Below, in pieces: positions 1 through 57,380 of a DNA stretch of 57,380 nucleotides. Under the pieces are notes generated by a model, which worked only from the letters and a program-made list of their open reading frames with translations, was not told the DNA's origin and did not search any database. The stretch is from Candidatus Methylobacter titanis (GTDB lineage Bacteria; Pseudomonadota; Gammaproteobacteria; Methylococcales; Methylomonadaceae): assembly GCA_029946125.1 (NCBI GenBank), contig JAQSDX010000020.1, forward strand, positions 1 to 57,380. Reading direction: 5' to 3'. Both the position numbers and the translations under genes were made by a program. Position 1 is the stretch's first letter, and each line of letters begins with the position of its first letter.

Positions 1-408
1 CAGTGGGCAAGGTAACGCCAGTGGAAACCAAGGTGAACCTCAGGGCAACAATGGTCATGGTAATAGCGACCAGTCTGCTTCAGGTAACTCAGGGTCTAAC
101 AATAATGCCGAAAATAGTGAGAATTCTGGACAAGGCAACAGTGGGCAAGGTAACGCCAGTGAAACCCAAGGTGAACCTCAGGGCAACAATGGTCATGGTA
201 ATGGCGACCAGTCTGCTCCAGGTAACTCAGGGTCTAACAATAATGCCGAAAATAGTGAGAATTCTGGACAAGGCAACAGTGGGCAAGGTAACGCCAGTGG
301 AAACCAAGGTGAACCTCAGGGCAACAATGGTAATGGTGACCAGTCTGCTCCAGGTAACTCAAGCTCTAACAATAATGCCGAAAATAGTGATAATTCTGGA
401 CAAGGCAA
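1..408 (+). repeat. Tandem 138-bp coding repeats (units 138, 138 and 132 bp)
   Basis: Nearly identical units begin at 1, 139 and 277, each starting CAGTGGGCAAGG. The third is six bases shorter because one Gly-His pair is missing. A degenerate fourth start occurs at 409. All unit lengths are multiples of three, so the array stays in frame and encodes low-complexity SGQGNASGNQGEPQGNNG-type repeats. Very high identity between units implies recent expansion or gene conversion; the array continues beyond the left edge. Confidence 0.9.
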
Positions 409-787
409 CAGTGGAGATAGTCAAGACAATACCTTGACCGATATCGGAGACGATGACGACATTGATGGCAATGACACCCTCTATAGCTTGGATGGAGATG
501 ATTCACTCTCTGGCGATGCCGGTAATGACCTGTTCGTATTCGGTGACATTTCTGGTGACACTTATGCGAATGGCGGGGGCACGGGCAATTGGACGGATGT
601 CATTGAGATTGACATGGGCGTTGGCCCTGGTGTGTCTGGTGGGGACTGGACCTTGGAAACCGACGGGAAAATGGTCGATGGCAATGGTAACGATCATGGC
701 CAGATTGATACCGGTGGCGCATCAGGGACTATTACTACTGATAATAGCGAAATCAATTTCGACAATATCGATAAGATCGAATGGTAA
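1..787 (+). CDS. C-terminal part of a repeat-rich, RTX-like type I secreted protein (5' truncated by window edge)
   Basis: Reading frame 2 is open from the window edge to TAA at 785-787; the true start lies upstream. The first ~136 residues are tandem 46-residue units rich in Gly, Asn, Ser and Gln, with no hydrophobic segments. They are followed by an acidic Asp/Gly stretch (GDDDDIDGNDTLYSLDGDDS, then LSGDAGNDLFVFG) that resembles the last RTX calcium-binding turns, and a terminus ending INFDNIDKIEW. That ending is typical of C-terminal secretion signals of type I (ABC exporter) substrates, so the protein is probably exported and Ca-binding at its C-terminus. The stop overlaps the start of the next gene (781), suggesting co-translation with the Mur-ligase-like gene. 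The type I target assignment is by family resemblance; the role of the complete protein is unknown. Confidence 0.7.
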   Translation, partial: SGQGNASGNQGEPQGNNGHGNSDQSASGNSGSNNNAENSENSGQGNSGQGNASETQGEPQGNNGHGNGDQSAPGNSGSNNNAENSENSGQGNSGQGNASGNQGEPQGNNGNGDQSAPGNSSSNNNAENSDNSGQGNSGDSQDNTLTDIGDDDDIDGNDTLYSLDGDDSLSGDAGNDLFVFGDISGDTYANGGGTGNWTDVIEIDMGVGPGVSGGDWTLETDGKMVDGNGNDHGQIDTGGASGTITTDNSEINFDNIDKIEW

Positions 788-2310
788 TAATAGATGACCC
801 TATAATCCTGTCTTCGGATGAGCTTGCCGCAGTGACTGGCGGCGTGTGGACAAATCCGCGTTTAGTGCCGGTTATCTTGCGGGTAGCCATGAATCCGTTG
901 ACGGCGTGCCCCGGTGATTTGTTGATTACCACCAACCGGGAGCAATGGAAATTGAAACGCTTGGAAACGGAAACGCCCGATGCCTTGAATACCCTGTTGC
1001 AAAAGGGAGGCGTTGCAGCCGTGGTGCGGCGAACCTCGTCTTTGGATTGTTCGGTAAATCTTTTGCGCGTGGATGATACTTATCAGGCGCTGCTTGCCAT
1101 TGTCGCTGCGGTGCGAGACAAGGCGTCTGCCCGGCGCGTGCTGGTGACGGGTACCGATGGCAAGACCGGTTTTAAAATGCAATTGCATCATTTGGCATCG
1201 GGGCAGGTTTCGGTCAATGCCCGCCTTGATAGCAATAATATGGATCGGGGAATTTGTACGACGCTGGCCAATACCAAGCGCCACCATGCGCTTTCTATCG
1301 TCGAAGTAGCGGTGTCGCGCAAACGTTTGGGCATAAGCCGCTCGCAATGGGTTAGGCCGGATTTATGTGTGATCACCGAGATTGGTTATGAGCATTTGGC
1401 TACTCATGGCAGTATGGATAAGCTTATCGCGGCCAAGGCGTCGGTCGTTTCCGGTTTGGTCGACGGAGGTTGTTGTCTGATCAAGTCCGATCCCCGTTAT
1501 TTCGAACAGTTGCGTCAGGCGATTCTTTCTTATCGAAATGTGCCGATTCTGAGTTTTGGCGAAGGCGTGAAGGATCTTGGGCGGCTCGTCGGCGCTGAAT
1601 TCGACGCAGCGCGTTATGGCTGGCAGGTGCAGGCGGAGATAGACGGCAGGTCGTTGGATTATTTTTTACCATTGGTCGAACGGCACGCACCCTTGAGCAG
1701 TGTCGGGGCGCTGACGGCGCTCCACTTGGCCGGTTTGGATGCGGTGCAGGCGGCCGAGCGTTTTGCCGACTTTAAGCCTTATGCAACGTCCGGTCGGATT
1801 TACCCATTGCCTGCTAGAGATGGCGTTTACATAGTTTACGACCAAAGCCGCCATATCTCCTTGTTTGGCCTGGACGATTTTTTTTATACCGCCGCACGGC
1901 TTGCACCCAAACCGGGAGGACGCAAGCTGCTGGTGTTGGGGCATGTCTACGACGAGCGGGAATACGGTCCGTTGGTGCGGGAACTTTTACCTCCCACACG
2001 TTTGCGGAGTTTGATTGAAGCGAGCGGTATCGACATGCTCTATACGGTGGGGGAGCGCGAGGAGTTCGAGGCGTTTCTGGCGGGGACAAACATTCCTTGG
2101 CAGCATTTTTCCCATCCGCAAGCGTTGATAGAGCCGCTGCACAATGGCCTGTGTGCCAACGATTTGTTGTTGGTGAAAGGCGATCAGAACGAAAAGATGT
2201 TTGTGCTTACCGAGGGACTGCGCGAACGAGCAAAACAGTCACCCAATAAAACGATTACCGTAAGAGACAGAGACAATGGCGGAAAAACAAGAAGAGGAGA
2301 TGGAATTTGA
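781..2310 (+). CDS. MurF-like Mur ligase family protein with an N-terminal double-glycine leader-like segment
   Basis: The protein has 509 residues. Visible Mur-ligase features are a P-loop GTDGKT (about 121-126), the ITEIGYEHLATHGSMDKLIAAK stretch of the central ATPase domain (in MurF, INIGxAHLExFGS), an SVGALTALHLAG stretch, and a C-terminal domain with KLLVLGHVYDEREYG and DLLLVKGDQNEKM (MurF: VLGDMxELG and LVKGS). Such enzymes form amide bonds through an acyl-phosphate. The usual MurF motif DDSYNANP is replaced by YDQSRHIS, so this is probably not the cell-wall enzyme. The first 21 residues, MVIIDDPIILSSDELAAVTGG, match the consensus of double-glycine bacteriocin leaders; the ligase domain proper starts near residue 37 (alternative ATG at 889). 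Start 781 overlaps the preceding stop; the 3' end overlaps the next gene by 35 bp. Substrate unknown. Confidence 0.75.
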   Translation: MVIIDDPIILSSDELAAVTGGVWTNPRLVPVILRVAMNPLTACPGDLLITTNREQWKLKRLETETPDALNTLLQKGGVAAVVRRTSSLDCSVNLLRVDDTYQALLAIVAAVRDKASARRVLVTGTDGKTGFKMQLHHLASGQVSVNARLDSNNMDRGICTTLANTKRHHALSIVEVAVSRKRLGISRSQWVRPDLCVITEIGYEHLATHGSMDKLIAAKASVVSGLVDGGCCLIKSDPRYFEQLRQAILSYRNVPILSFGEGVKDLGRLVGAEFDAARYGWQVQAEIDGRSLDYFLPLVERHAPLSSVGALTALHLAGLDAVQAAERFADFKPYATSGRIYPLPARDGVYIVYDQSRHISLFGLDDFFYTAARLAPKPGGRKLLVLGHVYDEREYGPLVRELLPPTRLRSLIEASGIDMLYTVGEREEFEAFLAGTNIPWQHFSHPQALIEPLHNGLCANDLLLVKGDQNEKMFVLTEGLRERAKQSPNKTITVRDRDNGGKTRRGDGI

Positions 2311-4135
2311 ATGTCGGCACTATGCCTGCCCGGAAAAGAAAATGCCTGGTTTTTTGCCGGGACCTGCCGACATCGCTTTACTGCATTATTTGGAAGCCGC
2401 TATTCGTAGTGGGGATAACAGCGCCGCAGATAGCAATGCGCTGGACGCTTTATTCGGCCAGAGCGGGTTTCCCCAGTGCTATGAACGTCTGATCCTGGTG
2501 TTGTACGCCCCCGGCCATAAGCGCATTCTCGTTAGCCGGGCAGGGAAGGGCGACCAGGTGAAATTTTCCAGTGTCGTGCAACGGTTACTTGTCCATTCCC
2601 GTTGCGGCCTTATGGCGTCACAGCCTTTTCGGCTGCAACTGGACTTCGTGTTGGAACCGTCATTGCCGGTGGATTATTACTCAGTGGGAATGGAGCATAC
2701 CGGCGAGCGTCATTTCGAGATAGGACTTGACGGCTTGATGGCGCGTGGAGCGGATAATAAGTTCCATATTTTTTTGCCCGGCGATGGTTATGTGCGCTCT
2801 GTTATGAGCATGAGCCAGTTGCGTGCTTATATGAGTCGTGTTTATGGCGAAGAATATTTGCGACAGGCGGAGTTTAAACGATTCCGATCAGAAAGCTTTT
2901 TGTCAGCAAAAGATGCCTGGTTACGTTTATACCGTGGTTATCCTGTGGTGGGAGCGATCAGCAAAGATAAAATTCAGAATGCGCTTGAGTTGGCGATTAC
3001 GCATATCCAAACCACCCAAGAGGCCAACGGTAAGTTTCTCTATTACTACGACGCCGCAGCAGATTCCCGCCGGGATCACGAACACCCTGGTCGAGACCCG
3101 ATTAAAAATCCTTTTTACAATATTTTGCGACATGGCGGCGGCGGATTGACTTGCCTGTACTATGAGAAAAATGCTGGCCGGGGGCAGACATTTGAAAATG
3201 TGCGCCGCGCCATAGATTACCTGATTACTCAAACCCGGGTGCAGGATTACGCCGGACGGGAAGGCGCTTATATCTACAGCGAGAAAAAGGCTAAGCTGGG
3301 CGGATCCGGTATTGCGCTTTATTTATTGGCGGAGTACCAGTTAGTGACCGGCGATGGTCGATACCGGGAATGGGCGGATAAAATTGCGTGGCATTTGCTC
3401 AACCAAATTACCGCCAGTGGCGAATTTATTTACTACAATATCTATCTTGATAAGCCGGTAACAGAAGAGGAAAACCAAAAGTTTTTTTCTTTTTATTACC
3501 CCGGCGAAGCCGTGTGCGGTTTAGCGAAATACTTGCATTTGGTTGATGAGGAAAGTCGTGGGTTTATATTCGAAAAACTACATAAAGCACTGGAATTTCT
3601 TCTGGTCGTTCGACCTGCAACACGCGCTAGTGAATACAGCGTGGTACCGTCCGATGCCTGGTTAATGATGGGGATTATGGAATTGTGGGACTTTGCGGAC
3701 ATGCGCGATTCCAAGTATGCGGATTTTGTTTTTACCGATGCGCAAAAGATGATCGATAACTTATACAAAGTCACGGATGCACCTTACCCCGATTATGCTG
3801 GGGCGTTTTATTATAAATACGGCGATTATCCCTACGCTGACGGTGCGCGCTGCGAAGGATTGCTGGGCGCTTACGAGTTGGCGATTAAAATGGGTGAACA
3901 GGAAAAAGCCCGGAAAATTTGGCGTGCGCTGCGCCTTGCTGCTTGGGCGGTGATGCACCTGGTGAATACTGAGGATGCCATTTATTTTGCCAAAAATCCC
4001 GCCATTGCTTTGGGCGGAATACGTTTTAAGTACACGCGGCATTGGTTTCGCATTGATACTATCCAACACGTCGCTTCATTTTTCGCCAAAATGCTGCCTT
4101 ATTGGGATAGTGCCGAGTCTGCCGACGAACCATGA
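2276..4135 (+). CDS. Large helical (alpha/alpha toroid-like) protein of unknown function
   Basis: The protein has 619 residues, no signal peptide and no membrane segment. Residues ~1-200 form a mixed domain containing GLDGLMARG and FHIFLPGDGYVRSVMSMSQL, which faintly recalls AMMECR1. From ~230 to the end there are repeated helical hairpins with motifs RHGGGGLTCLYYE, GSGIALYLLAEY, YPGEAVCGLAKYL, ARCEGLLGAYELA and RIDTIQHVASFF. This spacing is typical of alpha/alpha-barrel folds such as LanC, AGE epimerase or GH88-type enzymes, but I cannot assign a family. A LanC zinc site (Cys, Cys-His) is not evident. ATG at 2276 overlaps the ligase gene by 35 bp; an in-frame ATG at 2300 follows AAGAGGAG too closely to be preferred. 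The stop overlaps the kinase start as ATGA, implying translational coupling. Inferred role: modifying or binding the same substrate as the ligase. Confidence 0.6.
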   Translation: MAEKQEEEMEFECRHYACPEKKMPGFLPGPADIALLHYLEAAIRSGDNSAADSNALDALFGQSGFPQCYERLILVLYAPGHKRILVSRAGKGDQVKFSSVVQRLLVHSRCGLMASQPFRLQLDFVLEPSLPVDYYSVGMEHTGERHFEIGLDGLMARGADNKFHIFLPGDGYVRSVMSMSQLRAYMSRVYGEEYLRQAEFKRFRSESFLSAKDAWLRLYRGYPVVGAISKDKIQNALELAITHIQTTQEANGKFLYYYDAAADSRRDHEHPGRDPIKNPFYNILRHGGGGLTCLYYEKNAGRGQTFENVRRAIDYLITQTRVQDYAGREGAYIYSEKKAKLGGSGIALYLLAEYQLVTGDGRYREWADKIAWHLLNQITASGEFIYYNIYLDKPVTEEENQKFFSFYYPGEAVCGLAKYLHLVDEESRGFIFEKLHKALEFLLVVRPATRASEYSVVPSDAWLMMGIMELWDFADMRDSKYADFVFTDAQKMIDNLYKVTDAPYPDYAGAFYYKYGDYPYADGARCEGLLGAYELAIKMGEQEKARKIWRALRLAAWAVMHLVNTEDAIYFAKNPAIALGGIRFKYTRHWFRIDTIQHVASFFAKMLPYWDSAESADEP

Positions 4136-5412
4136 TACCGTCACTTCAGCACTGGATTTACTCAGACGCAGGACGTTTAGGCGACGGCGGTTATGCCCAG
4201 GTTTATCGCTGCCGTAACGCCGCTGTTTCTGCAGATGAATGCGCCATCAAAGTATTAGATGATCCCGCTTATGTTAATACCTTCGAGCGGGAGGTCCGGG
4301 CGCTAAAAATATTGAAAGACTGCCCCGCTATTCCGAAGTTGATCGATTATGGGCGCAACGCTGAGAAAAAGTTGTGCATTATCACCGATCTGGTGCCAGG
4401 GGTGCGGTTGGATAAACATATACGCCGCAACGGGCCGCTTTCTTATGATTCAACGTTGGCGCTGATTGAGCAGTCCCTGATCGTGCTGGCATACTCCCAT
4501 AGCAAGGGCTTGTTGCACAAGGACATTAAGGCTTCCAATGTACTTATGGACGAAGACCGCTTTACCCTAATGGATTGGGGAGTTGGCGAACTGGTAGGTA
4601 ACGGCAGATCTGAAACTATACGCGCTAACCAAGACTTTGTTGCGCCAGAGTGTTATCACGGCGAACATGGTTTTGCCGTCGATTTTTATTCGTTAGGTTG
4701 GCTGGCGGTATATGCGCTCACCGACAGATTGCCTTATGATTTTCTTGCGATTCGCGAGCAGGATTATCGGCTGGTTGCTCATTGTTTGCAGCGCCCCGTT
4801 TTGCCGGCGGATATACCCGCACCGCTACGCAGCTTGATTTATAGCTGGATCGGTAAAAAAGCCGCAGAACGTCTGGTGGGTTATAGTCTGCCAGCTTTGC
4901 TGGCAGCCGCTCAGGGGTATGAGCCTGACTTTTCCGCGTACATGAACTTGCGGCAAATACAACGGGAATTCAGTTATATTCATTTGGCGGCCAGACACGG
5001 TATTCCTTATGCTCAATACCAATTTGCCTTACGCTTACTCAAACAAGGGTTTACTGATGAGGCTGTTTTTTGGTTGCAAAAAGCCAGAGATGCCGGTTTT
5101 GTGTTAGCCACAGATAGGCTTTCCAGGATATTCGTCAAAAGAGGCGGGAAGGATAGAATTCGTGTCGAGGCGCTGATGCAAGAGGCTGCCTATGGCGGCA
5201 ATGTCAGTGCCCAACTCAGGCTGGGAATGTCTTTTCTGCACGCCTTGGAACGCGACGTTGAGCAGGCCGGTACTTGGCTGCGCTTGGCTGCGGATAACGG
5301 TCTTGCCCGTGCTCAATATGAGTTGGGTAGGCTACTGCAAAATGAACTGGGCAAACCCGATGAAGCATTAATCTATTTGGCTATGGCCGCCGAACGCGGG
5401 TATCCAAAATGA
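4132..5412 (+). CDS. Ser/Thr protein kinase with C-terminal Sel1-like repeats
   Basis: The protein has 426 residues. The kinase domain spans ~10-260: glycine loop GDGGYAQVY (17-25), catalytic Lys in CAIK (40), catalytic loop LLHKDIKASN (HKD 129-131, Asn136), DWG at 148-150 in place of DFG, and APE at 171-173. All key residues are present, so it is probably active. Lys in the HKD position instead of Arg and Trp in DWG are tolerated variants. From ~285 to the end there are Sel1/TPR-like repeats (AARHGIPYAQYQFALRLLKQ, AAYGGNVSAQLRLGMSF, AADNGLARAQYELGRLL), a protein-binding solenoid. No membrane segment, so cytoplasmic. Both ends overlap neighbours by 4 bp (ATGA), so it is made with them. Kinase-Sel1 fusions are common, but targets here are unknown. 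Confidence 0.85.
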   Translation: MIPSLQHWIYSDAGRLGDGGYAQVYRCRNAAVSADECAIKVLDDPAYVNTFEREVRALKILKDCPAIPKLIDYGRNAEKKLCIITDLVPGVRLDKHIRRNGPLSYDSTLALIEQSLIVLAYSHSKGLLHKDIKASNVLMDEDRFTLMDWGVGELVGNGRSETIRANQDFVAPECYHGEHGFAVDFYSLGWLAVYALTDRLPYDFLAIREQDYRLVAHCLQRPVLPADIPAPLRSLIYSWIGKKAAERLVGYSLPALLAAAQGYEPDFSAYMNLRQIQREFSYIHLAARHGIPYAQYQFALRLLKQGFTDEAVFWLQKARDAGFVLATDRLSRIFVKRGGKDRIRVEALMQEAAYGGNVSAQLRLGMSFLHALERDVEQAGTWLRLAADNGLARAQYELGRLLQNELGKPDEALIYLAMAAERGYPK

Positions 5413-6380
5413 AGTGTTTAAGCCAACGCCGTGGCCTTGCGTTGCTTGCTTTCACCCTGGCGTCTTTTTATGCGGCTGCGGATTGGAAAGCACCTCGTGA
5501 GGCGCTGGATCAGCGTTTGGTAGAGGGTGAATTCCGTATTCATTACACTTTGACCGGGGAAAACGCGTTTCCTTTTGATGTTTCACCGCCGCAACGTACG
5601 CAGCAAGCGGCGATCCGATTAAATAGCCTAACTGCCCAGATCGACCAAGCTAACCGTTTTTATAGCGAACAACTGGGTTTGACGCCACCTTTGGCTAGTG
5701 CGCGTTATCGGGATGTGCGCTCAATTGATGTCCACATCATCGAACTCGAAGGCAAAAACGGTTCTACGGGTGATGCTGCCATCGTTTACCGCTATCGGCA
5801 TTTTGACGGAAGTTCGCCCGCGCTGACCATTGCCTTGTCCAACCAGTGGCGCCCGCCCAATTTAACGCCCAATCACGAAGTTTTTCACGCCTACCAGTAT
5901 GCTTATACGTTTTTCAAGAACCCCTGGTATTTGGAAGGCATGGCGCGCAGTGTGGAGAAGGCGTTTAAGGGTGGGGAAGTGCAGACCGAAGCTTTGCCTC
6001 GCGATTATGGACAGCTAGAGCAGGTTTTGACGCGCTCTTACGGTGCGGATTCATTCTGGAACCGACTGATGTATCTATGTGATAGTGCTTGTAGCGGCAG
6101 TACGTCGGCCAAGGCTTGGAAGCCTGATGCTTATACGCCCCGCAGCCAGTTTTGCGGTGGTGGACTGGTGCGTAGTATCTTGGAGCAATATCAGATGATC
6201 GACAAAGAAGCGGCGCAGGCACGCGGTATAGCTCCCAATGACTGGACAGAGAAGGAGCAACGTTCCGAGCAAAACAACCCTTTTTTGCTGCGTGGTTTGC
6301 GCCGTGCTATCGAAAGTCAATGTCCGGTGCGCAGTCATCCCGAGCTTGAAATTTTTCATGGCTTATTGGAAGAATACTAA
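5409..6380 (+). CDS. Secreted gluzincin-like zinc metallopeptidase
   Basis: The protein has 323 residues. An N-terminal signal peptide (charged MKCLSQRRG, hydrophobic ALLAFTLASFYAAA) points to export. NHEVFHAYQY supplies the HExxH zinc motif at 156-160, and WYLEGMARSVE supplies a downstream glutamate near 176, an arrangement of gluzincin-type peptidases. Cysteines at CDSACSG and later positions may pair in the periplasm. The start overlaps the kinase stop as ATGA. I do not recognise a named family; peptidase activity is inferred from the motif. Its position in the cluster suggests processing of the secreted repeat protein or another cluster product. Confidence 0.65.
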   Translation: MKCLSQRRGLALLAFTLASFYAAADWKAPREALDQRLVEGEFRIHYTLTGENAFPFDVSPPQRTQQAAIRLNSLTAQIDQANRFYSEQLGLTPPLASARYRDVRSIDVHIIELEGKNGSTGDAAIVYRYRHFDGSSPALTIALSNQWRPPNLTPNHEVFHAYQYAYTFFKNPWYLEGMARSVEKAFKGGEVQTEALPRDYGQLEQVLTRSYGADSFWNRLMYLCDSACSGSTSAKAWKPDAYTPRSQFCGGGLVRSILEQYQMIDKEAAQARGIAPNDWTEKEQRSEQNNPFLLRGLRRAIESQCPVRSHPELEIFHGLLEEY

Positions 6381-6462
6381 GCGTCATGCAGGGGCAGTGA
6401 TTATTACCCAAGCTATCGCAGACGCCAGTTTCGATACATGTTTATATTTTTGCGCCAAAATT

Positions 6463-7647
6463 ATGGAATTAAGAAGATCCGCCGGATTGCTGCCGCATAC
6501 TTTCGCCGTCCTGGCGCTGATCCTGGCTTTTGCGTCCAGGGCAGTCGCTGAGGACGTAACCATCGGCATTCGCTTTGTCGTCAGCGACGACCTCGGGCAA
6601 AGCGCTACGCCGCACCAAGCTACCCAGGCAAAACTGGAAAGCTATGTGGCGGAACTGAACGACTACTATCGCAACAGCGAAGTTGGGTTGCGAGTTGAGA
6701 TTGTGGATGTCGAATTTTCCCGGATTGAGGCAGTCGATGTTATGCGGATTTTGGACGACATGGCGCATGAGCGGAACGGATTTGACGCTATGTTCAAAAA
6801 AGCCGATGAATTCGGCGCAGATTATACTGTTGCAATGCCCAGCAAGCTGATAATGCAAGGCAAACCGGGTTGTGGACGTGCTTATGCGGTGAATCAGTCA
6901 GTAGCGGCGATATCATCGACGCGCAAGGCCTTCGCGGTTGTCAACTTTGTTTGCGGCGCACATACCTTAGCCCACGAGTTAGGGCACCTGATGGGACTGA
7001 ACCATGGCACGCTGGTCGATTTTTGTCATCCTAAAATGGGACATACTTCGGCCATCACTCCTTACGCCAATGGTTACGCCGAGGGTAACTGCGATGGTAG
7101 GCCGCAGCCAGGGGAATTTGGCGACATCATGGTGGGTGGGCATATGCGCGAAATTATCGGTAATGACAAAGGCAGCCTGCCCATTTTTTCCAACCCGCGC
7201 ATACACGATGAGCGTTGCGGAATAAACAGAACTTGCGGTGATGTTGCCATTGGCGATGCTGCTCGTACCCTGAACGAAAATGCGCCTTATTATGCGGCCC
7301 ATGAAGAGCCGGATGTCCACACCCTGGACTATGACAGCGCGGAACTGCTTGCCTGTATCAGCAAGAATTATCAGGACAAGGAGATTACGGAACTGGAAGA
7401 GCTTGTATGCCCCAATGCCGATATCAGTAATGTAGCTGACCTTGAGAAGCTGAGAGCATTGCGGCATATTGACCTATCTGGCAACCAGCTTGAGGATGTC
7501 GGTCTGCTCGGGCAACTGCCGCCTGAGCGCATTGAGAGAATAGATTTGAGGGGAAATGATAGGCTTTCATGTCCATCTCTTGATGACCTTATAAGAAGGT
7601 TCCCAGGCAAGGTGTTGAGTCCCATAAGATGCTCGGCTAGTCAATAA
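6463..7647 (+). CDS. Secreted metzincin-like zinc metalloprotease with leucine-rich repeats
   Basis: I chose ATG 6463 because it gives a clear signal peptide (MELRRSAG, then a hydrophobic LALILAFASRAVA core, then AEDV); an upstream in-frame ATG at 6238 would overlap the preceding gene by over 140 bp. The product has 394 residues. HELGHLMGLNH (171-181) is the HExxHxxGxxH metzincin zinc site; GDIMVGGHM may be the Met-turn, and CGDVAIGDAARTLNENAPYYA is typical of secreted reprolysin-like proteases. Residues ~300-390 contain leucine-rich repeats (LRALRHIDLSGNQLEDVG, then IERIDLRGNDRLSC), a binding module. It lies 82 bp after the preceding protease and is likely the last gene of the cluster. Substrate unknown; partial sequence kinship to M12/M72-type peptidases is by motif only. 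Confidence 0.75.
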   Translation: MELRRSAGLLPHTFAVLALILAFASRAVAEDVTIGIRFVVSDDLGQSATPHQATQAKLESYVAELNDYYRNSEVGLRVEIVDVEFSRIEAVDVMRILDDMAHERNGFDAMFKKADEFGADYTVAMPSKLIMQGKPGCGRAYAVNQSVAAISSTRKAFAVVNFVCGAHTLAHELGHLMGLNHGTLVDFCHPKMGHTSAITPYANGYAEGNCDGRPQPGEFGDIMVGGHMREIIGNDKGSLPIFSNPRIHDERCGINRTCGDVAIGDAARTLNENAPYYAAHEEPDVHTLDYDSAELLACISKNYQDKEITELEELVCPNADISNVADLEKLRALRHIDLSGNQLEDVGLLGQLPPERIERIDLRGNDRLSCPSLDDLIRRFPGKVLSPIRCSASQ

Positions 7648-7892
7648 ACGGGCATTAGATTGAGGGGCTTTTCCGATGTGAAAATATTACCGAGTGGTGG
7701 TTCAAATGACAATTTATAGAGGTTCTCTTCAATATCTTAAAGCGTTTGCCCGGTGGTTAAATGATGCAAATCGCTGTGCTTTTGTTATGATGCAAAAAGT
7801 CCATGGAGACGTCGCCTAATGCGCCTACTGTTGGTACGGTCCGACGTCGCTACCTTGCACGGCATTACTCAATATGATTTGAAGGAGTTGTT
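7648..7892. other. Intergenic region before icd with a shared repeat fragment
   Basis: No convincing ORF. GCGCCTACTGTTGGTA near 7820-7836 closely matches GCGCCTATTGTTGGTA near 44247, both preceded by a GTCCATG motif, so this is probably a remnant of a dispersed repeat. GACGTCGC occurs twice nearby. The icd ribosome binding site AAGGAG lies just before 7893. Confidence 0.4.
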
Positions 7893-9194
7893 ATGGCTAG
7901 TTTCACACCCAATCTACCCCCAAACGGCAGTGCTATTACTCTACAAAGCGGCAAGCTTGTGGTGCCGAATAATCCGATTATTCCTTTTATTGAAGGTGAC
8001 GGTACTGGGCCGGATATTTGGCGTGCCACCGTTCGTGTTTTGGATGCGGCTGTTGCCAACGCTTATTCCGGGCAAAAAAAAATTTACTGGATGGAAGTCT
8101 ATGCAGGAGAAAAAGCCCATCGATTGCTTGATACCTGGCTGCCCGATGAAACCGTTGATGCTTGCAGGGACTATTTGGTATCGATCAAAGGCCCGTTGAC
8201 TACCCCGGTAGGCGGCGGTATTAGATCGCTGAATGTGGCTTTGCGTCAATTACTGGATATGTATGTGTGTTTGCGACCGGTAAGATGGTTTCAGGGCGTA
8301 CCTTCGCCGGTAAAAAATCCCGGAGCTGTTGATATGGTTATTTTCCGGGAAAATACCGAAGACATTTACGCCGGTATCGAATTTGAACAAGGCAGCGACG
8401 AGGTAAAGATTTTCCTGAATCTGCTCAAAGATAATTTTCCCGAGCAATATGCAAAAATTCGCTTCCCTGAATCTTCGGGCATAGGCATAAAGCCGGTGTC
8501 GCAGGAAGGCACGGAACGCTTGATCCGTTCGGCTATCGATTATGCGATCAGTAATAATCGCAAATCCCTGACTATTGTACATAAAGGCAATATCATGAAA
8601 TATACCGAAGGGGCGTTTCGTCAGTGGGCCTATCAGTTGGCAGAGCGTGAATATCCTGAACATGTCTATACCTCGGGACATTGGGAAAAAACCCGTGCCG
8701 AGTTTGGCGTAGAGGCTGCAAACAAGGTTCAGGCCGAAGCCTTGGTAAAAGGGAGGATTTTAATTAAAGACAGCATCGCGGATATTACCTTGCAGCAAGT
8801 GCTGACCCGGCCTGAAGACTTTGATGTGATCGCTACCTTGAATTTGAATGGCGATTATTTATCCGATGCTCTGGCCGCGCAAGTTGGCGGAATCGGGATT
8901 GCCCCCGGCGGCAATATTAACTATCAAACCGGCACTGCTGTTTTTGAGGCCACGCACGGCACGGCACCCAAATACGCTGATTTGGATAAGGTCAATCCAG
9001 GTTCATTAATTTTGTCCGGCGAAATGATGTTGCGTTATATGGGTTGGACAGAGGCTGCCGATGCCGTCATTAAGGCGATGGATGCCGCTATCGCCAGTAA
9101 ACGGGTGACGTATGATTTTGCCCGGTTGATGGATGGGGCGACAGAGGTCAAATGCAGTGAGTTTGCCGATGTATTGATTGAGAATTTGAACTGA
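7893..9194 (+). CDS. icd: Isocitrate dehydrogenase, NADP-dependent
   Basis: The protein has 433 residues and catalyses oxidative decarboxylation of isocitrate to 2-oxoglutarate in the TCA cycle. Family signatures are [12 protein letters not shown], the substrate-binding and phosphorylation loop [42 protein letters not shown], and [17 protein letters not shown], whose Lys-Tyr pair is the NADP 2'-phosphate-binding feature of the E. coli type. Length is close to the E. coli enzyme (416). The Ser of RSLNVALR is the residue phosphorylated by AceK in E. coli; whether AceK exists here cannot be seen. A clear AAGGAG precedes the ATG by 7 bases. Stands alone, not in an obvious operon. Confidence 0.97.
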
Positions 9195-9293
9195 CACTCA
9201 CTATACAAAATGATTGTAGTCATAATGCCTTAGGTAAGGCTTTGTCACCGGTAAGTGTTTCAAAGCAATGGATGGGCCAAGGAGGTATACGAC

Positions 9294-9338
9294 GTGCCCA
9301 TCTACGTTTGCTCGTCATCAGATCTGCACCATCTCTGA
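9294..9338 (+). CDS. Possible 14-residue micro-ORF with a strong Shine-Dalgarno
   Basis: AAGGAGGT at 9279-9286, a perfect anti-16S match, lies 7 bases before GTG at 9294. The short frame encodes MPIYVCSSSDLHHL and stops with TGA at 9336-9338. It lies in the 291-bp gap between icd and the PilZ gene. An overlapping 30-codon frame from ATG 9268 has no such ribosome site. Could be a leader peptide, a small protein or chance; no family recognised. Confidence 0.25.
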   Translation: MPIYVCSSSDLHHL

Positions 9339-9485
9339 ATCCGCATCAATAAGCAATTAAAATAAGTTCTTTAAAATTCCACCGCTAACGCTGACCTAGC
9401 CTTAGGTAATGATACTAATAGATGGCAGTTGGGTTTTAGCCTTATTATTGCGAAAAGTTCATCAAGCGCGTCTGGAGTAGAGGTT

Positions 9486-9914
9486 ATGGCGGGAAAAACA
9501 GCTCGAACGCAAGTTCGTTACGAAAGAAACGACATCAATGCGGTTTTTAAAAAAACGCCTGTTTTTTTTAACCAAGTGCAGCCGGTAAAAATAATTAATA
9601 TCAGCAAGCAAGGTATTGCCTTCTGTAGCCATCAGGCGTTAAAAAGAAACCACCACCTTAAAATAATACTGAGTTTTATAAAGGGTGAAAGTTTTTTTCT
9701 TAATGGTCGGGTTGTGCATTCGTTTAGTCAACAAAGCAATTCCCATTGTGATGAATTTGTAGAATTGTATGCTGCGGATTTGTTAGCGCCTGTCCCGTTG
9801 CCGTTTAAATACGGCATTCATTTTGAACGGAATTATCCTCAATTTATGGATTATCTTATTGAATCGGGATGTAAAAACGGCTTTGAAGTCCAGCGCCGCG
9901 TTTATTCAAGATAA
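9486..9914 (+). CDS. PilZ-like domain protein
   Basis: I chose ATG 9486, preceded by GAGG, over the open frame from 9429. The 142-residue product begins basic (MAGKTARTQVRYERND), with an RxxxR-like RYERND region and a later VKIINISKQGIAFCSH segment corresponding to the D/NxSxxG motif of PilZ domains, followed by beta-strand-rich sequence and an FKYGIHFE strand. PilZ domains bind c-di-GMP; here the second motif is NISKQG, which retains Ser and Gly. No membrane segment. Orphan gene; target unknown. It could answer to the GGDEF-EAL enzyme encoded further on. Confidence 0.65.
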   Translation: MAGKTARTQVRYERNDINAVFKKTPVFFNQVQPVKIINISKQGIAFCSHQALKRNHHLKIILSFIKGESFFLNGRVVHSFSQQSNSHCDEFVELYAADLLAPVPLPFKYGIHFERNYPQFMDYLIESGCKNGFEVQRRVYSR

Positions 9915-9939
9915 ATCTGTCCCAAATAATTTCTAAAGT

Positions 9940-10320
9940 TTAGCTTTTACTACCTAGAAGGGACTTTAGGTCTGCAAATGGATTGTGAGTAGAAACAGGA
10001 GTAGTTGATTTGTTAGCTGTCGAACTGCCAAAGCGAGTTTCTTCGTATCTTGAATGCTCGTTATCATGGCAATAAATACACAATAACTCCCAGTTGCTAC
10101 CGTCCGATGGATTGTCGTCGTGGTTATGGTTTTTATGATGCACAGTCAATTCAGTTAGGTTTTTATGGTCGAATTCACGGGTGCAGCGACCGCATACCCA
10201 AGGGTATAACTTAAGCGCTTGGCCGCGATAAGATTGTTCTCTGAGTTCCTGGTTGCGTCGTGCATCGGTCACGATTTGATCTGACTTATTTTTATCGGGT
10301 TGTTTTTTTTTGATGGTCAT
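9940..10320 (-). CDS. yajD: YajD-like HNH endonuclease family protein
   Basis: The product of 126 residues (from ATG at 10320; an in-frame upstream ATG at 10338 is possible) matches E. coli YajD over its core: SYRGQALKLYPWVCGRCTREF, ELTVHHKNHNHDDNP, DGSNWELLCIYCHDNEHSRYEE and a C-terminal NPFADLKSLL. The CxxC and CxxCH pairs with HH form the zinc-bound HNH nuclease fold. Cellular role is unclear even in E. coli. Transcribed opposite to the neighbouring dnaQ, with ~200 bp between the divergent starts. Confidence 0.92.
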   Translation of the reverse strand: MTIKKKQPDKNKSDQIVTDARRNQELREQSYRGQALKLYPWVCGRCTREFDHKNLTELTVHHKNHNHDDNPSDGSNWELLCIYCHDNEHSRYEETRFGSSTANKSTTPVSTHNPFADLKSLLGSKS

Positions 10321-10534
10321 AACAATATCTGCTGTCATAGGTGAAAAATTACACTCTGAATTTGAGTGTGACTGCTTTAAATTGAGCTAAATTCTACCAG
10401 AAAATACCGTAAAGGATAGTGATCGGCCTTTGTCTGTGTGACGTTAAGCGACTAGCCTGGAAAAAAATTAATAAGTAATCTCGAATTAAAGAACTTATAC
10501 TTAAAAAATAATTAACAAAAGACTAAGGTGGCGT

Positions 10535-11290
10535 GTGGACAAACGAACATTTACCAATCGACTGGTAGTTCTCGATACTGAAACTACCGGATTAAATCCT
10601 CAGGAAGGACATAGGATTATTGAAATTGGCTGTGTGGAGCTGGTTAACCGCCGTTTAACGGGAAAGCGCTTTCATACTTATATTAATCCCGAGCGGATCA
10701 TTGATGACGGCGCCATCGAGGTTCACGGTATCACTAATCAGTTTTTAGAAGATAAGCCCTCTTTTGCGGATATTGTTAAGGATTTTATTGCGTTTATTCA
10801 GGGTGCTGAGCTAGTTATTCATAATGCGCCGTTTGATGTCGGCTTTATTAATTATGAGTTTTCACGGTTGAATAATCAGGCCGGAACAGTCGCAGATTAC
10901 AGTAAAGTCTTTGACACGCTGACCTATGCCAGAAAAAAACATCCGGGACAGCGCAATAGTCTGGATGCATTGTGTAAACGTTATGGTATCGATAACAGCC
11001 ATCGGGATTTACATGGCGCATTGCTGGATGCTGAAATTCTTGCCGATGTATTTTTATTGATGACTGGCGGACAGTCTTCGTTGTTGGATGAAGTGCAGGG
11101 AAAGGCGGTGGATGTGACGGCGAATAGCGAGGTTAAATATTTGTTAACGGATCGTCCCGCGCTGAAAGTCATACGTTGTACTGAGCAGGAATTAAACGCC
11201 CATCAACAGCGCCTGGAGGCTATTGAAAAAGCCGCAGGCAATTGTCTCTGGAACGTAGGGGCGACCGGCGGGTCGCCCACAGAAATATAG
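10535..11290 (+). CDS. dnaQ: DNA polymerase III epsilon subunit (3'-5' proofreading exonuclease)
   Basis: The product has 251 residues from GTG 10535 (AAGG a few bases upstream). DEDDh exonuclease motifs are all present: DTETTG (ExoI), HNAPFDVGF (ExoII) and HGALLDAE (ExoIII), plus RRLTGKRFHTYINPER and ARKKHPGQRNSLDALCKRYGID of the epsilon family. It removes mispaired bases within the replicative holoenzyme. The C-terminus is odd: E. coli epsilon ends shortly after CLW, whereas here CLW is followed by NVGATGGSPTEI encoded by a GC-rich palindromic repeat (11255-11280). The catalytic domain is unaffected. Convergent with deaD. Confidence 0.95.
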   Translation: MDKRTFTNRLVVLDTETTGLNPQEGHRIIEIGCVELVNRRLTGKRFHTYINPERIIDDGAIEVHGITNQFLEDKPSFADIVKDFIAFIQGAELVIHNAPFDVGFINYEFSRLNNQAGTVADYSKVFDTLTYARKKHPGQRNSLDALCKRYGIDNSHRDLHGALLDAEILADVFLLMTGGQSSLLDEVQGKAVDVTANSEVKYLLTDRPALKVIRCTEQELNAHQQRLEAIEKAAGNCLWNVGATGGSPTEI

Positions 11291-11322
11291 GGTTAAAAAG
11301 CGCGAATAAATTCGCGCCCACA
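11255..11322. repeat. Two adjacent GC-rich palindromes at the dnaQ/deaD junction
   Basis: GGGGCGACCGGCGGGTCGCCC (11258-11278, given here only as an example of the GGGCGAC/GTCGCCC family) overlaps the last codons of dnaQ. A second palindrome, GCGCGAATAAATTCGCGC, follows at about 11301-11318 and matches the one at 19681-19706. Between convergent genes these could act as a two-way transcription terminator. Confidence 0.75.
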
Positions 11323-11332
11323 AAGCTGTCGA

Positions 11333-13132
11333 TTAATCTTCAGTTTTCGGTTTTGCTCGTCTGGATGTTGAGCCTACCCGTTTTTTGCTTTTATCTACTT
11401 TTTTAGCATCGTCATCGTCTTTCGCTGCTTTTTTAGCGCCTTCATCCATTTTGGATATATTAAGTTGCTGGCCGACTACTCTGACTTTTTTCAATTCCTG
11501 AAACAATTCTTTCGGTATGCCTGCTGGTAACTCAACGGTGCTGTAGTCGTCCTGGATTCTAATGCGAGCAATATGGTCGCCATCAATCCCTGTTTCATTG
11601 GCTATGGCACCCACAATATTACCGGGTTTTACACCGTGATTGTGACCGACTTCAATGCGGTAGGTTTCCATTTCAATATCTGCTCCGCCGCCGAATGCAC
11701 GTTTTGGTTTGCGGTCTTTTTGCGGTCTGTCGGGTCTATCGGATCTTGAGGATCTGTCATCTCTGGATGGCCGATCATCGCGGCTATCTTTGGGTCTTTT
11801 AGGCAGGTTTTGCATTAACAGAGGCGTGTCGCCTTGAACTAGCTTTGCCAGTGCGGCTGCTATTTCCAATGCGGTTACATTGTGCTCTTGTTGGAATTGT
11901 TCTAGCAGTTGACTGAAGAAGCTAAGCTCTTCGGCTGCCAGTGTATCGGAAATATTCTGTTTAAAGCGGGCGATACGTTTATTGTTAATGACCTCGGTTG
12001 AAGGCAAGCCCATTTCTTCAACTTTTTGCTTGGTCGCTCTTTCAATGTTGGCCAGCAGATTTCTTTCTCTGGGAGCAATAAACAAAATGGCGTCACCGGT
12101 GCGTCCGGCGCGTCCCGTTCTACCAATACGGTGAACATAAGATTCGGTATCGTAAGGAACGTCATAGTTGATGACGTGAGTGATGCGGTCTACATCCAGT
12201 CCACGCGCAGCAACGTCAGTGGCTATTAAAATATCCAGTTTACCGCTTTTCAGATTGGCAATAGCGCGTTCACGCAATGCTTGAGACATGTCGCCGTTAA
12301 TTGCGGCCGCTGAATAACCACGCGCTTCCAGTTTTTCTGCCAGCTCAACTGTTGCGGTTTTGGTTCTGACAAAGATAATCATGCCGTCAAAGGTTTCGGC
12401 TTCCAGAATACGAGTCAGGGCATCCAGTTTGTGTACGCCGCTGACCATCCAATAGCGTTGGCGTATGTTTTCAGCCGATGCGGTGGTGACTTTAATAGTG
12501 ACATGAACAGGCTCATTGAGATATTGCTGAGCGATTTTACGGATAACGGAAGGCATAGTCGCAGAAAATAAGGCGATTTGTCTTTGTTCCGGAATTTGCT
12601 CAAGAATCCATTCCACGTCATCAATAAAACCCATACGCAGCATTTCATCAGCTTCATCAAGAACCAGAAAGCTGAGTCCTTTCAGATTTAATGTGCCTTT
12701 GCGCATGTGATCCATAACCCGACCCGGCGTACCGACAACGACATGAGCGCCGCGTTTTAACTGGCGCAACTGGGTGCTGTAGTCCTGTCCGCCGTAGATA
12801 GGCAGAACATGGAAACCTTTCAAATGCGAGGCATAACGTTGAAACGCTTCTGCCACCTGAATGGCCAGTTCGCGAGTTGGTGCCAGTACCAGTACTTGTG
12901 GATCTTTTTGCTTGAGATCGATGCGCGACAAAATCGGTAAGGCAAATGCGGCAGTTTTGCCGGTTCCTGTTTGTGCTTGTCCCAGAACGTCTTTGCCTTG
13001 CAGTAGGAGTGGGATGGTTTGTGCTTGTATGGGTGAAGGTGTTTCATAACCGACATCATTCAGTGCCTTTAGCACCGGTTCAATCAGCGCTAAATCACGG
13101 AAAGAGGGTAATGTAGAAACATCATTGGACAT
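11333..13132 (-). CDS. deaD: DEAD-box ATP-dependent RNA helicase DeaD/CsdA
   Basis: The product has 599 residues. Helicase motifs in order: Q motif (GYETPSPIQAQTIP), AQTGTGKT, PTRELAIQVAE, TPGRVMDHM, DEAD, SAT, the second RecA domain with ATDVAARGLDVDRI and HRIGRTGRAGRTG, then a C-terminal RNA-binding DbpA-like domain (MKxETYRIEVGHNHGVKPGNIVGAIANE) and a basic tail. A charged Arg/Asp/Ser linker precedes the last domain. It remodels structured RNA during ribosome assembly and cold adaptation in relatives. Monocistronic and convergent with dnaQ. Confidence 0.96.
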   Translation of the reverse strand: MSNDVSTLPSFRDLALIEPVLKALNDVGYETPSPIQAQTIPLLLQGKDVLGQAQTGTGKTAAFALPILSRIDLKQKDPQVLVLAPTRELAIQVAEAFQRYASHLKGFHVLPIYGGQDYSTQLRQLKRGAHVVVGTPGRVMDHMRKGTLNLKGLSFLVLDEADEMLRMGFIDDVEWILEQIPEQRQIALFSATMPSVIRKIAQQYLNEPVHVTIKVTTASAENIRQRYWMVSGVHKLDALTRILEAETFDGMIIFVRTKTATVELAEKLEARGYSAAAINGDMSQALRERAIANLKSGKLDILIATDVAARGLDVDRITHVINYDVPYDTESYVHRIGRTGRAGRTGDAILFIAPRERNLLANIERATKQKVEEMGLPSTEVINNKRIARFKQNISDTLAAEELSFFSQLLEQFQQEHNVTALEIAAALAKLVQGDTPLLMQNLPKRPKDSRDDRPSRDDRSSRSDRPDRPQKDRKPKRAFGGGADIEMETYRIEVGHNHGVKPGNIVGAIANETGIDGDHIARIRIQDDYSTVELPAGIPKELFQELKKVRVVGQQLNISKMDEGAKKAAKDDDDAKKVDKSKKRVGSTSRRAKPKTED

Positions 13133-13253
13133 GGATTTACCTGTTGTAGATATAGAATGCGCGTAAGCGCGGGGGAATGTGTTTGTATATCAGCGCATTA
13201 TAACTCACTATATCAATATGTGCATAAAAATTAACGAGACAAAGAGCCGGATA

Positions 13254-13700
13254 ATGAGAATTTGGGTTGATGCGGATGCGTGTCCTAATGTGATTAAAGA
13301 TATTTTATTTCGCGCGGCGGAACGAAAGCAGTTGCCGTTGACGCTGGTTGCTAATCAGTATTTAAAAACGCCTCCATCCAGAGTTATAGATACGGTTCAG
13401 GTTGCAGGCGGTTTCGATGTGGCTGATAAGTACATTGTCAACCACTTACAGGAAAATGATCTGGTGATAACTGCTGATATTCCTCTGGCTGCTGAAGTCA
13501 TAGCAAAAAATGCTCATGCTATCAATCCAAGAGGTGAGCTTTATACTAAAGAAAATATCAAAGAGCGATTAGCCATGCGTGATTTTATGGAAGAAATGCG
13601 CAGTGTCGGACAGGTATCCGGAGGTCCGCCGCCTCTTGGACAGCGAGATAAACAGGATTTTGCCAATGTGCTGGATCGTTTTTTGGCTAAATACCGGTAA
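13254..13700 (+). CDS. yaiI: YaiI/YqxD family (UPF0178) PIN-like protein
   Basis: I chose ATG 13254, giving [18 protein letters not shown], the conserved start of the family; the open frame extends upstream to 13179 without similarity. The 148-residue product carries the other family blocks: [54 protein letters not shown] and a [22 protein letters not shown] ending. The fold resembles PIN nucleases, with acidic residues DAD and TADIPLA; activity is uncharacterised. It precedes dapA with its own gap of ~86 bp. Confidence 0.93.
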
Positions 13701-13714
13701 AGTTACGCATCAGG

Positions 13715-13743
13715 CTGAGTTTTGGTTATTTGCTTGTTATAAT
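13715..13743 (+). promoter_or_regulatory. Possible sigma-70 promoter for dapA-bamC
   Basis: TATAAT at 13738-13743 is a perfect -10; CTGAGT 17 bases upstream at 13715-13720 is a weak -35. It lies 43 bases before the dapA start. Confidence 0.4.
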
Positions 13744-13786
13744 GTCGTCAGTTTTGTAACAGCATTAATTCTGATCGAGAAATTTC

Positions 13787-14719
13787 ATGATTCAAGGTAG
13801 TATCGTAGCATTAGTCACACCGATGGATGAACACGGTGCGGTGGATAAAGACAGCTTAAAAAGGCTGGTGGAATTTCATATAGCAGAGGGAACGGATGCC
13901 CTTGTCGCTGTTGGAACCACAGGTGAGTCGGCGACGCTGGATGAGGATGAACACTGCGCTGTGATTCAATGTGTCGTTGACTTTGTCGGCGGCAGAATGC
14001 CGGTGATTGCCGGAACCGGCGCTAATTCGACCACCGAGGCGATTACCCTGACCCGTCTGGCTAAAGAAGCCGGAGCAGATGCCTGTCTGATCGTGACCCC
14101 CTATTATAACAAGCCTACTCAGGAAGGCTTATATCTGCATTACAAGGCGATAGCCGAGGCTGTCGACATTCCCCAGATTTTATACAATGTGCCTGGGCGT
14201 ACCGCTTGCGATATGCTGCCGGAAACTGTTGGCCGCCTGTCGCATATTAAAAATATCGTCGGTGTTAAAGAAGCGACCGCTGACTTGTCCAGGGTTAAAA
14301 CAATTCGTGATTTGACTAACGATTATTTTGCCATCTATACCGGCGACGATGCGACCAGTCGAGAATTTTGTCTGCTGGGCGGCAACGGCAGTATTACGGT
14401 AACGGGCAATGTTGCTCCAAGACTGGTGCATGACATGATTAAGGCGGCGATAGCGGGCGATAGTGAAACCGCTTTAGCCATCGACAAAAAATTGGGCGCA
14501 TTACATAAAATGCTGTTTATTCAGTCTAATCCGATTCCGGTTAAATGGGCGGTCGCCGAAATGGGCTTGATGGGGAAGGGTATCCGTTTACCATTAACCT
14601 GGTTGACTGAAGATTGCTTTGATGCGGTTCGTGATGCTATGCGTCAGGCTGGAATTATATCCGGCAACTGCTCCGGGGTTGTTCTGCCTCCTGCGTCCAT
14701 ACAGTCGAACGCGTCATGA
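13787..14719 (+). CDS. dapA: 4-hydroxy-tetrahydrodipicolinate synthase
   Basis: Condenses pyruvate with aspartate semialdehyde, the first committed step of lysine and diaminopimelate synthesis. Signatures: GTTGESATL (Thr-Thr proton relay), YNVPGRT (catalytic Tyr), [11 protein letters not shown] (Schiff-base Lys), and the TIM-barrel repeats. The 310-residue length exceeds E. coli DapA (292). The extra tail, [19 protein letters not shown], starts where the normal protein ends and is encoded by what looks like a reversed, internally shortened copy of the dispersed MDAGG repeat (14661-14707). The stop overlaps the bamC start (ATGA), so the two are translationally coupled, the usual gammaproteobacterial order. 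Confidence 0.96.
14661..14707 (-). repeat. Shortened copy of the MDAGG-type repeat forming the dapA tail
   Basis: On the minus strand this reads CGACTGTATGGACGCAGGAGG, then a shortened middle, then GGAGCAGTTGCCGG. These blocks match the outer parts of the element in mfd (CGACTGCATGGATGCAGGAGG and GGAGCAATTGCCGA), about 30-40 bases of the middle being absent. Similarity judged by eye. Confidence 0.6.
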
Positions 14720-15390
14720 AAACTAAAATCAGTTTAGTCTTTATCATTGCGGTTTTGGTTAATGTATCCGCCTGTACTTACATAAAAAATTTATTTCCAG
14801 ACAAGGAAAAGGATTATCAGTTTACAACTGAAATTCCGCCGCTGGTGTTGCCATCCGATCTGATGAATAATTCAGTTGCAAAAGTTCCTTCTGCCGCTCC
14901 GGTTGCTGAAACGAGCGTCGCCGCTGACTCGATTGATGAAGCGATCAATGTCGAACCCTCTGCTCCGCAATCTGAAACAGATCAGGACATAGATCGGAAA
15001 TTAATTCAGCTTGAGTTGGTTGACGCTGATCAGGGAACCAAGCGATTACGTATCGGTGCGTCATCAATTACAGCTTGGCGTATGGTTGGCAAAGCCTTAA
15101 GTCGAAATTCTATTGAGGTGCCTAATCGCAATCAGGAAGAAAGGCTATTTCATGTCCAGTATGACCCGAACAAACAGGTAGTAGAGGATGGGTCTTTTTG
15201 GGACGAGCTTGTTTTTTTCTTCACTGGCTTTGAAACCAATGAACGAGAATATGTTCTCAAGTTGGTAGAAAACAACCAGCAGACCGACGTTATTATCATG
15301 GACAACCAGCAGCAACCGGTTGCTGATCAGGGAAGTTTACGATTGTTGACGCTCTTGCATGACGCTATTAAAGCTGATTTGGCTAAGTGA
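14716..15390 (+). CDS. bamC: Outer membrane assembly lipoprotein BamC
   Basis: The product has 224 residues with a lipoprotein signal (VLVNVSAC lipobox, Cys about residue 20). The [18 protein letters not shown] segment is the conserved BamC N-terminal region that contacts BamD. One helix-grip domain follows ([39 protein letters not shown], then [17 protein letters not shown]). E. coli BamC has 344 residues and two such domains; this one appears to keep only one. An accessory subunit of the outer membrane protein insertion machine. Coupled to dapA by a 4-bp overlap. Confidence 0.88.
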
Positions 15391-15409
15391 TTTATCTTTA
15401 GGCGAAAGA

Positions 15410-15495
15410 CTAAAGGCTAAGGGCTAAAAAAGCCTCTAAGTGGTACGGGGTTTCGCCTTTCGCCTTTCGCCTTTCGCCCTTTACCTTTTACCTCG
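15410..15495. repeat. Heptamer tandem array (TTTCGCC)x4 with inverted degenerate copies
   Basis: TTTCGCC occurs four times in a row at 15451-15478, followed by CTTTACC and TTTTACC variants. Upstream, AGGCGAAAGACTAAAGGCT (15410 on) is the inverted, decayed form, so the region can fold into a hairpin. It fills the bamC-purL gap immediately upstream of the purL start. Confidence 0.75.
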
Positions 15496-15509
15496 AACCT
15501 TCTTTTCAA

Positions 15510-18500
15510 ATGTTAAAAATTTCTGGAATTTCCGCGCTTTCTGATTTTCGTATTAACAAACTACTGGCTGAGCTTCAGTCCTTAGAACCTGCTATCAAGG
15601 CCGTCTCAGCGCGGTTTATTCACTTTGTGGACATTGCAAATGACTTGAATGAAGGCCAAGCCGGGATTCTGAATCAGTTGCTGGCTTACGGCTCCACGCA
15701 AGCCAACATCGATAGTTCAGGCCAGCATTTACTGGTGGTGCCGCGCTCAGGCACGATTTCACCCTGGTCCAGTAAGGCGACCGAGATTGCCCAGCGCTGC
15801 GGATTATCCGAGGTTAAACGTATCGAGCGGGGCATTGAATACACGCTGGATAGCCATCAGCCGTTATCGGTAGCAGTGACCGCGTTATTGCATGACCGCA
15901 TGACTCAAACCGTTTTAGAGGGTGACGTTGAGCCCGAATTATTTGTTCAGCATCTGCCCAAGCCGTTATTGAGTGTCGATATTATTACGCAAGGACGTGA
16001 CGCGCTGGTTAGTGCTAATGCTGAACTGGGTCTGGCCTTGTCTGAGGATGAAATCGATTACCTGACCGATAGCTTTCAAGCCTTGGGCAGAAATCCGACC
16101 GATGTCGAATTGATGATGTTTGCCCAGGCCAATTCCGAGCATTGCCGACACAAGATTTTTAATGCCGATTGGACGATAGACGGCATAGAGCAGGCGCAAA
16201 CCTTGTTCGGCATGATCCGCAATACCGCCCAAAAAAGCCCCGAAGGCATCTTGTCGGCCTACAGCGATAACGCCTCGGTAGCGATAGGCTCAACCGCGCG
16301 GGTTTTTATCCGCAATGCGCAGACCGGCGAATATGCCTATGTCGAAGAAGAGGCGCATTTGTTGATGAAGGTGGAAACTCATAATCATCCTACCGCTATT
16401 TCACCTTATCCGGGCGCGGCAACCGGTTCCGGCGGTGAAATCCGCGATGAAGGTGCAACCGGGCGCGGCTCTTCGCCCAAAGCCGGGTTAACCGGGTTTT
16501 CGGTATCGCATTTGAAAGTACCGGGTTTTCCCCAACCCTGGGAAGCCGATAACGGCAAGCCGGAGCGTATCGCCTCGGCGTTAACGATCATGCTGGAAGG
16601 GCCGCTCGGCGGTGCGGCGTTTAATAATGAATTCGGCAGACCCAATCTGGCCGGCTATTTCCGCAGTTTCGAACAAGCGGTTCCGGGCAGTGATCATGAA
16701 TTTAGGGGCTATCACAAACCGATCATGATCGCAGGCGGCATGGGCAACATCCGGCCGATGCTGGTCGACAAACACCCGATCCCGGCCGGTTCGTTGATTA
16801 TCATCCTGGGCGGCCCGGCGATGTTAATCGGGCTGGGCGGCAGCGCCGCTTCCTCTCAGGCTTCCGGTGAAGGTTCGGAAGACCTGGATTTTGCCTCGGT
16901 GCAACGGGAAAATCCCGAAATGGAGCGCCGTTGTCAGGAAGTCATCAATCATTGCAATTCGATGGGCAACGATACGCCGATCGTGTCGATTCACGATATT
17001 GGCGCGGGCGGTTTGTCCAACGCGGTGCCGGAAATCATCCATGATTGCGATCGCGGCGGCCGCTTTGAATTGCGCAAGGTGCATAACGCCGATAAAGGCA
17101 TGTCGCCGATGCAAATCTGGTGCAATGAAGCGCAGGAACGTTATGTGGTTGCGATTAAGCCCGAGTCGCTGGCCTTATTCAGCGCCTTTTGCGAGCGCGA
17201 ACATTGCCTGTTTGCGGTAATCGGCGAGGCAACCGAACAAGAGCATTTATCGCTGAGCGACGAGTTGCTGGGCGACCAGCCGGTCGACATTCCGATGTCG
17301 GTATTATTCGGCAAGTCGCCGAAACTGCACCGCAATGTCGAGCATGTTCGACCCAACACCCAAGCGCTGGATGTTAGCGGCATCAAGCTGAGTGATGCGG
17401 TCAAGCGGGTGCTGGCATTCCCTGCGGTCGCCGACAAAAGCTTTTTGATCCATATCGGCGACCGTTCGGTCACCGGCTTGGTCGCGCGTGATCAAATGGT
17501 CGGCCCCTGGCAAACGCCGGTGGCCGATGTTGCGGTTACGGCGTCCGGTTTTCATGCGTTGACTGGCGAGGCGATGGCGATGGGGGAGCGCTCGCCGATT
17601 GCGGTGATCGACGCACCGGCATCCGGGCGTATGGCGATAGGCGAGGCCATTACCAATATTGCCGCCGCCAGCATCGATTCGTTGAAAAAAATCAAATTGT
17701 CGGCCAATTGGATGGCGGCGGCAGGTTATCAAGGCGAAGATGCGGCCTTATTCGATACCGTCAAAGCGGTGGGTATGGAATTGTGCCCGGCGCTGGGTAT
17801 CGCGATACCTGTGGGCAAGGATTCCTTGTCGATGAAAACCGTGTGGAAAGATGATTCTGCTGACGACCGTATGGATGCAGGAGGTACGACTCCAAGGATG
17901 GAGGAGGTAGAGCAACGCATGGAGCCGTTGCCGAGAGCAATTGCCGAAAAAACCATGACTGCGCCGTTATCGCTGGTGATTACCGCGTTTGCGCCGGTTG
18001 CCGATATTAGCCTTACCCTGACCCCGCAACTGCGCTGTGTGCCTGATGAAGACAGCGCCTTGATTTTGCTTGATCTGGGTGCCGGTAAAAACCGTTTGGG
18101 CGGTTCGGTGCTGGCGCAAGTCTACAACCAACTGGGCGATGATTGCCCGGATCTGGATGACGCCGGGTTATTGAAAGCCTTTTTCGATGCGATACAAACG
18201 CTGAACGGTCAAGATAAGCTGTTGAGCTATCATGACCGTTCCGATGGCGGTTTGCTGGCAACGGTGGCGGAAATGATGTTCGCCGGCAGGCTGGGCGTAA
18301 CCTTAACGCTCGATAGTATGGGCGATGATGTGCTGGCGGCGCTGTTTAATGAGGAACTGGGTGCCGTATTACAGGTGCGCCAAAGCGATTGTAAGGACAT
18401 CGTGGAGCTGTTGAATCAATCCGGTTTGATAGATTGCGTTTATGTCATAGGTAAGGTTGTTGATTACGCCATGGCTCAGTCCGAATATTGTGGGGGCGAC

Positions 18501-19541
18501 TTTGGTCGCCCTGGGCGCCTTGCGTCGCCCCCACCGGATGCAGGGCAGCAATTAACTATTCACCATTTTGGCGAGGTTATTTATTCAGCAGGCCGGGCCG
18601 AACTGCAGAGCATCTGGTCTGAACTCAGCTACAAAATGCAGGCCTTGCGCGATAACCCGGAATGCGCGCTGCAACAGTTCGAACGCATCGCCGATGATGA
18701 AGATCCCGGTTTGAATGTTGCGCTGAGCTTTGATGTCAATGACGATGTGACCGCCGTTTTTGCAACGGCTGCAAGACCTAAAGTCGCTATATTACGTGAG
18801 CAGGGCGTTAACGGTCATGTAGAAATGGCGGCGGCATTCGATCGCGCCGGATTTACCAGTATCGACGTACACATGAGCGATATTATTCATGGTCGGGTGA
18901 GCTTGGCTGATTTTGTCGGGTTGGTTGCCTGCGGTGGTTTCTCTTATGGTGACGTGCTCGGCGCCGGCGGCGGTTGGGCAAAATCGATTCTGTTCAACCC
19001 GCGCTGCCGTGATGAATTTGCCGCATTCTTTCAACGTTCCGATACTTTCGGCTTGGGCGTTTGCAACGGTTGCCAGATGATGTCGGGATTAAAAGACATT
19101 ATTCCCGGCGCCGAACATTGGCCGCGCTTCATGCGCAACACCTCCGAACAATTTGAAGCGCGGGTGGCCTTGGTCGAAGTGCAAAAATCGCCATCGATAC
19201 TGTTTGCCGGTATGGAAGGCTCCAGAATGCCGGTCGCTATTGCGCATGGGGAAGGGCGCGCAGAATTTGCTGTGGATCCGGCGGTTGCGCTGGAAGCCGG
19301 TGCGGTGGCCTTGTGTTATGTCGATAACTACGGCGAATTGACCACGGAATTCCCTGCCAACCCTAACGGTTCACCGTTCGGCATTACCGGGCTGACCACT
19401 ACCGACGGGCGCTTTACCATTATGATGCCACATCCCGAGCGTTGTTTCAGAACGCTGCAAAATTCATGGCACCCGGATGATTGGGAGGAATACGGTGCGT
19501 GGATGCGCCTGTTCAGGAACGCCAGGGTTTGGGTAGGCTAG
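15510..19541 (+). CDS. purL: Phosphoribosylformylglycinamidine synthase (FGAM synthetase)
   Basis: Large single-chain PurL of 1343 residues; it converts FGAR to FGAM with ATP and glutamine in purine synthesis. Visible are the N-terminal PurS-like region, the ATP-binding synthetase halves ([52 protein letters not shown]), and the C-terminal glutamine amidotransferase with nucleophile in [11 protein letters not shown] and HPERCFR. It is about 50 residues longer than E. coli PurL (1295); two repeat-derived inserts account for this: ~785-813 ([20 protein letters not shown]) in the loop before [15 protein letters not shown], and 994-1008 ([15 protein letters not shown]) in a loop before the linker to the amidotransferase. 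Both keep frame and miss catalytic motifs, so the enzyme should work. Confidence 0.97.
17864..17947 (+). repeat. In-frame MDAGG-type repeat inside purL
   Basis: CGACCGTATGGATGCAGGAGG, then GTACGACTCCAAGGATGG, AGGAGGTAGAGCAACGCATG and GAGCCGTTGCCGAGAGCAA. About nine in ten bases match the mfd copy (45857 on) over the shared part, and both are read in the same frame. Contains short hairpins such as TTGCCGAGAGCAA. Confidence 0.88.
18490..18534. repeat. 45-bp GC-rich palindromic repeat inserted in frame in purL
   Basis: Ends are a perfect inverted repeat, GTGGGGGCGAC (18490-18500) and GTCGCCCCCAC (18524-18534), with an inner GGGCGAC/GTCGCCC pair. Length is exactly 15 codons. Same family as 11255-11280 and 24955-25002. 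Confidence 0.85.
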
Positions 19542-19612
19542 ACGTGGTTGATTAACTGATATAGGTATTGTCCACGGTTGAAATATGCAACGTATAATTA
19601 AATTCTAGCAAT

Positions 19613-19766
19613 TTGACATCCTCCACACCTAAAGGAACACTGCCATTAAGTTAAGTTGAAAATAGTTATGGTTGAATGCCGTGGGCGCGAATTTATTCGC
19701 GCCCACGCTATATTAAATCCTTAACTTTTAACTTAATAATGTCAGTGAGCTAAAGAAAGGGGATTC
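19613..19766. mobile_element. Remnant of an IS200/IS605-type right end, interrupted by a ~110-bp MITE
   Basis: TTGACATCCTCCACACCTAA at 19613 matches the right end of the tnpB element at 57179 (TTGACATCCTCCCCGACCTA). The match breaks after CCTAAAGGAA and seems to resume at GGGGATTCCT (19759). Between them, 19638-19747 begins CACTGCCATTAAGTTAAG and ends with the inverted CTTAATAATGTCAGTG; in its middle is the palindrome GTGGGCGCGAA/TTCGCGCCCAC (19681-19706). CTAAAGGAA and CTAAAGAAA near the two borders may be a ~9-bp target duplication. Confidence 0.6.
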
Positions 19767-19806
19767 CTCTTGTTCAATCATTAATAAAGTTTAGAGGTCG
19801 TGGATT

Positions 19807-20766
19807 ATGGATAGGGTCAACATGACGAAAAATAAAAATCGAAGATCTTTTTTCCGAATTTATGATGAAGTTCATCTGTTTTACAAAAAAATAGATGAAA
19901 AGCTGGTAACCGAACCGTACTCTACTTTTGACAATATTCTAAATAACCTTGCATCATCTTCTAATATTGAAATGATCTCGCAGAATTCGGAGTTACTATC
20001 GCCCGGTGAGGAAATAATATCGCCGGATGTTATGACTCCGAATGCCCGAATTAAGGAAAATGAAATCCACGACGTCAACATCAGTGTAGGAGGCATGGCT
20101 TTTATTTGTGAGGGTGCGCTTAAAGAAGGCGACTATCTGATCATCAAAATAGTGCTGGTATCCAGCATGGCTGCCATCGTAACTTACGGCAAGGTTGTTT
20201 TTTGTGAAAAAAGGCAAGCAAAAGACGACAGTCGCTACCCTTATTTTGTAGGTGTCCATTTTGTCAATATGAAGGATAAAGATCGGGAATTACTGATCAA
20301 GCATGCGGACAAAAAGCGGCTGCAGCAAAGATGGGTTAATGGATTGCTACTGGCCGTTGTCCTTGCCATTATCGTTGCACCTGATATGACATTCGGTTTA
20401 TTGTTCGAACTGTTTCATTTCTTGTTCGAGCATCTCCTTGAGTTCTTTCATATTGTTTTTGAGTTTATCGAGTCCAATCTTGACAACCTCATCGAACATT
20501 TTTTTCATACCGATTTACAGCAGACCCAGCTCATTGTTTTTTATATCCTGGTATCTTTTGTGGGCTATGGGCTTTACCGTTTGTGGCAGGTATTGCGGGT
20601 ATTGCCGTCTTTTTGTCGGCATAGTAAAGAAAACCTGTTGGTAATCTGTGCGCATAAGAAAGCAAGTCTGCTTTATTATTGGTGGGAGCAGTCTTTGTTC
20701 AATAAAATTAAACTGGTCGTAATTGGCATCGCGACCATCACTCTCTATGTTCTTTTTGGACTATAA
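19807..20766 (+). CDS. Membrane-anchored PilZ-like domain protein
   Basis: The product has 319 residues. The basic start (MTKNKNRRSFFRIYDEVHLFY) carries the RRxxxR-like c-di-GMP contact RRSFFR; IHDVNISVGGMAFICEG is the second PilZ motif (xxSxxG). Residues ~180-200 and 240-265 and the C-terminal end (LVVIGIATITLYVLFGL) are hydrophobic segments with aromatic helices between them (LLFELFHFLFEHLLEFFHIVF). So a cytoplasmic c-di-GMP sensor followed by a membrane region. ATG at 19807 versus 19822 cannot be decided; GAGGTCG precedes the first. Likely an effector for c-di-GMP at the membrane, target unknown. Unlinked to purL functionally. Confidence 0.65.
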   Translation: MDRVNMTKNKNRRSFFRIYDEVHLFYKKIDEKLVTEPYSTFDNILNNLASSSNIEMISQNSELLSPGEEIISPDVMTPNARIKENEIHDVNISVGGMAFICEGALKEGDYLIIKIVLVSSMAAIVTYGKVVFCEKRQAKDDSRYPYFVGVHFVNMKDKDRELLIKHADKKRLQQRWVNGLLLAVVLAIIVAPDMTFGLLFELFHFLFEHLLEFFHIVFEFIESNLDNLIEHFFHTDLQQTQLIVFYILVSFVGYGLYRLWQVLRVLPSFCRHSKENLLVICAHKKASLLYYWWEQSLFNKIKLVVIGIATITLYVLFGL

Positions 20767-20861
20767 GCTGATCAAATCAGCGTCCGAATGATGATTCGGG
20801 GTAAAGGGCTTTATGAATGATTTTCTTAAGCCGTTCATGCCGAATTCAGAGCAATGACTTG

Positions 20862-20944
20862 GTAGGAGCGGGCCATGCCCGCGATATGTTGGCAACGATG
20901 TGAAATCTTGACTCATAGTTTTCGCGGGCATGGCCCGCTCCTAC
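20862..20944. repeat. Perfect 23-bp inverted repeat with 37-base spacer (REP/BIME-like)
   Basis: The left arm 20862-20884 starts GTAGGAGCGGGCCATGCC and the right arm 20922-20944 is its exact reverse complement ending GGCCCGCTCCTAC. It lies between the convergent PilZ and glycine-zipper genes and could terminate both. A decayed relative is at 36039-36098. Confidence 0.9.
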
Positions 20945-21026
20945 AAAGCTTAAGCTGTTAGCGTACCCCATACATTTGTTGATTGCAGAGGATTAGTCGG
21001 CCCAATATTTCATTGGGCCGATTGGA

Positions 21027-21452
21027 TTACCATCTTCTTGGGTAGTCCTGGCCAACTCCGTTGCCGAGAAAAGAACCCGCTGCCGCACCCAGTCCGGTAG
21101 CAACAGGGTCGCCACCTCCCAGTTCATAGCCGAAAACGCTGCCGATAACCCCGCCGGCTAAGCCTTGGTGGGAGCGTGGATCGTTTGAATACTGTGGTTG
21201 TTGGTAATAACGAGCCGGCGGTTGCTGATAATAGCGAACTTCAGGTTGCTGATAATAGTAATTGACCTGTGGTTGCACATAATAGTCATCGTGGTCGCGA
21301 CGATGACCATGATGACCATGATGACCATGATGTCCTCTATGATGTCCCCAGCCGTGACCACGGTGTCCCCAATCATCGTCGTCAGCATAAGATAGTGGCG
21401 AAAACAGGACGACAGCGGCAGTTAATTGAATTAAAAAAAATAATTTTTTCAT
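21027..21452 (-). CDS. Secreted His-rich, Tyr/Gln-rich glycine-zipper protein
   Basis: I chose the ATG at 21452, preceded by AGAGAAA, because it gives a signal peptide (MKKLFFLIQLTAAVVLFSPLSYA); an in-frame upstream ATG adds residues without one. The mature protein begins DDDDWG, then a run of HRGHG/HHGHHGHHG repeats, then repeated YYQQP units, then a glycine-zipper domain (HQGLAGGVIGSVFGYELGGGDPVATGLGAAAGSFLGNGVG) of the outer-membrane/periplasmic 2TM type. The His cluster is a likely metal site (Cu, Ni or Zn); this is inference. A shorter paralogue follows 76 bp downstream. Confidence 0.75.
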   Translation of the reverse strand: MKKLFFLIQLTAAVVLFSPLSYADDDDWGHRGHGWGHHRGHHGHHGHHGHRRDHDDYYVQPQVNYYYQQPEVRYYQQPPARYYQQPQYSNDPRSHQGLAGGVIGSVFGYELGGGDPVATGLGAAAGSFLGNGVGQDYPRRW

Positions 21453-21528
21453 GATATTTTCTCTTTGATTTGTTGGGTTGTTCGGTGTTGAGTTAATAAA
21501 ATCAAGTTTGCCGGTCAATTAAACAGGG

Positions 21529-21843
21529 TTAGCGTCTTCCAGCAACGCCATTGCCGAGATAAGAACCTGCGGCAGCGCCCAGTCCTGTAGCAATTGGGTC
21601 GCCATTACCTATTTCGTAGCCTAAAACACTACCGACAACACCTCCGGCCAAACCTTGGTGAGAGCGCGGATCTCGAGGCTGTGAATATCTAGGCTGTTGC
21701 TGATAATATCTGGCCTGTTCGGAATGATGATGGTTGTGGTGTTTTCTGCCATGACCACGACCTTCACCTCCTGACGCGTAGGATACAGATGAATATATCA
21801 GGGTAAACACAGCCAATAGAGTAAAAAAAAGTGACTTTTTCAT
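21529..21843 (-). CDS. Secreted glycine-zipper protein, paralogue of the preceding gene
   Basis: The product has 104 residues with a signal peptide (MKKSLFFTLLAVFTLIYSSVSYA), a short His/Arg-rich segment (GHGRKHHNHHHSEQ), a few RYYQQQP units and a glycine-zipper domain nearly identical to its neighbour's (RSHQGLAGGVVGSVLGYEIGNGDPIATGLGAAAGSYLGNGV). Lies upstream of the longer copy on the same strand, so the pair is a tandem duplication, probably co-transcribed. Function unknown; the His tract is much shorter here. Confidence 0.75.
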   Translation of the reverse strand: MKKSLFFTLLAVFTLIYSSVSYASGGEGRGHGRKHHNHHHSEQARYYQQQPRYSQPRDPRSHQGLAGGVVGSVLGYEIGNGDPIATGLGAAAGSYLGNGVAGRR

Positions 21844-22117
21844 GGTTTCTTCCTTAAATAATTAATTTAATCTGGTTATATATGGAGTCGGTACAGGCAT
21901 GATGTTCAGTGATAAGCTTTGGACTCATATTATTCGCTTGAACCTTAATGGCTGCTTAACGAATTGAATTGTTTGATGGCTGGCGTTAAAGTTATGCTTA
22001 AATCATGGTCTCTTCGTTTCGTGCAACAATTAATTGCCGGAATGATTCCGCCTTACTGCTTATGGCTTATAATAGCATCCAATTTGAATCAACATTTACT
22101 CAATGGCATCTTAATAA

Positions 22118-24934
22118 ATGGAACAGTTTATCCCCGGCCAACGCTGGATTAGTAATACTGAGTCGGAGCTCGGTTTAGGTCTTATTCTTGAGGTGGCGCA
22201 CAAGCGGGTCACAGTGCTTTTTCTGGCTTGCGATGAAAAGCGTATGTATGCGCAAGATAACGCGCCGTTAACGCGCGTCCGGTTTTCGGTAGGCGACGTT
22301 ATTGAGTCGATTGACGAAGATAAAGTGACCGTCACCGGTTTAACTGAACAGAACGGCTTGATTACTTATGTGGGTAAAGACGAAAATGGACACGAAGTTC
22401 AGCTGGATGAGGTGGAGCTGAATCATCACATCCAATTTAACAAGCCTCAGGATCGGTTGTTTATCGGGCAAGTCGATCCTTCCGCCTGGTTTTTGTTGCG
22501 CTATGAAACCTGGCTCAGATTGCAACAGCATCAACAATCGCCGGTTAAAGGCTTGCTGGGCGGTCGTGCCTCGCTGATTCCGCATCAGTTGTTTATTGCG
22601 CATGAATCGGCTAACCGGTCGGCACCAAGAATCATGCTGGCCGATGAAGTGGGCCTGGGTAAAACGATTGAAGCCGGTTTGATTTTGCACCATCGGCTGA
22701 TTAACGGCTTGAGCAACCGGGTGTTGATTATCGTGCCGGAAACGCTGCTGCATCAATGGCTGGTCGAAATGCTACGGCGCTTTAATCTGCGCTTTAGTAT
22801 TTTTGACGAGGCGCGCTGTCTCGATACCTATGCCGAAGACGACATGCTTGCTGAAGCGGGTGAAGCTGACGCCGCTGCCGATAATCCGTTCTTAACCGAA
22901 CAATTGATTCTATGCAGTCAGGGCTTTTTTTCCAATTATCCGCGTCGCCAACAACAGGCCATAGCAGCGGGTTGGGATATGGTGATTGTCGACGAAGCGC
23001 ACCATCTGGAATGGAGCGAACTCGCGCCCAGTACTGACTACCTGTTTGTCGAACAACTTGGATCGGTTTCCCCCAGCCTTATTTTATTGACGGCGACCCC
23101 GGAGCAATTAGGCAAGGAAAGTCATTTTGCCCGTTTAAGGTTACTCGATCCCGACCGCTTTTACAGCTTTGCGGCGTTTGTCGAAGAAGAGCGCTTGTTT
23201 GAGCCGGTGGCTCATGCGGCCAAGTTGTTGTTGGCAGATACCGCGTTGGATGACGACGCGCAGCAACATTTAATCGCACTGCTGAAAGATGACAACGTCG
23301 ACGGCTTGCTGAAAAATCTGAACGATCCTGAACAATCGGCGGCGGCGCGCGATGCGCTGGTTAATGTGCTGCTTGATCATCATGGCACCGGGCGGATTTT
23401 ATTTAGGAATTCCCGGCAAACCGTGCAGGGCTTTCCCGAACGGGAACGTTACGGCTATGCCTTAACCGGGCAAGAAAATACCGATGACTTGCAACAAGAC
23501 CCGCGCTACTTATGGCTGGTGGACAAGGTTAAACAGCTTAGGGGCGATAAAGCTTTGGTGATCTGTAAGCAGGCGCAAACCGCGATTGATTTGGAGCAAG
23601 CGCTGAAAAATCGAGCTGGCATCGCGTCGGCGGTTTTTCATGAGGGCATGAGTATTATCGAACGCGACCGGGCGGCGGCTTATTTTGCCGATCCAGAAAG
23701 TGCGGCGCGGCTGTTGATTTGCTCTGAAATCGGCAGTGAGGGCCGGAATTTTCAGTTTGTGCATCATTTGGTTCTGTTGGATTTGCCGACCAATCCCGAT
23801 TTATTGCAACAACGTATAGGCCGTCTGGATCGTATCGGCCAGAAACATGTTATCCAGATTCATGTGCCGTATCTGGAGCATACTGATAATGCGGTGTTGT
23901 ATCGCTGGTACGATGAAGGCCTGAATGCGTTTGCCTGCAACAGTTCATCGGCCCAACGGGTTGCGGATTTGTTGCACGATGAACTGGCGGCTGTTTTGGC
24001 TGATGGTAGCCCAGCAGATATTGATAGCCTTATTACCAAGACCCAAGCGCTCAGTGCCGAACTTGAAACGCAAATGCATAATGGTCGCGATCAATTGCTG
24101 GAGTTGAATTCCTGTCGTAAGGAATTGGCTGATGAACTTATCGAGCAGATGAATGTCTATGAGAAGGAAGGTGTACTTTGGCCTTATATGGAAGATGTCT
24201 TTGAATGTTACGGCGTAGATACTGAGTTCCATTCACCGGATTGTTTTATTATTCGCCCTAGCGGTCATTTGCGTGTCTCGCATTTTCCCGGATTAACCGA
24301 AGACGGCATGACTATCACCGTTGACCGGCAGATTGCTCTGGCGCGGGAAGATATGCAGTTCATGACTTGGGAACATCCGTTGGTCACCGCATCGATGGAT
24401 ATGGTGCTGTCCTCTGAGACCGGCAACGCCGCGATCAGTGTGATCAAGCATAGCGATTTTAAAGCCGGACAGTTTTTTCTGGAGTGTTTGTTTATTGTCG
24501 AATGTAGCGCGCCTGCCGAATTACAGATTGGCCGGTTTTTGCCGCCTACCCCGATTCGGGTATTGATCGATCAAAACCAAAAGGATGTCAGTGCGGACAT
24601 CGACCACCGTGACTTGGTTGAAGCCGGTATTAAGTTTGATAAACACCGAATTATTGCCTTTTTGAACAGCCAGCGATCGCACCTTATTAATATATTGGGT
24701 ATGGCTGAGAAAAAAGCCAAAGCCGACATGCAAGCGTTAGTCGATCAGGCAACTCAAGCGATGTTGGAATCGCTGAGCAATGAGATCAAGCGTCTGGTCA
24801 GATTGAAAAAAGTGAACCCGAGCATCAGAACTGAAGAAATTGAGCAGCTAAAGGATATGACCATGCTGGCGCATGAAAACATCCAGGCCGCGCAATTAAG
24901 GCTGGATGCGGTGAGGTTTGTGATTACCAGTTGA
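22118..24934 (+). CDS. rapA: RNA polymerase recycling ATPase RapA (HepA)
   Basis: The product has 938 residues (E. coli 968). The start MEQFIPGQRWISNTESELGLG matches the conserved N-terminal Tudor-like region. Swi2/Snf2 helicase motifs follow: LADEVGLGKTIEAGLI (I), VDEAHHLEW (II), LLTATPEQLG (III), and the second lobe with CSEIGSEGRNFQFVHHLVLLDLPTNPDLLQQRIGRLDRIGQ (V-VI). It binds RNA polymerase and promotes its recycling. Single gene. Confidence 0.97.
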   Translation: MEQFIPGQRWISNTESELGLGLILEVAHKRVTVLFLACDEKRMYAQDNAPLTRVRFSVGDVIESIDEDKVTVTGLTEQNGLITYVGKDENGHEVQLDEVELNHHIQFNKPQDRLFIGQVDPSAWFLLRYETWLRLQQHQQSPVKGLLGGRASLIPHQLFIAHESANRSAPRIMLADEVGLGKTIEAGLILHHRLINGLSNRVLIIVPETLLHQWLVEMLRRFNLRFSIFDEARCLDTYAEDDMLAEAGEADAAADNPFLTEQLILCSQGFFSNYPRRQQQAIAAGWDMVIVDEAHHLEWSELAPSTDYLFVEQLGSVSPSLILLTATPEQLGKESHFARLRLLDPDRFYSFAAFVEEERLFEPVAHAAKLLLADTALDDDAQQHLIALLKDDNVDGLLKNLNDPEQSAAARDALVNVLLDHHGTGRILFRNSRQTVQGFPERERYGYALTGQENTDDLQQDPRYLWLVDKVKQLRGDKALVICKQAQTAIDLEQALKNRAGIASAVFHEGMSIIERDRAAAYFADPESAARLLICSEIGSEGRNFQFVHHLVLLDLPTNPDLLQQRIGRLDRIGQKHVIQIHVPYLEHTDNAVLYRWYDEGLNAFACNSSSAQRVADLLHDELAAVLADGSPADIDSLITKTQALSAELETQMHNGRDQLLELNSCRKELADELIEQMNVYEKEGVLWPYMEDVFECYGVDTEFHSPDCFIIRPSGHLRVSHFPGLTEDGMTITVDRQIALAREDMQFMTWEHPLVTASMDMVLSSETGNAAISVIKHSDFKAGQFFLECLFIVECSAPAELQIGRFLPPTPIRVLIDQNQKDVSADIDHRDLVEAGIKFDKHRIIAFLNSQRSHLINILGMAEKKAKADMQALVDQATQAMLESLSNEIKRLVRLKKVNPSIRTEEIEQLKDMTMLAHENIQAAQLRLDAVRFVITS

Positions 24935-24950
24935 TGTAAGATTTTCCACT

Positions 24951-25004
24951 GCAAGGGCGACGACTTTAGTCGCCCGGTGTACAAAAGGCGACTAAAGTCG
25001 CCTC
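24951..25004. repeat. Paired GGGCGAC/GTCGCCC palindromes between rapA and cvfB
   Basis: GGGCGACGACTTTAGTCGCCC occupies about 24955-24975, and GGCGACTAAAGTCGCC 24987-25002 is a second near-palindrome. They belong to the same family as the purL insert and the dnaQ tail. Could terminate rapA transcription. Confidence 0.8.
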
Positions 25005-25025
25005 CACAGGAATAATGTATAAATT

Positions 25026-25859
25026 ATGATAAATATCGGCAAAATAAATAAACTGAATGTCGTTAAACAACAAGGTGCTGATGTCTATCTTGATGACGGA
25101 ACCTCGGGAAAAGTGCGGCTGGCGGACAGAAGGCTGCCCGCAAACTGCCAGGTTGGCGATAGTCTGGACGTATTTGTTTACGTGGATTCGGAGGGTCATC
25201 TGGCGGCCACCAGCAAAAAGCCCTTGGCCGAAGTGGGTGATATAGCCTGGATGAAAGTGGTATCGCTCAATTATGTGGGGGCATTTCTGGAGTGGGGTCT
25301 GCCTAAAGATTTGCTGGTGCCTTTTAGCGAGCAATACCATGAGATGGAAGTAGGACGGTCTTATCTGGTTAAGGTATTTCTTGACGAGCAAAACCGCATT
25401 GCCGCAACCACCAAGATTGATAAATTACTCAGCGATGAATCGGTCGATTTTGAAGTCGGCCAAAAAGTGTCGCTGATCATCGCCGATGCTTCTGATCTGG
25501 GTATTAAAGCCATTATCAACAACAGCCATTGGGGCATGTTGTATCAAAACGAGTTATATCAGCCGGTCAAAAAAGGCCAAAAATTGGACGGTTACATTAA
25601 GCAGATACGGGAAGATCATAAGATTGATCTGAGTTTGCACCAGCCGGGATACGCCAAGGTGGTATCGCTTACCGATAGCATTATCGCCAAGCTGAAAGCC
25701 AATAACGGCGAGTTGCTGCTGAGCGATAAAAGTCCGCCTGAAGCTATTTATGCCGCGTTCGGAGTCAGTAAAAAAGTATTCAAACAGGCCATTGGTGCGT
25801 TGTATAAGCAACAATTAATCACTGTCGATAAAAATGGGATTAAGCTGGTTAACCCGTAG
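25026..25859 (+). CDS. cvfB: CvfB-type S1 RNA-binding protein
   Basis: The product has 277 residues. Several tandem S1-like beta-barrels are visible (GKINKLNVVKQQGADVYLDDG; VGDIAWMKVVSLNYVGAFLEWGLPKDLLVPFSEQ; VGRSYLVKVFLDEQNRIAATTKI), followed by a C-terminal winged-helix (PPEAIYAAFGVSKKVFKQAIGALYKQQLITVDKNGI), the architecture of the CvfB/YitL family. Members bind RNA; in Staphylococcus CvfB affects virulence gene expression. Role in gammaproteobacteria is not well defined. Confidence 0.9.
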   Translation: MINIGKINKLNVVKQQGADVYLDDGTSGKVRLADRRLPANCQVGDSLDVFVYVDSEGHLAATSKKPLAEVGDIAWMKVVSLNYVGAFLEWGLPKDLLVPFSEQYHEMEVGRSYLVKVFLDEQNRIAATTKIDKLLSDESVDFEVGQKVSLIIADASDLGIKAIINNSHWGMLYQNELYQPVKKGQKLDGYIKQIREDHKIDLSLHQPGYAKVVSLTDSIIAKLKANNGELLLSDKSPPEAIYAAFGVSKKVFKQAIGALYKQQLITVDKNGIKLVNP

Positions 25860-25967
25860 ATTGGGTTGATACTTTTCTAACTCAACCTATACCATGCCGC
25901 GGTAATGTGTTGGGTTACGAAAAGAGGTAATACAACGAAATTGAAAGCAGTATGGCTAGATTCAGAA

Positions 25968-28154
25968 CTATTTTTTCAAGGGTAGCTGCATCTCAGGTAG
26001 CGGCATGCCGATATGGTAGCCCTGGGCATAATTGATGCCCATACTCTTAAGCGCTTCCCAAATTTCCTGATTTTCGACAAATTCGGCAACGGTGAGGATG
26101 TCGATGTCCTGGCACAATCGCGACAAGTTATGTACCAAGGCATAATCCACTTTAGAGCTCAGTATATTACGCACAAAGGCGCCATCAATTTTGACGTATT
26201 CAAAACGCAACTCACGCAAATAATGAAACGAGTTATAACCGGTACCGAAATCGTCCAGCGCAAAGGCAAAACCTTTACGACGCAGATTGGTCAAAAACCG
26301 GCGCATGTTGGCCATATCGCCAATCGCATCGCGTTCCAGCAATTCAAATACAATGCTTTCCGGGGGGAGTTCCAGTTGTTGGCAGAGCTCTTCGGCATAA
26401 CCCAAAATGCCACGGCCTTGAATTTCCTGTACCGATAAATTGATAAAAACTTTCGCATTCGCTTCCGGGCGGTTGGCATCCATGGCAGCGCGTTTAGCGG
26501 CAAACGAGTTGTTGATCATGGCGAGGTCGAGATCACGTGCCATGCCATATTTGTCAATGGTTTCGATAAACATTGCTGCCGAAGTTGTTTCTCCTGTTGG
26601 CGATTTATGTCTGGCCAGCGTTTCAAAGGCATAGAGTTCGCCGGTCTGACAATTAACTATCGATTGATAATAGGGAATAATCCGGCCTTCTTTTAACGCC
26701 TCGCGCAGACTTTCCGCATTATCGCGGGTCTCGCGAATACTGATGCGCTCCTCCGTTGCATCAAAGGCGAAAACGCTGTCTTTACCCATGTCTTTAGCTT
26801 TGTACATGGCGGCGTCGACGCCCTCCAACAGTGTATCTATGGTTAGGCCATCAACGGGATAACTGCTCACACCTATGGAGACGGTTAAATGAAAGCGATT
26901 ACCTTGTGCGGAGGTGATGGCTAATTCCCTCAGTGCTTTGCCTATTTTTTCGGCAACTACCCGGGCGCCTTTTGGACCGGTTTCAGTCAGGATGATGGCA
27001 AATTCGTCTCCGCCGATGCGGGCGCACAAATCGCCATTACGGGTATGTTCAAGCAGCACATTGGCGATGGAGCACAGCGCTGTATCGCCGGTGGGATGCC
27101 CATAGGAATCATTAATGTCCTTAAAGTCGTCCAGGTCGAGCATCAGTAAGCTAAACTCATGCTGGTGACGCTCGGAACGACCTATTTCATAGTTTAAAAT
27201 ATCGTTAAACTGGCGGCGATTATGCAGTCCGGTAAGGGGATCATGTACGGCGTAGTATTCAAGTTCTAACAGGGTACGCGATAACACCTTGCTGGAACCG
27301 ACCACCATGACCATCACGGCAAGTATCGCACGGATAACGCTGGCTTCTTGTGCGGATAAGCTGTTTTCAGCGGCGTAAGCGACCCCTAATAACCCGGCTA
27401 AATTGGTCGAGTGATCAGGTACCGGCACGCTAATCATTTTAATATCGAAATTTGGCTTGATTACAGCACCACAATTAATATGAAATTCTTCAATATCTAG
27501 CGGCGCATCAGGGGGTAGGCCAATGCTTTCAAGCATCTGTTTGCTCAGCAAGCCTCGCGCTTGTATTCGTGCCTCATTCGGGCAGTCGCCCAGATAATAC
27601 AAATACAACGATAAGCCATGTTCTTCGGCAAAGGCGATGTAAAAAAAACTAAACGGGAAAATGGTGTAAAAATCCGCCAGAATTTCCTGTACAAATTCTT
27701 TCCATTGCGAGATGTGTTCGTGCGACAGGATAATGCGTTCCAGTACCTGGCTTTGGCGCTCCAGTAAGTCTTTTTCAATCAAAACAGAAGACAGCTCAAG
27801 TAAAGTTTGATTGAATTCGATCAGCAGGTTTTTGATGTGTCGGTCATTAGCCGTCCACTGCTCACTGCGTTGCTGGAATAGCAAGTCAAGACTCCGATCC
27901 AGTCTTGTGCAGGTATTGAGGATATGCGTAATCGTTGGAATCATCGCAATCATGGCGTTGGAGTCACCGGCAGCCATAGCGGACATGGTCGTCATCAATT
28001 TACTGATAATCTCCTGATGTACATTATGATTAAGCTCGGATATATCCGTTGCAGAGCGCTGAGTGCGTGTTTGGTTTTCTAAAATCTCGGCTATCTGAGT
28101 GATAATGCTTAAGCGTAAAGCCTCCAGATGACTGGGCTGCGATAACTGGCTCAT
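25968..28154 (-). CDS. GAF-like sensor with GGDEF and EAL domains (c-di-GMP turnover)
   Basis: I chose the ATG at 28154 (AGAGGA 6 bases upstream); an in-frame TTG at 28160 overlaps the previous stop. The 728-residue product has a helical N-terminus, a GAF-like region (~180-310), a GGDEF domain with intact RIGGDEF and an upstream RNGD five residues before it (inhibitory I-site), and an EAL domain where the signature reads ETLAR. EAL residues needed for hydrolysis are present: FINLS, FELLERDA, LDDFGTGYNS, VKIDG, VAEFVEN. Both synthesis and hydrolysis of c-di-GMP are therefore possible. No membrane segment. Its coupling to the ODP-type gene upstream suggests control by oxygen or nitric oxide. 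Confidence 0.92.
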   Translation of the reverse strand: MSQLSQPSHLEALRLSIITQIAEILENQTRTQRSATDISELNHNVHQEIISKLMTTMSAMAAGDSNAMIAMIPTITHILNTCTRLDRSLDLLFQQRSEQWTANDRHIKNLLIEFNQTLLELSSVLIEKDLLERQSQVLERIILSHEHISQWKEFVQEILADFYTIFPFSFFYIAFAEEHGLSLYLYYLGDCPNEARIQARGLLSKQMLESIGLPPDAPLDIEEFHINCGAVIKPNFDIKMISVPVPDHSTNLAGLLGVAYAAENSLSAQEASVIRAILAVMVMVVGSSKVLSRTLLELEYYAVHDPLTGLHNRRQFNDILNYEIGRSERHQHEFSLLMLDLDDFKDINDSYGHPTGDTALCSIANVLLEHTRNGDLCARIGGDEFAIILTETGPKGARVVAEKIGKALRELAITSAQGNRFHLTVSIGVSSYPVDGLTIDTLLEGVDAAMYKAKDMGKDSVFAFDATEERISIRETRDNAESLREALKEGRIIPYYQSIVNCQTGELYAFETLARHKSPTGETTSAAMFIETIDKYGMARDLDLAMINNSFAAKRAAMDANRPEANAKVFINLSVQEIQGRGILGYAEELCQQLELPPESIVFELLERDAIGDMANMRRFLTNLRRKGFAFALDDFGTGYNSFHYLRELRFEYVKIDGAFVRNILSSKVDYALVHNLSRLCQDIDILTVAEFVENQEIWEALKSMGINYAQGYHIGMPLPEMQLPLKK

Positions 28155-28156
28155 GC

Positions 28157-28927
28157 TCAATCCTCTTCCTGAAAGTATCCACCCGGCTGCATCAAATCAA
28201 TGCCGCATTGCAGATCTTTGAGCCAGTTTAAGAAATCCTGCACGGCAGCGCCCCGATAAATTGGGCCGTGTTGCGGGGCAATCATCTCAATATCCAGGTC
28301 GGCAATAGTCTCCAACCAACAGCGTATCGCTTTGTTAGAGCACATGTAGCGGCGATGAAATCCCTTGATATAGGGGATGTGGCTGGAAAAATCGTCCACA
28401 TAGGCGTCATTTTTATCCATGGGCAACATTGCCGCTCCGATATCGCCGGTGAACAGGATTTTAGAAATCGGATCGTATACGTTGATTTGGCCTTCGGAAT
28501 GCAAAAAATGCGCGGGTACGATTTTTAGCTTAAAGCCGGGAGAGGGTTCGCAGTCCATGCCTTCATTGGGTACGCCGATAAATCGCGCCATGTCTTTTAA
28601 ACCGTAATGGGGCAAAAAGCGTATCCAGATGCTGGAAACATAAACGGGCGAGTGACACAGTTCCAGCCAGGTTGATAGGCCGCCGACGATGTCGGGATCT
28701 TGATGCGACAAAAAAATGGCTTTAATTTGTTCCGGCCCCACGTAACGCAACATTTCCGCCAGAACCCGGGGCATCACCCCAAAACCGCCCGGATCGAGCA
28801 GTACGCCGTCATTATGATGGGTGATCAGATACTGATTGGAACGAACGCCGTCTTCTTCGCCCGGCTCACTCTCGTTGAGTAAAATAAAACGGTGATTAAT
28901 GGATTCAAATAATGTGATGTTGCGCAT
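28157..28927 (-). CDS. ODP-type di-iron metallo-beta-lactamase-fold protein
   Basis: The product has 256 residues. It has the flavodiiron-like ligand pattern: SHQDPDIVGGL (HxDxD), a His in HFLHSEGQINVYDP, Asp in FTGDIGAA and His in APQHGPIY, on a metallo-beta-lactamase fold without a flavodoxin domain. Such stand-alone ODP proteins bind O2 at a di-iron site in Treponema and Thermotoga. The stop overlaps the alternative start of the GGDEF-EAL gene, so the two are produced together; the likely role is sensing O2 (or NO) and passing the state to c-di-GMP metabolism. That link is inference. Confidence 0.82.
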   Translation of the reverse strand: MRNITLFESINHRFILLNESEPGEEDGVRSNQYLITHHNDGVLLDPGGFGVMPRVLAEMLRYVGPEQIKAIFLSHQDPDIVGGLSTWLELCHSPVYVSSIWIRFLPHYGLKDMARFIGVPNEGMDCEPSPGFKLKIVPAHFLHSEGQINVYDPISKILFTGDIGAAMLPMDKNDAYVDDFSSHIPYIKGFHRRYMCSNKAIRCWLETIADLDIEMIAPQHGPIYRGAAVQDFLNWLKDLQCGIDLMQPGGYFQEED

Positions 28928-29103
28928 ATTCCCTAATTTTCTGCTGGTTTATGGTTTTTATATTTTCCCTAGTTTACTTCAGGTTATTTAAAAAAGCATG
29001 GTTATAAGCTATTATTAATGCACCATAAGTTTTAAAAAACTATATTGCTGTTATAAAAATCATGATAATAAACCGGTAAACAGCGAATATAGCTAATGGC
29101 TGC

Positions 29104-30792
29104 TTATTTCTTGCCACCACTCACCAAAAGCGGTAATGCGAGTATAGCCAGACACATTAACCATCCCAGTAATTGACAATTGGTTACGGAAAAAACCAAA
29201 GCAACGCCAATTCGTTCTAGCACATCAGGATAAGCGAGGATAAAGTCGCGGCTTTCCAGGAAGGCTTGGCTTTCCCGAATAATAAGCGCCAAGCCCATGA
29301 TCAGCAGTGCGTAGCCCATTATCTTATCCTGATCGGCTTTGGTATTTTGGTGTCCAGCCAATCGGTTAATCTCCAGGGTCTTTAACGAATATGAACGTTC
29401 GGTCATATAGCTGATGATCATTAAGCCCAAGACTCCGATAACAGGAATGTAAACCGCTGCGGTCGGAAAGCTGATATAACGCCCATTTAACGCCAGGCCG
29501 AAGGTTTTATAAACGGCAAATCCGGCAAACAGTATATAGAGCGTATATATCCAGGAGCCGAGTTTTGGATGGGGCGTTTGATTGGCAAACAGCGCATAGC
29601 TGCGCCGCAATATCAAGCCGGCCAAGAGTGCGTTTGCTCCCGCGATTAGCGCTGTCTGAAGACGCTGCCAGTCGCTATAACTGGTATACCACAGGTTCTC
29701 AGTCATGCTTGCCAGCAGTAAGGCCAGCAGTTGCGAGAATAGCAAAAAAACCGCCAGGCGCATTGAGGATAACGATTGTAATGGCTTCCAGCAGCCGATA
29801 ACGATGAATAGAAAAAGGATCGTTGAGGCGATAACGCCGTTAAACCAACCCGGATTTTCGTAGACTTTTCCGGTCAACGGAAAAACCTCTTTACGATCGA
29901 CAGAATAAAGCCCCCAGTTAGCACCGACTACGCCTTCAAAGTCACTTTTCCAGGATTGGTTAAAGGCTTCGACAATGTTGTAATCGAAGCCGTTTTTAGT
30001 GGCTACTTCAATTAGTTTACGGATAAATTTTGCTTCGTTTACCACGCTAGGCACTGCCCAGCCGCGTTGCCTACCTGCGCCCGGCCAGCCTGATTCGCCG
30101 ATCAGTATGGGTTTTCCGGGGGCAATGGAATCGGCTTCCTGTTGAACCTGCCGGTAAATGCGCTCAATATGCTCAGGCGCTTGGTCTACGGTGATAGGTT
30201 TATCCTCCCAGTAGGGCAGAATGTGGATGGTAATAAAATCCACTTCCTTGATTAACTCCGGGTATTTCATGTACATAGACCATACATCGGCATAAGAAAC
30301 CGGCTGTTTAACCGAGCGTTTGACTTCGCGTATGTATTCAATCAGCTGCTCCGGCTCCAGATCGCCGCGTAACAGCACTTCGTTGCCGACGATAACCCGT
30401 TTGACCACGTCGGGATTCGCGTTGGCGGAGCGGATGACTTCGGCGATTTCTGTTTCATTGTCGGCTTTTATGGAACCCAGCCAAGCGCCTTGAATCATCT
30501 TTAATCCGTGCTTTTGCGCTAAGGCGGGAATAACCGGCATACTGCCTTCCGCGCTGGCATAGGTGCGAATAGAGTGGGTTTTTTCACCCATTAAACGCAA
30601 GTCAGCGTCAATTTGTTCGGGTGTGGGGAATTTTTCATCCATAGGCCCCTGGCCTTCTCGAAACGGAGCGAATGATAGGCTGCCCAGTTTTCCTGACGGA
30701 ACGTCCGACCCTACATCTTGAGGTAAGTTGGTAAACCAACCTAACAAACCGTTAAGTAAAACAACCAATGCAACGAATAAAGCAATTCTCAT
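29104..30792 (-). CDS. Membrane-bound GH17 family protein (beta-1,3-glucan acting)
   Basis: The product has 562 residues. An N-terminal hydrophobic anchor (IALFVALVVLLNGLLGW) is followed by a GH17 TIM barrel (~35-330) with acid/base Glu in IVGNEVLLRG and nucleophile Glu in LIGESGWPG. Then six or seven transmembrane helices reach the C-terminus. This layout matches bacterial GH17 membrane glucanosyltransferases that branch or elongate beta-1,3-glucan, for instance next to NdvB-type synthases. No glucan synthase is visible in the window. Confidence 0.85.
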   Translation of the reverse strand: MRIALFVALVVLLNGLLGWFTNLPQDVGSDVPSGKLGSLSFAPFREGQGPMDEKFPTPEQIDADLRLMGEKTHSIRTYASAEGSMPVIPALAQKHGLKMIQGAWLGSIKADNETEIAEVIRSANANPDVVKRVIVGNEVLLRGDLEPEQLIEYIREVKRSVKQPVSYADVWSMYMKYPELIKEVDFITIHILPYWEDKPITVDQAPEHIERIYRQVQQEADSIAPGKPILIGESGWPGAGRQRGWAVPSVVNEAKFIRKLIEVATKNGFDYNIVEAFNQSWKSDFEGVVGANWGLYSVDRKEVFPLTGKVYENPGWFNGVIASTILFLFIVIGCWKPLQSLSSMRLAVFLLFSQLLALLLASMTENLWYTSYSDWQRLQTALIAGANALLAGLILRRSYALFANQTPHPKLGSWIYTLYILFAGFAVYKTFGLALNGRYISFPTAAVYIPVIGVLGLMIISYMTERSYSLKTLEINRLAGHQNTKADQDKIMGYALLIMGLALIIRESQAFLESRDFILAYPDVLERIGVALVFSVTNCQLLGWLMCLAILALPLLVSGGKK

Positions 30793-30966
30793 AGTTAAGA
30801 TCAGTAGATTGAAAAATTTTGAAAGAGGGCGTTATAACATACACCGATTAGATCAGCATCATCTCACAATGGTTATCTTTTGAATATGGGCAGACTTTTT
30901 ATGGCATAAACTACGCAAACGCTAAGCGTTCAGCTAAAATACGGTTTTTTTTGTTTCTGCAACCTT

Positions 30967-31566
30967 ATGGCTAAAAACATTCGTATTGAAAGATGGAGCG
31001 GCGCAGCTCTGGAACAGTTTATTCCTGAACTCGCGCGGCTTAGAATTGAAGTGTTTCGCGACTTTCCGTATTTGTATGACGGGAACATAGATTATGAAAA
31101 AAAATATTTACAGACTTATATCGATTGTCCCGAAAGCGTCATCGTGATTGCGTTCGATGGCGATACCGTGGTCGGAGCATCGACAGCGATTCCGATGAAA
31201 TATGAAACTGATGAGCTGAAAAAACCGTTTATCGAGCAGGGTTACGATCTCGACGAGGTTTTTTATTGCAGTGAATCGGTGTTGAACAAGGCTTATCGCG
31301 GCCTGGGTATCGGCGTTAAATTTTTCGAACAAAGAGAGGCTCACGCCGAGAGTTTGGGCGGCTTCAAGCATATTTGTTTTTGTTGTGTCGAGCGACCAGT
31401 AGATCATCCCAGACGCCCGATCGATTATGTGCCTTTGGATCAATTCTGGAACAAACGCGGCTACGTCAAACATCCTGAACTTGACACAATCTATATCTGG
31501 AAAGATCTGGATGATGTTGACGAGACGCCTAAACCGATGACTTTCTGGTTGAAAAATGAACGTTAA
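30967..31566 (+). CDS. GNAT family N-acetyltransferase
   Basis: The product has 199 residues. The acetyl-CoA-binding region reads SVLNKAYRGLGIGVKFFEQREAHAE, equivalent to the Q/RxxGxG/A motif A, preceded by VVGASTAIPM. Its stop overlaps the start of the nitrilase-like gene by 11 bp. GNAT and nitrilase-type hydrolases are often fused or adjacent, so the two probably act on one metabolite; identity unknown. Confidence 0.88.
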   Translation: MAKNIRIERWSGAALEQFIPELARLRIEVFRDFPYLYDGNIDYEKKYLQTYIDCPESVIVIAFDGDTVVGASTAIPMKYETDELKKPFIEQGYDLDEVFYCSESVLNKAYRGLGIGVKFFEQREAHAESLGGFKHICFCCVERPVDHPRRPIDYVPLDQFWNKRGYVKHPELDTIYIWKDLDDVDETPKPMTFWLKNER

Positions 31567-32530
31567 AATTGCGACAGCCCAATACGACATCAGTTTTCTG
31601 GAAAACTGGCAACAGTATCAAAGCAAAGTTGAACGCTGGGTGCTTGATGCGGCGCAGCAGGATGCGAAGATTTTGCTTTTTCCCGAGTATGCCAGTATGG
31701 AATTGGCCTCGTTATTTATCGCCAGGGATGGTGTGTATGCCGTAAGCCTGTCGGGAACAGGCTCGGCGATCGCCAGGGATGGTGTGTATGCCGGAATCCT
31801 GCCGGGAGCAGGTTCGGCGGGCGAGGCGGTTTATTCATCGTTAAGCAAGCAGTTGGCAGTCATGCAGTCATTGCTTGAAGATTATCTGGACTTGTTTCAA
31901 ATGCTGGCTAAAAAATACCAGTGCATCATCCAGTCGGGCACGTTTCCGGTAAAAACAGATTCCGGCGCCTATCGAAACCGGGCTTATTTGTTTATGCCGA
32001 ACGGTCAGTTCGATTATCAGGATAAGCTGATGATGACCCGTTTTGAAAACGAGCAATGGCTGATTCAAAGCGGTGAGGAATTACGGTGTTTTGATAGCGA
32101 ATACGGAAAAATCGCCATCAATGTTTGCTATGACAGTGAATTTCCGATGCTGGCAAGAAAGCAGGTTGAAGCCGGAGCAAATCTGATTTTAGTGCCCAGT
32201 TGTACCGATACGCTGGCAGGTTATCATCGCGTCAAAATAGGCTGCCAGGCGCGAGCCTTGGAAAATCAGTGTTATGTCGTTCAAGCTGCGTTGGTAGGCA
32301 ATGCGCCTTGGTCTGAAGCCGTCGATGTCAATATCGGTGCAGCGGCTGTTTATACGCCTGTGGATCGTGGATTTCCTGATAACGGCATTTTAGCGGCAGG
32401 CAAACTCAATGCGGTACAATGGGTTGTTGCCGAAGTATCGCTCGGTGCTTGCGCTACGGTTCGGGAGCAAGGACAAGTCTTCAACTACAAAGACTGGTCA
32501 TTGCAGCATGCATTTGTTATGCGGTCCTGA
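31556..32530 (+). CDS. Nitrilase-superfamily carbon-nitrogen hydrolase with repeat insertion
   Basis: The product has 324 residues with the catalytic triad: Glu in FPEYASMEL, Lys in YQDKLMMTRFE, Cys in INVCYDSEFP. It hydrolyses amide or nitrile bonds of small molecules. Residues ~56-89 (two copies of ARDGVYAxxLxGxGSA) do not belong to the family pattern and are encoded by two tandem 51-bp repeats; they interrupt the first helix after the catalytic-Glu loop. Because the insert is in frame and close to the catalytic Glu (43), activity may be affected. Coupled to the GNAT gene. Confidence 0.9.
   Translation: MNVKIATAQYDISFLENWQQYQSKVERWVLDAAQQDAKILLFPEYASMELASLFIARDGVYAVSLSGTGSAIARDGVYAGILPGAGSAGEAVYSSLSKQLAVMQSLLEDYLDLFQMLAKKYQCIIQSGTFPVKTDSGAYRNRAYLFMPNGQFDYQDKLMMTRFENEQWLIQSGEELRCFDSEYGKIAINVCYDSEFPMLARKQVEAGANLILVPSCTDTLAGYHRVKIGCQARALENQCYVVQAALVGNAPWSEAVDVNIGAAAVYTPVDRGFPDNGILAAGKLNAVQWVVAEVSLGACATVREQGQVFNYKDWSLQHAFVMRS
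31721..31822 (+). repeat. Two tandem 51-bp repeats inserted in frame in the nitrilase gene
   Basis: Copies at 31721-31771 and 31772-31822 both start GCCAGGGATGGTGTGTATGCC. Each contains a hairpin: CCTGTCGGGAACAGG in the first and CCTGCCGGGAGCAGG in the second. The hairpin shape suggests a dispersed palindromic repeat that inserted and then duplicated. Confidence 0.9.
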
Positions 32531-32590
32531 TTAAACCGTCGACAAAAACCACCTAACGACGACGATGTTGACTTTGCGGCTTTTATTTTA

Positions 32591-33112
32591 ATGATTAGGC
32601 TTTCCCTATTGTTGGCTCTGGCGTCATTACCGGTATTTTTATCGGTAGAACTGTTGTTGTGGTTAGCCGTACCTGGTTTGTCGGGTGTGTTAATTACCCT
32701 GGGTTCGGTCATGCTGTTAAGCGCGTTTTCTGCACTTATCATCACCGGCTTATTGGGTGTTTATAAAATAATTGTTCATTCTATGTTAGATTATTTTTCG
32801 CATAAACAGCGGGTACAGAGACGGCTATGGTTTGTACATGCTAGGCAGGATCAGATTAATCACCTGTTTTATTTTAAAAAATTGCAAATAAAGCATATCA
32901 ATGAACTGAACAGAAAACGCCTGTTAACGCTGAATAATCGCAAACATATTCGCTTGCTATCTAAAGCCATCAATCAGGATTTGCTGCCGATTAAAACAAA
33001 ACTACCGGGAACAATATATCAGCAACTGCAACAAGACCATGCCCGCTATCGAAAAAAGCAGGATATTGAGGCCTTGTTAATGTTGCAGCAAAAAATCTCC
33101 TCTCTTGTTTAG
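32591..33112 (+). CDS. Small membrane protein with basic helical tail, unknown function
   Basis: The product has 173 residues. Two strongly hydrophobic segments (LSLLLALASLPVFLSVELLLWLAV; ITLGSVMLLSAFSALIITGLLGVYKIIV) are followed by a basic, Gln/Lys-rich cytoplasmic helix to the end. No family recognised. It ends 3 bp before the next coding start, so the two unknown genes likely form an operon and their products may pair. Confidence 0.55.
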   Translation: MIRLSLLLALASLPVFLSVELLLWLAVPGLSGVLITLGSVMLLSAFSALIITGLLGVYKIIVHSMLDYFSHKQRVQRRLWFVHARQDQINHLFYFKKLQIKHINELNRKRLLTLNNRKHIRLLSKAINQDLLPIKTKLPGTIYQQLQQDHARYRKKQDIEALLMLQQKISSLV

Positions 33113-33115
33113 TCC

Positions 33116-33634
33116 ATGACTATGTTAAATAAGCTTATTAAGCTGTTGTATTCGGTTAAAGACGAAAATCTAAAATGGCAGCAAGCTAATCAGGGCAATC
33201 TGGCAAAACTGAAGCATGCTCGCATCCTGGCCGAGAAAGCCCTTGAAGCTGAGTTAAAAAAGAAAAGCGTACTATTGGAACACGACATCAGTCTACTGAA
33301 GACTAGGCACGATGCCGAGTTGTCGATGTTTAAAACCAAGTGCAAGCAGGATGTTAAAGACTATAAACAGTATTTGGCCTCGCTGGATCAACTGAAGTTT
33401 TCAATTCAGGCCAGTTATACAGATTTGCCGGAAGTGGTCGCCTTCACCATTCATCATCATGCGAAATATTTGCTGAATAACATGTGGGATGCGGAAGGTG
33501 TTGAACAGAAAATGCAGCACGAAATGCAGTTAATCCGTTTTATGACCACCATACATGAAGATACTCGCTTGTATCTGGAAGGCGCGACTACCGAAAACCT
33601 GCCGCAAAGAACGTTAAAGTTGATTCAGAGATAA
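33116..33634 (+). CDS. Coiled-coil protein of unknown function
   Basis: The product has 172 residues and is predominantly charged helix: ILAEKALEAELKKKSVLLEHDISLLKTRHDAELS shows clear heptad spacing. No signal peptide or membrane segment. Starts 3 bp after the preceding membrane-protein gene. A second ATG at 33122 is possible. Not recognised; context suggests it works with the membrane protein. Confidence 0.55.
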   Translation: MTMLNKLIKLLYSVKDENLKWQQANQGNLAKLKHARILAEKALEAELKKKSVLLEHDISLLKTRHDAELSMFKTKCKQDVKDYKQYLASLDQLKFSIQASYTDLPEVVAFTIHHHAKYLLNNMWDAEGVEQKMQHEMQLIRFMTTIHEDTRLYLEGATTENLPQRTLKLIQR

Positions 33635-33673
33635 TAAAGCCAGATTGTAGGAGGTAGGGCACTATTCCAGCTT

Positions 33674-34030
33674 TCAGCTGGTTAAAATTTGCCTGCCCAT
33701 GATCGAGCCCTGCATGATCATTTCAACGGACAGGGTTCCCACAAACAGTGCGGTAATGCGCCCGGCTATTTCAATATACTTTTCGATAAGGGATGCTCGA
33801 TGCTGGCGAATAACGTCGTGCAATGCCTTGAGGCCGAGCATTAACGCGATGGCTATGATGACTGCTACAAGTACAGAAGCACAGGCTATCAACCGATCAA
33901 GCCTCTTTCCAATGATGACACGGGCACTGATTGTGTTCGCCCAATCAGTGCTGGCATGGCAATTGCGCCTGCAAGATGCTCCGACTTACCCTTTAGCATC
34001 TCAGTAGCCGCTGAACCCTTAAACCGGAAA
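33674..34030 (-). pseudogene. Degraded MarC-family (UPF0056/NAAT) membrane protein gene
   Basis: On the minus strand, MLKGKSEHLAGAIAMPALIG lies in one frame and WANTISARVIIGKRLDRLIA, followed by a C-terminal segment ending ALFVGTLSVEMIMQGSIMGRQI, lies in another. Together they match the second half of MarC-type proteins (AIAMPxxIGPxTI and the C-terminal VxMIxxG helix). A frameshift near 33950 separates them, and the N-terminal half is absent. So this is a truncated, frameshifted remnant. Confidence 0.65.
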
Positions 34031-34201
34031 AAATATTTTTTCCGCAAAAATCACAAAAAACACGAAATTTTCCAAATAGATCCCAGGTTGTAGGTCGCTA
34101 CTCAAAGAGTGAATGGCTATGCCAACGATATACTGATTTATTTTGTTCCTAGAGATGCTACTTTTGGCTTTCGTGTCGTTCGTGGATTGACTGCGGTTTT
34201 G

Positions 34202-35911
34202 TTAAGCCAGTTTAGCCTTCAAAAAATCAATAATATTCGCAAACGGAATTTCCTCGTTTGCTTCAGCCGTTCTGGCCTTGTACTCAACCGTACCGGAATC
34301 CAGGCCGCGATCGCCAACCACGATGCAGTGCGGGATGCCGATCAGTTCCATGTCGGAAAACATAAACCCGGCGCGTACTTTCCGGTCATCGAATAACACA
34401 TCGATTCCGGCAGCCAGTAAATCCTGATATAGCTGTTCCGATGCCACTCTCAGACGCTCCGATTTATGCATATTCATCGGGCAGAGGGCGACCTGGAAAG
34501 GCGCAAGGTTGGCTGACCAGATGATGCCTTTAGCGTCATGATTCTGTTCGATGGCGGCGGCGACAACGCGGGAAATACCGATACCGTAACAACCCATGGT
34601 CATGATCTGGTTTTTGCCGCCTTCGTTAATAACCCCGGCTTTCATGGCTTCGCTGTACTTGGTGCCCAGCTGGAAAATATGGCCGACTTCAATGCCGCGA
34701 GCCAGGGTGATTTGGCCTTTGCCGTCCGGGCTGGGGTCGCCTTCAACTACCATGCGCAGGTCGGCAATATGGTCAGGAACCGGTAAGTCGCGTTCCCAGT
34801 TGACGCCTTGATAATGCTTGCCGTCCTGATTCGCGCCGCAAACGAAATCGGACATTAAAGTCACGCTACGGTCGGCAATGATCTTGATGTTCAAGCCTAT
34901 CGGGCCGATGGAGCCGGGTTTGCAGTTGCAGACGCCGCCCATTTGCTCATCGCTGGCGAATTCAAGCGGCGAGGCGATGCCGTCGATTTTTATCGCTTTA
35001 ATGTCGTTAAGGTTATGGTCGCCCCTTAACAGTAGCGCAACCAGCGTGTCGTCTTCGCCTTTAACAATTAATGTCTTGAGACATTGCGTGGCAGGAATAT
35101 TTAAAAAACCGCAGACTTCTTCGATGCTGTGCTGGTTGGGCGTATCAATCAGCGTCAAGGCTTCGGTAGCCGCACCACGAGAGCCGGAAGGCATCACCGC
35201 TTCGGCTTTTTCGACATTGGCGGCATAGTCGCTGTCGGTCGAGAACGCAATCGCATCTTCGCCGGAATCGGCCAGCACATGGAATTCATGCGAGATTGCG
35301 CCGCCGATCGAACCGGAATCGGCGATAACTGCGCGAAAATTCAAACCCAGATGATTGAATATATTGGTGTAAGCCTGATACATCGCATCGTAAGTGACCT
35401 GCAACGATTCATGGTCCAAATGAAAGGAATAGGCGTCTTTCATGATAAATTCGCGCGAACGCATCACGCCGAAACGGGGACGGATTTCATCGCGGAATTT
35501 GGACTGAATCTGGTAATAAGTGATCGGCAGCTGCTTGTAGCTTTTGATCTCGTTGCGCGCCAGATCGGTAATAATTTCTTCGTGAGTGGGCCCCAGGCAA
35601 AAATCGCGATCATGACGGTCTTTTAAGCGCGCCAGTTCCGGGCCGTATTGTTCCCAGCGTCCGGTTTCCTGCCACAGTTCGGCGGGTTGCAGGCCGGGCA
35701 TTAACACTTCCAGCGCGCCGGTTTTTTCCATTGCTTCGCGGGTGATTTTCTCGACCTTACGCATGACCCGCAGTCCCAAGGGTAACCATGTGTAAAGACC
35801 CGCAGCCAGTTTGCGGATCAGGCCTGCGCGGATCATCAGTTGATGGCTGGCTATTTCGGCATCGGCTGGAGTTTCTTTAACGGTATTGAGCGGGAATTGA
35901 GTAGTACGCAT
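34202..35911 (-). CDS. proS: Prolyl-tRNA synthetase (bacterial type)
   Basis: The product has 569 residues (E. coli 572). Class II motifs are visible ([33 protein letters not shown]-like [52 protein letters not shown]), plus the INS editing domain between motifs 2 and 3 (~220-400, [18 protein letters not shown]) that deacylates Ala-tRNA(Pro). C-terminal anticodon-binding domain present. Alone in its transcription unit. Confidence 0.97.
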
Positions 35912-36300
35912 GTTATTTTAAGAGGCTGGACAATAAAAAACCGCTATTTTACAGATTTAATGCCGATTTAGTCATGCTGTTATCATAATCAACATAAATT
36001 ATGGGGATTGCCGGGCTAATTTGTTTTAGGTTTTTGTGGTAGAGGCGCTTCCGTGGTAACGCGGGTCATTTCTTTAACAGCGCCCGCCGCGCTCCTACAA
36101 GCAATCACCCTAGATACAGAATGTTCAATTCTCCAATTAAGGCCTGAATTCGGGTAAAATGGGCGATCATCTTGCAGGGATAGCTTGTCGGATTAATTTT
36201 TTTGTTATTTACATTAAATTATAATCAATCGACTTGGACCGTTTAGCATGTTGCGTTACCGGTTGTTCGTTGATATATCAAAATAACCAAGGGTTTCCTA
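35912..36300. other. Intergenic region between divergent proS and antiporter genes, with a decayed REP
   Basis: The gap is 389 bp. GTAGAGGCGC (36039) and GCGCTCCTAC (ending 36098) are the arms of a decayed copy of the 20862 repeat. TATAAT at 36220-36225 might belong to the antiporter promoter, but no matching -35 is seen at normal spacing. Nothing else recognised. Confidence 0.45.
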
Positions 36301-38394
36301 ATGAATCTTGATATATTTTTATCGCTGTTCAGTCTTATGCTGGTATCACTGGCGGTTTTTTTGCTCTCGAAAAAACTCAATTTTCCTTATACGGTATTGC
36401 TGGTTATCGCCGGTTCGCTGTTGGTGCCGCTTTCGCAAATAGAATTTTTCCATTTCATTACCAGTTTTGAGTTAACGCCGGAACTGCTGTTCTTTGTGTT
36501 CCTGCCGATACTGATTTTCGAATCGGCTTACAACATGAATATCCGTAGCGTCACCGAAAATATTTATTCTATAGGCTTATTGGCTGTAGTGGGCTTACTG
36601 ATCTCGACGCTGTTTATCGGTATTGTCGGTCATTACCTGTTCGGACTGGCCGGGTTTGCTGTGCCGATACTGGCTTTATTGCTGTTCGGCGCCATTATTT
36701 CGTCAACCGACCCGGTAGCCGTGCTGGCGCTGTTCAAAGAGTACGGTGCGCCACAACGCTTAACACTGATTTTCGAAGGCGAGAGTTTATTTAACGACGC
36801 TACCGGTTTCGCGGCATTCCTGGTGGTCTTGGACTTGATGATCCACGGTTTCACCGGCACCGACTCCATTATGTCGGCGTTGGGGTCATTTTTGATTATG
36901 TTGGTCGGGGGTTTTCTGTTTGGACTATTCATGGGTTTTTTATTTTCCAAGTTGATTGAAGCGGTCAAAGGTTATGAACACCTGGAAATTACTCTGACCT
37001 TGTTGGTCGCTCATTTTACCTTTATCTTCAGCGAAGTAATTTCTGAACATTTGGTGATTGCAGGCCAGCAAATTCGTTTGTCATCCATTATCGCCACCTT
37101 GATTGCCTCAATGGTCATCGGTAATTTCGGGCGCTACAAAATGTCGCCTCCGGTTGAAGAATATATGGAGAAATTTTGGAGCTATTTTGCCTTCGTCACT
37201 AACTCGCTGGTTTTTATTTTAATGGGATTATTGTTCGTCGATCTGGCGATTGATATGAATGTCGCCTTGTTGCCGATTTTGTTGGCGATTGCGGTGGTTG
37301 TGATCGGTCGTGCTGTTTCGGTTTATCCGTTGCTGTGGTTATTGAACAAAACCGGCAAGGAAGAACCAATACCGCGTAATTGGATGCATTTACTGGCCTG
37401 GGGCAGTTTGCGCGGCTCGCTGGCGGTCATCATGGTGCTGTTGATTCCTGACGATTTAACTATTCCCGGCTGGAATTTTACTATCAGTGTTAAGCAGTTT
37501 GTTGCTGCGGTTACCATTGGCAGTATCTATTTTACTTTATTGATTAAAGCGACAACGATTGGCAAAGTCATGCACATGTTAGGGATCGACGCGCTGACGC
37601 CTGAAGAAGAGGTCGGTTACCATAAAAGCAAGGCGCAAATATACGATGAATCAATGCTTAAATTAGACGAACTCTTGGAGACTAGATATTTAAATGAGCA
37701 GCAACATCAAACTCTTCAGCAGCGCTACCAGCGGTTGCATGATGGTGCCTGTCTACACTGTAAAGATGCTATCGGCGCTTCCAGCGATCTGATTGAAAAT
37801 ATGTTGCGTATCTATGCGCTAGGTGTTGAAAAAGGTGCGTTGAAAGAGGTTTACCAGCGCGGCGAAATCAACGAAAAAGTATACAAGAAAATTCTGAATA
37901 TGCTCTCTATTCAAACCGATCGGGTAGGGCGAGGTCATAAACAGGTTAAGTCAGTTAACGAACATTTTCCTATCGACACTCTGGAACGATTTGTGTTGCT
38001 GGTAAGTCGTCTGGCTTTCTGGCAGGATCATTCTTTTAAAGCGGAAGAGTTGTATCTTTATTACCGTACGCTGAACAAGATTATCGCTAAGGTTATCGAG
38101 TCGTTGGATGAAATCGGCAATTCCGGTCTGAGTGATGTTTTTGATGATCGTATCGCATTGGTAAAGTTACAAGCGCTTTATCAAGGATTAAATGTCAATA
38201 CGCGAAAAAAGATGGAGAATCTGATAAGAAATAATACCGAATTATTGAATCAGCTAAACCAAAAAGCTGCTGAAAAATCGTTGAATGCAGTGCAACTAGA
38301 AACCCTGGTTAAATTACACAAAAACGAAATAATTACCAGCAAGCTTTTCATTATGTTAAATCACGAGCATACGGAACAAAAAAATGCTGATTAA
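36301..38394 (+). CDS. CPA1-type cation/proton antiporter
   Basis: The product has 697 residues. About twelve transmembrane helices occupy ~1-425, with family motifs FFVFLPILIFESAYNMN, ISSTDPVAVLALFKEYGAP and FEGESLFNDATGFAAF; the Asp of FND is the ion-binding acidic residue of CPA1 exchangers. A hydrophilic, mainly helical C-terminal domain (~430-697) is likely cytoplasmic and regulatory. Exchanges Na+ or K+ for H+; which cation cannot be told from sequence. Single gene downstream of a 389-bp gap. Confidence 0.92.
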   Translation: MNLDIFLSLFSLMLVSLAVFLLSKKLNFPYTVLLVIAGSLLVPLSQIEFFHFITSFELTPELLFFVFLPILIFESAYNMNIRSVTENIYSIGLLAVVGLLISTLFIGIVGHYLFGLAGFAVPILALLLFGAIISSTDPVAVLALFKEYGAPQRLTLIFEGESLFNDATGFAAFLVVLDLMIHGFTGTDSIMSALGSFLIMLVGGFLFGLFMGFLFSKLIEAVKGYEHLEITLTLLVAHFTFIFSEVISEHLVIAGQQIRLSSIIATLIASMVIGNFGRYKMSPPVEEYMEKFWSYFAFVTNSLVFILMGLLFVDLAIDMNVALLPILLAIAVVVIGRAVSVYPLLWLLNKTGKEEPIPRNWMHLLAWGSLRGSLAVIMVLLIPDDLTIPGWNFTISVKQFVAAVTIGSIYFTLLIKATTIGKVMHMLGIDALTPEEEVGYHKSKAQIYDESMLKLDELLETRYLNEQQHQTLQQRYQRLHDGACLHCKDAIGASSDLIENMLRIYALGVEKGALKEVYQRGEINEKVYKKILNMLSIQTDRVGRGHKQVKSVNEHFPIDTLERFVLLVSRLAFWQDHSFKAEELYLYYRTLNKIIAKVIESLDEIGNSGLSDVFDDRIALVKLQALYQGLNVNTRKKMENLIRNNTELLNQLNQKAAEKSLNAVQLETLVKLHKNEIITSKLFIMLNHEHTEQKNAD

Positions 38395-38458
38395 GGATTT
38401 GTTGTTACGCATAAGTGTGATCTACGAAAAGCACGAAAAAATGGATGGGATGTTGCTA

Positions 38459-39690
38459 GTAGTGCGCCAAGCTTGATTTGGTGAATAGTTAATGTAATCT
38501 ATCAATTTCTTACAGCAACCTAATGAAATTGAAGAGCTACACAATGCCAGCAAAATTATATCGGGTAAAACTAACGGAAGCTGAACAAAACGAATTGAAG
38601 GCGCTAATCAACAAAGGTCGAATAGCCGCCCGAAAACAAACACATGCCCGAATACTCTTGCAATGTGATGAATCTGGTGTGGTTCCAGCCAAAAAGGATC
38701 AAGACATTGCGGAAGCTTTGAATACCAGCGCTCGAAGCGTAGAAAGGGTTCGTCAACGTTTTGTGGAAGAGGGCTTGGAATCGGCCCTAAATCGGAAGGT
38801 CGCAGAACGCAGCCATTTTAAAAAGCTGGATGGTGTAGCGGAAGCCTTTCTGATTGCCACAGCCTGTACTCAAGCCCCGGAAGGGCGAGCAGAGTGGACC
38901 ATGCAGTTATTGGCCGACAAACTGGTTGAATGCAAGATAGTCGATTCAATCAGCGATGAAACGGTTAGGCTAACATTAAAAAAAACGCGCTTAAACCGTG
39001 GTTAAAGGAATGTTGGTGTATTCCAGCCAAAGCGAATGCCGATTTTGTTTGTGCCATGGAAGATGTTCTTGAAGTTTATCAACGGCCATTTACGGATGAT
39101 GAAGTTTTGGTTTGCCTGGATGAAACCAGTAAACAGCACATCAAGGAAACTCGCACACCTTTACCGGCAAGGCCGGGTGAGCCGGAAAAATATGATTTCG
39201 AATATGAACGTAACGGCGTCAGTAACCTATTCATGCTATCTGCTCCACTTGAGGGATGGCGGCATGTAAAGGTTACCGATCATCATACCAAAGTCGATTG
39301 GGCGCATGTTATCAAGGAGTTAGTCGACGAACATTACCCTGAAAAGAAAAAAATAGTGTTGGTGATGGATAACTTGAATACGCACAAAACAAGCTCTCTT
39401 TATGCCACATTCAAACCTGAAGAAGCTCGCAGAATTGCAGAACGTTTAGAGATTCACTACACGCCTAAACATGGCAGTTGGTTGGATATGGCGGAAATAG
39501 AAATTGGCGTCATGGCTCGGCAATGCCTTAATCGACGAGTACCGGATCAAGAGTCGCTGAAACGTGAGATAGAGGCTTGGCAAGATGAGCGAAATAAAAA
39601 GGGCGTACGCGTGAACTGGCGTTTTACGACTCAGGATGCCAGAGTGAAATTGAAATCCCTATATCCGACAATATAGCATTGGCCGACTAC
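38459..39690 (+). mobile_element. IS630-family insertion sequence
   Basis: Terminal inverted repeats: GTAGTGCGCCAAGC at 38459 and GCATTGGCCGACTAC ending at 39690 (its complement GTAGTCGGCCAATGC). Both ends are flanked by TA (38457-38458 and 39691-39692), the target dinucleotide duplicated by IS630. Total about 1232 bp. The transposase frame is split by a -1 slip at eight A residues. Confidence 0.88.
38544..39676 (+). CDS. IS630-family transposase expressed through a -1 frameshift
   Basis: The first frame (ATG 38544 preceded by GAAGAG; ATG 38523 possible) encodes an N-terminal HTH region (LNTSARSVERVRQRFVEEGLESALNRK) and stops at 39005. The second frame is open through 39676. At 38978-38985 eight A residues follow TT; slipping back one base turns LKKTRLNRG-stop into LKKNALKPWLKECW, the family's typical junction. 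The second part contains DDE acids: CLDETSK (first Asp), VMDNLNTHK (second Asp) and WLDMAEIEI (Glu). Frameshifting is known for IS630 relatives, so it is probably functional rather than broken. Confidence 0.88.
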
Positions 39691-39809
39691 TAGGACTGAA
39701 CAGGGGATGTTGGTCTATCCAGTTTGAGATCCTGAATCAGAAGAAACTAAGATCGTAGGGAGGCGATCCGGCAGATTGCCCTTATTTTCGCCGCATTTCT
39801 CTGGACAAT

Positions 39810-39848
39810 AAAAAACCCGCGAAGCCTTACGACTTGCGGGTTTTTGTA
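39810..39848 (-). terminator. Intrinsic terminator for tRNA-Leu
   Basis: AAACCCGC and GCGGGTTT arms flank a short loop; read on the minus strand the hairpin is followed by a T run. It lies ~30 bases beyond the tRNA 3' end. Confidence 0.8.
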
Positions 39849-39876
39849 GTTCTTTGCACGGCTCTGAACCAATGTT

Positions 39877-39963
39877 TGGTACCGAGGGCCGGAATCGAAC
39901 CGGCACTGAGTCACCCCAACCGGATTTTGAATCCGGCGCGTCTACCAGTTCCGCCACCCCGGC
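39877..39963 (-). tRNA. tRNA-Leu (anticodon CAA)
   Basis: 87 nt on the minus strand with encoded 3' CCA. The acceptor stem begins GCCGGGG and ends with CTCGGTACCA (near-complementary). Anticodon arm CCGGA-TTCAAAA-TCCGG gives anticodon CAA, reading TTG. A long variable arm (GGTTGGGGTGACTC region) marks it as a class II (Leu-type) tRNA. The T arm is CCGGTTCGATTCCGG. Confidence 0.96.
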
Positions 39964-40053
39964 AAAGAACGTGTATTATAGGTAACGTTTATCGAAAAAG
40001 CTATTTTTTTTTAAAGGTGTATTCGGAAGCCTAACCTGATACTATCGCCCGCT

Positions 40054-41073
40054 ATGAAAAAAAGTGATTTTAACTACCTGTTACCCGAAGCGCTAATTGC
40101 GCAAAAACCCTTGGCAGAACGCGACGCAAGTCGTCTGTTGTGTATGGATCGCCATACCGGACAGATAACCGACCGGCAGTTTACCGATTTTATCGATTTG
40201 ATCGATCAGCGCGATTTGCTTGTTTTTAATGATACCAAAGTGATTCCTGCCAGGTTGTTTGGCAAGAAACCAAGCGGCGGTAAAGTCGAGATTCTTATCG
40301 AGCGCATTCTGGATGACCATCGCGCTATCGCTCATGTCAGATCAAGCAAATCGGCAAAAGCCGGTACGCTGATAGCATTGGACAAAGGTTATTGCTGCGA
40401 AGTGTTGGGCAGGGAAGATGACCTGTTTCAGCTGGAATTTAAAGGCGATACCCGTTTGCTCAGTATATTGGAGCAAATCGGCCATATTCCGTTGCCGCCT
40501 TATATTACCCGTGAAGATGATCAATCTGATCTGACCCGCTATCAAACCGTTTTTGCCAGAGAGGCTGGAGCTGTTGCCGCGCCCACCGCAGGCCTGCATT
40601 TTGATCAAGCGATGATGGACAAGCTTAAAGCCAAAGGTGTACAAAGGGCTTTTGTGACTTTGCATGTCGGCAGCGGCACCTTTCAGCCGGTCAGGGTAGA
40701 AGATTTATCCGAACATTTAATGCACAAGGAATATTTTGTCGTGTTGCCGGAAACGGTAGCCGCTGTTCAGCAAGCCAGAGCAAGAGGAGGCCGTGTTATC
40801 GCGGTCGGCACGACGGCGGTCAGGGCGCTGGAATCGGCATCCCAAAGCGGCCAATTGGAAACCGGTTTTGGCGATACCGATTTGTTTGTCACTCCCGGTT
40901 ATCAATTCAAATCGGTTGATGCGATGTTGACCAACTTCCATCTGCCCGAGTCCACCTTGCTGATGCTGGTTTCAGCGTTTGCCGGTTACGCGCCTATTAT
41001 GAACGCCTACAGCCATGCTATCGATGAATCTTACCGATTTTTCAGTTATGGCGATGCGATGTTTTTGGGGTAA
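40054..41073 (+). CDS. queA: S-adenosylmethionine:tRNA ribosyltransferase-isomerase
   Basis: The product has 339 residues (E. coli 356). It transfers and isomerises the ribose of AdoMet to 7-aminomethyl-7-deazaguanine in tRNA, forming epoxyqueuosine. Family sequence is seen throughout: [100 protein letters not shown]. Adjacent tgt or yajC genes are not present downstream. Confidence 0.97.
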
Positions 41074-41096
41074 TAATGTTATAGGGAGTATGCGCT

Positions 41097-41197
41097 GGTT
41101 CCCAATCTTCAGCTTGGGAACCTAGAAGGTGGAGCTCTGGGTTCGCGAGACAGGAAGCGGGAGCTTCCAATACTGAATTACCAAGCTGGAGCTTGGG
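41097..41197. repeat. GTTCCCAAGCT-type palindromic repeats
   Basis: GGTTCCCAA (41097-41105) and TTGGGAACC (41114-41122) form a hairpin, and CCAAGCTGGAGCTTGG (41181-41196) is a second palindrome followed by GAACTAG. These look like two copies of one dispersed repeat, between queA and the helicase gene. Confidence 0.7.
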
Positions 41198-41317
41198 AAC
41201 TAGCGAAGAGGACTAAGCATTAATAACGATCGAAAAAAAACCAGGCCTGATCGAATAAACTACAAAACAAGCTTACTGGCAGGCTGTTTTGCCTTACACA
41301 CGAGGCTTTTTCGGTCA

Positions 41318-43942
41318 TTGACCTTAGATAAAGCGGGCGTGGTGTTGTCAGGAAAAAAATCCCCCACCACCAAAATTGCATTTTTAACGGCAGGCCTGGA
41401 CTTTGTTGTTGAGCGCGGTTATTTCTGGGATGCTTTGGTCATACACACTGAAGACGGCCACGTTATTCGTTTTGGCGGTATTGCCAAAGATCAGTCGCAA
41501 AAAATCAAAAGTGAGCTGGATTCGCAAGCTCAAAGCTATATCAAACGTTATTACCAGACCCTTGTGCCTGATTTAAAACAGGCTTATTTGCAAGCCGCGT
41601 TTTTATTTAATGGTCAGCGCTATATTCGTTATCCCATTGCCCGGCAATGGCTAAAAACCCATGAGCATTTACGTGACGGCGTTTGTCGTCAGGATTTATT
41701 ACGCTATTTAAACGATGAAGCGACGCTGTGGGCCGAATTCATTCGTCCATTTTTGGATAATGCTCATCACATTGGCCTCATCAATGAGGCCTATATCCAA
41801 ACGCAACTCTCCCGTTATCAAGGCTATTTTGATCAAGTAGAAAGCAATCCGTTAACGGATAAGCAACGTAAAGCTTGCGTGATTGATGAGCAGAATAATT
41901 TGGTTCTTGCCGGTGCAGGTACCGGCAAGACCAGCACCATGATCGGCAGGGCAGGGTATCTATTGAAATCGGGTTTGGCAACAACCGATAAAATTCTGAT
42001 GCTGGCTTATGCCAATAAGGCGGCCAAAGAAATGGAACAGAGGATTCAGCAAAAATTAGCCATCAACACGCTGACCGTCAAGACTTTTCATGCTCTGGGC
42101 AAACAGATTATTACTAAAGTGGAAGGCGCGGTTCCGGCCATTAACAAGATGGCCGAAGATGGCGCGTTGAGAGCCAAATTTGTCGATGACCAAATCAAGC
42201 AATTTTTACTCGATGACCGTTATAAATCGCGACTGGTCACTTACTTTATCCGATTTACCTATCCCTATAAAAGCAAGTTCGCTTTCAAAACACTCGGCGC
42301 TTACAACCAATACATCCTAGAAAATGAGCTGCGCACTTTGCAGGGCGAATTAGTCAAGAGTTACGAAGAATGCGAAATTGCCAATTATTTATACCGGCAA
42401 GGTGTTGCTTACCGGTATGAGGCCAATTATGAGGTGAACACCGCAAGTCCCGATTATAAAGCCTATCAACCCGATTTTTATTTGCCGGAATACGCTATCT
42501 ATATTGAACATTTCGCTGTGAATGAGCGCAATGAAACGCCGCCGTTCATGGATCGGGCAAAATATCTCGAAGGCATGGCATGGAAACGGGCATTGCATGG
42601 CACGCATCAAACCCGGCTGATTGAAACCTATAGCTATCAGAAACATCAGGGTGTTTTGACTCAGGTTTTAAGAGCTCGCTTGTTGGAAGCCGGTGTTAAT
42701 TTTAGACCTTTGGCGGATGATGTCTTGTTAACTCAACTGCACCAGTTGGGTGAAATATCGAAGTTCAGCGAATTAATCGCTAATGTATTGGTGCTATTTA
42801 AAACGGCCTATCTTTCGATACCCAGCTTGGGCCATCTGGCGCAGCGACATGAGGATAAAGAACGCATGCTGGCTGCGGCTAAGCTGTTCGAGCCGGTTTA
42901 TGAGGCGTATCAACAACAGTTACGCATGACCGAGACCATCGATTTTGACGACATGATCAGTACCGCCATTGCTTATGTGGAATCCGGGCAATATCAATCG
43001 GCATACCGGTATATTCTGGTCGATGAATTTCAGGATATTTCAGCAAGCCGGGCCAGACTGGTTAAGGCTTTATTGGCACAGAATTCTGACAATAGCCTGT
43101 TTTGTGTCGGTGATGATTGGCAGTCCATTTATCGCTTTGCCGGCAGCGATGTTTCGATCACCAAGGATTTTGAAAAACACTTCGGTTTTACCGCGACCAA
43201 TGTGCTGGACAAGACTTTCCGCTTCAATAACAAAATCGGCGAGCTTGCAGCAAGATTCGTTAACCAAAATCCGGCGCAGCTTGAAAAAACCATCCACAGT
43301 GCTCGGATGGTTAATAAATCAGCGGTTTCTCTGATTAAAACCGCTAGTGAAGCGACCGGAATCAATGCAGCATTGACGGCTATTTATCAAAAACAAGCGG
43401 GTAGTAGTGCCAGTGTGCTTATACTGGCGAGATTCAGTTTTAAAAAGCCCGATCTTTCCGATTTGAAACAACAATTTCCGTCGTTAAACATCGAATTTAT
43501 GACGGTACATGCGGCTAAAGGCAAGGAAGCGGATTATGTGATTATAGTGGGACTGGAACACGGCAAACACGGGTTCCCGTCGGAAAAATCCACGCATCCT
43601 TTGCTGGACATGCTGTTACCCAAAGCAGAAGACTTTAAACATGCAGAAGAACGCCGGTTGTTTTATGTAGCGCTGACGCGAGCGAGACATCATGTTTATT
43701 TGCTTGCCGATGGTAATAAAGCGTCCGGTTTTATTCGTGAATTAGTCGATAACAACTACGACATCCTGACCGATGAATTTACCGGCAAGGGATTTCAAAA
43801 ACAGTTAGCCGACACGCCGTGTAAGTGTTGCAAAACCGGTTATCTGGTCGAGAGAAAAGGCCCGCACGGTGTTTTTTTCGGCTGTAATCAATATCCGCTG
43901 TGCAATTATACTCAGAAGACACCGTCTACAGTGCGGCGATAA
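41318..43942 (+). CDS. HelD-like UvrD-family DNA helicase with an inserted nuclease-like domain and zinc finger
   Basis: The product has 874 residues from TTG 41318. In-frame sequence continues upstream to about 41219 (ATT, preceded by GAAGAGGA), so the true start may be earlier. Like E. coli HelD it has an N-terminal PH-like region (VERGYFWDALVIHTEDGHVIRFGG), then helicase motifs: LAGAGTGKTSTMIGRAGYLL (I), LMLAYANKAAKEM (Ia), LVDEFQDIS (II), VGDDWQSIYRFAGSD (III), MTVHAAKGKEADYVIIVGLE (V) and VALTRARHHVYLL (VI). Unlike E. coli HelD (684 residues), residues ~345-450 hold PD-(D/E)XK-like sequence (YQPDFYLPEYAIYIEHF), and the C-terminus has a topoisomerase-type C4 zinc finger (CKCC...GCNQYPLC). 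A 3'-5' helicase is expected; nuclease activity is inference. Confidence 0.87.
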   Translation: MTLDKAGVVLSGKKSPTTKIAFLTAGLDFVVERGYFWDALVIHTEDGHVIRFGGIAKDQSQKIKSELDSQAQSYIKRYYQTLVPDLKQAYLQAAFLFNGQRYIRYPIARQWLKTHEHLRDGVCRQDLLRYLNDEATLWAEFIRPFLDNAHHIGLINEAYIQTQLSRYQGYFDQVESNPLTDKQRKACVIDEQNNLVLAGAGTGKTSTMIGRAGYLLKSGLATTDKILMLAYANKAAKEMEQRIQQKLAINTLTVKTFHALGKQIITKVEGAVPAINKMAEDGALRAKFVDDQIKQFLLDDRYKSRLVTYFIRFTYPYKSKFAFKTLGAYNQYILENELRTLQGELVKSYEECEIANYLYRQGVAYRYEANYEVNTASPDYKAYQPDFYLPEYAIYIEHFAVNERNETPPFMDRAKYLEGMAWKRALHGTHQTRLIETYSYQKHQGVLTQVLRARLLEAGVNFRPLADDVLLTQLHQLGEISKFSELIANVLVLFKTAYLSIPSLGHLAQRHEDKERMLAAAKLFEPVYEAYQQQLRMTETIDFDDMISTAIAYVESGQYQSAYRYILVDEFQDISASRARLVKALLAQNSDNSLFCVGDDWQSIYRFAGSDVSITKDFEKHFGFTATNVLDKTFRFNNKIGELAARFVNQNPAQLEKTIHSARMVNKSAVSLIKTASEATGINAALTAIYQKQAGSSASVLILARFSFKKPDLSDLKQQFPSLNIEFMTVHAAKGKEADYVIIVGLEHGKHGFPSEKSTHPLLDMLLPKAEDFKHAEERRLFYVALTRARHHVYLLADGNKASGFIRELVDNNYDILTDEFTGKGFQKQLADTPCKCCKTGYLVERKGPHGVFFGCNQYPLCNYTQKTPSTVRR

Positions 43943-44414
43943 ATGAGAAATCATGGCGATTTCAGGCTGTGCAAGAATCACATCTTGTGATTTTGTAGAG
44001 TGACCTGAAAGCGGCAAAAATATGCAGAGAAACTGCGTTAGCAGATAGGGGGTAATAGCTCGGCAATTGTTCCTGCATTGCTCTCGGCAACCGCTCCATG
44101 CGTTGCTCTACCTCCCCCATCCTTGGGGTCGTACCTCTTTGCATAACCCACAAGGATGTGGGGAAAGCTTCCGCCCCTTACCTACATCCGTGTAGGCAAT
44201 GCAGATTTTGCATGGAGCAAAAATCTGTCCATGCGAGTCGTAAAGCGCCTATTGTTGGTATCGCGTATTGCGCCGAATGAGAGTCTCGCCATGCGACACA
44301 ATACGTTACGCCCAGGTTCTACGGATTGTGCCTTCGGCGGTTCCCCCTTCTTTTCAGCTATGCGATGCGATGTTTTGGGCTTGGCCGAGCAGATTTAGTT
44401 GCAGCAAAGAGAGA
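43943..44414. other. 472-bp intergenic region built of repeats
   Basis: No supported gene. 44060-44143 holds an inverted copy of the MDAGG element. Further along, GTAGGCAATGCAGATTTTGC and GCATGGAGCAAAAATCTGTC have paired halves. GCGCCTATTGTTGGTA near 44247 matches the icd upstream region, and alternating GCGTATTGCGC/ATGCGACACAATACGTTACG stretches look like decayed palindromes. Confidence 0.6.
44060..44143 (-). repeat. Intergenic copy of the MDAGG-type repeat
   Basis: On the minus strand: ATGCAAAGAGGTACGACCCC, AAGGATGGGGGAGGTAGAGC, AACGCATGGAGCGGTTGCCG, AGAGCAATGCAGGAACAATT. Nearly the same order as in mfd and purL, with AAAG for CAGG at the 5' part. Confidence 0.85.
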
Positions 44415-44639
44415 TTATTCTACGTCAATCTGTTTGCCATCTTCGATCATCCGGTTTCCTCGTTCAACCTTGGCTTTGCCTTGCTCAACCATTATTGAGC
44501 CTTGTTCCCATTCTGCATTGCCTTCTTTAATCATTTCTTTTCCACGATCAACCATTTGGCCTCCTAGTGTTGGGGTGCTTGAGCATCCTACGAGTAACGT
44601 AATAATTGTTGATATCAGTATAAGGTTAAGTTTTTTCAT
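44415..44639 (-). CDS. Small lipoprotein of unknown function
   Basis: The product has 74 residues. A lipoprotein signal (MKKLNLILISTIITLLVGC, lipobox LVGC with Cys19) is followed by SSTPTLGGQM and three related charged stretches (MVDRGKEMIKEGN, MVEQGKAKVERGN, MIEDGKQIDVE), which look like a repeated 11-residue helix unit. Periplasmic or membrane-tethered. No family recognised. Divergent from mfd. Confidence 0.7.
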   Translation of the reverse strand: MKKLNLILISTIITLLVGCSSTPTLGGQMVDRGKEMIKEGNAEWEQGSIMVEQGKAKVERGNRMIEDGKQIDVE

Positions 44640-44825
44640 GGCTCTTCTGTTTGTTTATTTCGGTTGGAATATTATTGTACTGCCAATGCGTTGGCTTGCA
44701 AAAAGTAGCATAGGGTTGATATTGTTCGAACCCAGCATTTGCTGCGTAAGTTACCGAAGAGTAAATAAGCCATTTACGATATAATCAAATTTTTAGATTA
44801 ATTTCGCTTTAATAGCTCATTTGAA

Positions 44826-47800
44826 ATGGCTACACATCAAACACTAATTTTTTCCCCTAAAATTCCGCAGAAACAAGATCAATCGTTCATCTGGACCGGT
44901 TTAACCGGCTGTGGTGATTCGTTGGCATTGGCTTCTGCCATTAAAAATGAAGATTGTTTGTTTGTTATTGTGACGCGGGATAATCAGACCGCGTTGCGGC
45001 TTGAGCATGAGTTGTCGTTCTTCTTGCAGGGCGAATATCCCATTTTGCATTTCCCCGATTGGGAAACCTTGCCGTACGATGTGTTCTCGCCGTTGCCGGA
45101 AATCATCTCGGAGCGGCTCAAAACGCTGGCCTTGTTGCCGCAGGTCAAACGTGGCGCACTGGTGGTTTCGGTGACTACATTAATGCACAGATTAGCACCT
45201 CGTGAGCATGTGCTGGCTAACAGTTTTGCGGTTAATGTCGGCGATGACTTTAATCTGGAGCTGAACCGCATCAAGCTGGAAAGCGTCGGTTATCATTGTG
45301 TTTCGCAAGTCTACCAACACGGTGAATTTGCGGTCAGGGGTTCGATAGTCGATTTGTTTCCGATGGGCAGCAAGGTGCCGTTTCGTATCGAATTATTCGA
45401 TGAAGAAGTCGAATCTATCCGCACTTTCGATGCTGAAACGCAGCGGTCATTGGAAAAAATCGACAAGATTCAGTTGTTCCCAGCACGGGAGTTTCCGTTA
45501 ACCGATGAATCCATCAAGCATTTTCGTCAGGGTTTCAGGGATGCTTTCCCGGAAACTTCGCCTAAAAATCATTTTTATATGGATGTCAGTAAAGGCATTA
45601 CGCCCGGCGGCATTGAATATTATTTGCCGCTGTTCGTAGAGCAAATGGCATCATTATTTGATTATTTGCCAAAGTCCGCGGTTGTGGTGATGTCGGATAG
45701 TTTTGACGCAAATTCACGGGCTTTTTATGCCGAAGCCGAGGACAGGTTTCAGCAAAGAAAATATGATGCAGATAGGCCGTTATTGAAACCGGAATTGCTG
45801 TTTTTATCGACGAATGAGCTGGCGCAAAGAACCGGCGCATTTGCCCGGATTATTCTCGACTGCATGGATGCAGGAGGTACGACTCCATGGATGGAGGAGG
45901 TAGAGCAATGCATGGAGCAATTGCCGAGAGCAATGCAGGGAGCAATTGCCGAAGATGGCATCGTTGCGGATGCCGATAGCATTGTTTTCAATTGTCAGCC
46001 GTTGCCCAATGTCACTATCGATGTCAAGCATGAGCAACCGGCGCAGGCATTGCAACAGTTTGTCGATAGCTTTGCCGGTAAGATTTTGTTTGTTGCAGAA
46101 TCGGCAGGACGCCGCGAAGCCTTAATGGAGAGGTTAAGGCAGTATAAAATCAGCGTGAAACAGGTCGAAAGCTGGGATAAGTTTCTCCAGTCGGAACTGT
46201 CGCCCTGCATTCTTGTTGCGCCGATGGATCATGGCTTATGGCTAACAAATCCGGCTATCGCGATCATCACCGAAAACCTGCTATCCGGCGAGAAAGTACA
46301 GCAACGGCGCAGACGGCGTAAGTCTGCGGCGCATGAGCTGGAAAATATCGTCAATAACCTGAATGAATTGACCCTAGGTTCGCCGGTGGTGCATCAGGAG
46401 CATGGCGTGGGCCGCTATTTGGGTTTGCAGACTCTTGAGATTGGCGGCATCACGTCGGAATTCCTGGCTTTGGAATACGCCAATAACGACAAGCTTTACG
46501 TGCCGGTTTCGGCCTTGCATGTGATCGGTCGTTACACCGGCGTGAGCCCGGAAAATGCGCCTTTGCATAAGCTGGGCGGCGACCAGTGGAATAAGGTCAA
46601 GCAAAAAGCCATTAAGCGCATCCGCGATGTCGCCGCAGAATTGCTGGAAATTCATGCCAAAAGAGCGGTCAAGCAAGGCCATGCCTTTCAGGTTGAAAAT
46701 ATCGAATACGCGGCTTTTGCCGACGCGTTCCCGTTTGAAGAAACGCCGGATCAGCAGACTGCGATCGAAACGATACTCGAAGACATGGCCAGCCCCCATC
46801 CTATGGACCGGGTGATTTGCGGCGATGTCGGTTTCGGTAAAACCGAGGTGTCAATGCGGGCGGCATTTATTGCGGTACAAAACGGCAAGCAGGTGGCGAT
46901 ATTGGTGCCGACCACTTTGCTGGCGCAACAGCATTTTCAGAATTTTCGCGACCGCTTTGCCGACTGGCCGGTACGCGTCGAAGTGCTGTCGCGTTTTGTC
47001 AGTCCCAAGCAGCAAAAAGAGATTGCCGATGATCTGGAGCAGGGCAAGGTCGATATCGTCATCGGTACGCACAAGTTATTGTCGAAAGAGGTCAAATATA
47101 AAGCGTTGGGACTGGTGGTGATTGATGAAGAACACCGTTTCGGCGTGACCCAAAAAGAGCATTTCAAAAAGCTGCGCAATGAACTGGACATGCTGACACT
47201 GACGGCAACGCCAATTCCGCGCACCTTGAATATGGCAATGTCGGGTCTAAGGGACATATCCATTATCGCCAGTCCGCCGCCGAATCGCCATGCGATCAAA
47301 ACCTTTATCAGCGAATGGATAGATGCACAGATCAGGGAAGCCTGTTTACGCGAAATCAAGCGTGGCGGACAGGTGTTCTTTTTGCATAATGAAGTGAAAA
47401 CGATGGAGAAAATGGCCCGGGAGCTGGAGGCTCTGGTGCCCGAGGCGCGGATAGAAATTGCGCACGGACAAATGCCGGAGCGCCAGTTGGAGCGCATCAT
47501 GCTGGATTTTTATCATCAGCGCTTTAACCTGTTGTTGTGTTCGACCATTATTGAAAGCGGCATCGACATCCCCAGTGCCAATACCATTATTATCAATCGC
47601 GCCGATAAATTAGGACTGGCGCAACTGCATCAGTTGCGCGGCCGGGTAGGGCGCTCGCATCACCGGGCTTATGCCTATTTTGTGGTGCCGCCAAAAACCT
47701 TAATGAGCAAGGATGCGATTAAACGTCTGGAAGCGGTTGAAGCGTCCGGCGATTTGGGCGCCGGTTTCATGCTGTCCTCGCATGACATGGAAATTCGCGG

Positions 47801-48380
47801 CGCGGGCGAGTTATTGGGCGATGACCAAAGCGGTCAAATCCAGGAAATCGGCTTTACCCTGTATACCGAATTGCTGGAACGCGCCGTCAGCGCGTTAAAA
47901 TCCGGCAAACAGCCGGAGCTTGATACCCCGATGGACAGAGGGCCGGAAGTCGATCTGCAAACCTCGGTGCTGATTCCTGAAGACTATCTGCCGGATATTC
48001 ATGGCCGTCTGGTGTTGTATAAACGCATCTCCAATACTGAAACCAAGGACGATTTACGCGAACTACAAGTGGAAATGATCGATCGTTTCGGCTTATTTCC
48101 GGAGCCGGTAAAAGCGTTGTTCAGTGTCACTGAATTAAAGCAGCAGGCCGAAAAACTGGGCATCAAGAAAATAGAGGCCAACGCAGGCGGCGGGCGCATT
48201 ATTTTTTCTGCGACGCCTAATATCAATACCGACCAGCTGATTTCGTTGATACAAACCCAGGCGCAGCTTTATAAATTCGATGGTGCGGACAAGTTAAGGT
48301 TCAGCAAACCGTTTGAAACGACCGAGCAGAAGCTTGAGTTTATCACCGAGTTGCTCGATAAACTCACCGTAAAAAAATGA
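44826..48380 (+). CDS. mfd: Transcription-repair coupling factor
   Basis: The product has 1184 residues (E. coli 1148). It displaces stalled RNA polymerase and recruits UvrA. Visible are the UvrB-like N-terminal region (FPDWETLPYDVFSPLPEIISERL), the RNA-polymerase-interacting domain (SPVVHQEHGVGRYLGL), the SF2 helicase with GDVGFGKTEVSMRAAF, DEEHRFG, TLTATPIPRTL, GQMPERQLERIM and TIIESGIDIPSANT, and the C-terminal TRCF domain. Residues ~344-376 ([20 protein letters not shown] and on to IAEDG) are a repeat-derived insert accounting for most of the extra length; it lies in the N-terminal part, outside the motor. The stop overlaps csiV (ATGA). Confidence 0.97.
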   Translation: MATHQTLIFSPKIPQKQDQSFIWTGLTGCGDSLALASAIKNEDCLFVIVTRDNQTALRLEHELSFFLQGEYPILHFPDWETLPYDVFSPLPEIISERLKTLALLPQVKRGALVVSVTTLMHRLAPREHVLANSFAVNVGDDFNLELNRIKLESVGYHCVSQVYQHGEFAVRGSIVDLFPMGSKVPFRIELFDEEVESIRTFDAETQRSLEKIDKIQLFPAREFPLTDESIKHFRQGFRDAFPETSPKNHFYMDVSKGITPGGIEYYLPLFVEQMASLFDYLPKSAVVVMSDSFDANSRAFYAEAEDRFQQRKYDADRPLLKPELLFLSTNELAQRTGAFARIILDCMDAGGTTPWMEEVEQCMEQLPRAMQGAIAEDGIVADADSIVFNCQPLPNVTIDVKHEQPAQALQQFVDSFAGKILFVAESAGRREALMERLRQYKISVKQVESWDKFLQSELSPCILVAPMDHGLWLTNPAIAIITENLLSGEKVQQRRRRRKSAAHELENIVNNLNELTLGSPVVHQEHGVGRYLGLQTLEIGGITSEFLALEYANNDKLYVPVSALHVIGRYTGVSPENAPLHKLGGDQWNKVKQKAIKRIRDVAAELLEIHAKRAVKQGHAFQVENIEYAAFADAFPFEETPDQQTAIETILEDMASPHPMDRVICGDVGFGKTEVSMRAAFIAVQNGKQVAILVPTTLLAQQHFQNFRDRFADWPVRVEVLSRFVSPKQQKEIADDLEQGKVDIVIGTHKLLSKEVKYKALGLVVIDEEHRFGVTQKEHFKKLRNELDMLTLTATPIPRTLNMAMSGLRDISIIASPPPNRHAIKTFISEWIDAQIREACLREIKRGGQVFFLHNEVKTMEKMARELEALVPEARIEIAHGQMPERQLERIMLDFYHQRFNLLLCSTIIESGIDIPSANTIIINRADKLGLAQLHQLRGRVGRSHHRAYAYFVVPPKTLMSKDAIKRLEAVEASGDLGAGFMLSSHDMEIRGAGELLGDDQSGQIQEIGFTLYTELLERAVSALKSGKQPELDTPMDRGPEVDLQTSVLIPEDYLPDIHGRLVLYKRISNTETKDDLRELQVEMIDRFGLFPEPVKALFSVTELKQQAEKLGIKKIEANAGGGRIIFSATPNINTDQLISLIQTQAQLYKFDGADKLRFSKPFETTEQKLEFITELLDKLTVKK
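45857..45953 (+). repeat. In-frame MDAGG-type repeat inside mfd
   Basis: CGACTGCATGGATGCAGGAGG start, then GTACGACTCCATGGATGG, AGGAGGTAGAGCAATGCATG, GAGCAATTGCCGAGAGCAAT, GCAGGGAGCAATTGCCGA. Longer than the purL copy because GAGCAATTGCCGA-type units appear twice. Same reading frame as in purL. Confidence 0.88.
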
Positions 48381-48919
48381 CGATGATGAAAATAATAGCT
48401 TACAGTCTGGCGGCAATGTTGGGACTTTTTAATAGCCCTCTTTTGGCTGAAGGCAGCGAGTACCAAATAGAATTGATCGTATTTTCGCAGAAGATGCACA
48501 ACACCGAGGTGTTTGATCAGACCTCACGATCAATACACTGGCCGTCTGATTTGACTGAATTGTCGGCTTATCGGCAACCGGAAAATACCACGCTGGATGA
48601 CAGTTATGCGGCATTATCCAAAGACTCGGCGTACCGGCCTATCTTGTCTGCTGCCTGGGTTCAGCCTGTAGCGGCAGTGGGGCTAAGCGCTGCTGTTCAT
48701 ATTCAGAGCAGTGATGGCAACTTGAATGGCTATGTCCGGATGCAACAGGACCAAGGTTTGCAAATGGTAGTTGATTTGGAACTGGGTTCTGATTTGGGTG
48801 ATGACTCCGGTAACGAGGTGGTTTATCGATTAAATGAAAAGCGACCGATTAAACCCGGCGAAACCTATTATTTGGATCATCCAAAGTTTGGGGTTGTCGC
48901 AAAAGTAAGCCCTTTGTAG
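48377..48919 (+). CDS. csiV: CsiV family protein
   Basis: The product has 180 residues with a signal peptide (MKIIAYSLAAMLGLFNSPLLA after a short MTM). YQIELIVFSQK is the family's opening block; W-rich segments (HWPSDLTEL, AAWVQPV) and a C-terminal LNEKRPIKPGETYYLDHPKFGVVAKV follow, all typical. In Vibrio CsiV binds peptidoglycan and is needed for noncanonical D-amino acid tolerance. The mfd-csiV coupling (4-bp overlap) is common in gammaproteobacteria. Confidence 0.82.
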   Translation: MTMMKIIAYSLAAMLGLFNSPLLAEGSEYQIELIVFSQKMHNTEVFDQTSRSIHWPSDLTELSAYRQPENTTLDDSYAALSKDSAYRPILSAAWVQPVAAVGLSAAVHIQSSDGNLNGYVRMQQDQGLQMVVDLELGSDLGDDSGNEVVYRLNEKRPIKPGETYYLDHPKFGVVAKVSPL

Positions 48920-48935
48920 GGTATGCCGCCCTATG

Positions 48936-49136
48936 CATTCCCACGCTGGAGAGACTGTGAAAGTATTCGTTTTTAGAAAAATTAAAGAATAACCACGAAG
49001 AACACGGAGAGCACGAGGTTTTTAATGCATTGAATTAATGCTGTTATTTTCTCCGTGTCCTTCGTGTTCTCTGTGGTAAAACATTTTTTCAGTCCGATTT
49101 GGATAATACGGTCATAGTCTCTGGAGCGTGGGAATG
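48936..49136. repeat. 201-bp MITE-like inverted-repeat element
   Basis: Ends: CATTCCCACGCTGGAGAGAC at 48936 and, on the complementary strand from 49136, CATTCCCACGCTCCAGAGAC; about 22 of 25 positions agree. Inside is a nested inverted pair, CCACGAAGAACACGGAGA (48993) against CTCCGTGTCCTTCGTGTTCT (49051). No ORF; it fills the csiV to PAS gap. Confidence 0.85.
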
Positions 49137-49185
49137 AGGAAATAGGGGGGGTGGTGAATGCAGCAGCAATTAACGAGGAACAAAA

Positions 49186-49716
49186 ATGAAGAGAAAAGAT
49201 ATAGTTCCGACGAGTCAGGAACGGGTGATGCGGGAAAATGATTTCATCGTTTCCAAGACTGACTTAACTGGACGGATTACCTACGGAAACGAGATTTTTA
49301 TCGAGTTTTCCGGATATGACGAGGAGGAACTTCTGGGCAGTCAGCACAATATCATTCGTCATCCTGATATGCCGAGGGCAGTGTTTAAGTTGTTGTGGGA
49401 CTATATAGCAGAAGACAAGGAGATCTTTGCCTACGTCAAAAACATGTCAAAAGATGGCGGGTTTTATTGGGTGTTTACTCATGTCGCACCGATGAAAGAT
49501 AAAAATAAACAAAAAATTGGTTACAGCTCGGTGCGCAGGATGCCTAATCCCAAGGCTATTCCGATTGTGACCGATGTGTATCGTGCGATGCTGAATGCCG
49601 AACGGAATGCGGGGCCGAAGGATGCGATGGCGGCTTCAGGCGCGGTATTGGGTAGCGTATTAAAAGACAAGGGCCTTACTTACGAGGAGCTGATCAATGT
49701 ATTACAGTCGCTTTAA
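49186..49716 (+). CDS. PAS-domain sensory protein (Aer-like)
   Basis: The product has 176 residues. The PAS core resembles Aer: FIVSKTDLTGRITYGNEIFIEFSGYDEEELLGSQHNIIRHPDMPRAVFKLLWDYI, with YVKNMSKDGGFYWVFTHVAPM. Aer-type PAS domains bind FAD and report redox or oxygen state. The gene overlaps the chemoreceptor by 20 bp, so the sensor and signalling part of an Aer seem encoded separately. It lacks membrane segments. Confidence 0.88.
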   Translation: MKRKDIVPTSQERVMRENDFIVSKTDLTGRITYGNEIFIEFSGYDEEELLGSQHNIIRHPDMPRAVFKLLWDYIAEDKEIFAYVKNMSKDGGFYWVFTHVAPMKDKNKQKIGYSSVRRMPNPKAIPIVTDVYRAMLNAERNAGPKDAMAASGAVLGSVLKDKGLTYEELINVLQSL

Positions 49717-51457
49717 GAATAATGAAAAACTGGCATTAGCGGTTGTTGCTTTTTGCTGGCTCTGTTCACTGATTTATGGCTGGGTGCTTGCCTTGGGGGT
49801 GGTCAGTAATGGGATAATTATGCCTGCAATGTTAACGGCAGGGTCTATTTTTGCTGTTTTCTGGTGGCACATATCAAAAGCAGTCGATCAACAGCTACTT
49901 GAAAAGTTACTGCGGGGAAGTAATGAATGGCGGCAAGGATCTGTAGATGTGAGGATTACCCATATCGGCGGCAAACAACGACCACTTCAACAGCTCGCTT
50001 GGGCGATGAATGAATTGATGGATCAGGTGGAAACAGAACAGGTCGATATGTATTATTCTCTGGCCTATGTCACCTATGGAGATTTTTCTCGAAAAAGTTA
50101 TCCCGAAGGCTTACATGGTGGCTTTGCGACGGCGCTGAAACAATTAAATGGTGTTGCAAAAACCTTGTCTATCACGACAACGGCTATTACTGAACTGATG
50201 AATGCGATAGCTGATGGCGACTTTAATAAGAAAGTTGATGTTAACGTCGAAGGCGAATACAGGTTTGCCGTAGACCACGCCATGCAAGCTATGCAGGCTA
50301 TGCAAGCTATGTTGGGTGATGTCGGTAAGGTAATGGGAGGCGTGGCTTGTGGCGACATCAGTCAGCGTGTTCAGGTTGAAGGTCGGGGCGACCTCGGTAA
50401 ATTGAAAGACGATATTAATCTCTCGCTCGATGCCCTGGGAAGCCTGAATGACATAGCACTTATTGCGAGTGCCTTGTCCGATGGTGATCTGACTCAAACT
50501 ATCAATAAGGATTATCCCGGTACCTTTGGCGCAGTGATTTTCGGCATGAATGGCACCGTGGAAAATCTTAGGAGTCTGGTAGGGGAGATCAAGGACTCCA
50601 CTAACAATATCAATACTGCAGCCAAAGAAATTGCTGCGGGTAATAATGATTTGTCGCATCGCACCGAAGAACAGGCTGCCAGTTTGGAACAGACTGCGGC
50701 CAGCATGGAAGAGCTTACTTCCACCGTGCAGATGAACGCTAAAAGCGCCGAACAGGCCAATCAGCTCGCTGTGGGGGCAACGGATATTGCTGGCAAGGGG
50801 GTTGCGGTCGTTGACCAGGTTGTAACGACTATGGAAGGCATCAATGAATCCTCACGCAAGATCGTGGATATTATCTCAGTGATCGACAGTATTGCTTTTC
50901 AAACCAATATTCTTGCTCTTAACGCCGCAGTAGAAGCGGCGCGTGCAGGTGAGCAAGGTCGTGGTTTTGCCGTAGTGGCTGGAGAAGTGCGTAATCTTGC
51001 CCAACGCGCTGCCGCTGCCGCAGGAGAAATAAAAGGTTTGATTAGCGATTCGGTAGAAAAGGTTGAGGATGGCACTAAATTGGTTGCTCAGGCTGGAAAA
51101 ACCATGGAAGAAATTGTTAGCGCTATTCGTGGCGTCACTGTCATTATGTCCGAGATCAGAACCGCTTCCGTTGAACAAACTTCCGGTATCGAGCAGGTCA
51201 ATCAGGCCATTGGACAAATGGATGAAGTCACCCAACAAAATGCTGCGTTAGTGGAGCAGGCAGCAGCTGCTGCAGAATCTCTGGAAGAGCAGGCGCAAAA
51301 CTTGTCGGTTACCGTAGGGCGTTTTACTGTTGATAATGGTTCTGGTGGTTTCCATAGCTCTCCCCATGTAACACCGACGGTAAGTAAAAGTTCAGTGCCG
51401 ATCAGGGCGAAACCGCAGTTACAGCCGGTTTCTGACGGTGATTGGGAGGAGTTTTAA
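49697..51457 (+). CDS. Methyl-accepting chemotaxis protein
   Basis: The product has 586 residues. Two hydrophobic segments near the start (LALAVVAFCWLCSLIYGWVLAL; GIIMPAMLTAGSIFAVFWW) with only a few residues between mean almost no periplasmic domain. Two HAMP-like regions (~160-300) precede the cytoplasmic signalling hairpin with the conserved tip IAFQTNILALNAAVEAARAGEQGRGFAVVAGEVRNLAQR, flanked by methylation helices (EEQAASLEQTAASMEELT). C-terminal GDWEEF might be a tether. With the PAS protein encoded just upstream it probably forms a split Aer. Confidence 0.95.
   Translation: MYYSRFKNNEKLALAVVAFCWLCSLIYGWVLALGVVSNGIIMPAMLTAGSIFAVFWWHISKAVDQQLLEKLLRGSNEWRQGSVDVRITHIGGKQRPLQQLAWAMNELMDQVETEQVDMYYSLAYVTYGDFSRKSYPEGLHGGFATALKQLNGVAKTLSITTTAITELMNAIADGDFNKKVDVNVEGEYRFAVDHAMQAMQAMQAMLGDVGKVMGGVACGDISQRVQVEGRGDLGKLKDDINLSLDALGSLNDIALIASALSDGDLTQTINKDYPGTFGAVIFGMNGTVENLRSLVGEIKDSTNNINTAAKEIAAGNNDLSHRTEEQAASLEQTAASMEELTSTVQMNAKSAEQANQLAVGATDIAGKGVAVVDQVVTTMEGINESSRKIVDIISVIDSIAFQTNILALNAAVEAARAGEQGRGFAVVAGEVRNLAQRAAAAAGEIKGLISDSVEKVEDGTKLVAQAGKTMEEIVSAIRGVTVIMSEIRTASVEQTSGIEQVNQAIGQMDEVTQQNAALVEQAAAAAESLEEQAQNLSVTVGRFTVDNGSGGFHSSPHVTPTVSKSSVPIRAKPQLQPVSDGDWEEF
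50282..50308 (+). repeat. Three tandem 9-bp units (ATGCARGCT) in the chemoreceptor gene
   Basis: ATGCAAGCT, ATGCAGGCT and ATGCAAGCT encode Met-Gln-Ala three times (residues 196-204) within a HAMP-like helix. Gain or loss of a unit would keep frame. Confidence 0.85.
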
Positions 51458-51546
51458 GGAGATAGGCTGGCGTATTGTTGTATGGCAGATATTTCATCAA
51501 TACACTCGTCGTCCAAGCACTTACTGTTTTTAAATAGCCTTCAGGT

Positions 51547-51552
51547 TATAAT
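51547..51552 (+). promoter_or_regulatory. Possible -10 element upstream of miaB
   Basis: TATAAT at 51547-51552; no good -35 seen (TTACTG at 51521 is at 20-base spacing). It lies in the 251-bp chemoreceptor-miaB gap, which otherwise holds nothing I recognise. Confidence 0.25.
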
Positions 51553-51708
51553 GTGCGCCATTTACTAAGTCTTGGTTGATTACCTCAAGATTTTTTGATT
51601 ATTACATGATGGCTTAGCATCGCCGTTTCATCCCAATATAATCAAATACGGGCTTTAGACTCGGGGATGTGGCGTCAGTGATTTTTCGATGATTTAACTC
51701 TTAAAAAT

Positions 51709-53055
51709 ATGACACAAAAACTTTATATTCAAACCAACGGTTGCCAGATGAACGAGTATGATTCCGATAAAATGCGGGATGTACTCAATGCTTCACATGG
51801 CTTTGAATTGATTGACGATCCAAAACTAGCCGATGTTTTGTTGTTGAATACTTGCTCAATACGCGAAAAAGCTCAGGAAAAAGTATTTTCGGCCTTGGGT
51901 AAATGGCGCAGGATTAAAGACAAGCGTCCCGATGTCATTATCGGTGTTGGTGGCTGTGTCGCCAGCCAGGAAGGTGCTGCGATTCAAAAACGGGCGCCGT
52001 TTGTGGACATTGTGTTTGGGCCGCAAACCCTGCATCGTTTGCCCCAGCTTCTTGATCAAGCACGTAGTCAGAAAAAACCCGTAGTTGATATATCATTTCC
52101 TGAAATAGAAAAATTTGATTCGCTGCCTGAACCCAGAGCCGAAGGTCCAAAAGCCTTTGTTTCGGTCATGGAAGGATGCAGTAAATATTGCACGTTCTGC
52201 GTGGTGCCTTATACCCGGGGTGAAGAAATCAGCCGTCCCTTGGATGATGTGATTGCCGAAATTACCTCATTAGCCAAACAGGGTGTGCGCGAAATCAATC
52301 TGTTAGGCCAAAATGTTAATGCCTATCGTGGTGTGATGGACGATGGCGATATCGCTGATTTTGCCTTATTGCTGCATTATGTGGCGGCGGTAAAGGGTAT
52401 AGACCGGATTCGTTTTACCACCTCGCACCCGATGGAATTTACTGATGCGTTGATTGAGGCCTTTGCCGAAATCCCGCAACTGGTTGACCATCTGCATTTA
52501 CCGGTACAAAGCGGCAGCGATCATATCTTAAAAATGATGAAGCGGGGCCACGCCCGTGCTGACTACATTGAAATTATTCGCAAGTTACGTGCAGTACGCC
52601 CCAATATTTATTTATCATCGGATTTTATTATTGGTTTTCCCGGTGAAACTGATGCCGAGTTTGAAGAAACCATGTCTTTTATTGAAGAAATCGGCTTCGA
52701 TTTATCATTTAGTTTTGTTTATAGTGCACGTCCCGGAACGCCTGCGGCTGAGTTGCCGGATGACGTGTCTGCGGAAGTCAAAAAACAGCGATTGGAACGT
52801 TTCCAGAATCGTATTAACGAGATGACGGCGGCCATTTCACAGAGCATGATCGGCACCGTACAAACCGTTTTGGTTGAAGGCCAGTCTAAAAAGAATCCGC
52901 TGCAAATGCAGGGCAGAACCGAGAATAACCGGGTCGTTAACTTTATCGGACACCCGCGTTTGGCCGGACAGTTTGTCGATGTGCTGATTGCCGAGGCTTT
53001 ACCCAATTCTTTACGCGGTCGGATGGTCGACTTATCTGTCGATGCTTCTTCTTGA
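51709..53055 (+). CDS. miaB: tRNA-2-methylthio-N6-dimethylallyladenosine synthase
   Basis: The product has 448 residues (E. coli 474). It methylthiolates i6A37 in tRNA by radical SAM chemistry. N-terminal cluster cysteines sit in [25 protein letters not shown] and [10 protein letters not shown]; the radical SAM motif is [19 protein letters not shown] (CxxxCxxC); a C-terminal TRAM domain ([12 protein letters not shown]...[15 protein letters not shown]) is present. First gene of miaB-phoH-ybeY-corC. Confidence 0.97.
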
Positions 53056-53082
53056 TAAAACACGTTTGGTAACAACTGATTT

Positions 53083-54057
53083 ATGATTTCACAGGAAATT
53101 TCTTTGGCACCTGCCGATATTGGCCGGTTATCTAATTTTTGCGGTCAATTCGATGCGCATTTGCGGCAGATTGAATCGCGTCTTCAGGTCGAGATAGCCA
53201 ATCGAGGTAATCAGTTTAAGGTGACGGGATTAGATAGTTCAGTCAAGGCGGCTTGCGCCGTTATGCAGAAATTATTTGCCAGCACCCAAAAAGAACAATT
53301 AACTGCCGAACTTGTGCATTTAGCCATGCAGGATTCATCGATTGATGAATTGTTGGATGATCCGAAAATATCGTCCGGGCAAAACGTTAGCATTAAGACC
53401 AAATGCGGGATGATCAGGGGGCGCGGGGCTAACCAGCAAGAATATCTGCGAAAAATCATGACGCATGATATTAATTTCGGCGTGGGACCTGCCGGAACCG
53501 GTAAAACCTATCTGGCGGTCGCCTGCGCCATTGAAGCCTTACAAAGCGAAAAAGTCAGAAAAATTATTCTGGTGCGTCCTGCGGTAGAAGCCGGTGAAAA
53601 ATTGGGCTTTCTGCCGGGCGATATGGCGCAAAAAGTCGATCCTTATTTGCGGCCTTTGTATGATGCACTATACGATATGCTCGGTTTTGAGCGGGTTGAG
53701 AAAATGATTGATAAGGGCATCATAGAAGTTGCGCCGCTGGCTTTTATGCGCGGCAGAACGCTTAATGATAGTTTTATTATTCTGGACGAGGCGCAAAATA
53801 CTACCGTTGAGCAGATCAAAATGTTTCTGACCCGCGTAGGATTTGGCTCCACAGCGGTGGTGACCGGTGATGTTACCCAAATCGATTTGCCTTCGGAAAA
53901 GATGTCCGGTTTACGCCATGTGCTTGAGGTGCTGAAAAACGTTGAAGGCATCAGCTTCACCTTTTTCGATGCACGTGATGTGGTCAGGCACCCGTTGGTG
54001 CAACGTATTGTTTGCGCCTATGAAGCCTACGAAAAGACCAACAAGGCCGCGTTGTGA
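53083..54057 (+). CDS. ybeZ: PhoH-like ATPase (YbeZ)
   Basis: The product has 324 residues (E. coli 346). Walker A GPAGTGKTYLAVACA, Walker B IILDEAQNTT, and GDVTQIDLP are family hallmarks. It partners YbeY in RNA metabolism; mechanism is still debated. 27 bp after miaB; the stop overlaps the GTG start of ybeY. Confidence 0.96.
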   Translation: MISQEISLAPADIGRLSNFCGQFDAHLRQIESRLQVEIANRGNQFKVTGLDSSVKAACAVMQKLFASTQKEQLTAELVHLAMQDSSIDELLDDPKISSGQNVSIKTKCGMIRGRGANQQEYLRKIMTHDINFGVGPAGTGKTYLAVACAIEALQSEKVRKIILVRPAVEAGEKLGFLPGDMAQKVDPYLRPLYDALYDMLGFERVEKMIDKGIIEVAPLAFMRGRTLNDSFIILDEAQNTTVEQIKMFLTRVGFGSTAVVTGDVTQIDLPSEKMSGLRHVLEVLKNVEGISFTFFDARDVVRHPLVQRIVCAYEAYEKTNKAAL

Positions 54058-54515
54058 ATGAGTTAGAAATCCAGGTTGTTTTTGAATCGAAAGACCAGCC
54101 AGATCAGCAACACATCCAGCTTTGGATTGATACGGCGCTGGAAGATTACGCTCAGGACACTGAAATTGTCGTGCGTATTGTCGATGAGCAGGAAAGCGCT
54201 GAACTAAATGAACAGTATCGCCATAAACAAGGCCCGACCAATATCCTCAGTTTTCCAGTCGACCTGCCGGAAGGTATTGAGTTGAATTTACTGGGCGATT
54301 TGGTCATCTGTGCCCCGGTGCTGGAAAAGGAAGCTCTGCAGCAAAATAAGCGCTTGGCCGATCACTGGGCGCATATTGTTGTGCATGGCGTGTTACATTT
54401 GTTAGGCTATGATCACATCGACGATAAGGAAGCCGAGCAGATGGAAAGCAAGGAAATAGCAATTTTAAACAGGTTACAAATCAGTAATCCTTATAAAGAG
54501 GTAAACGATGTATGA
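54054..54515 (+). CDS. ybeY: Endoribonuclease YbeY
   Basis: The product has 153 residues from GTG 54054 (GTGA overlap with ybeZ). The zinc site HGVLHLLGYDH (HGxxHxxGxDH) is intact and NEQYRHKQGPTNILSFPVD is the conserved substrate region. Acts in 16S rRNA 3'-end maturation and ribosome quality control. Overlaps corC by 4 bp. Confidence 0.97.
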   Translation: MNELEIQVVFESKDQPDQQHIQLWIDTALEDYAQDTEIVVRIVDEQESAELNEQYRHKQGPTNILSFPVDLPEGIELNLLGDLVICAPVLEKEALQQNKRLADHWAHIVVHGVLHLLGYDHIDDKEAEQMESKEIAILNRLQISNPYKEVNDV

Positions 54516-55354
54516 GTGATGAACAACCCCCAAGTAGAAACTCCCCACAGAAAAGCTGGGTTGATAAAATCAGCCAACTACTGAGTGGGGAGCCGCAAGA
54601 CCTTGAGGATCTACTTGAAATTTTAAGAGAAGCACGGGAAAAACACTTGTTGGGTTCGGATGCCTTATCCATGATTGAAGGTGTTTTGCAGGTTTCTCAA
54701 ATGCGGGTCAGGGATATTATGATTCCCCGTGTTCAAATGGTTGTCGTACCCAAAGAGGCTGATCTGGAAGCCATATTGCCGCTGGTTAAGGAATTTGGGC
54801 ATTCCCGCTATCCGGTTATTGACGGGGATAGGAGTAAAGTGGTCGGCGTATTGTTGGCCAAAGATATACTGGCTCGCATTAGCGAAAACCAAACCCTGAA
54901 AGTGCATGAAATAATGCGCCCGTTATGTGTTGTGCCGGAAAGTAAGCGCTTAAATGTGTTGCTTAAAGAATTGCGTACCAATGGTAATCACATGGCCATT
55001 GTTGTTGATGAGTACGGACAGTCAGCAGGTCTGGTCACCATTGAGGATGTGTTAGAGCAAATCGTTGGCGAGATTGAAGACGAACATGACGATCATGAAG
55101 ATGAAGGCTATATTTTTCAGCGCAACGATAATGAATATATGATTAAAGCGCTGACGCCTATGGATGAGTTTGACGACTATTTTTCCACGCATCTGGCAAC
55201 CGATGAATACGATACCATCGGCGGTTTTATCGTCAGTCAGCTGGAACATATGCCCAAAAAAGGCGAGAGCCTTGTTGTGGATTCAATGAAATTCGAAGTG
55301 ATTAGAGCGGATAGTCGGCGCCTACACCTGCTAAAACTGAGAATAATTGAGTAG
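54512..55354 (+). CDS. corC: CorC/YbeX-type CBS-domain protein
   Basis: The product has 280 residues. Two CBS domains (VRDIMIPRVQMVVVPKEAD...; VHEIMRPLCVVPESKRLNVLLKELRTNGNHMAIVVDEYG) and a C-terminal CorC_HlyC domain (TIGGFIVSQLEHMPKKGESL) match YbeX. There is no membrane region, as in E. coli. Linked to cobalt/magnesium efflux and ribosome homeostasis. Fourth gene of the coupled operon. Confidence 0.95.
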   Translation: MSDEQPPSRNSPQKSWVDKISQLLSGEPQDLEDLLEILREAREKHLLGSDALSMIEGVLQVSQMRVRDIMIPRVQMVVVPKEADLEAILPLVKEFGHSRYPVIDGDRSKVVGVLLAKDILARISENQTLKVHEIMRPLCVVPESKRLNVLLKELRTNGNHMAIVVDEYGQSAGLVTIEDVLEQIVGEIEDEHDDHEDEGYIFQRNDNEYMIKALTPMDEFDDYFSTHLATDEYDTIGGFIVSQLEHMPKKGESLVVDSMKFEVIRADSRRLHLLKLRIIE

Positions 55355-55514
55355 AATTGTCCACGAAAAGATATAAGTCTAGGGGCGAAGGACTGGAGAT
55401 TGATTGTATGTCGGCATGTGGTTTTTTCGCCCTTCGCTCTTTGTTTTTTGTCGGATTTTTAAAAGTTTTTTTCGTGTATTTCGTCGACAAAATGCCTGTC
55501 AGTGTTCTTTTAGT
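55355..55514. repeat. Decayed inverted repeat with GGCGAAGG/CCCTTCGC arms
   Basis: GGGGCGAAGGACTGG near 55382 and TTCGCCCTTCGC near 55426 are inverted to each other and related to the TTTCGCC array at 15451. GTCCACGAAAAG at 55360 and TTTTCGTGTATTTCGTCGAC (near 55469) form an outer pair. Lies between convergent corC and the pterin dehydratase gene. Confidence 0.55.
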
Positions 55515-55898
55515 CTAATCGTATTTGATGTATTTAAATCGCGGGTCATCGGGTGTGCCTTCTAATGCGCCGCCTTCTTTTGCAGGCTGCCACATAACCA
55601 CCTCTTCGATTTTACCGGCCAATTCGAAATCCTTGTCGGTAATGCCTTTAGCCGCATGATTCATTAGCTTGACGATCACAAAGGCATAAGAAACAGTAAG
55701 GTCCGGATGATGAAATGCTACCTCAGCCAAGTGCCCAACCGTATTAACAACCATCAAGGTCGCTTTCCAGCCGCTGGTTTTGTATTTGCGCCGAATCCAG
55801 CCGTTTTCCAGATACCAGTGCGGCAATTCCTCCTTTAATCGCTGTTCGACATCTGCATCAGAATAAGTATCTTCATGTGTGCGTTCTCTCCAACCCAT
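55515..55898 (-). CDS. Pterin-4a-carbinolamine dehydratase family protein
   Basis: The product has 127 residues. VAFHHPDLTVSYAFVIVKLMNHAAKGITDKDFELAGKIEE contains the family pattern HH-P...Y...H...D of PCD/DCoH. These recycle the 4a-hydroxytetrahydropterin made by aromatic amino acid hydroxylases. No hydroxylase gene neighbours it, so in this organism the role (molybdopterin or other) is unsure. Slightly longer N-terminus (MGWRERTHEDTYSDADVEQ) than PhhB. Confidence 0.88.
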   Translation of the reverse strand: MGWRERTHEDTYSDADVEQRLKEELPHWYLENGWIRRKYKTSGWKATLMVVNTVGHLAEVAFHHPDLTVSYAFVIVKLMNHAAKGITDKDFELAGKIEEVVMWQPAKEGGALEGTPDDPRFKYIKYD

Positions 55899-56040
55899 AA
55901 TGGCTCATCTCTTGTTTGGTTATGAAATGGTTAAGGTGCAAAGGTTAAATCCTAGGTGATTCCAGAGAAAGAACATCCGATCAAGCATCTGACTCACGGT
56001 TCTTTTTTATTGGAAATTACCTTAAACATACCTTGCTATC

Positions 56041-56643
56041 CTAGTTCTCTTGTTCTTGCTCTAGATGCGTGGCTTCGCAGCCTTGTTGATAAAACATAAA
56101 TGACGGGGAAAATGGAACAACATCAATTGTTAAGGTTGTTTCTTGTTGAAATACTTTAACGGCATCAGCGACGCTATTACGGAAATTGTTAAACAATTGT
56201 TTTGCGAGCTTCTCTTGTGCTTCGTCTGCGCCCAAGGCAAATGGATCTTCAGCAAGATTGGTTGCATCAATGGCTTCTTGAAAGGCTTCGGTCGAAAGGG
56301 TTTGAATTTTATTTTCGAAATCAGCGAAAATTTGCGGCCCCTTTTCACTTTTAATGCGTTCTATATCGGCTTGGTCAGCATAGACAAGAAACGCACCTTT
56401 AGCGCCTTGAAACTCATTTTTACAGGCTCCGCCATCCATAATTCTGACCAAATTTAATGTTTGATTATCTTTAATCAAGGTCATTGGCGGATTTTGACCT
56501 GAACTCTGCAGTGATTCATCCGTTATTACGGATAATTCATCCTTTATAGGTGTGTCTGGTTTGTCCTGTTTTACCTCTTGAGTCGCACATGCTGCCAAGG
56601 CCACAAACGCCATACTGATTAAAATTTGAATGCTTGCTTTCAT
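56041..56643 (-). CDS. Lipoprotein of unknown function
   Basis: The product has 200 residues with a lipoprotein signal (ILISMAFVALAAC, Cys19). The mature part is acidic and helical, with two more Cys (ACKNEF and QQGCEA) that could pair. No family recognised. Transcribed away from the PA3496-type gene; the intervening 277 bp (56644-56920) is AT-rich, with nothing recognised. Confidence 0.7.
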   Translation of the reverse strand: MKASIQILISMAFVALAACATQEVKQDKPDTPIKDELSVITDESLQSSGQNPPMTLIKDNQTLNLVRIMDGGACKNEFQGAKGAFLVYADQADIERIKSEKGPQIFADFENKIQTLSTEAFQEAIDATNLAEDPFALGADEAQEKLAKQLFNNFRNSVADAVKVFQQETTLTIDVVPFSPSFMFYQQGCEATHLEQEQEN

Positions 56644-56920
56644 AAATCACGGTGTGTTGTTAAGTGAGCTGATAAATATTGTAATCTTTAAAAAAGTTAT
56701 GGGCTAAAAAATATGACTGATGAGTTAGGATGCGGGCTAAAATACGAAAAAATAAAGGTGTTGAACGATTATGGTTTTTGCACACAAGAAAATTGTTAAC
56801 AAGGAATATCTAAAGAATCGTTCATCAAAAAAAAATATATTAGTTGTATTAAAATTTTTCTTTACAAGTTTGCCATAAGTAATTAAAAGGTGAGTTTTTA
56901 ATGTTAGATTAATTATAACT

Positions 56921-57169
56921 ATGAAAGTATCTAAATCTGTATCAGATAAATCCACGTCTGAAATTGATGTCGACAAAAACAAAGATGATCTTGATATTGA
57001 AATCTTCGATTTGGGTTTGAGCAATGAATATATAGCTCTGCCTAACGAAAGTGAGAAAGCTGCAAAGAAAATGGCGGCGCGAAGAAAAATTGAACTGTAT
57101 TGGGAAAAAAAACGCCTGCAAGAACAGCTTGGTGATTTTTATGACGATGATCTTGACCTTGATTTTTAA
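56921..57169 (+). CDS. PA3496-family small protein
   Basis: The product has 82 residues. The C-terminal block AARRKIELYWEKKRLQEQLGDFYDDDLDLDF matches the pattern of P. aeruginosa PA3496-type proteins (ARRxIExxxExKRLxExLxD). The N-terminal half is acidic and low-complexity. No signal peptide is evident. Function poorly known, annotated as putative envelope integrity. The IS200/IS605 right end begins immediately after the stop. Confidence 0.72.
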   Translation: MKVSKSVSDKSTSEIDVDKNKDDLDIEIFDLGLSNEYIALPNESEKAAKKMAARRKIELYWEKKRLQEQLGDFYDDDLDLDF

Positions 57170-57189
57170 TTTAGCAACATTGACATCCT

Positions 57190-57209
57190 CCCCGACCTAA
57201 AGGACGGGG
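57190..57209 (-). mobile_element. IS200/IS605 right-end hairpin (end of omega-RNA region)
   Basis: CCCCGACCTAAAGGACGGGG folds as a stem-loop and is the usual 3' boundary of tnpB-type elements, overlapping the tnpB stop codon. A degraded copy of the same end exists at 19613. Confidence 0.72.
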
Positions 57210-57380
57210 ATTCCTACTGCTAGACGCTTATGCCCAAGCGCGAGAATGTTCTTTGCCGCATTCATATCTCTATCATGCGTAGTGCCACACTCGGCACACG
57301 TCCATTCCCTTATTCGCAAGCCTGCTCTACCTTTCGGACTACTGGCGCTTATGCAGCCGCAGCACGAACAGGCTTGGGTA
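57197..57380 (-). CDS. tnpB: TnpB RNA-guided nuclease, C-terminal part (continues past window edge)
   Basis: On the minus strand from the window edge to TAG (57199-57197) the sequence reads ACSCCGCISASSPKGRAGL, IREWTCAECGTTHDRDMNA, AKNILALGHKRLAVGIPVL. The two CxxC pairs form the OrfB zinc ribbon and THDRDMNAAKNI carries the last RuvC Asp, so the nuclease end is intact as far as seen. TnpB cuts DNA guided by an RNA from the element's right end and helps retain IS200/IS605 elements. Confidence 0.9.
   Translation of the reverse strand, partial: TQACSCCGCISASSPKGRAGLRIREWTCAECGTTHDRDMNAAKNILALGHKRLAVGIPVL

Follow-up and report, generated by a model that had tools for sequence, protein, structure and literature searches.

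Introduction

GTAG REPs are short hairpins with the tetranucleotide GTAG at one foot, and they occur in dozens to thousands of copies, mostly outside genes. In the passages of PMC3733652 that deal with them, GTAG and CGTC REPs are also reported inside genes in several species, many in repair genes and some within DNA repair and tRNA synthetase genes, and two views are discussed there, that the insertions are neutral because they fall in flexible linkers or loops, or that they affect the repair genes. The corresponding transposases are described in part of PMC8266576 as cutting at CT or CA, or at GA or GT for the GTAC variant, and both IS200/IS605 and TnpA-REP enzymes act there on hairpin substrates with GTAG as a guide. 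RPEs, which are 105-146 or ~150 bp long, lie in frame in many unrelated conserved proteins of Rickettsia, and in the case of Gmk the product is reported to be translated with a neutral effect on function (relevant sections of PMC2229807 and PMC10969869). The MITEs Correia/NEMIS, ERIC and RUP are small non-autonomous repeats with short imperfect inverted ends that are able to fuse to reading frames and that come with target duplications; in some MITEs the ends are only 7-9 bp long (as outlined in PMC2229807).

As intragenic REPs and in-frame RPEs have both been published, a repeat of this kind is already known in principle. Here we describe a family from Methylobacter and its relatives which we consider very probably to be a short palindromic mobile element, selfish and similar to REPs and RPEs, that is tolerated within genes, where its reading frame follows from the insertion target, from stop codons and from some purging. 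Within the literature searched, the following appear to be new: the family itself and the group of hosts that carries it, the unit of 23+25 nt, the counts of frame, strand and length and the repeated use of the same sites. No paper on this repeat family was among the literature matches listed, which is not proof of absence, and the main text of PMC3733652 contains none of the strings 'methylo', 'mfd' and 'purl'. A free-living and partly culturable genus makes it possible to count palindromic insertions that are in frame, to date them by comparison with empty sites and to put them to the test, and the question raised by RPEs, why they lie in frame and whether the peptide is selected, can be turned into statistics on length, frame, strand and target.

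Results and Discussion

The repeat in Mfd and PurL

The window, i.e. the whole stretch of 57,380 nucleotides of Candidatus Methylobacter titanis analysed here, contains on its forward strand an ORF at 44826-48380 that encodes the transcription-repair coupling factor Mfd, as identified by Pfam (UvrB_inter, MFD_D3, RID, DEAD and TRCF) and by a match to PDB 2EYQ. The nearest Mfd relatives of the window genome, which comprises 3.5 Mb in 146 contigs, are from Methylobacter. Comparison at the DNA level with a relative that has an empty site, ATTATTCT-T-GATGG (L046), shows that the window has 96 additional bases at this point. This element (CGACTGC...TTGCCGA, 45857-45952) is in frame and is situated upstream of domain D3; the preliminary description had reported an in-frame repeat here, with its end at 45953, one base too far. 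The element is composed of two 23-nt hairpin units (H1; 45857-45879 and 45880-45902, forward strand) and two 25-nt hairpin units (H2; 45903-45927 and 45928-45952, forward strand). The second H1 ends with the GGTA of a GGTAG motif and the first G of the H2 that follows completes the GTAG.

Across the 23 genomes of the genus the Mfd insert is present in two, the window genome and its closest relative G011, and absent from 20, while G009 is too short at this place to be judged; 17 of the empty calls were read at the site and three come from a break in the alignment. In G011 the insert is at the same site in a diverged and shorter form of 84 nt (L045). Mfd from another Methylococcaceae genome (L099) has an unrelated insert in the same linker.

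A second genic copy is found in purL (15510-19541, forward strand; ORF, Pfam and PDB 1T3T). This element of 84 nt at 17864-17947, also on the forward strand, is made up of 23+23+25+13 nt and its first unit is in the same frame as in Mfd. The Mfd and PurL copies are 92% identical over 78 nt of DNA and agree at 16 of the 20 residues of the peptide that the preliminary description called nearly identical. The next best copy of the Mfd insert in the genome has an E value of 3e-40, which excludes chance. The window holds two further copies, both on the reverse strand: an intergenic one of 72 nt upstream of mfd (44060-44131) and a degenerate one of 47 nt over the 3′ end of a dapA-like ORF (14661-14707), where the antisense reading gives some of the last residues. 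The names dapA, cobT, NtrC, PhoR and RAYT and the species of the PDB entries were assigned provisionally from the look of the sequence and from Pfam and PDB titles.

Similar copies could be misassembled in a genome of 146 contigs, and one might ask whether the repeats in Mfd and PurL are a matter of chance or artefact, produced by misassembly or by gene conversion between copies. This is scarcely credible given the diverged, shorter insert at the same Mfd site in G011, the PurL insert in G003 and the ORFs that are open throughout; separate assemblies contradict it.

Structure and distribution of the family

The common and minimal form of the repeat is 48 nt long (CGACTGC...TTGCCGA) and consists of the 23-nt hairpin H1 followed by the GTAG-tagged 25-nt hairpin H2; the larger forms of 84 and 96 nt are built by the addition of whole or shortened units. 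The stem of H1 has 5 bp and that of H2 has 5 bp and two inner pairs. In 36 distinct units 97.9% of the pair cells hold standard pairs, 21 cells have changed on both sides compared with 4.6 in shuffles (none of 500 shuffles was as high) and pairing falls to 13-57% when the partner is slid by 1-3 columns. Taken together, these results indicate that the hairpins are kept and not the letters alone. Of 131 elements, 125 have GTAG at the foot of H2, though as the search patterns themselves hold GTAG a fairer figure is the 33 of 37 among elements of the window genome that were found by BLAST rather than by the pattern. The alignment A1, from whose 28 listed units L039 with its diverged 3′ half was excluded and to which ten units from longer elements were added, cannot serve for this comparison as its rows were chosen for GGTA and G at these positions. 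At the ends of the element the first seven bases pair with the seven before the last four at 5 or 6 of the 7 places in 100 of the 131 elements, an imperfect pairing that may or may not be comparable to the short inverted ends of the MITEs.

The repeat shares several features with GTAG REPs. H1 and H2 both fall within the range of 5-13 bp for the stem and 2-20 for the loop, an unpaired GTAG stands at the foot of one hairpin, and most elements (100 of 141, see below) are outside Pfam-supported ORFs. In contrast to GTAG REPs, head-to-head dimers do not predominate: among neighbouring profile hits at most 100 nt apart, only 2 pairs have opposite orientations compared with 48 that share one, the 48 including parts of one element. 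The Methylobacter unit also differs in that two dissimilar hairpins of 23 and 25 nt are always paired in a single orientation, and in having no clear linkage to RAYT genes.

Copies of the family are found in all 23 genomes of the genus at an E value of 1e-5, and a survey at the level of the taxonomic family found them in 74 of 151 genomes and 20 of 29 genera; the copy numbers per genome in this survey are lower bounds, since at most six candidates were scored in each. Allowing up to two mismatches, the pattern matches 40 places in the window genome (G000), 113 in G021, 119 in G010 and 61 in G014, while the reversed pattern used as a control gave 0 in each. One contig of G010 (C66, 21-188) carries a tandem array of four pattern matches at an exact spacing of 48 nt. 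Many copies are nested in other repeats as composite elements (L026, L033, L188, L189, L249, L032 and others, with the flanks cacgaa/gacacg, gggcgtgagca/ggagcgg and gggtta/, the slash marking the junction), so that only some copies may have moved as the 48-nt unit by itself.

Empty sites and insertion target

Filled and empty sites were compared at the DNA level in five genes, with inserts of 96 nt in Mfd, 84 in PurL, 48 in LeuS, 48 in CysN and 96 in AcnB. None of the five requires a target duplication, in contrast to the MITEs Correia/NEMIS, ERIC and RUP, and in CysN the junction CT/GG has no shared bases. The LeuS site, CAGGA/AAAGTAT when empty, carries the 48-nt insert in three of 21 genomes (G014, G007 and G001), a different repeat of 51 nt is nearby in three and 15 are empty. 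At CysN (ACT/GGATTTA) the insert of 48 nt is present in one of 25 judged loci, paralogues being counted. The PurL site (GA/AAAAACC) holds 84 nt in the window genome and in G003 and a chimeric form of 69 nt in G009; G017, G018 and G008 have long unrelated inserts and 15 of 21 are empty. The one in G008 (L308) is an in-frame low-complexity insert of ~1.1 kb at the same PurL site. At AcnB 96 nt are present in G014 and variant inserts in G006 and G008, with 17 of 20 sites empty. The base preceding simple copies is an A in 65 of 88 cases, and the dinucleotide on the left is GA in 35, TA in 18, CA in 10 and CT in 4 of the 88.

For each of LeuS, PurL and AcnB, the genomes with the insert are not grouped as a clade on a four-protein tree, which was midpoint-rooted, is without support values and has missing columns in several genomes. 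This fits parallel insertion at the same sites. For AcnB, transfer between species is also possible, because G006 and G008 share unusual bases around the site. The presence of inserts at the same site in separate lineages is the most unusual point of the family.

Copies within genes

For the census of genic copies 141 elements were taken as a partial sample from three of the 23 genus genomes, 43 from the window genome, 68 from G010 and 30 from G014; G021 lies outside the sample. The window genome was represented by 40 of the 72 candidates of a BLAST-type search that were scored and by six further places, G010 by 64 regions that take in the 67 zero-mismatch places among the 100 matches listed out of 119, and G014 by 29 regions that take in the 31 zero-mismatch places among the 50 matches listed out of 61. 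Fifty of the 141 elements lie inside an ORF with at least 25 residues on each side and at least 110 in total. The host ORF is supported by Pfam in 41 of these (41 of 141 elements), whereas the other nine had no Pfam family above the cut-off and were not counted, leaving 100 of the 141 elements outside Pfam-supported ORFs. Five calls at or before the likely true start, or unclear (L019, L203, L215, L240 and L244), and five shared insertions (L173, L190, L232, L250 and L162; recognised as shared by visual comparison of the neighbouring residues) were then dropped, giving 31 distinct and unambiguous genic copies, 15 in the window genome, 12 in G010 and 4 in G014.

The host genes come from unrelated Pfam families and include Mfd, PurL, MutL, UvrD, LeuS, AcnB and CysN. 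The insert is between the middle and C-terminal domains in MutL, within UvrD_C in UvrD and between the rod-binding and glucosaminidase domains in FlgJ; in a nitrogenase-type oxidoreductase, CobS, a FadB-like protein and others it either lies in a linker or splits a Pfam domain. With 31 distinct cases in three genomes the family resembles the RPEs, which are likewise in-frame palindromic insertions in unrelated conserved genes, and is set apart from them by size (48, 84 or 96 nt) and by its methanotroph host. One copy (L028, 2001-2048) interrupts the region of the HxH motif in a RAYT-like ORF and adds an in-frame stop, a landing that breaks its gene.

Dozens of genes have been hit by the repeat, apparently without being broken. 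Its survival there is best explained by a length that is usually a multiple of the codon, by a 48-nt unit with five open frames out of six and by sites in permissive linkers. The inserts mark such permissive linkers in conserved proteins and could point to sites for tagging.

Length, frame and strand

Among simple elements, the length is a multiple of the codon in 20 of 22 copies in genes compared with 34 of 60 elsewhere (P 0.004), which fits well with the initial suggestion that only stop-free insertions survive. One of the two exceptions, L208, has more repeat sequence upstream. In the composite classes codon multiples make up 2/2, 5/5 and 1/1 of the copies in genes and 1/7, 9/17, 1/1 and 1/3 of those elsewhere. 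The tandem19 class has 0/3 in genes and 1/4 elsewhere; its three genic cases all measure 77 nt by the script, and reach 96 only if a partial unit of 19 nt upstream is counted. Ten of the 141 elements have no two clear ends and are excluded from these counts.

The 48-nt consensus can be read without a stop in all three antisense frames and in two of the sense frames, the third sense frame being closed by the TAG contained in GGTAG; the 96-nt Mfd copy has a different closed sense frame. All five open frames occur in genes, where they give different peptides. A frame could be assigned in 29 of the 31 strict cases, 16 of which use the frame seen in Mfd and PurL (A), six another sense frame (four B and two shifted by an extra base in H1) and seven an antisense frame. 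The shared frame of the preliminary description is therefore correct for the first unit of the Mfd and PurL copies and is the majority choice, but it is not a rule. In the sampled copies the repeat is neither confined to intergenic DNA apart from these two genes nor random in frame: prior to strict filtering frame A accounts for 18 of 34 copies, more than if the five frames were used equally (P 2e-5). In the coding DNA of the window GA dinucleotides mostly open GAN codons, which gives expected shares of 0.71 for frame A and 0.29 for B, and 12 of the 14 GA-flanked strict genic copies are in frame A. The excess is thus partly due to the target.

The repeat lies on the gene-sense strand in 24 of the 31 copies (P 2.5e-5 against an expectation of 0.4, 0.0017 against 0.5 and 0.02 against 0.58). 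For the simple genic copies 17 of 22 are in sense compared with 12.2 expected, with a P of 0.0045 when flanks are matched and 0.029 when co-orientation is added, the latter being taken from 100 same and 73 opposite arrangements around other copies using unvalidated open frames of at least 150 codons. The flank-matched and co-orientation nulls weaken the unmatched frame null. In the 48-nt unit the antisense readings are also the more hydrophobic, with GRAVY values of 0.47 to 0.71 compared with -0.07 and -1.43 in sense.

It may be that the target and the stop codons alone produce the bias in frame, the peptide not being selected at all. A GA target is expected to put sense copies mainly in frame A, as seen above, and the sense excess comes down to a P of 0.029 after all controls; we regard this as a reasonable possibility but not the one we favour, as the sense excess persists among the simple copies and the antisense readings are the more hydrophobic. 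A modest purge of antisense readings is likely. From the counts of frame, target and strand, no special selection is required for Mfd and PurL to share a frame. It had been proposed that a soluble peptide is selected, and the 24 of 31 copies in sense do suggest this, but with the controls P rises from 2.5e-5 to about 0.03 and there is little constraint on the insert in Mfd.

Constraint and predicted structure of the inserts

Between the window genome and G011 the insert in Mfd has 6 nonsynonymous and 2 synonymous changes, compared with ~22 and ~122 in the rest of the gene (P 0.0005). On these substitution counts the Mfd peptide is far less constrained than the remainder of the protein. In PurL of the window genome and G003 the difference at synonymous sites is 0.11 in the insert and 0.48 in the rest, which is compatible with a separate or later insertion. 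At the amino-acid level the PurL insert does not evolve faster in this pair (pN 0.058 compared with 0.062 for the rest).

In an AlphaFold2 model of residues 1-560 of Mfd, made with 30 sequences, the only long stretch with a pLDDT below 50 is 347-381, between two strands, and the insert is predicted to be disordered; the low value is partly expected, because only one other of the 30 aligned sequences has the insert. With respect to known structures, the chain of 2EYQ is aligned up to position 340 and resumes at 356 at the Mfd site, and the PurL site falls between positions 797 and 799 of 1T3T.

Might the peptide instead have been placed in Mfd, PurL and further hosts as a functional module under selection, for instance as an interaction tag or a regulatory tag common to them? 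The inserts at the same sites of LeuS, PurL and AcnB in separate lineages, the sense bias of 24 of 31 and the repair proteins MutL, UvrD and Mfd among the hosts would be in keeping with this. That the five open frames encode different peptides and are all found in genes, that 20 of the 22 judged Mfd orthologues of the genus lack the insert, that constraint in Mfd is weak and that the hosts belong to unrelated Pfam families makes such a role very unlikely.

The family with its units, the empty sites, the open frames and their bias, and the weak constraint and predicted disorder of the Mfd insert are direct observations. For the tolerated mobile element that we favour, its selfish nature, its way of moving and the normal working of the host proteins are what we infer from these comparisons. 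The element would insert precisely, without target duplication and preferably after ...GA. A landing in a gene would add 16, 28 or 32 codons, free of stops in most frames, and in a permissive loop or linker it would leave a working protein with a disordered peptide under loose constraint; insertions that destroy the gene through their frame or position would be lost. The frame common to Mfd and PurL could then come from the GA target, which is often the start of an Asp or Glu codon, and from the GGTAG that closes one sense frame, with purging of the more hydrophobic antisense readings as a probable third factor.

A more speculative idea, and one that we think is rather improbable, is that the element is itself adapted to life in genes. 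The unit of 48 nt (3 x 16), the five open frames, the larger forms in codon multiples, the hydrophilic sense readings and a GA target that leads to a good frame might all be seen in this light, and linkers would be reproducible niches for selfish DNA, to judge by the way in which separate lineages have the element at the same few permissive codons in LeuS, in PurL and in AcnB.

Candidates for the mobilising enzyme

The family may be mobilised as a cognate GTAG REP by the RAYT (TnpA-REP, an HUH transposase) of Methylobacter. The hairpin with GTAG at its foot, similar to the hairpin substrates and GTAG guide of IS200/IS605 and TnpA-REP, and the empty sites without target duplication both suggest this. 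Insertion without target duplication is a property of the IS200/IS605 family. The right end of the element, ...GA, is the same as the favoured left flank, which would be expected of single-strand transposition. RAYT-like genes are present in 20 of the 23 genomes; one that is intact has a copy 48 bp upstream, and in the window genome two of the six loci found with the Y1_Tnp Pfam model have a copy. Over all genomes, a copy is nearby in the fetched flanks of 4 of 30 RAYT loci, one of these copies being inside the RAYT gene itself (P ~0.09 against an assumed mean of 1.7), and the remaining 26 have none in those flanks. As linkage is not clearly above chance, a RAYT parent is no more than plausible. 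Moreover, the GTAG REP transposases described in part of PMC8266576 cleave CT or CA, while here CT precedes few of the 88 simple copies and GA the most, so that neither the cleavage dinucleotides nor the RAYT linkage clearly matches IS200/IS605 and TnpA-REP. On balance we treat the RAYT as a tentative candidate, with the odds somewhat against it. No parent IS was recognised between closely spaced copies at six paired-copy loci, where the ORFs, judged by eye, are like host genes.

Other repeats in the window

A second family of in-frame repeats, 51 nt long (IARDGVYA...LPGAGSA), is present as two tandem copies at 31718-31819 in a nitrilase-like ORF (31556-32530). It also occurs near the N-terminus of LeuS, with one copy each in three other genomes (L322, L330 and L331). 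A second type of palindrome is found between ORFs at 20858-20948, an inverted repeat of 27 nt that is 96% complementary with a spacer of 37 nt, and tandem units of 138 nt lie inside an ORF at the start of the window (1-408).
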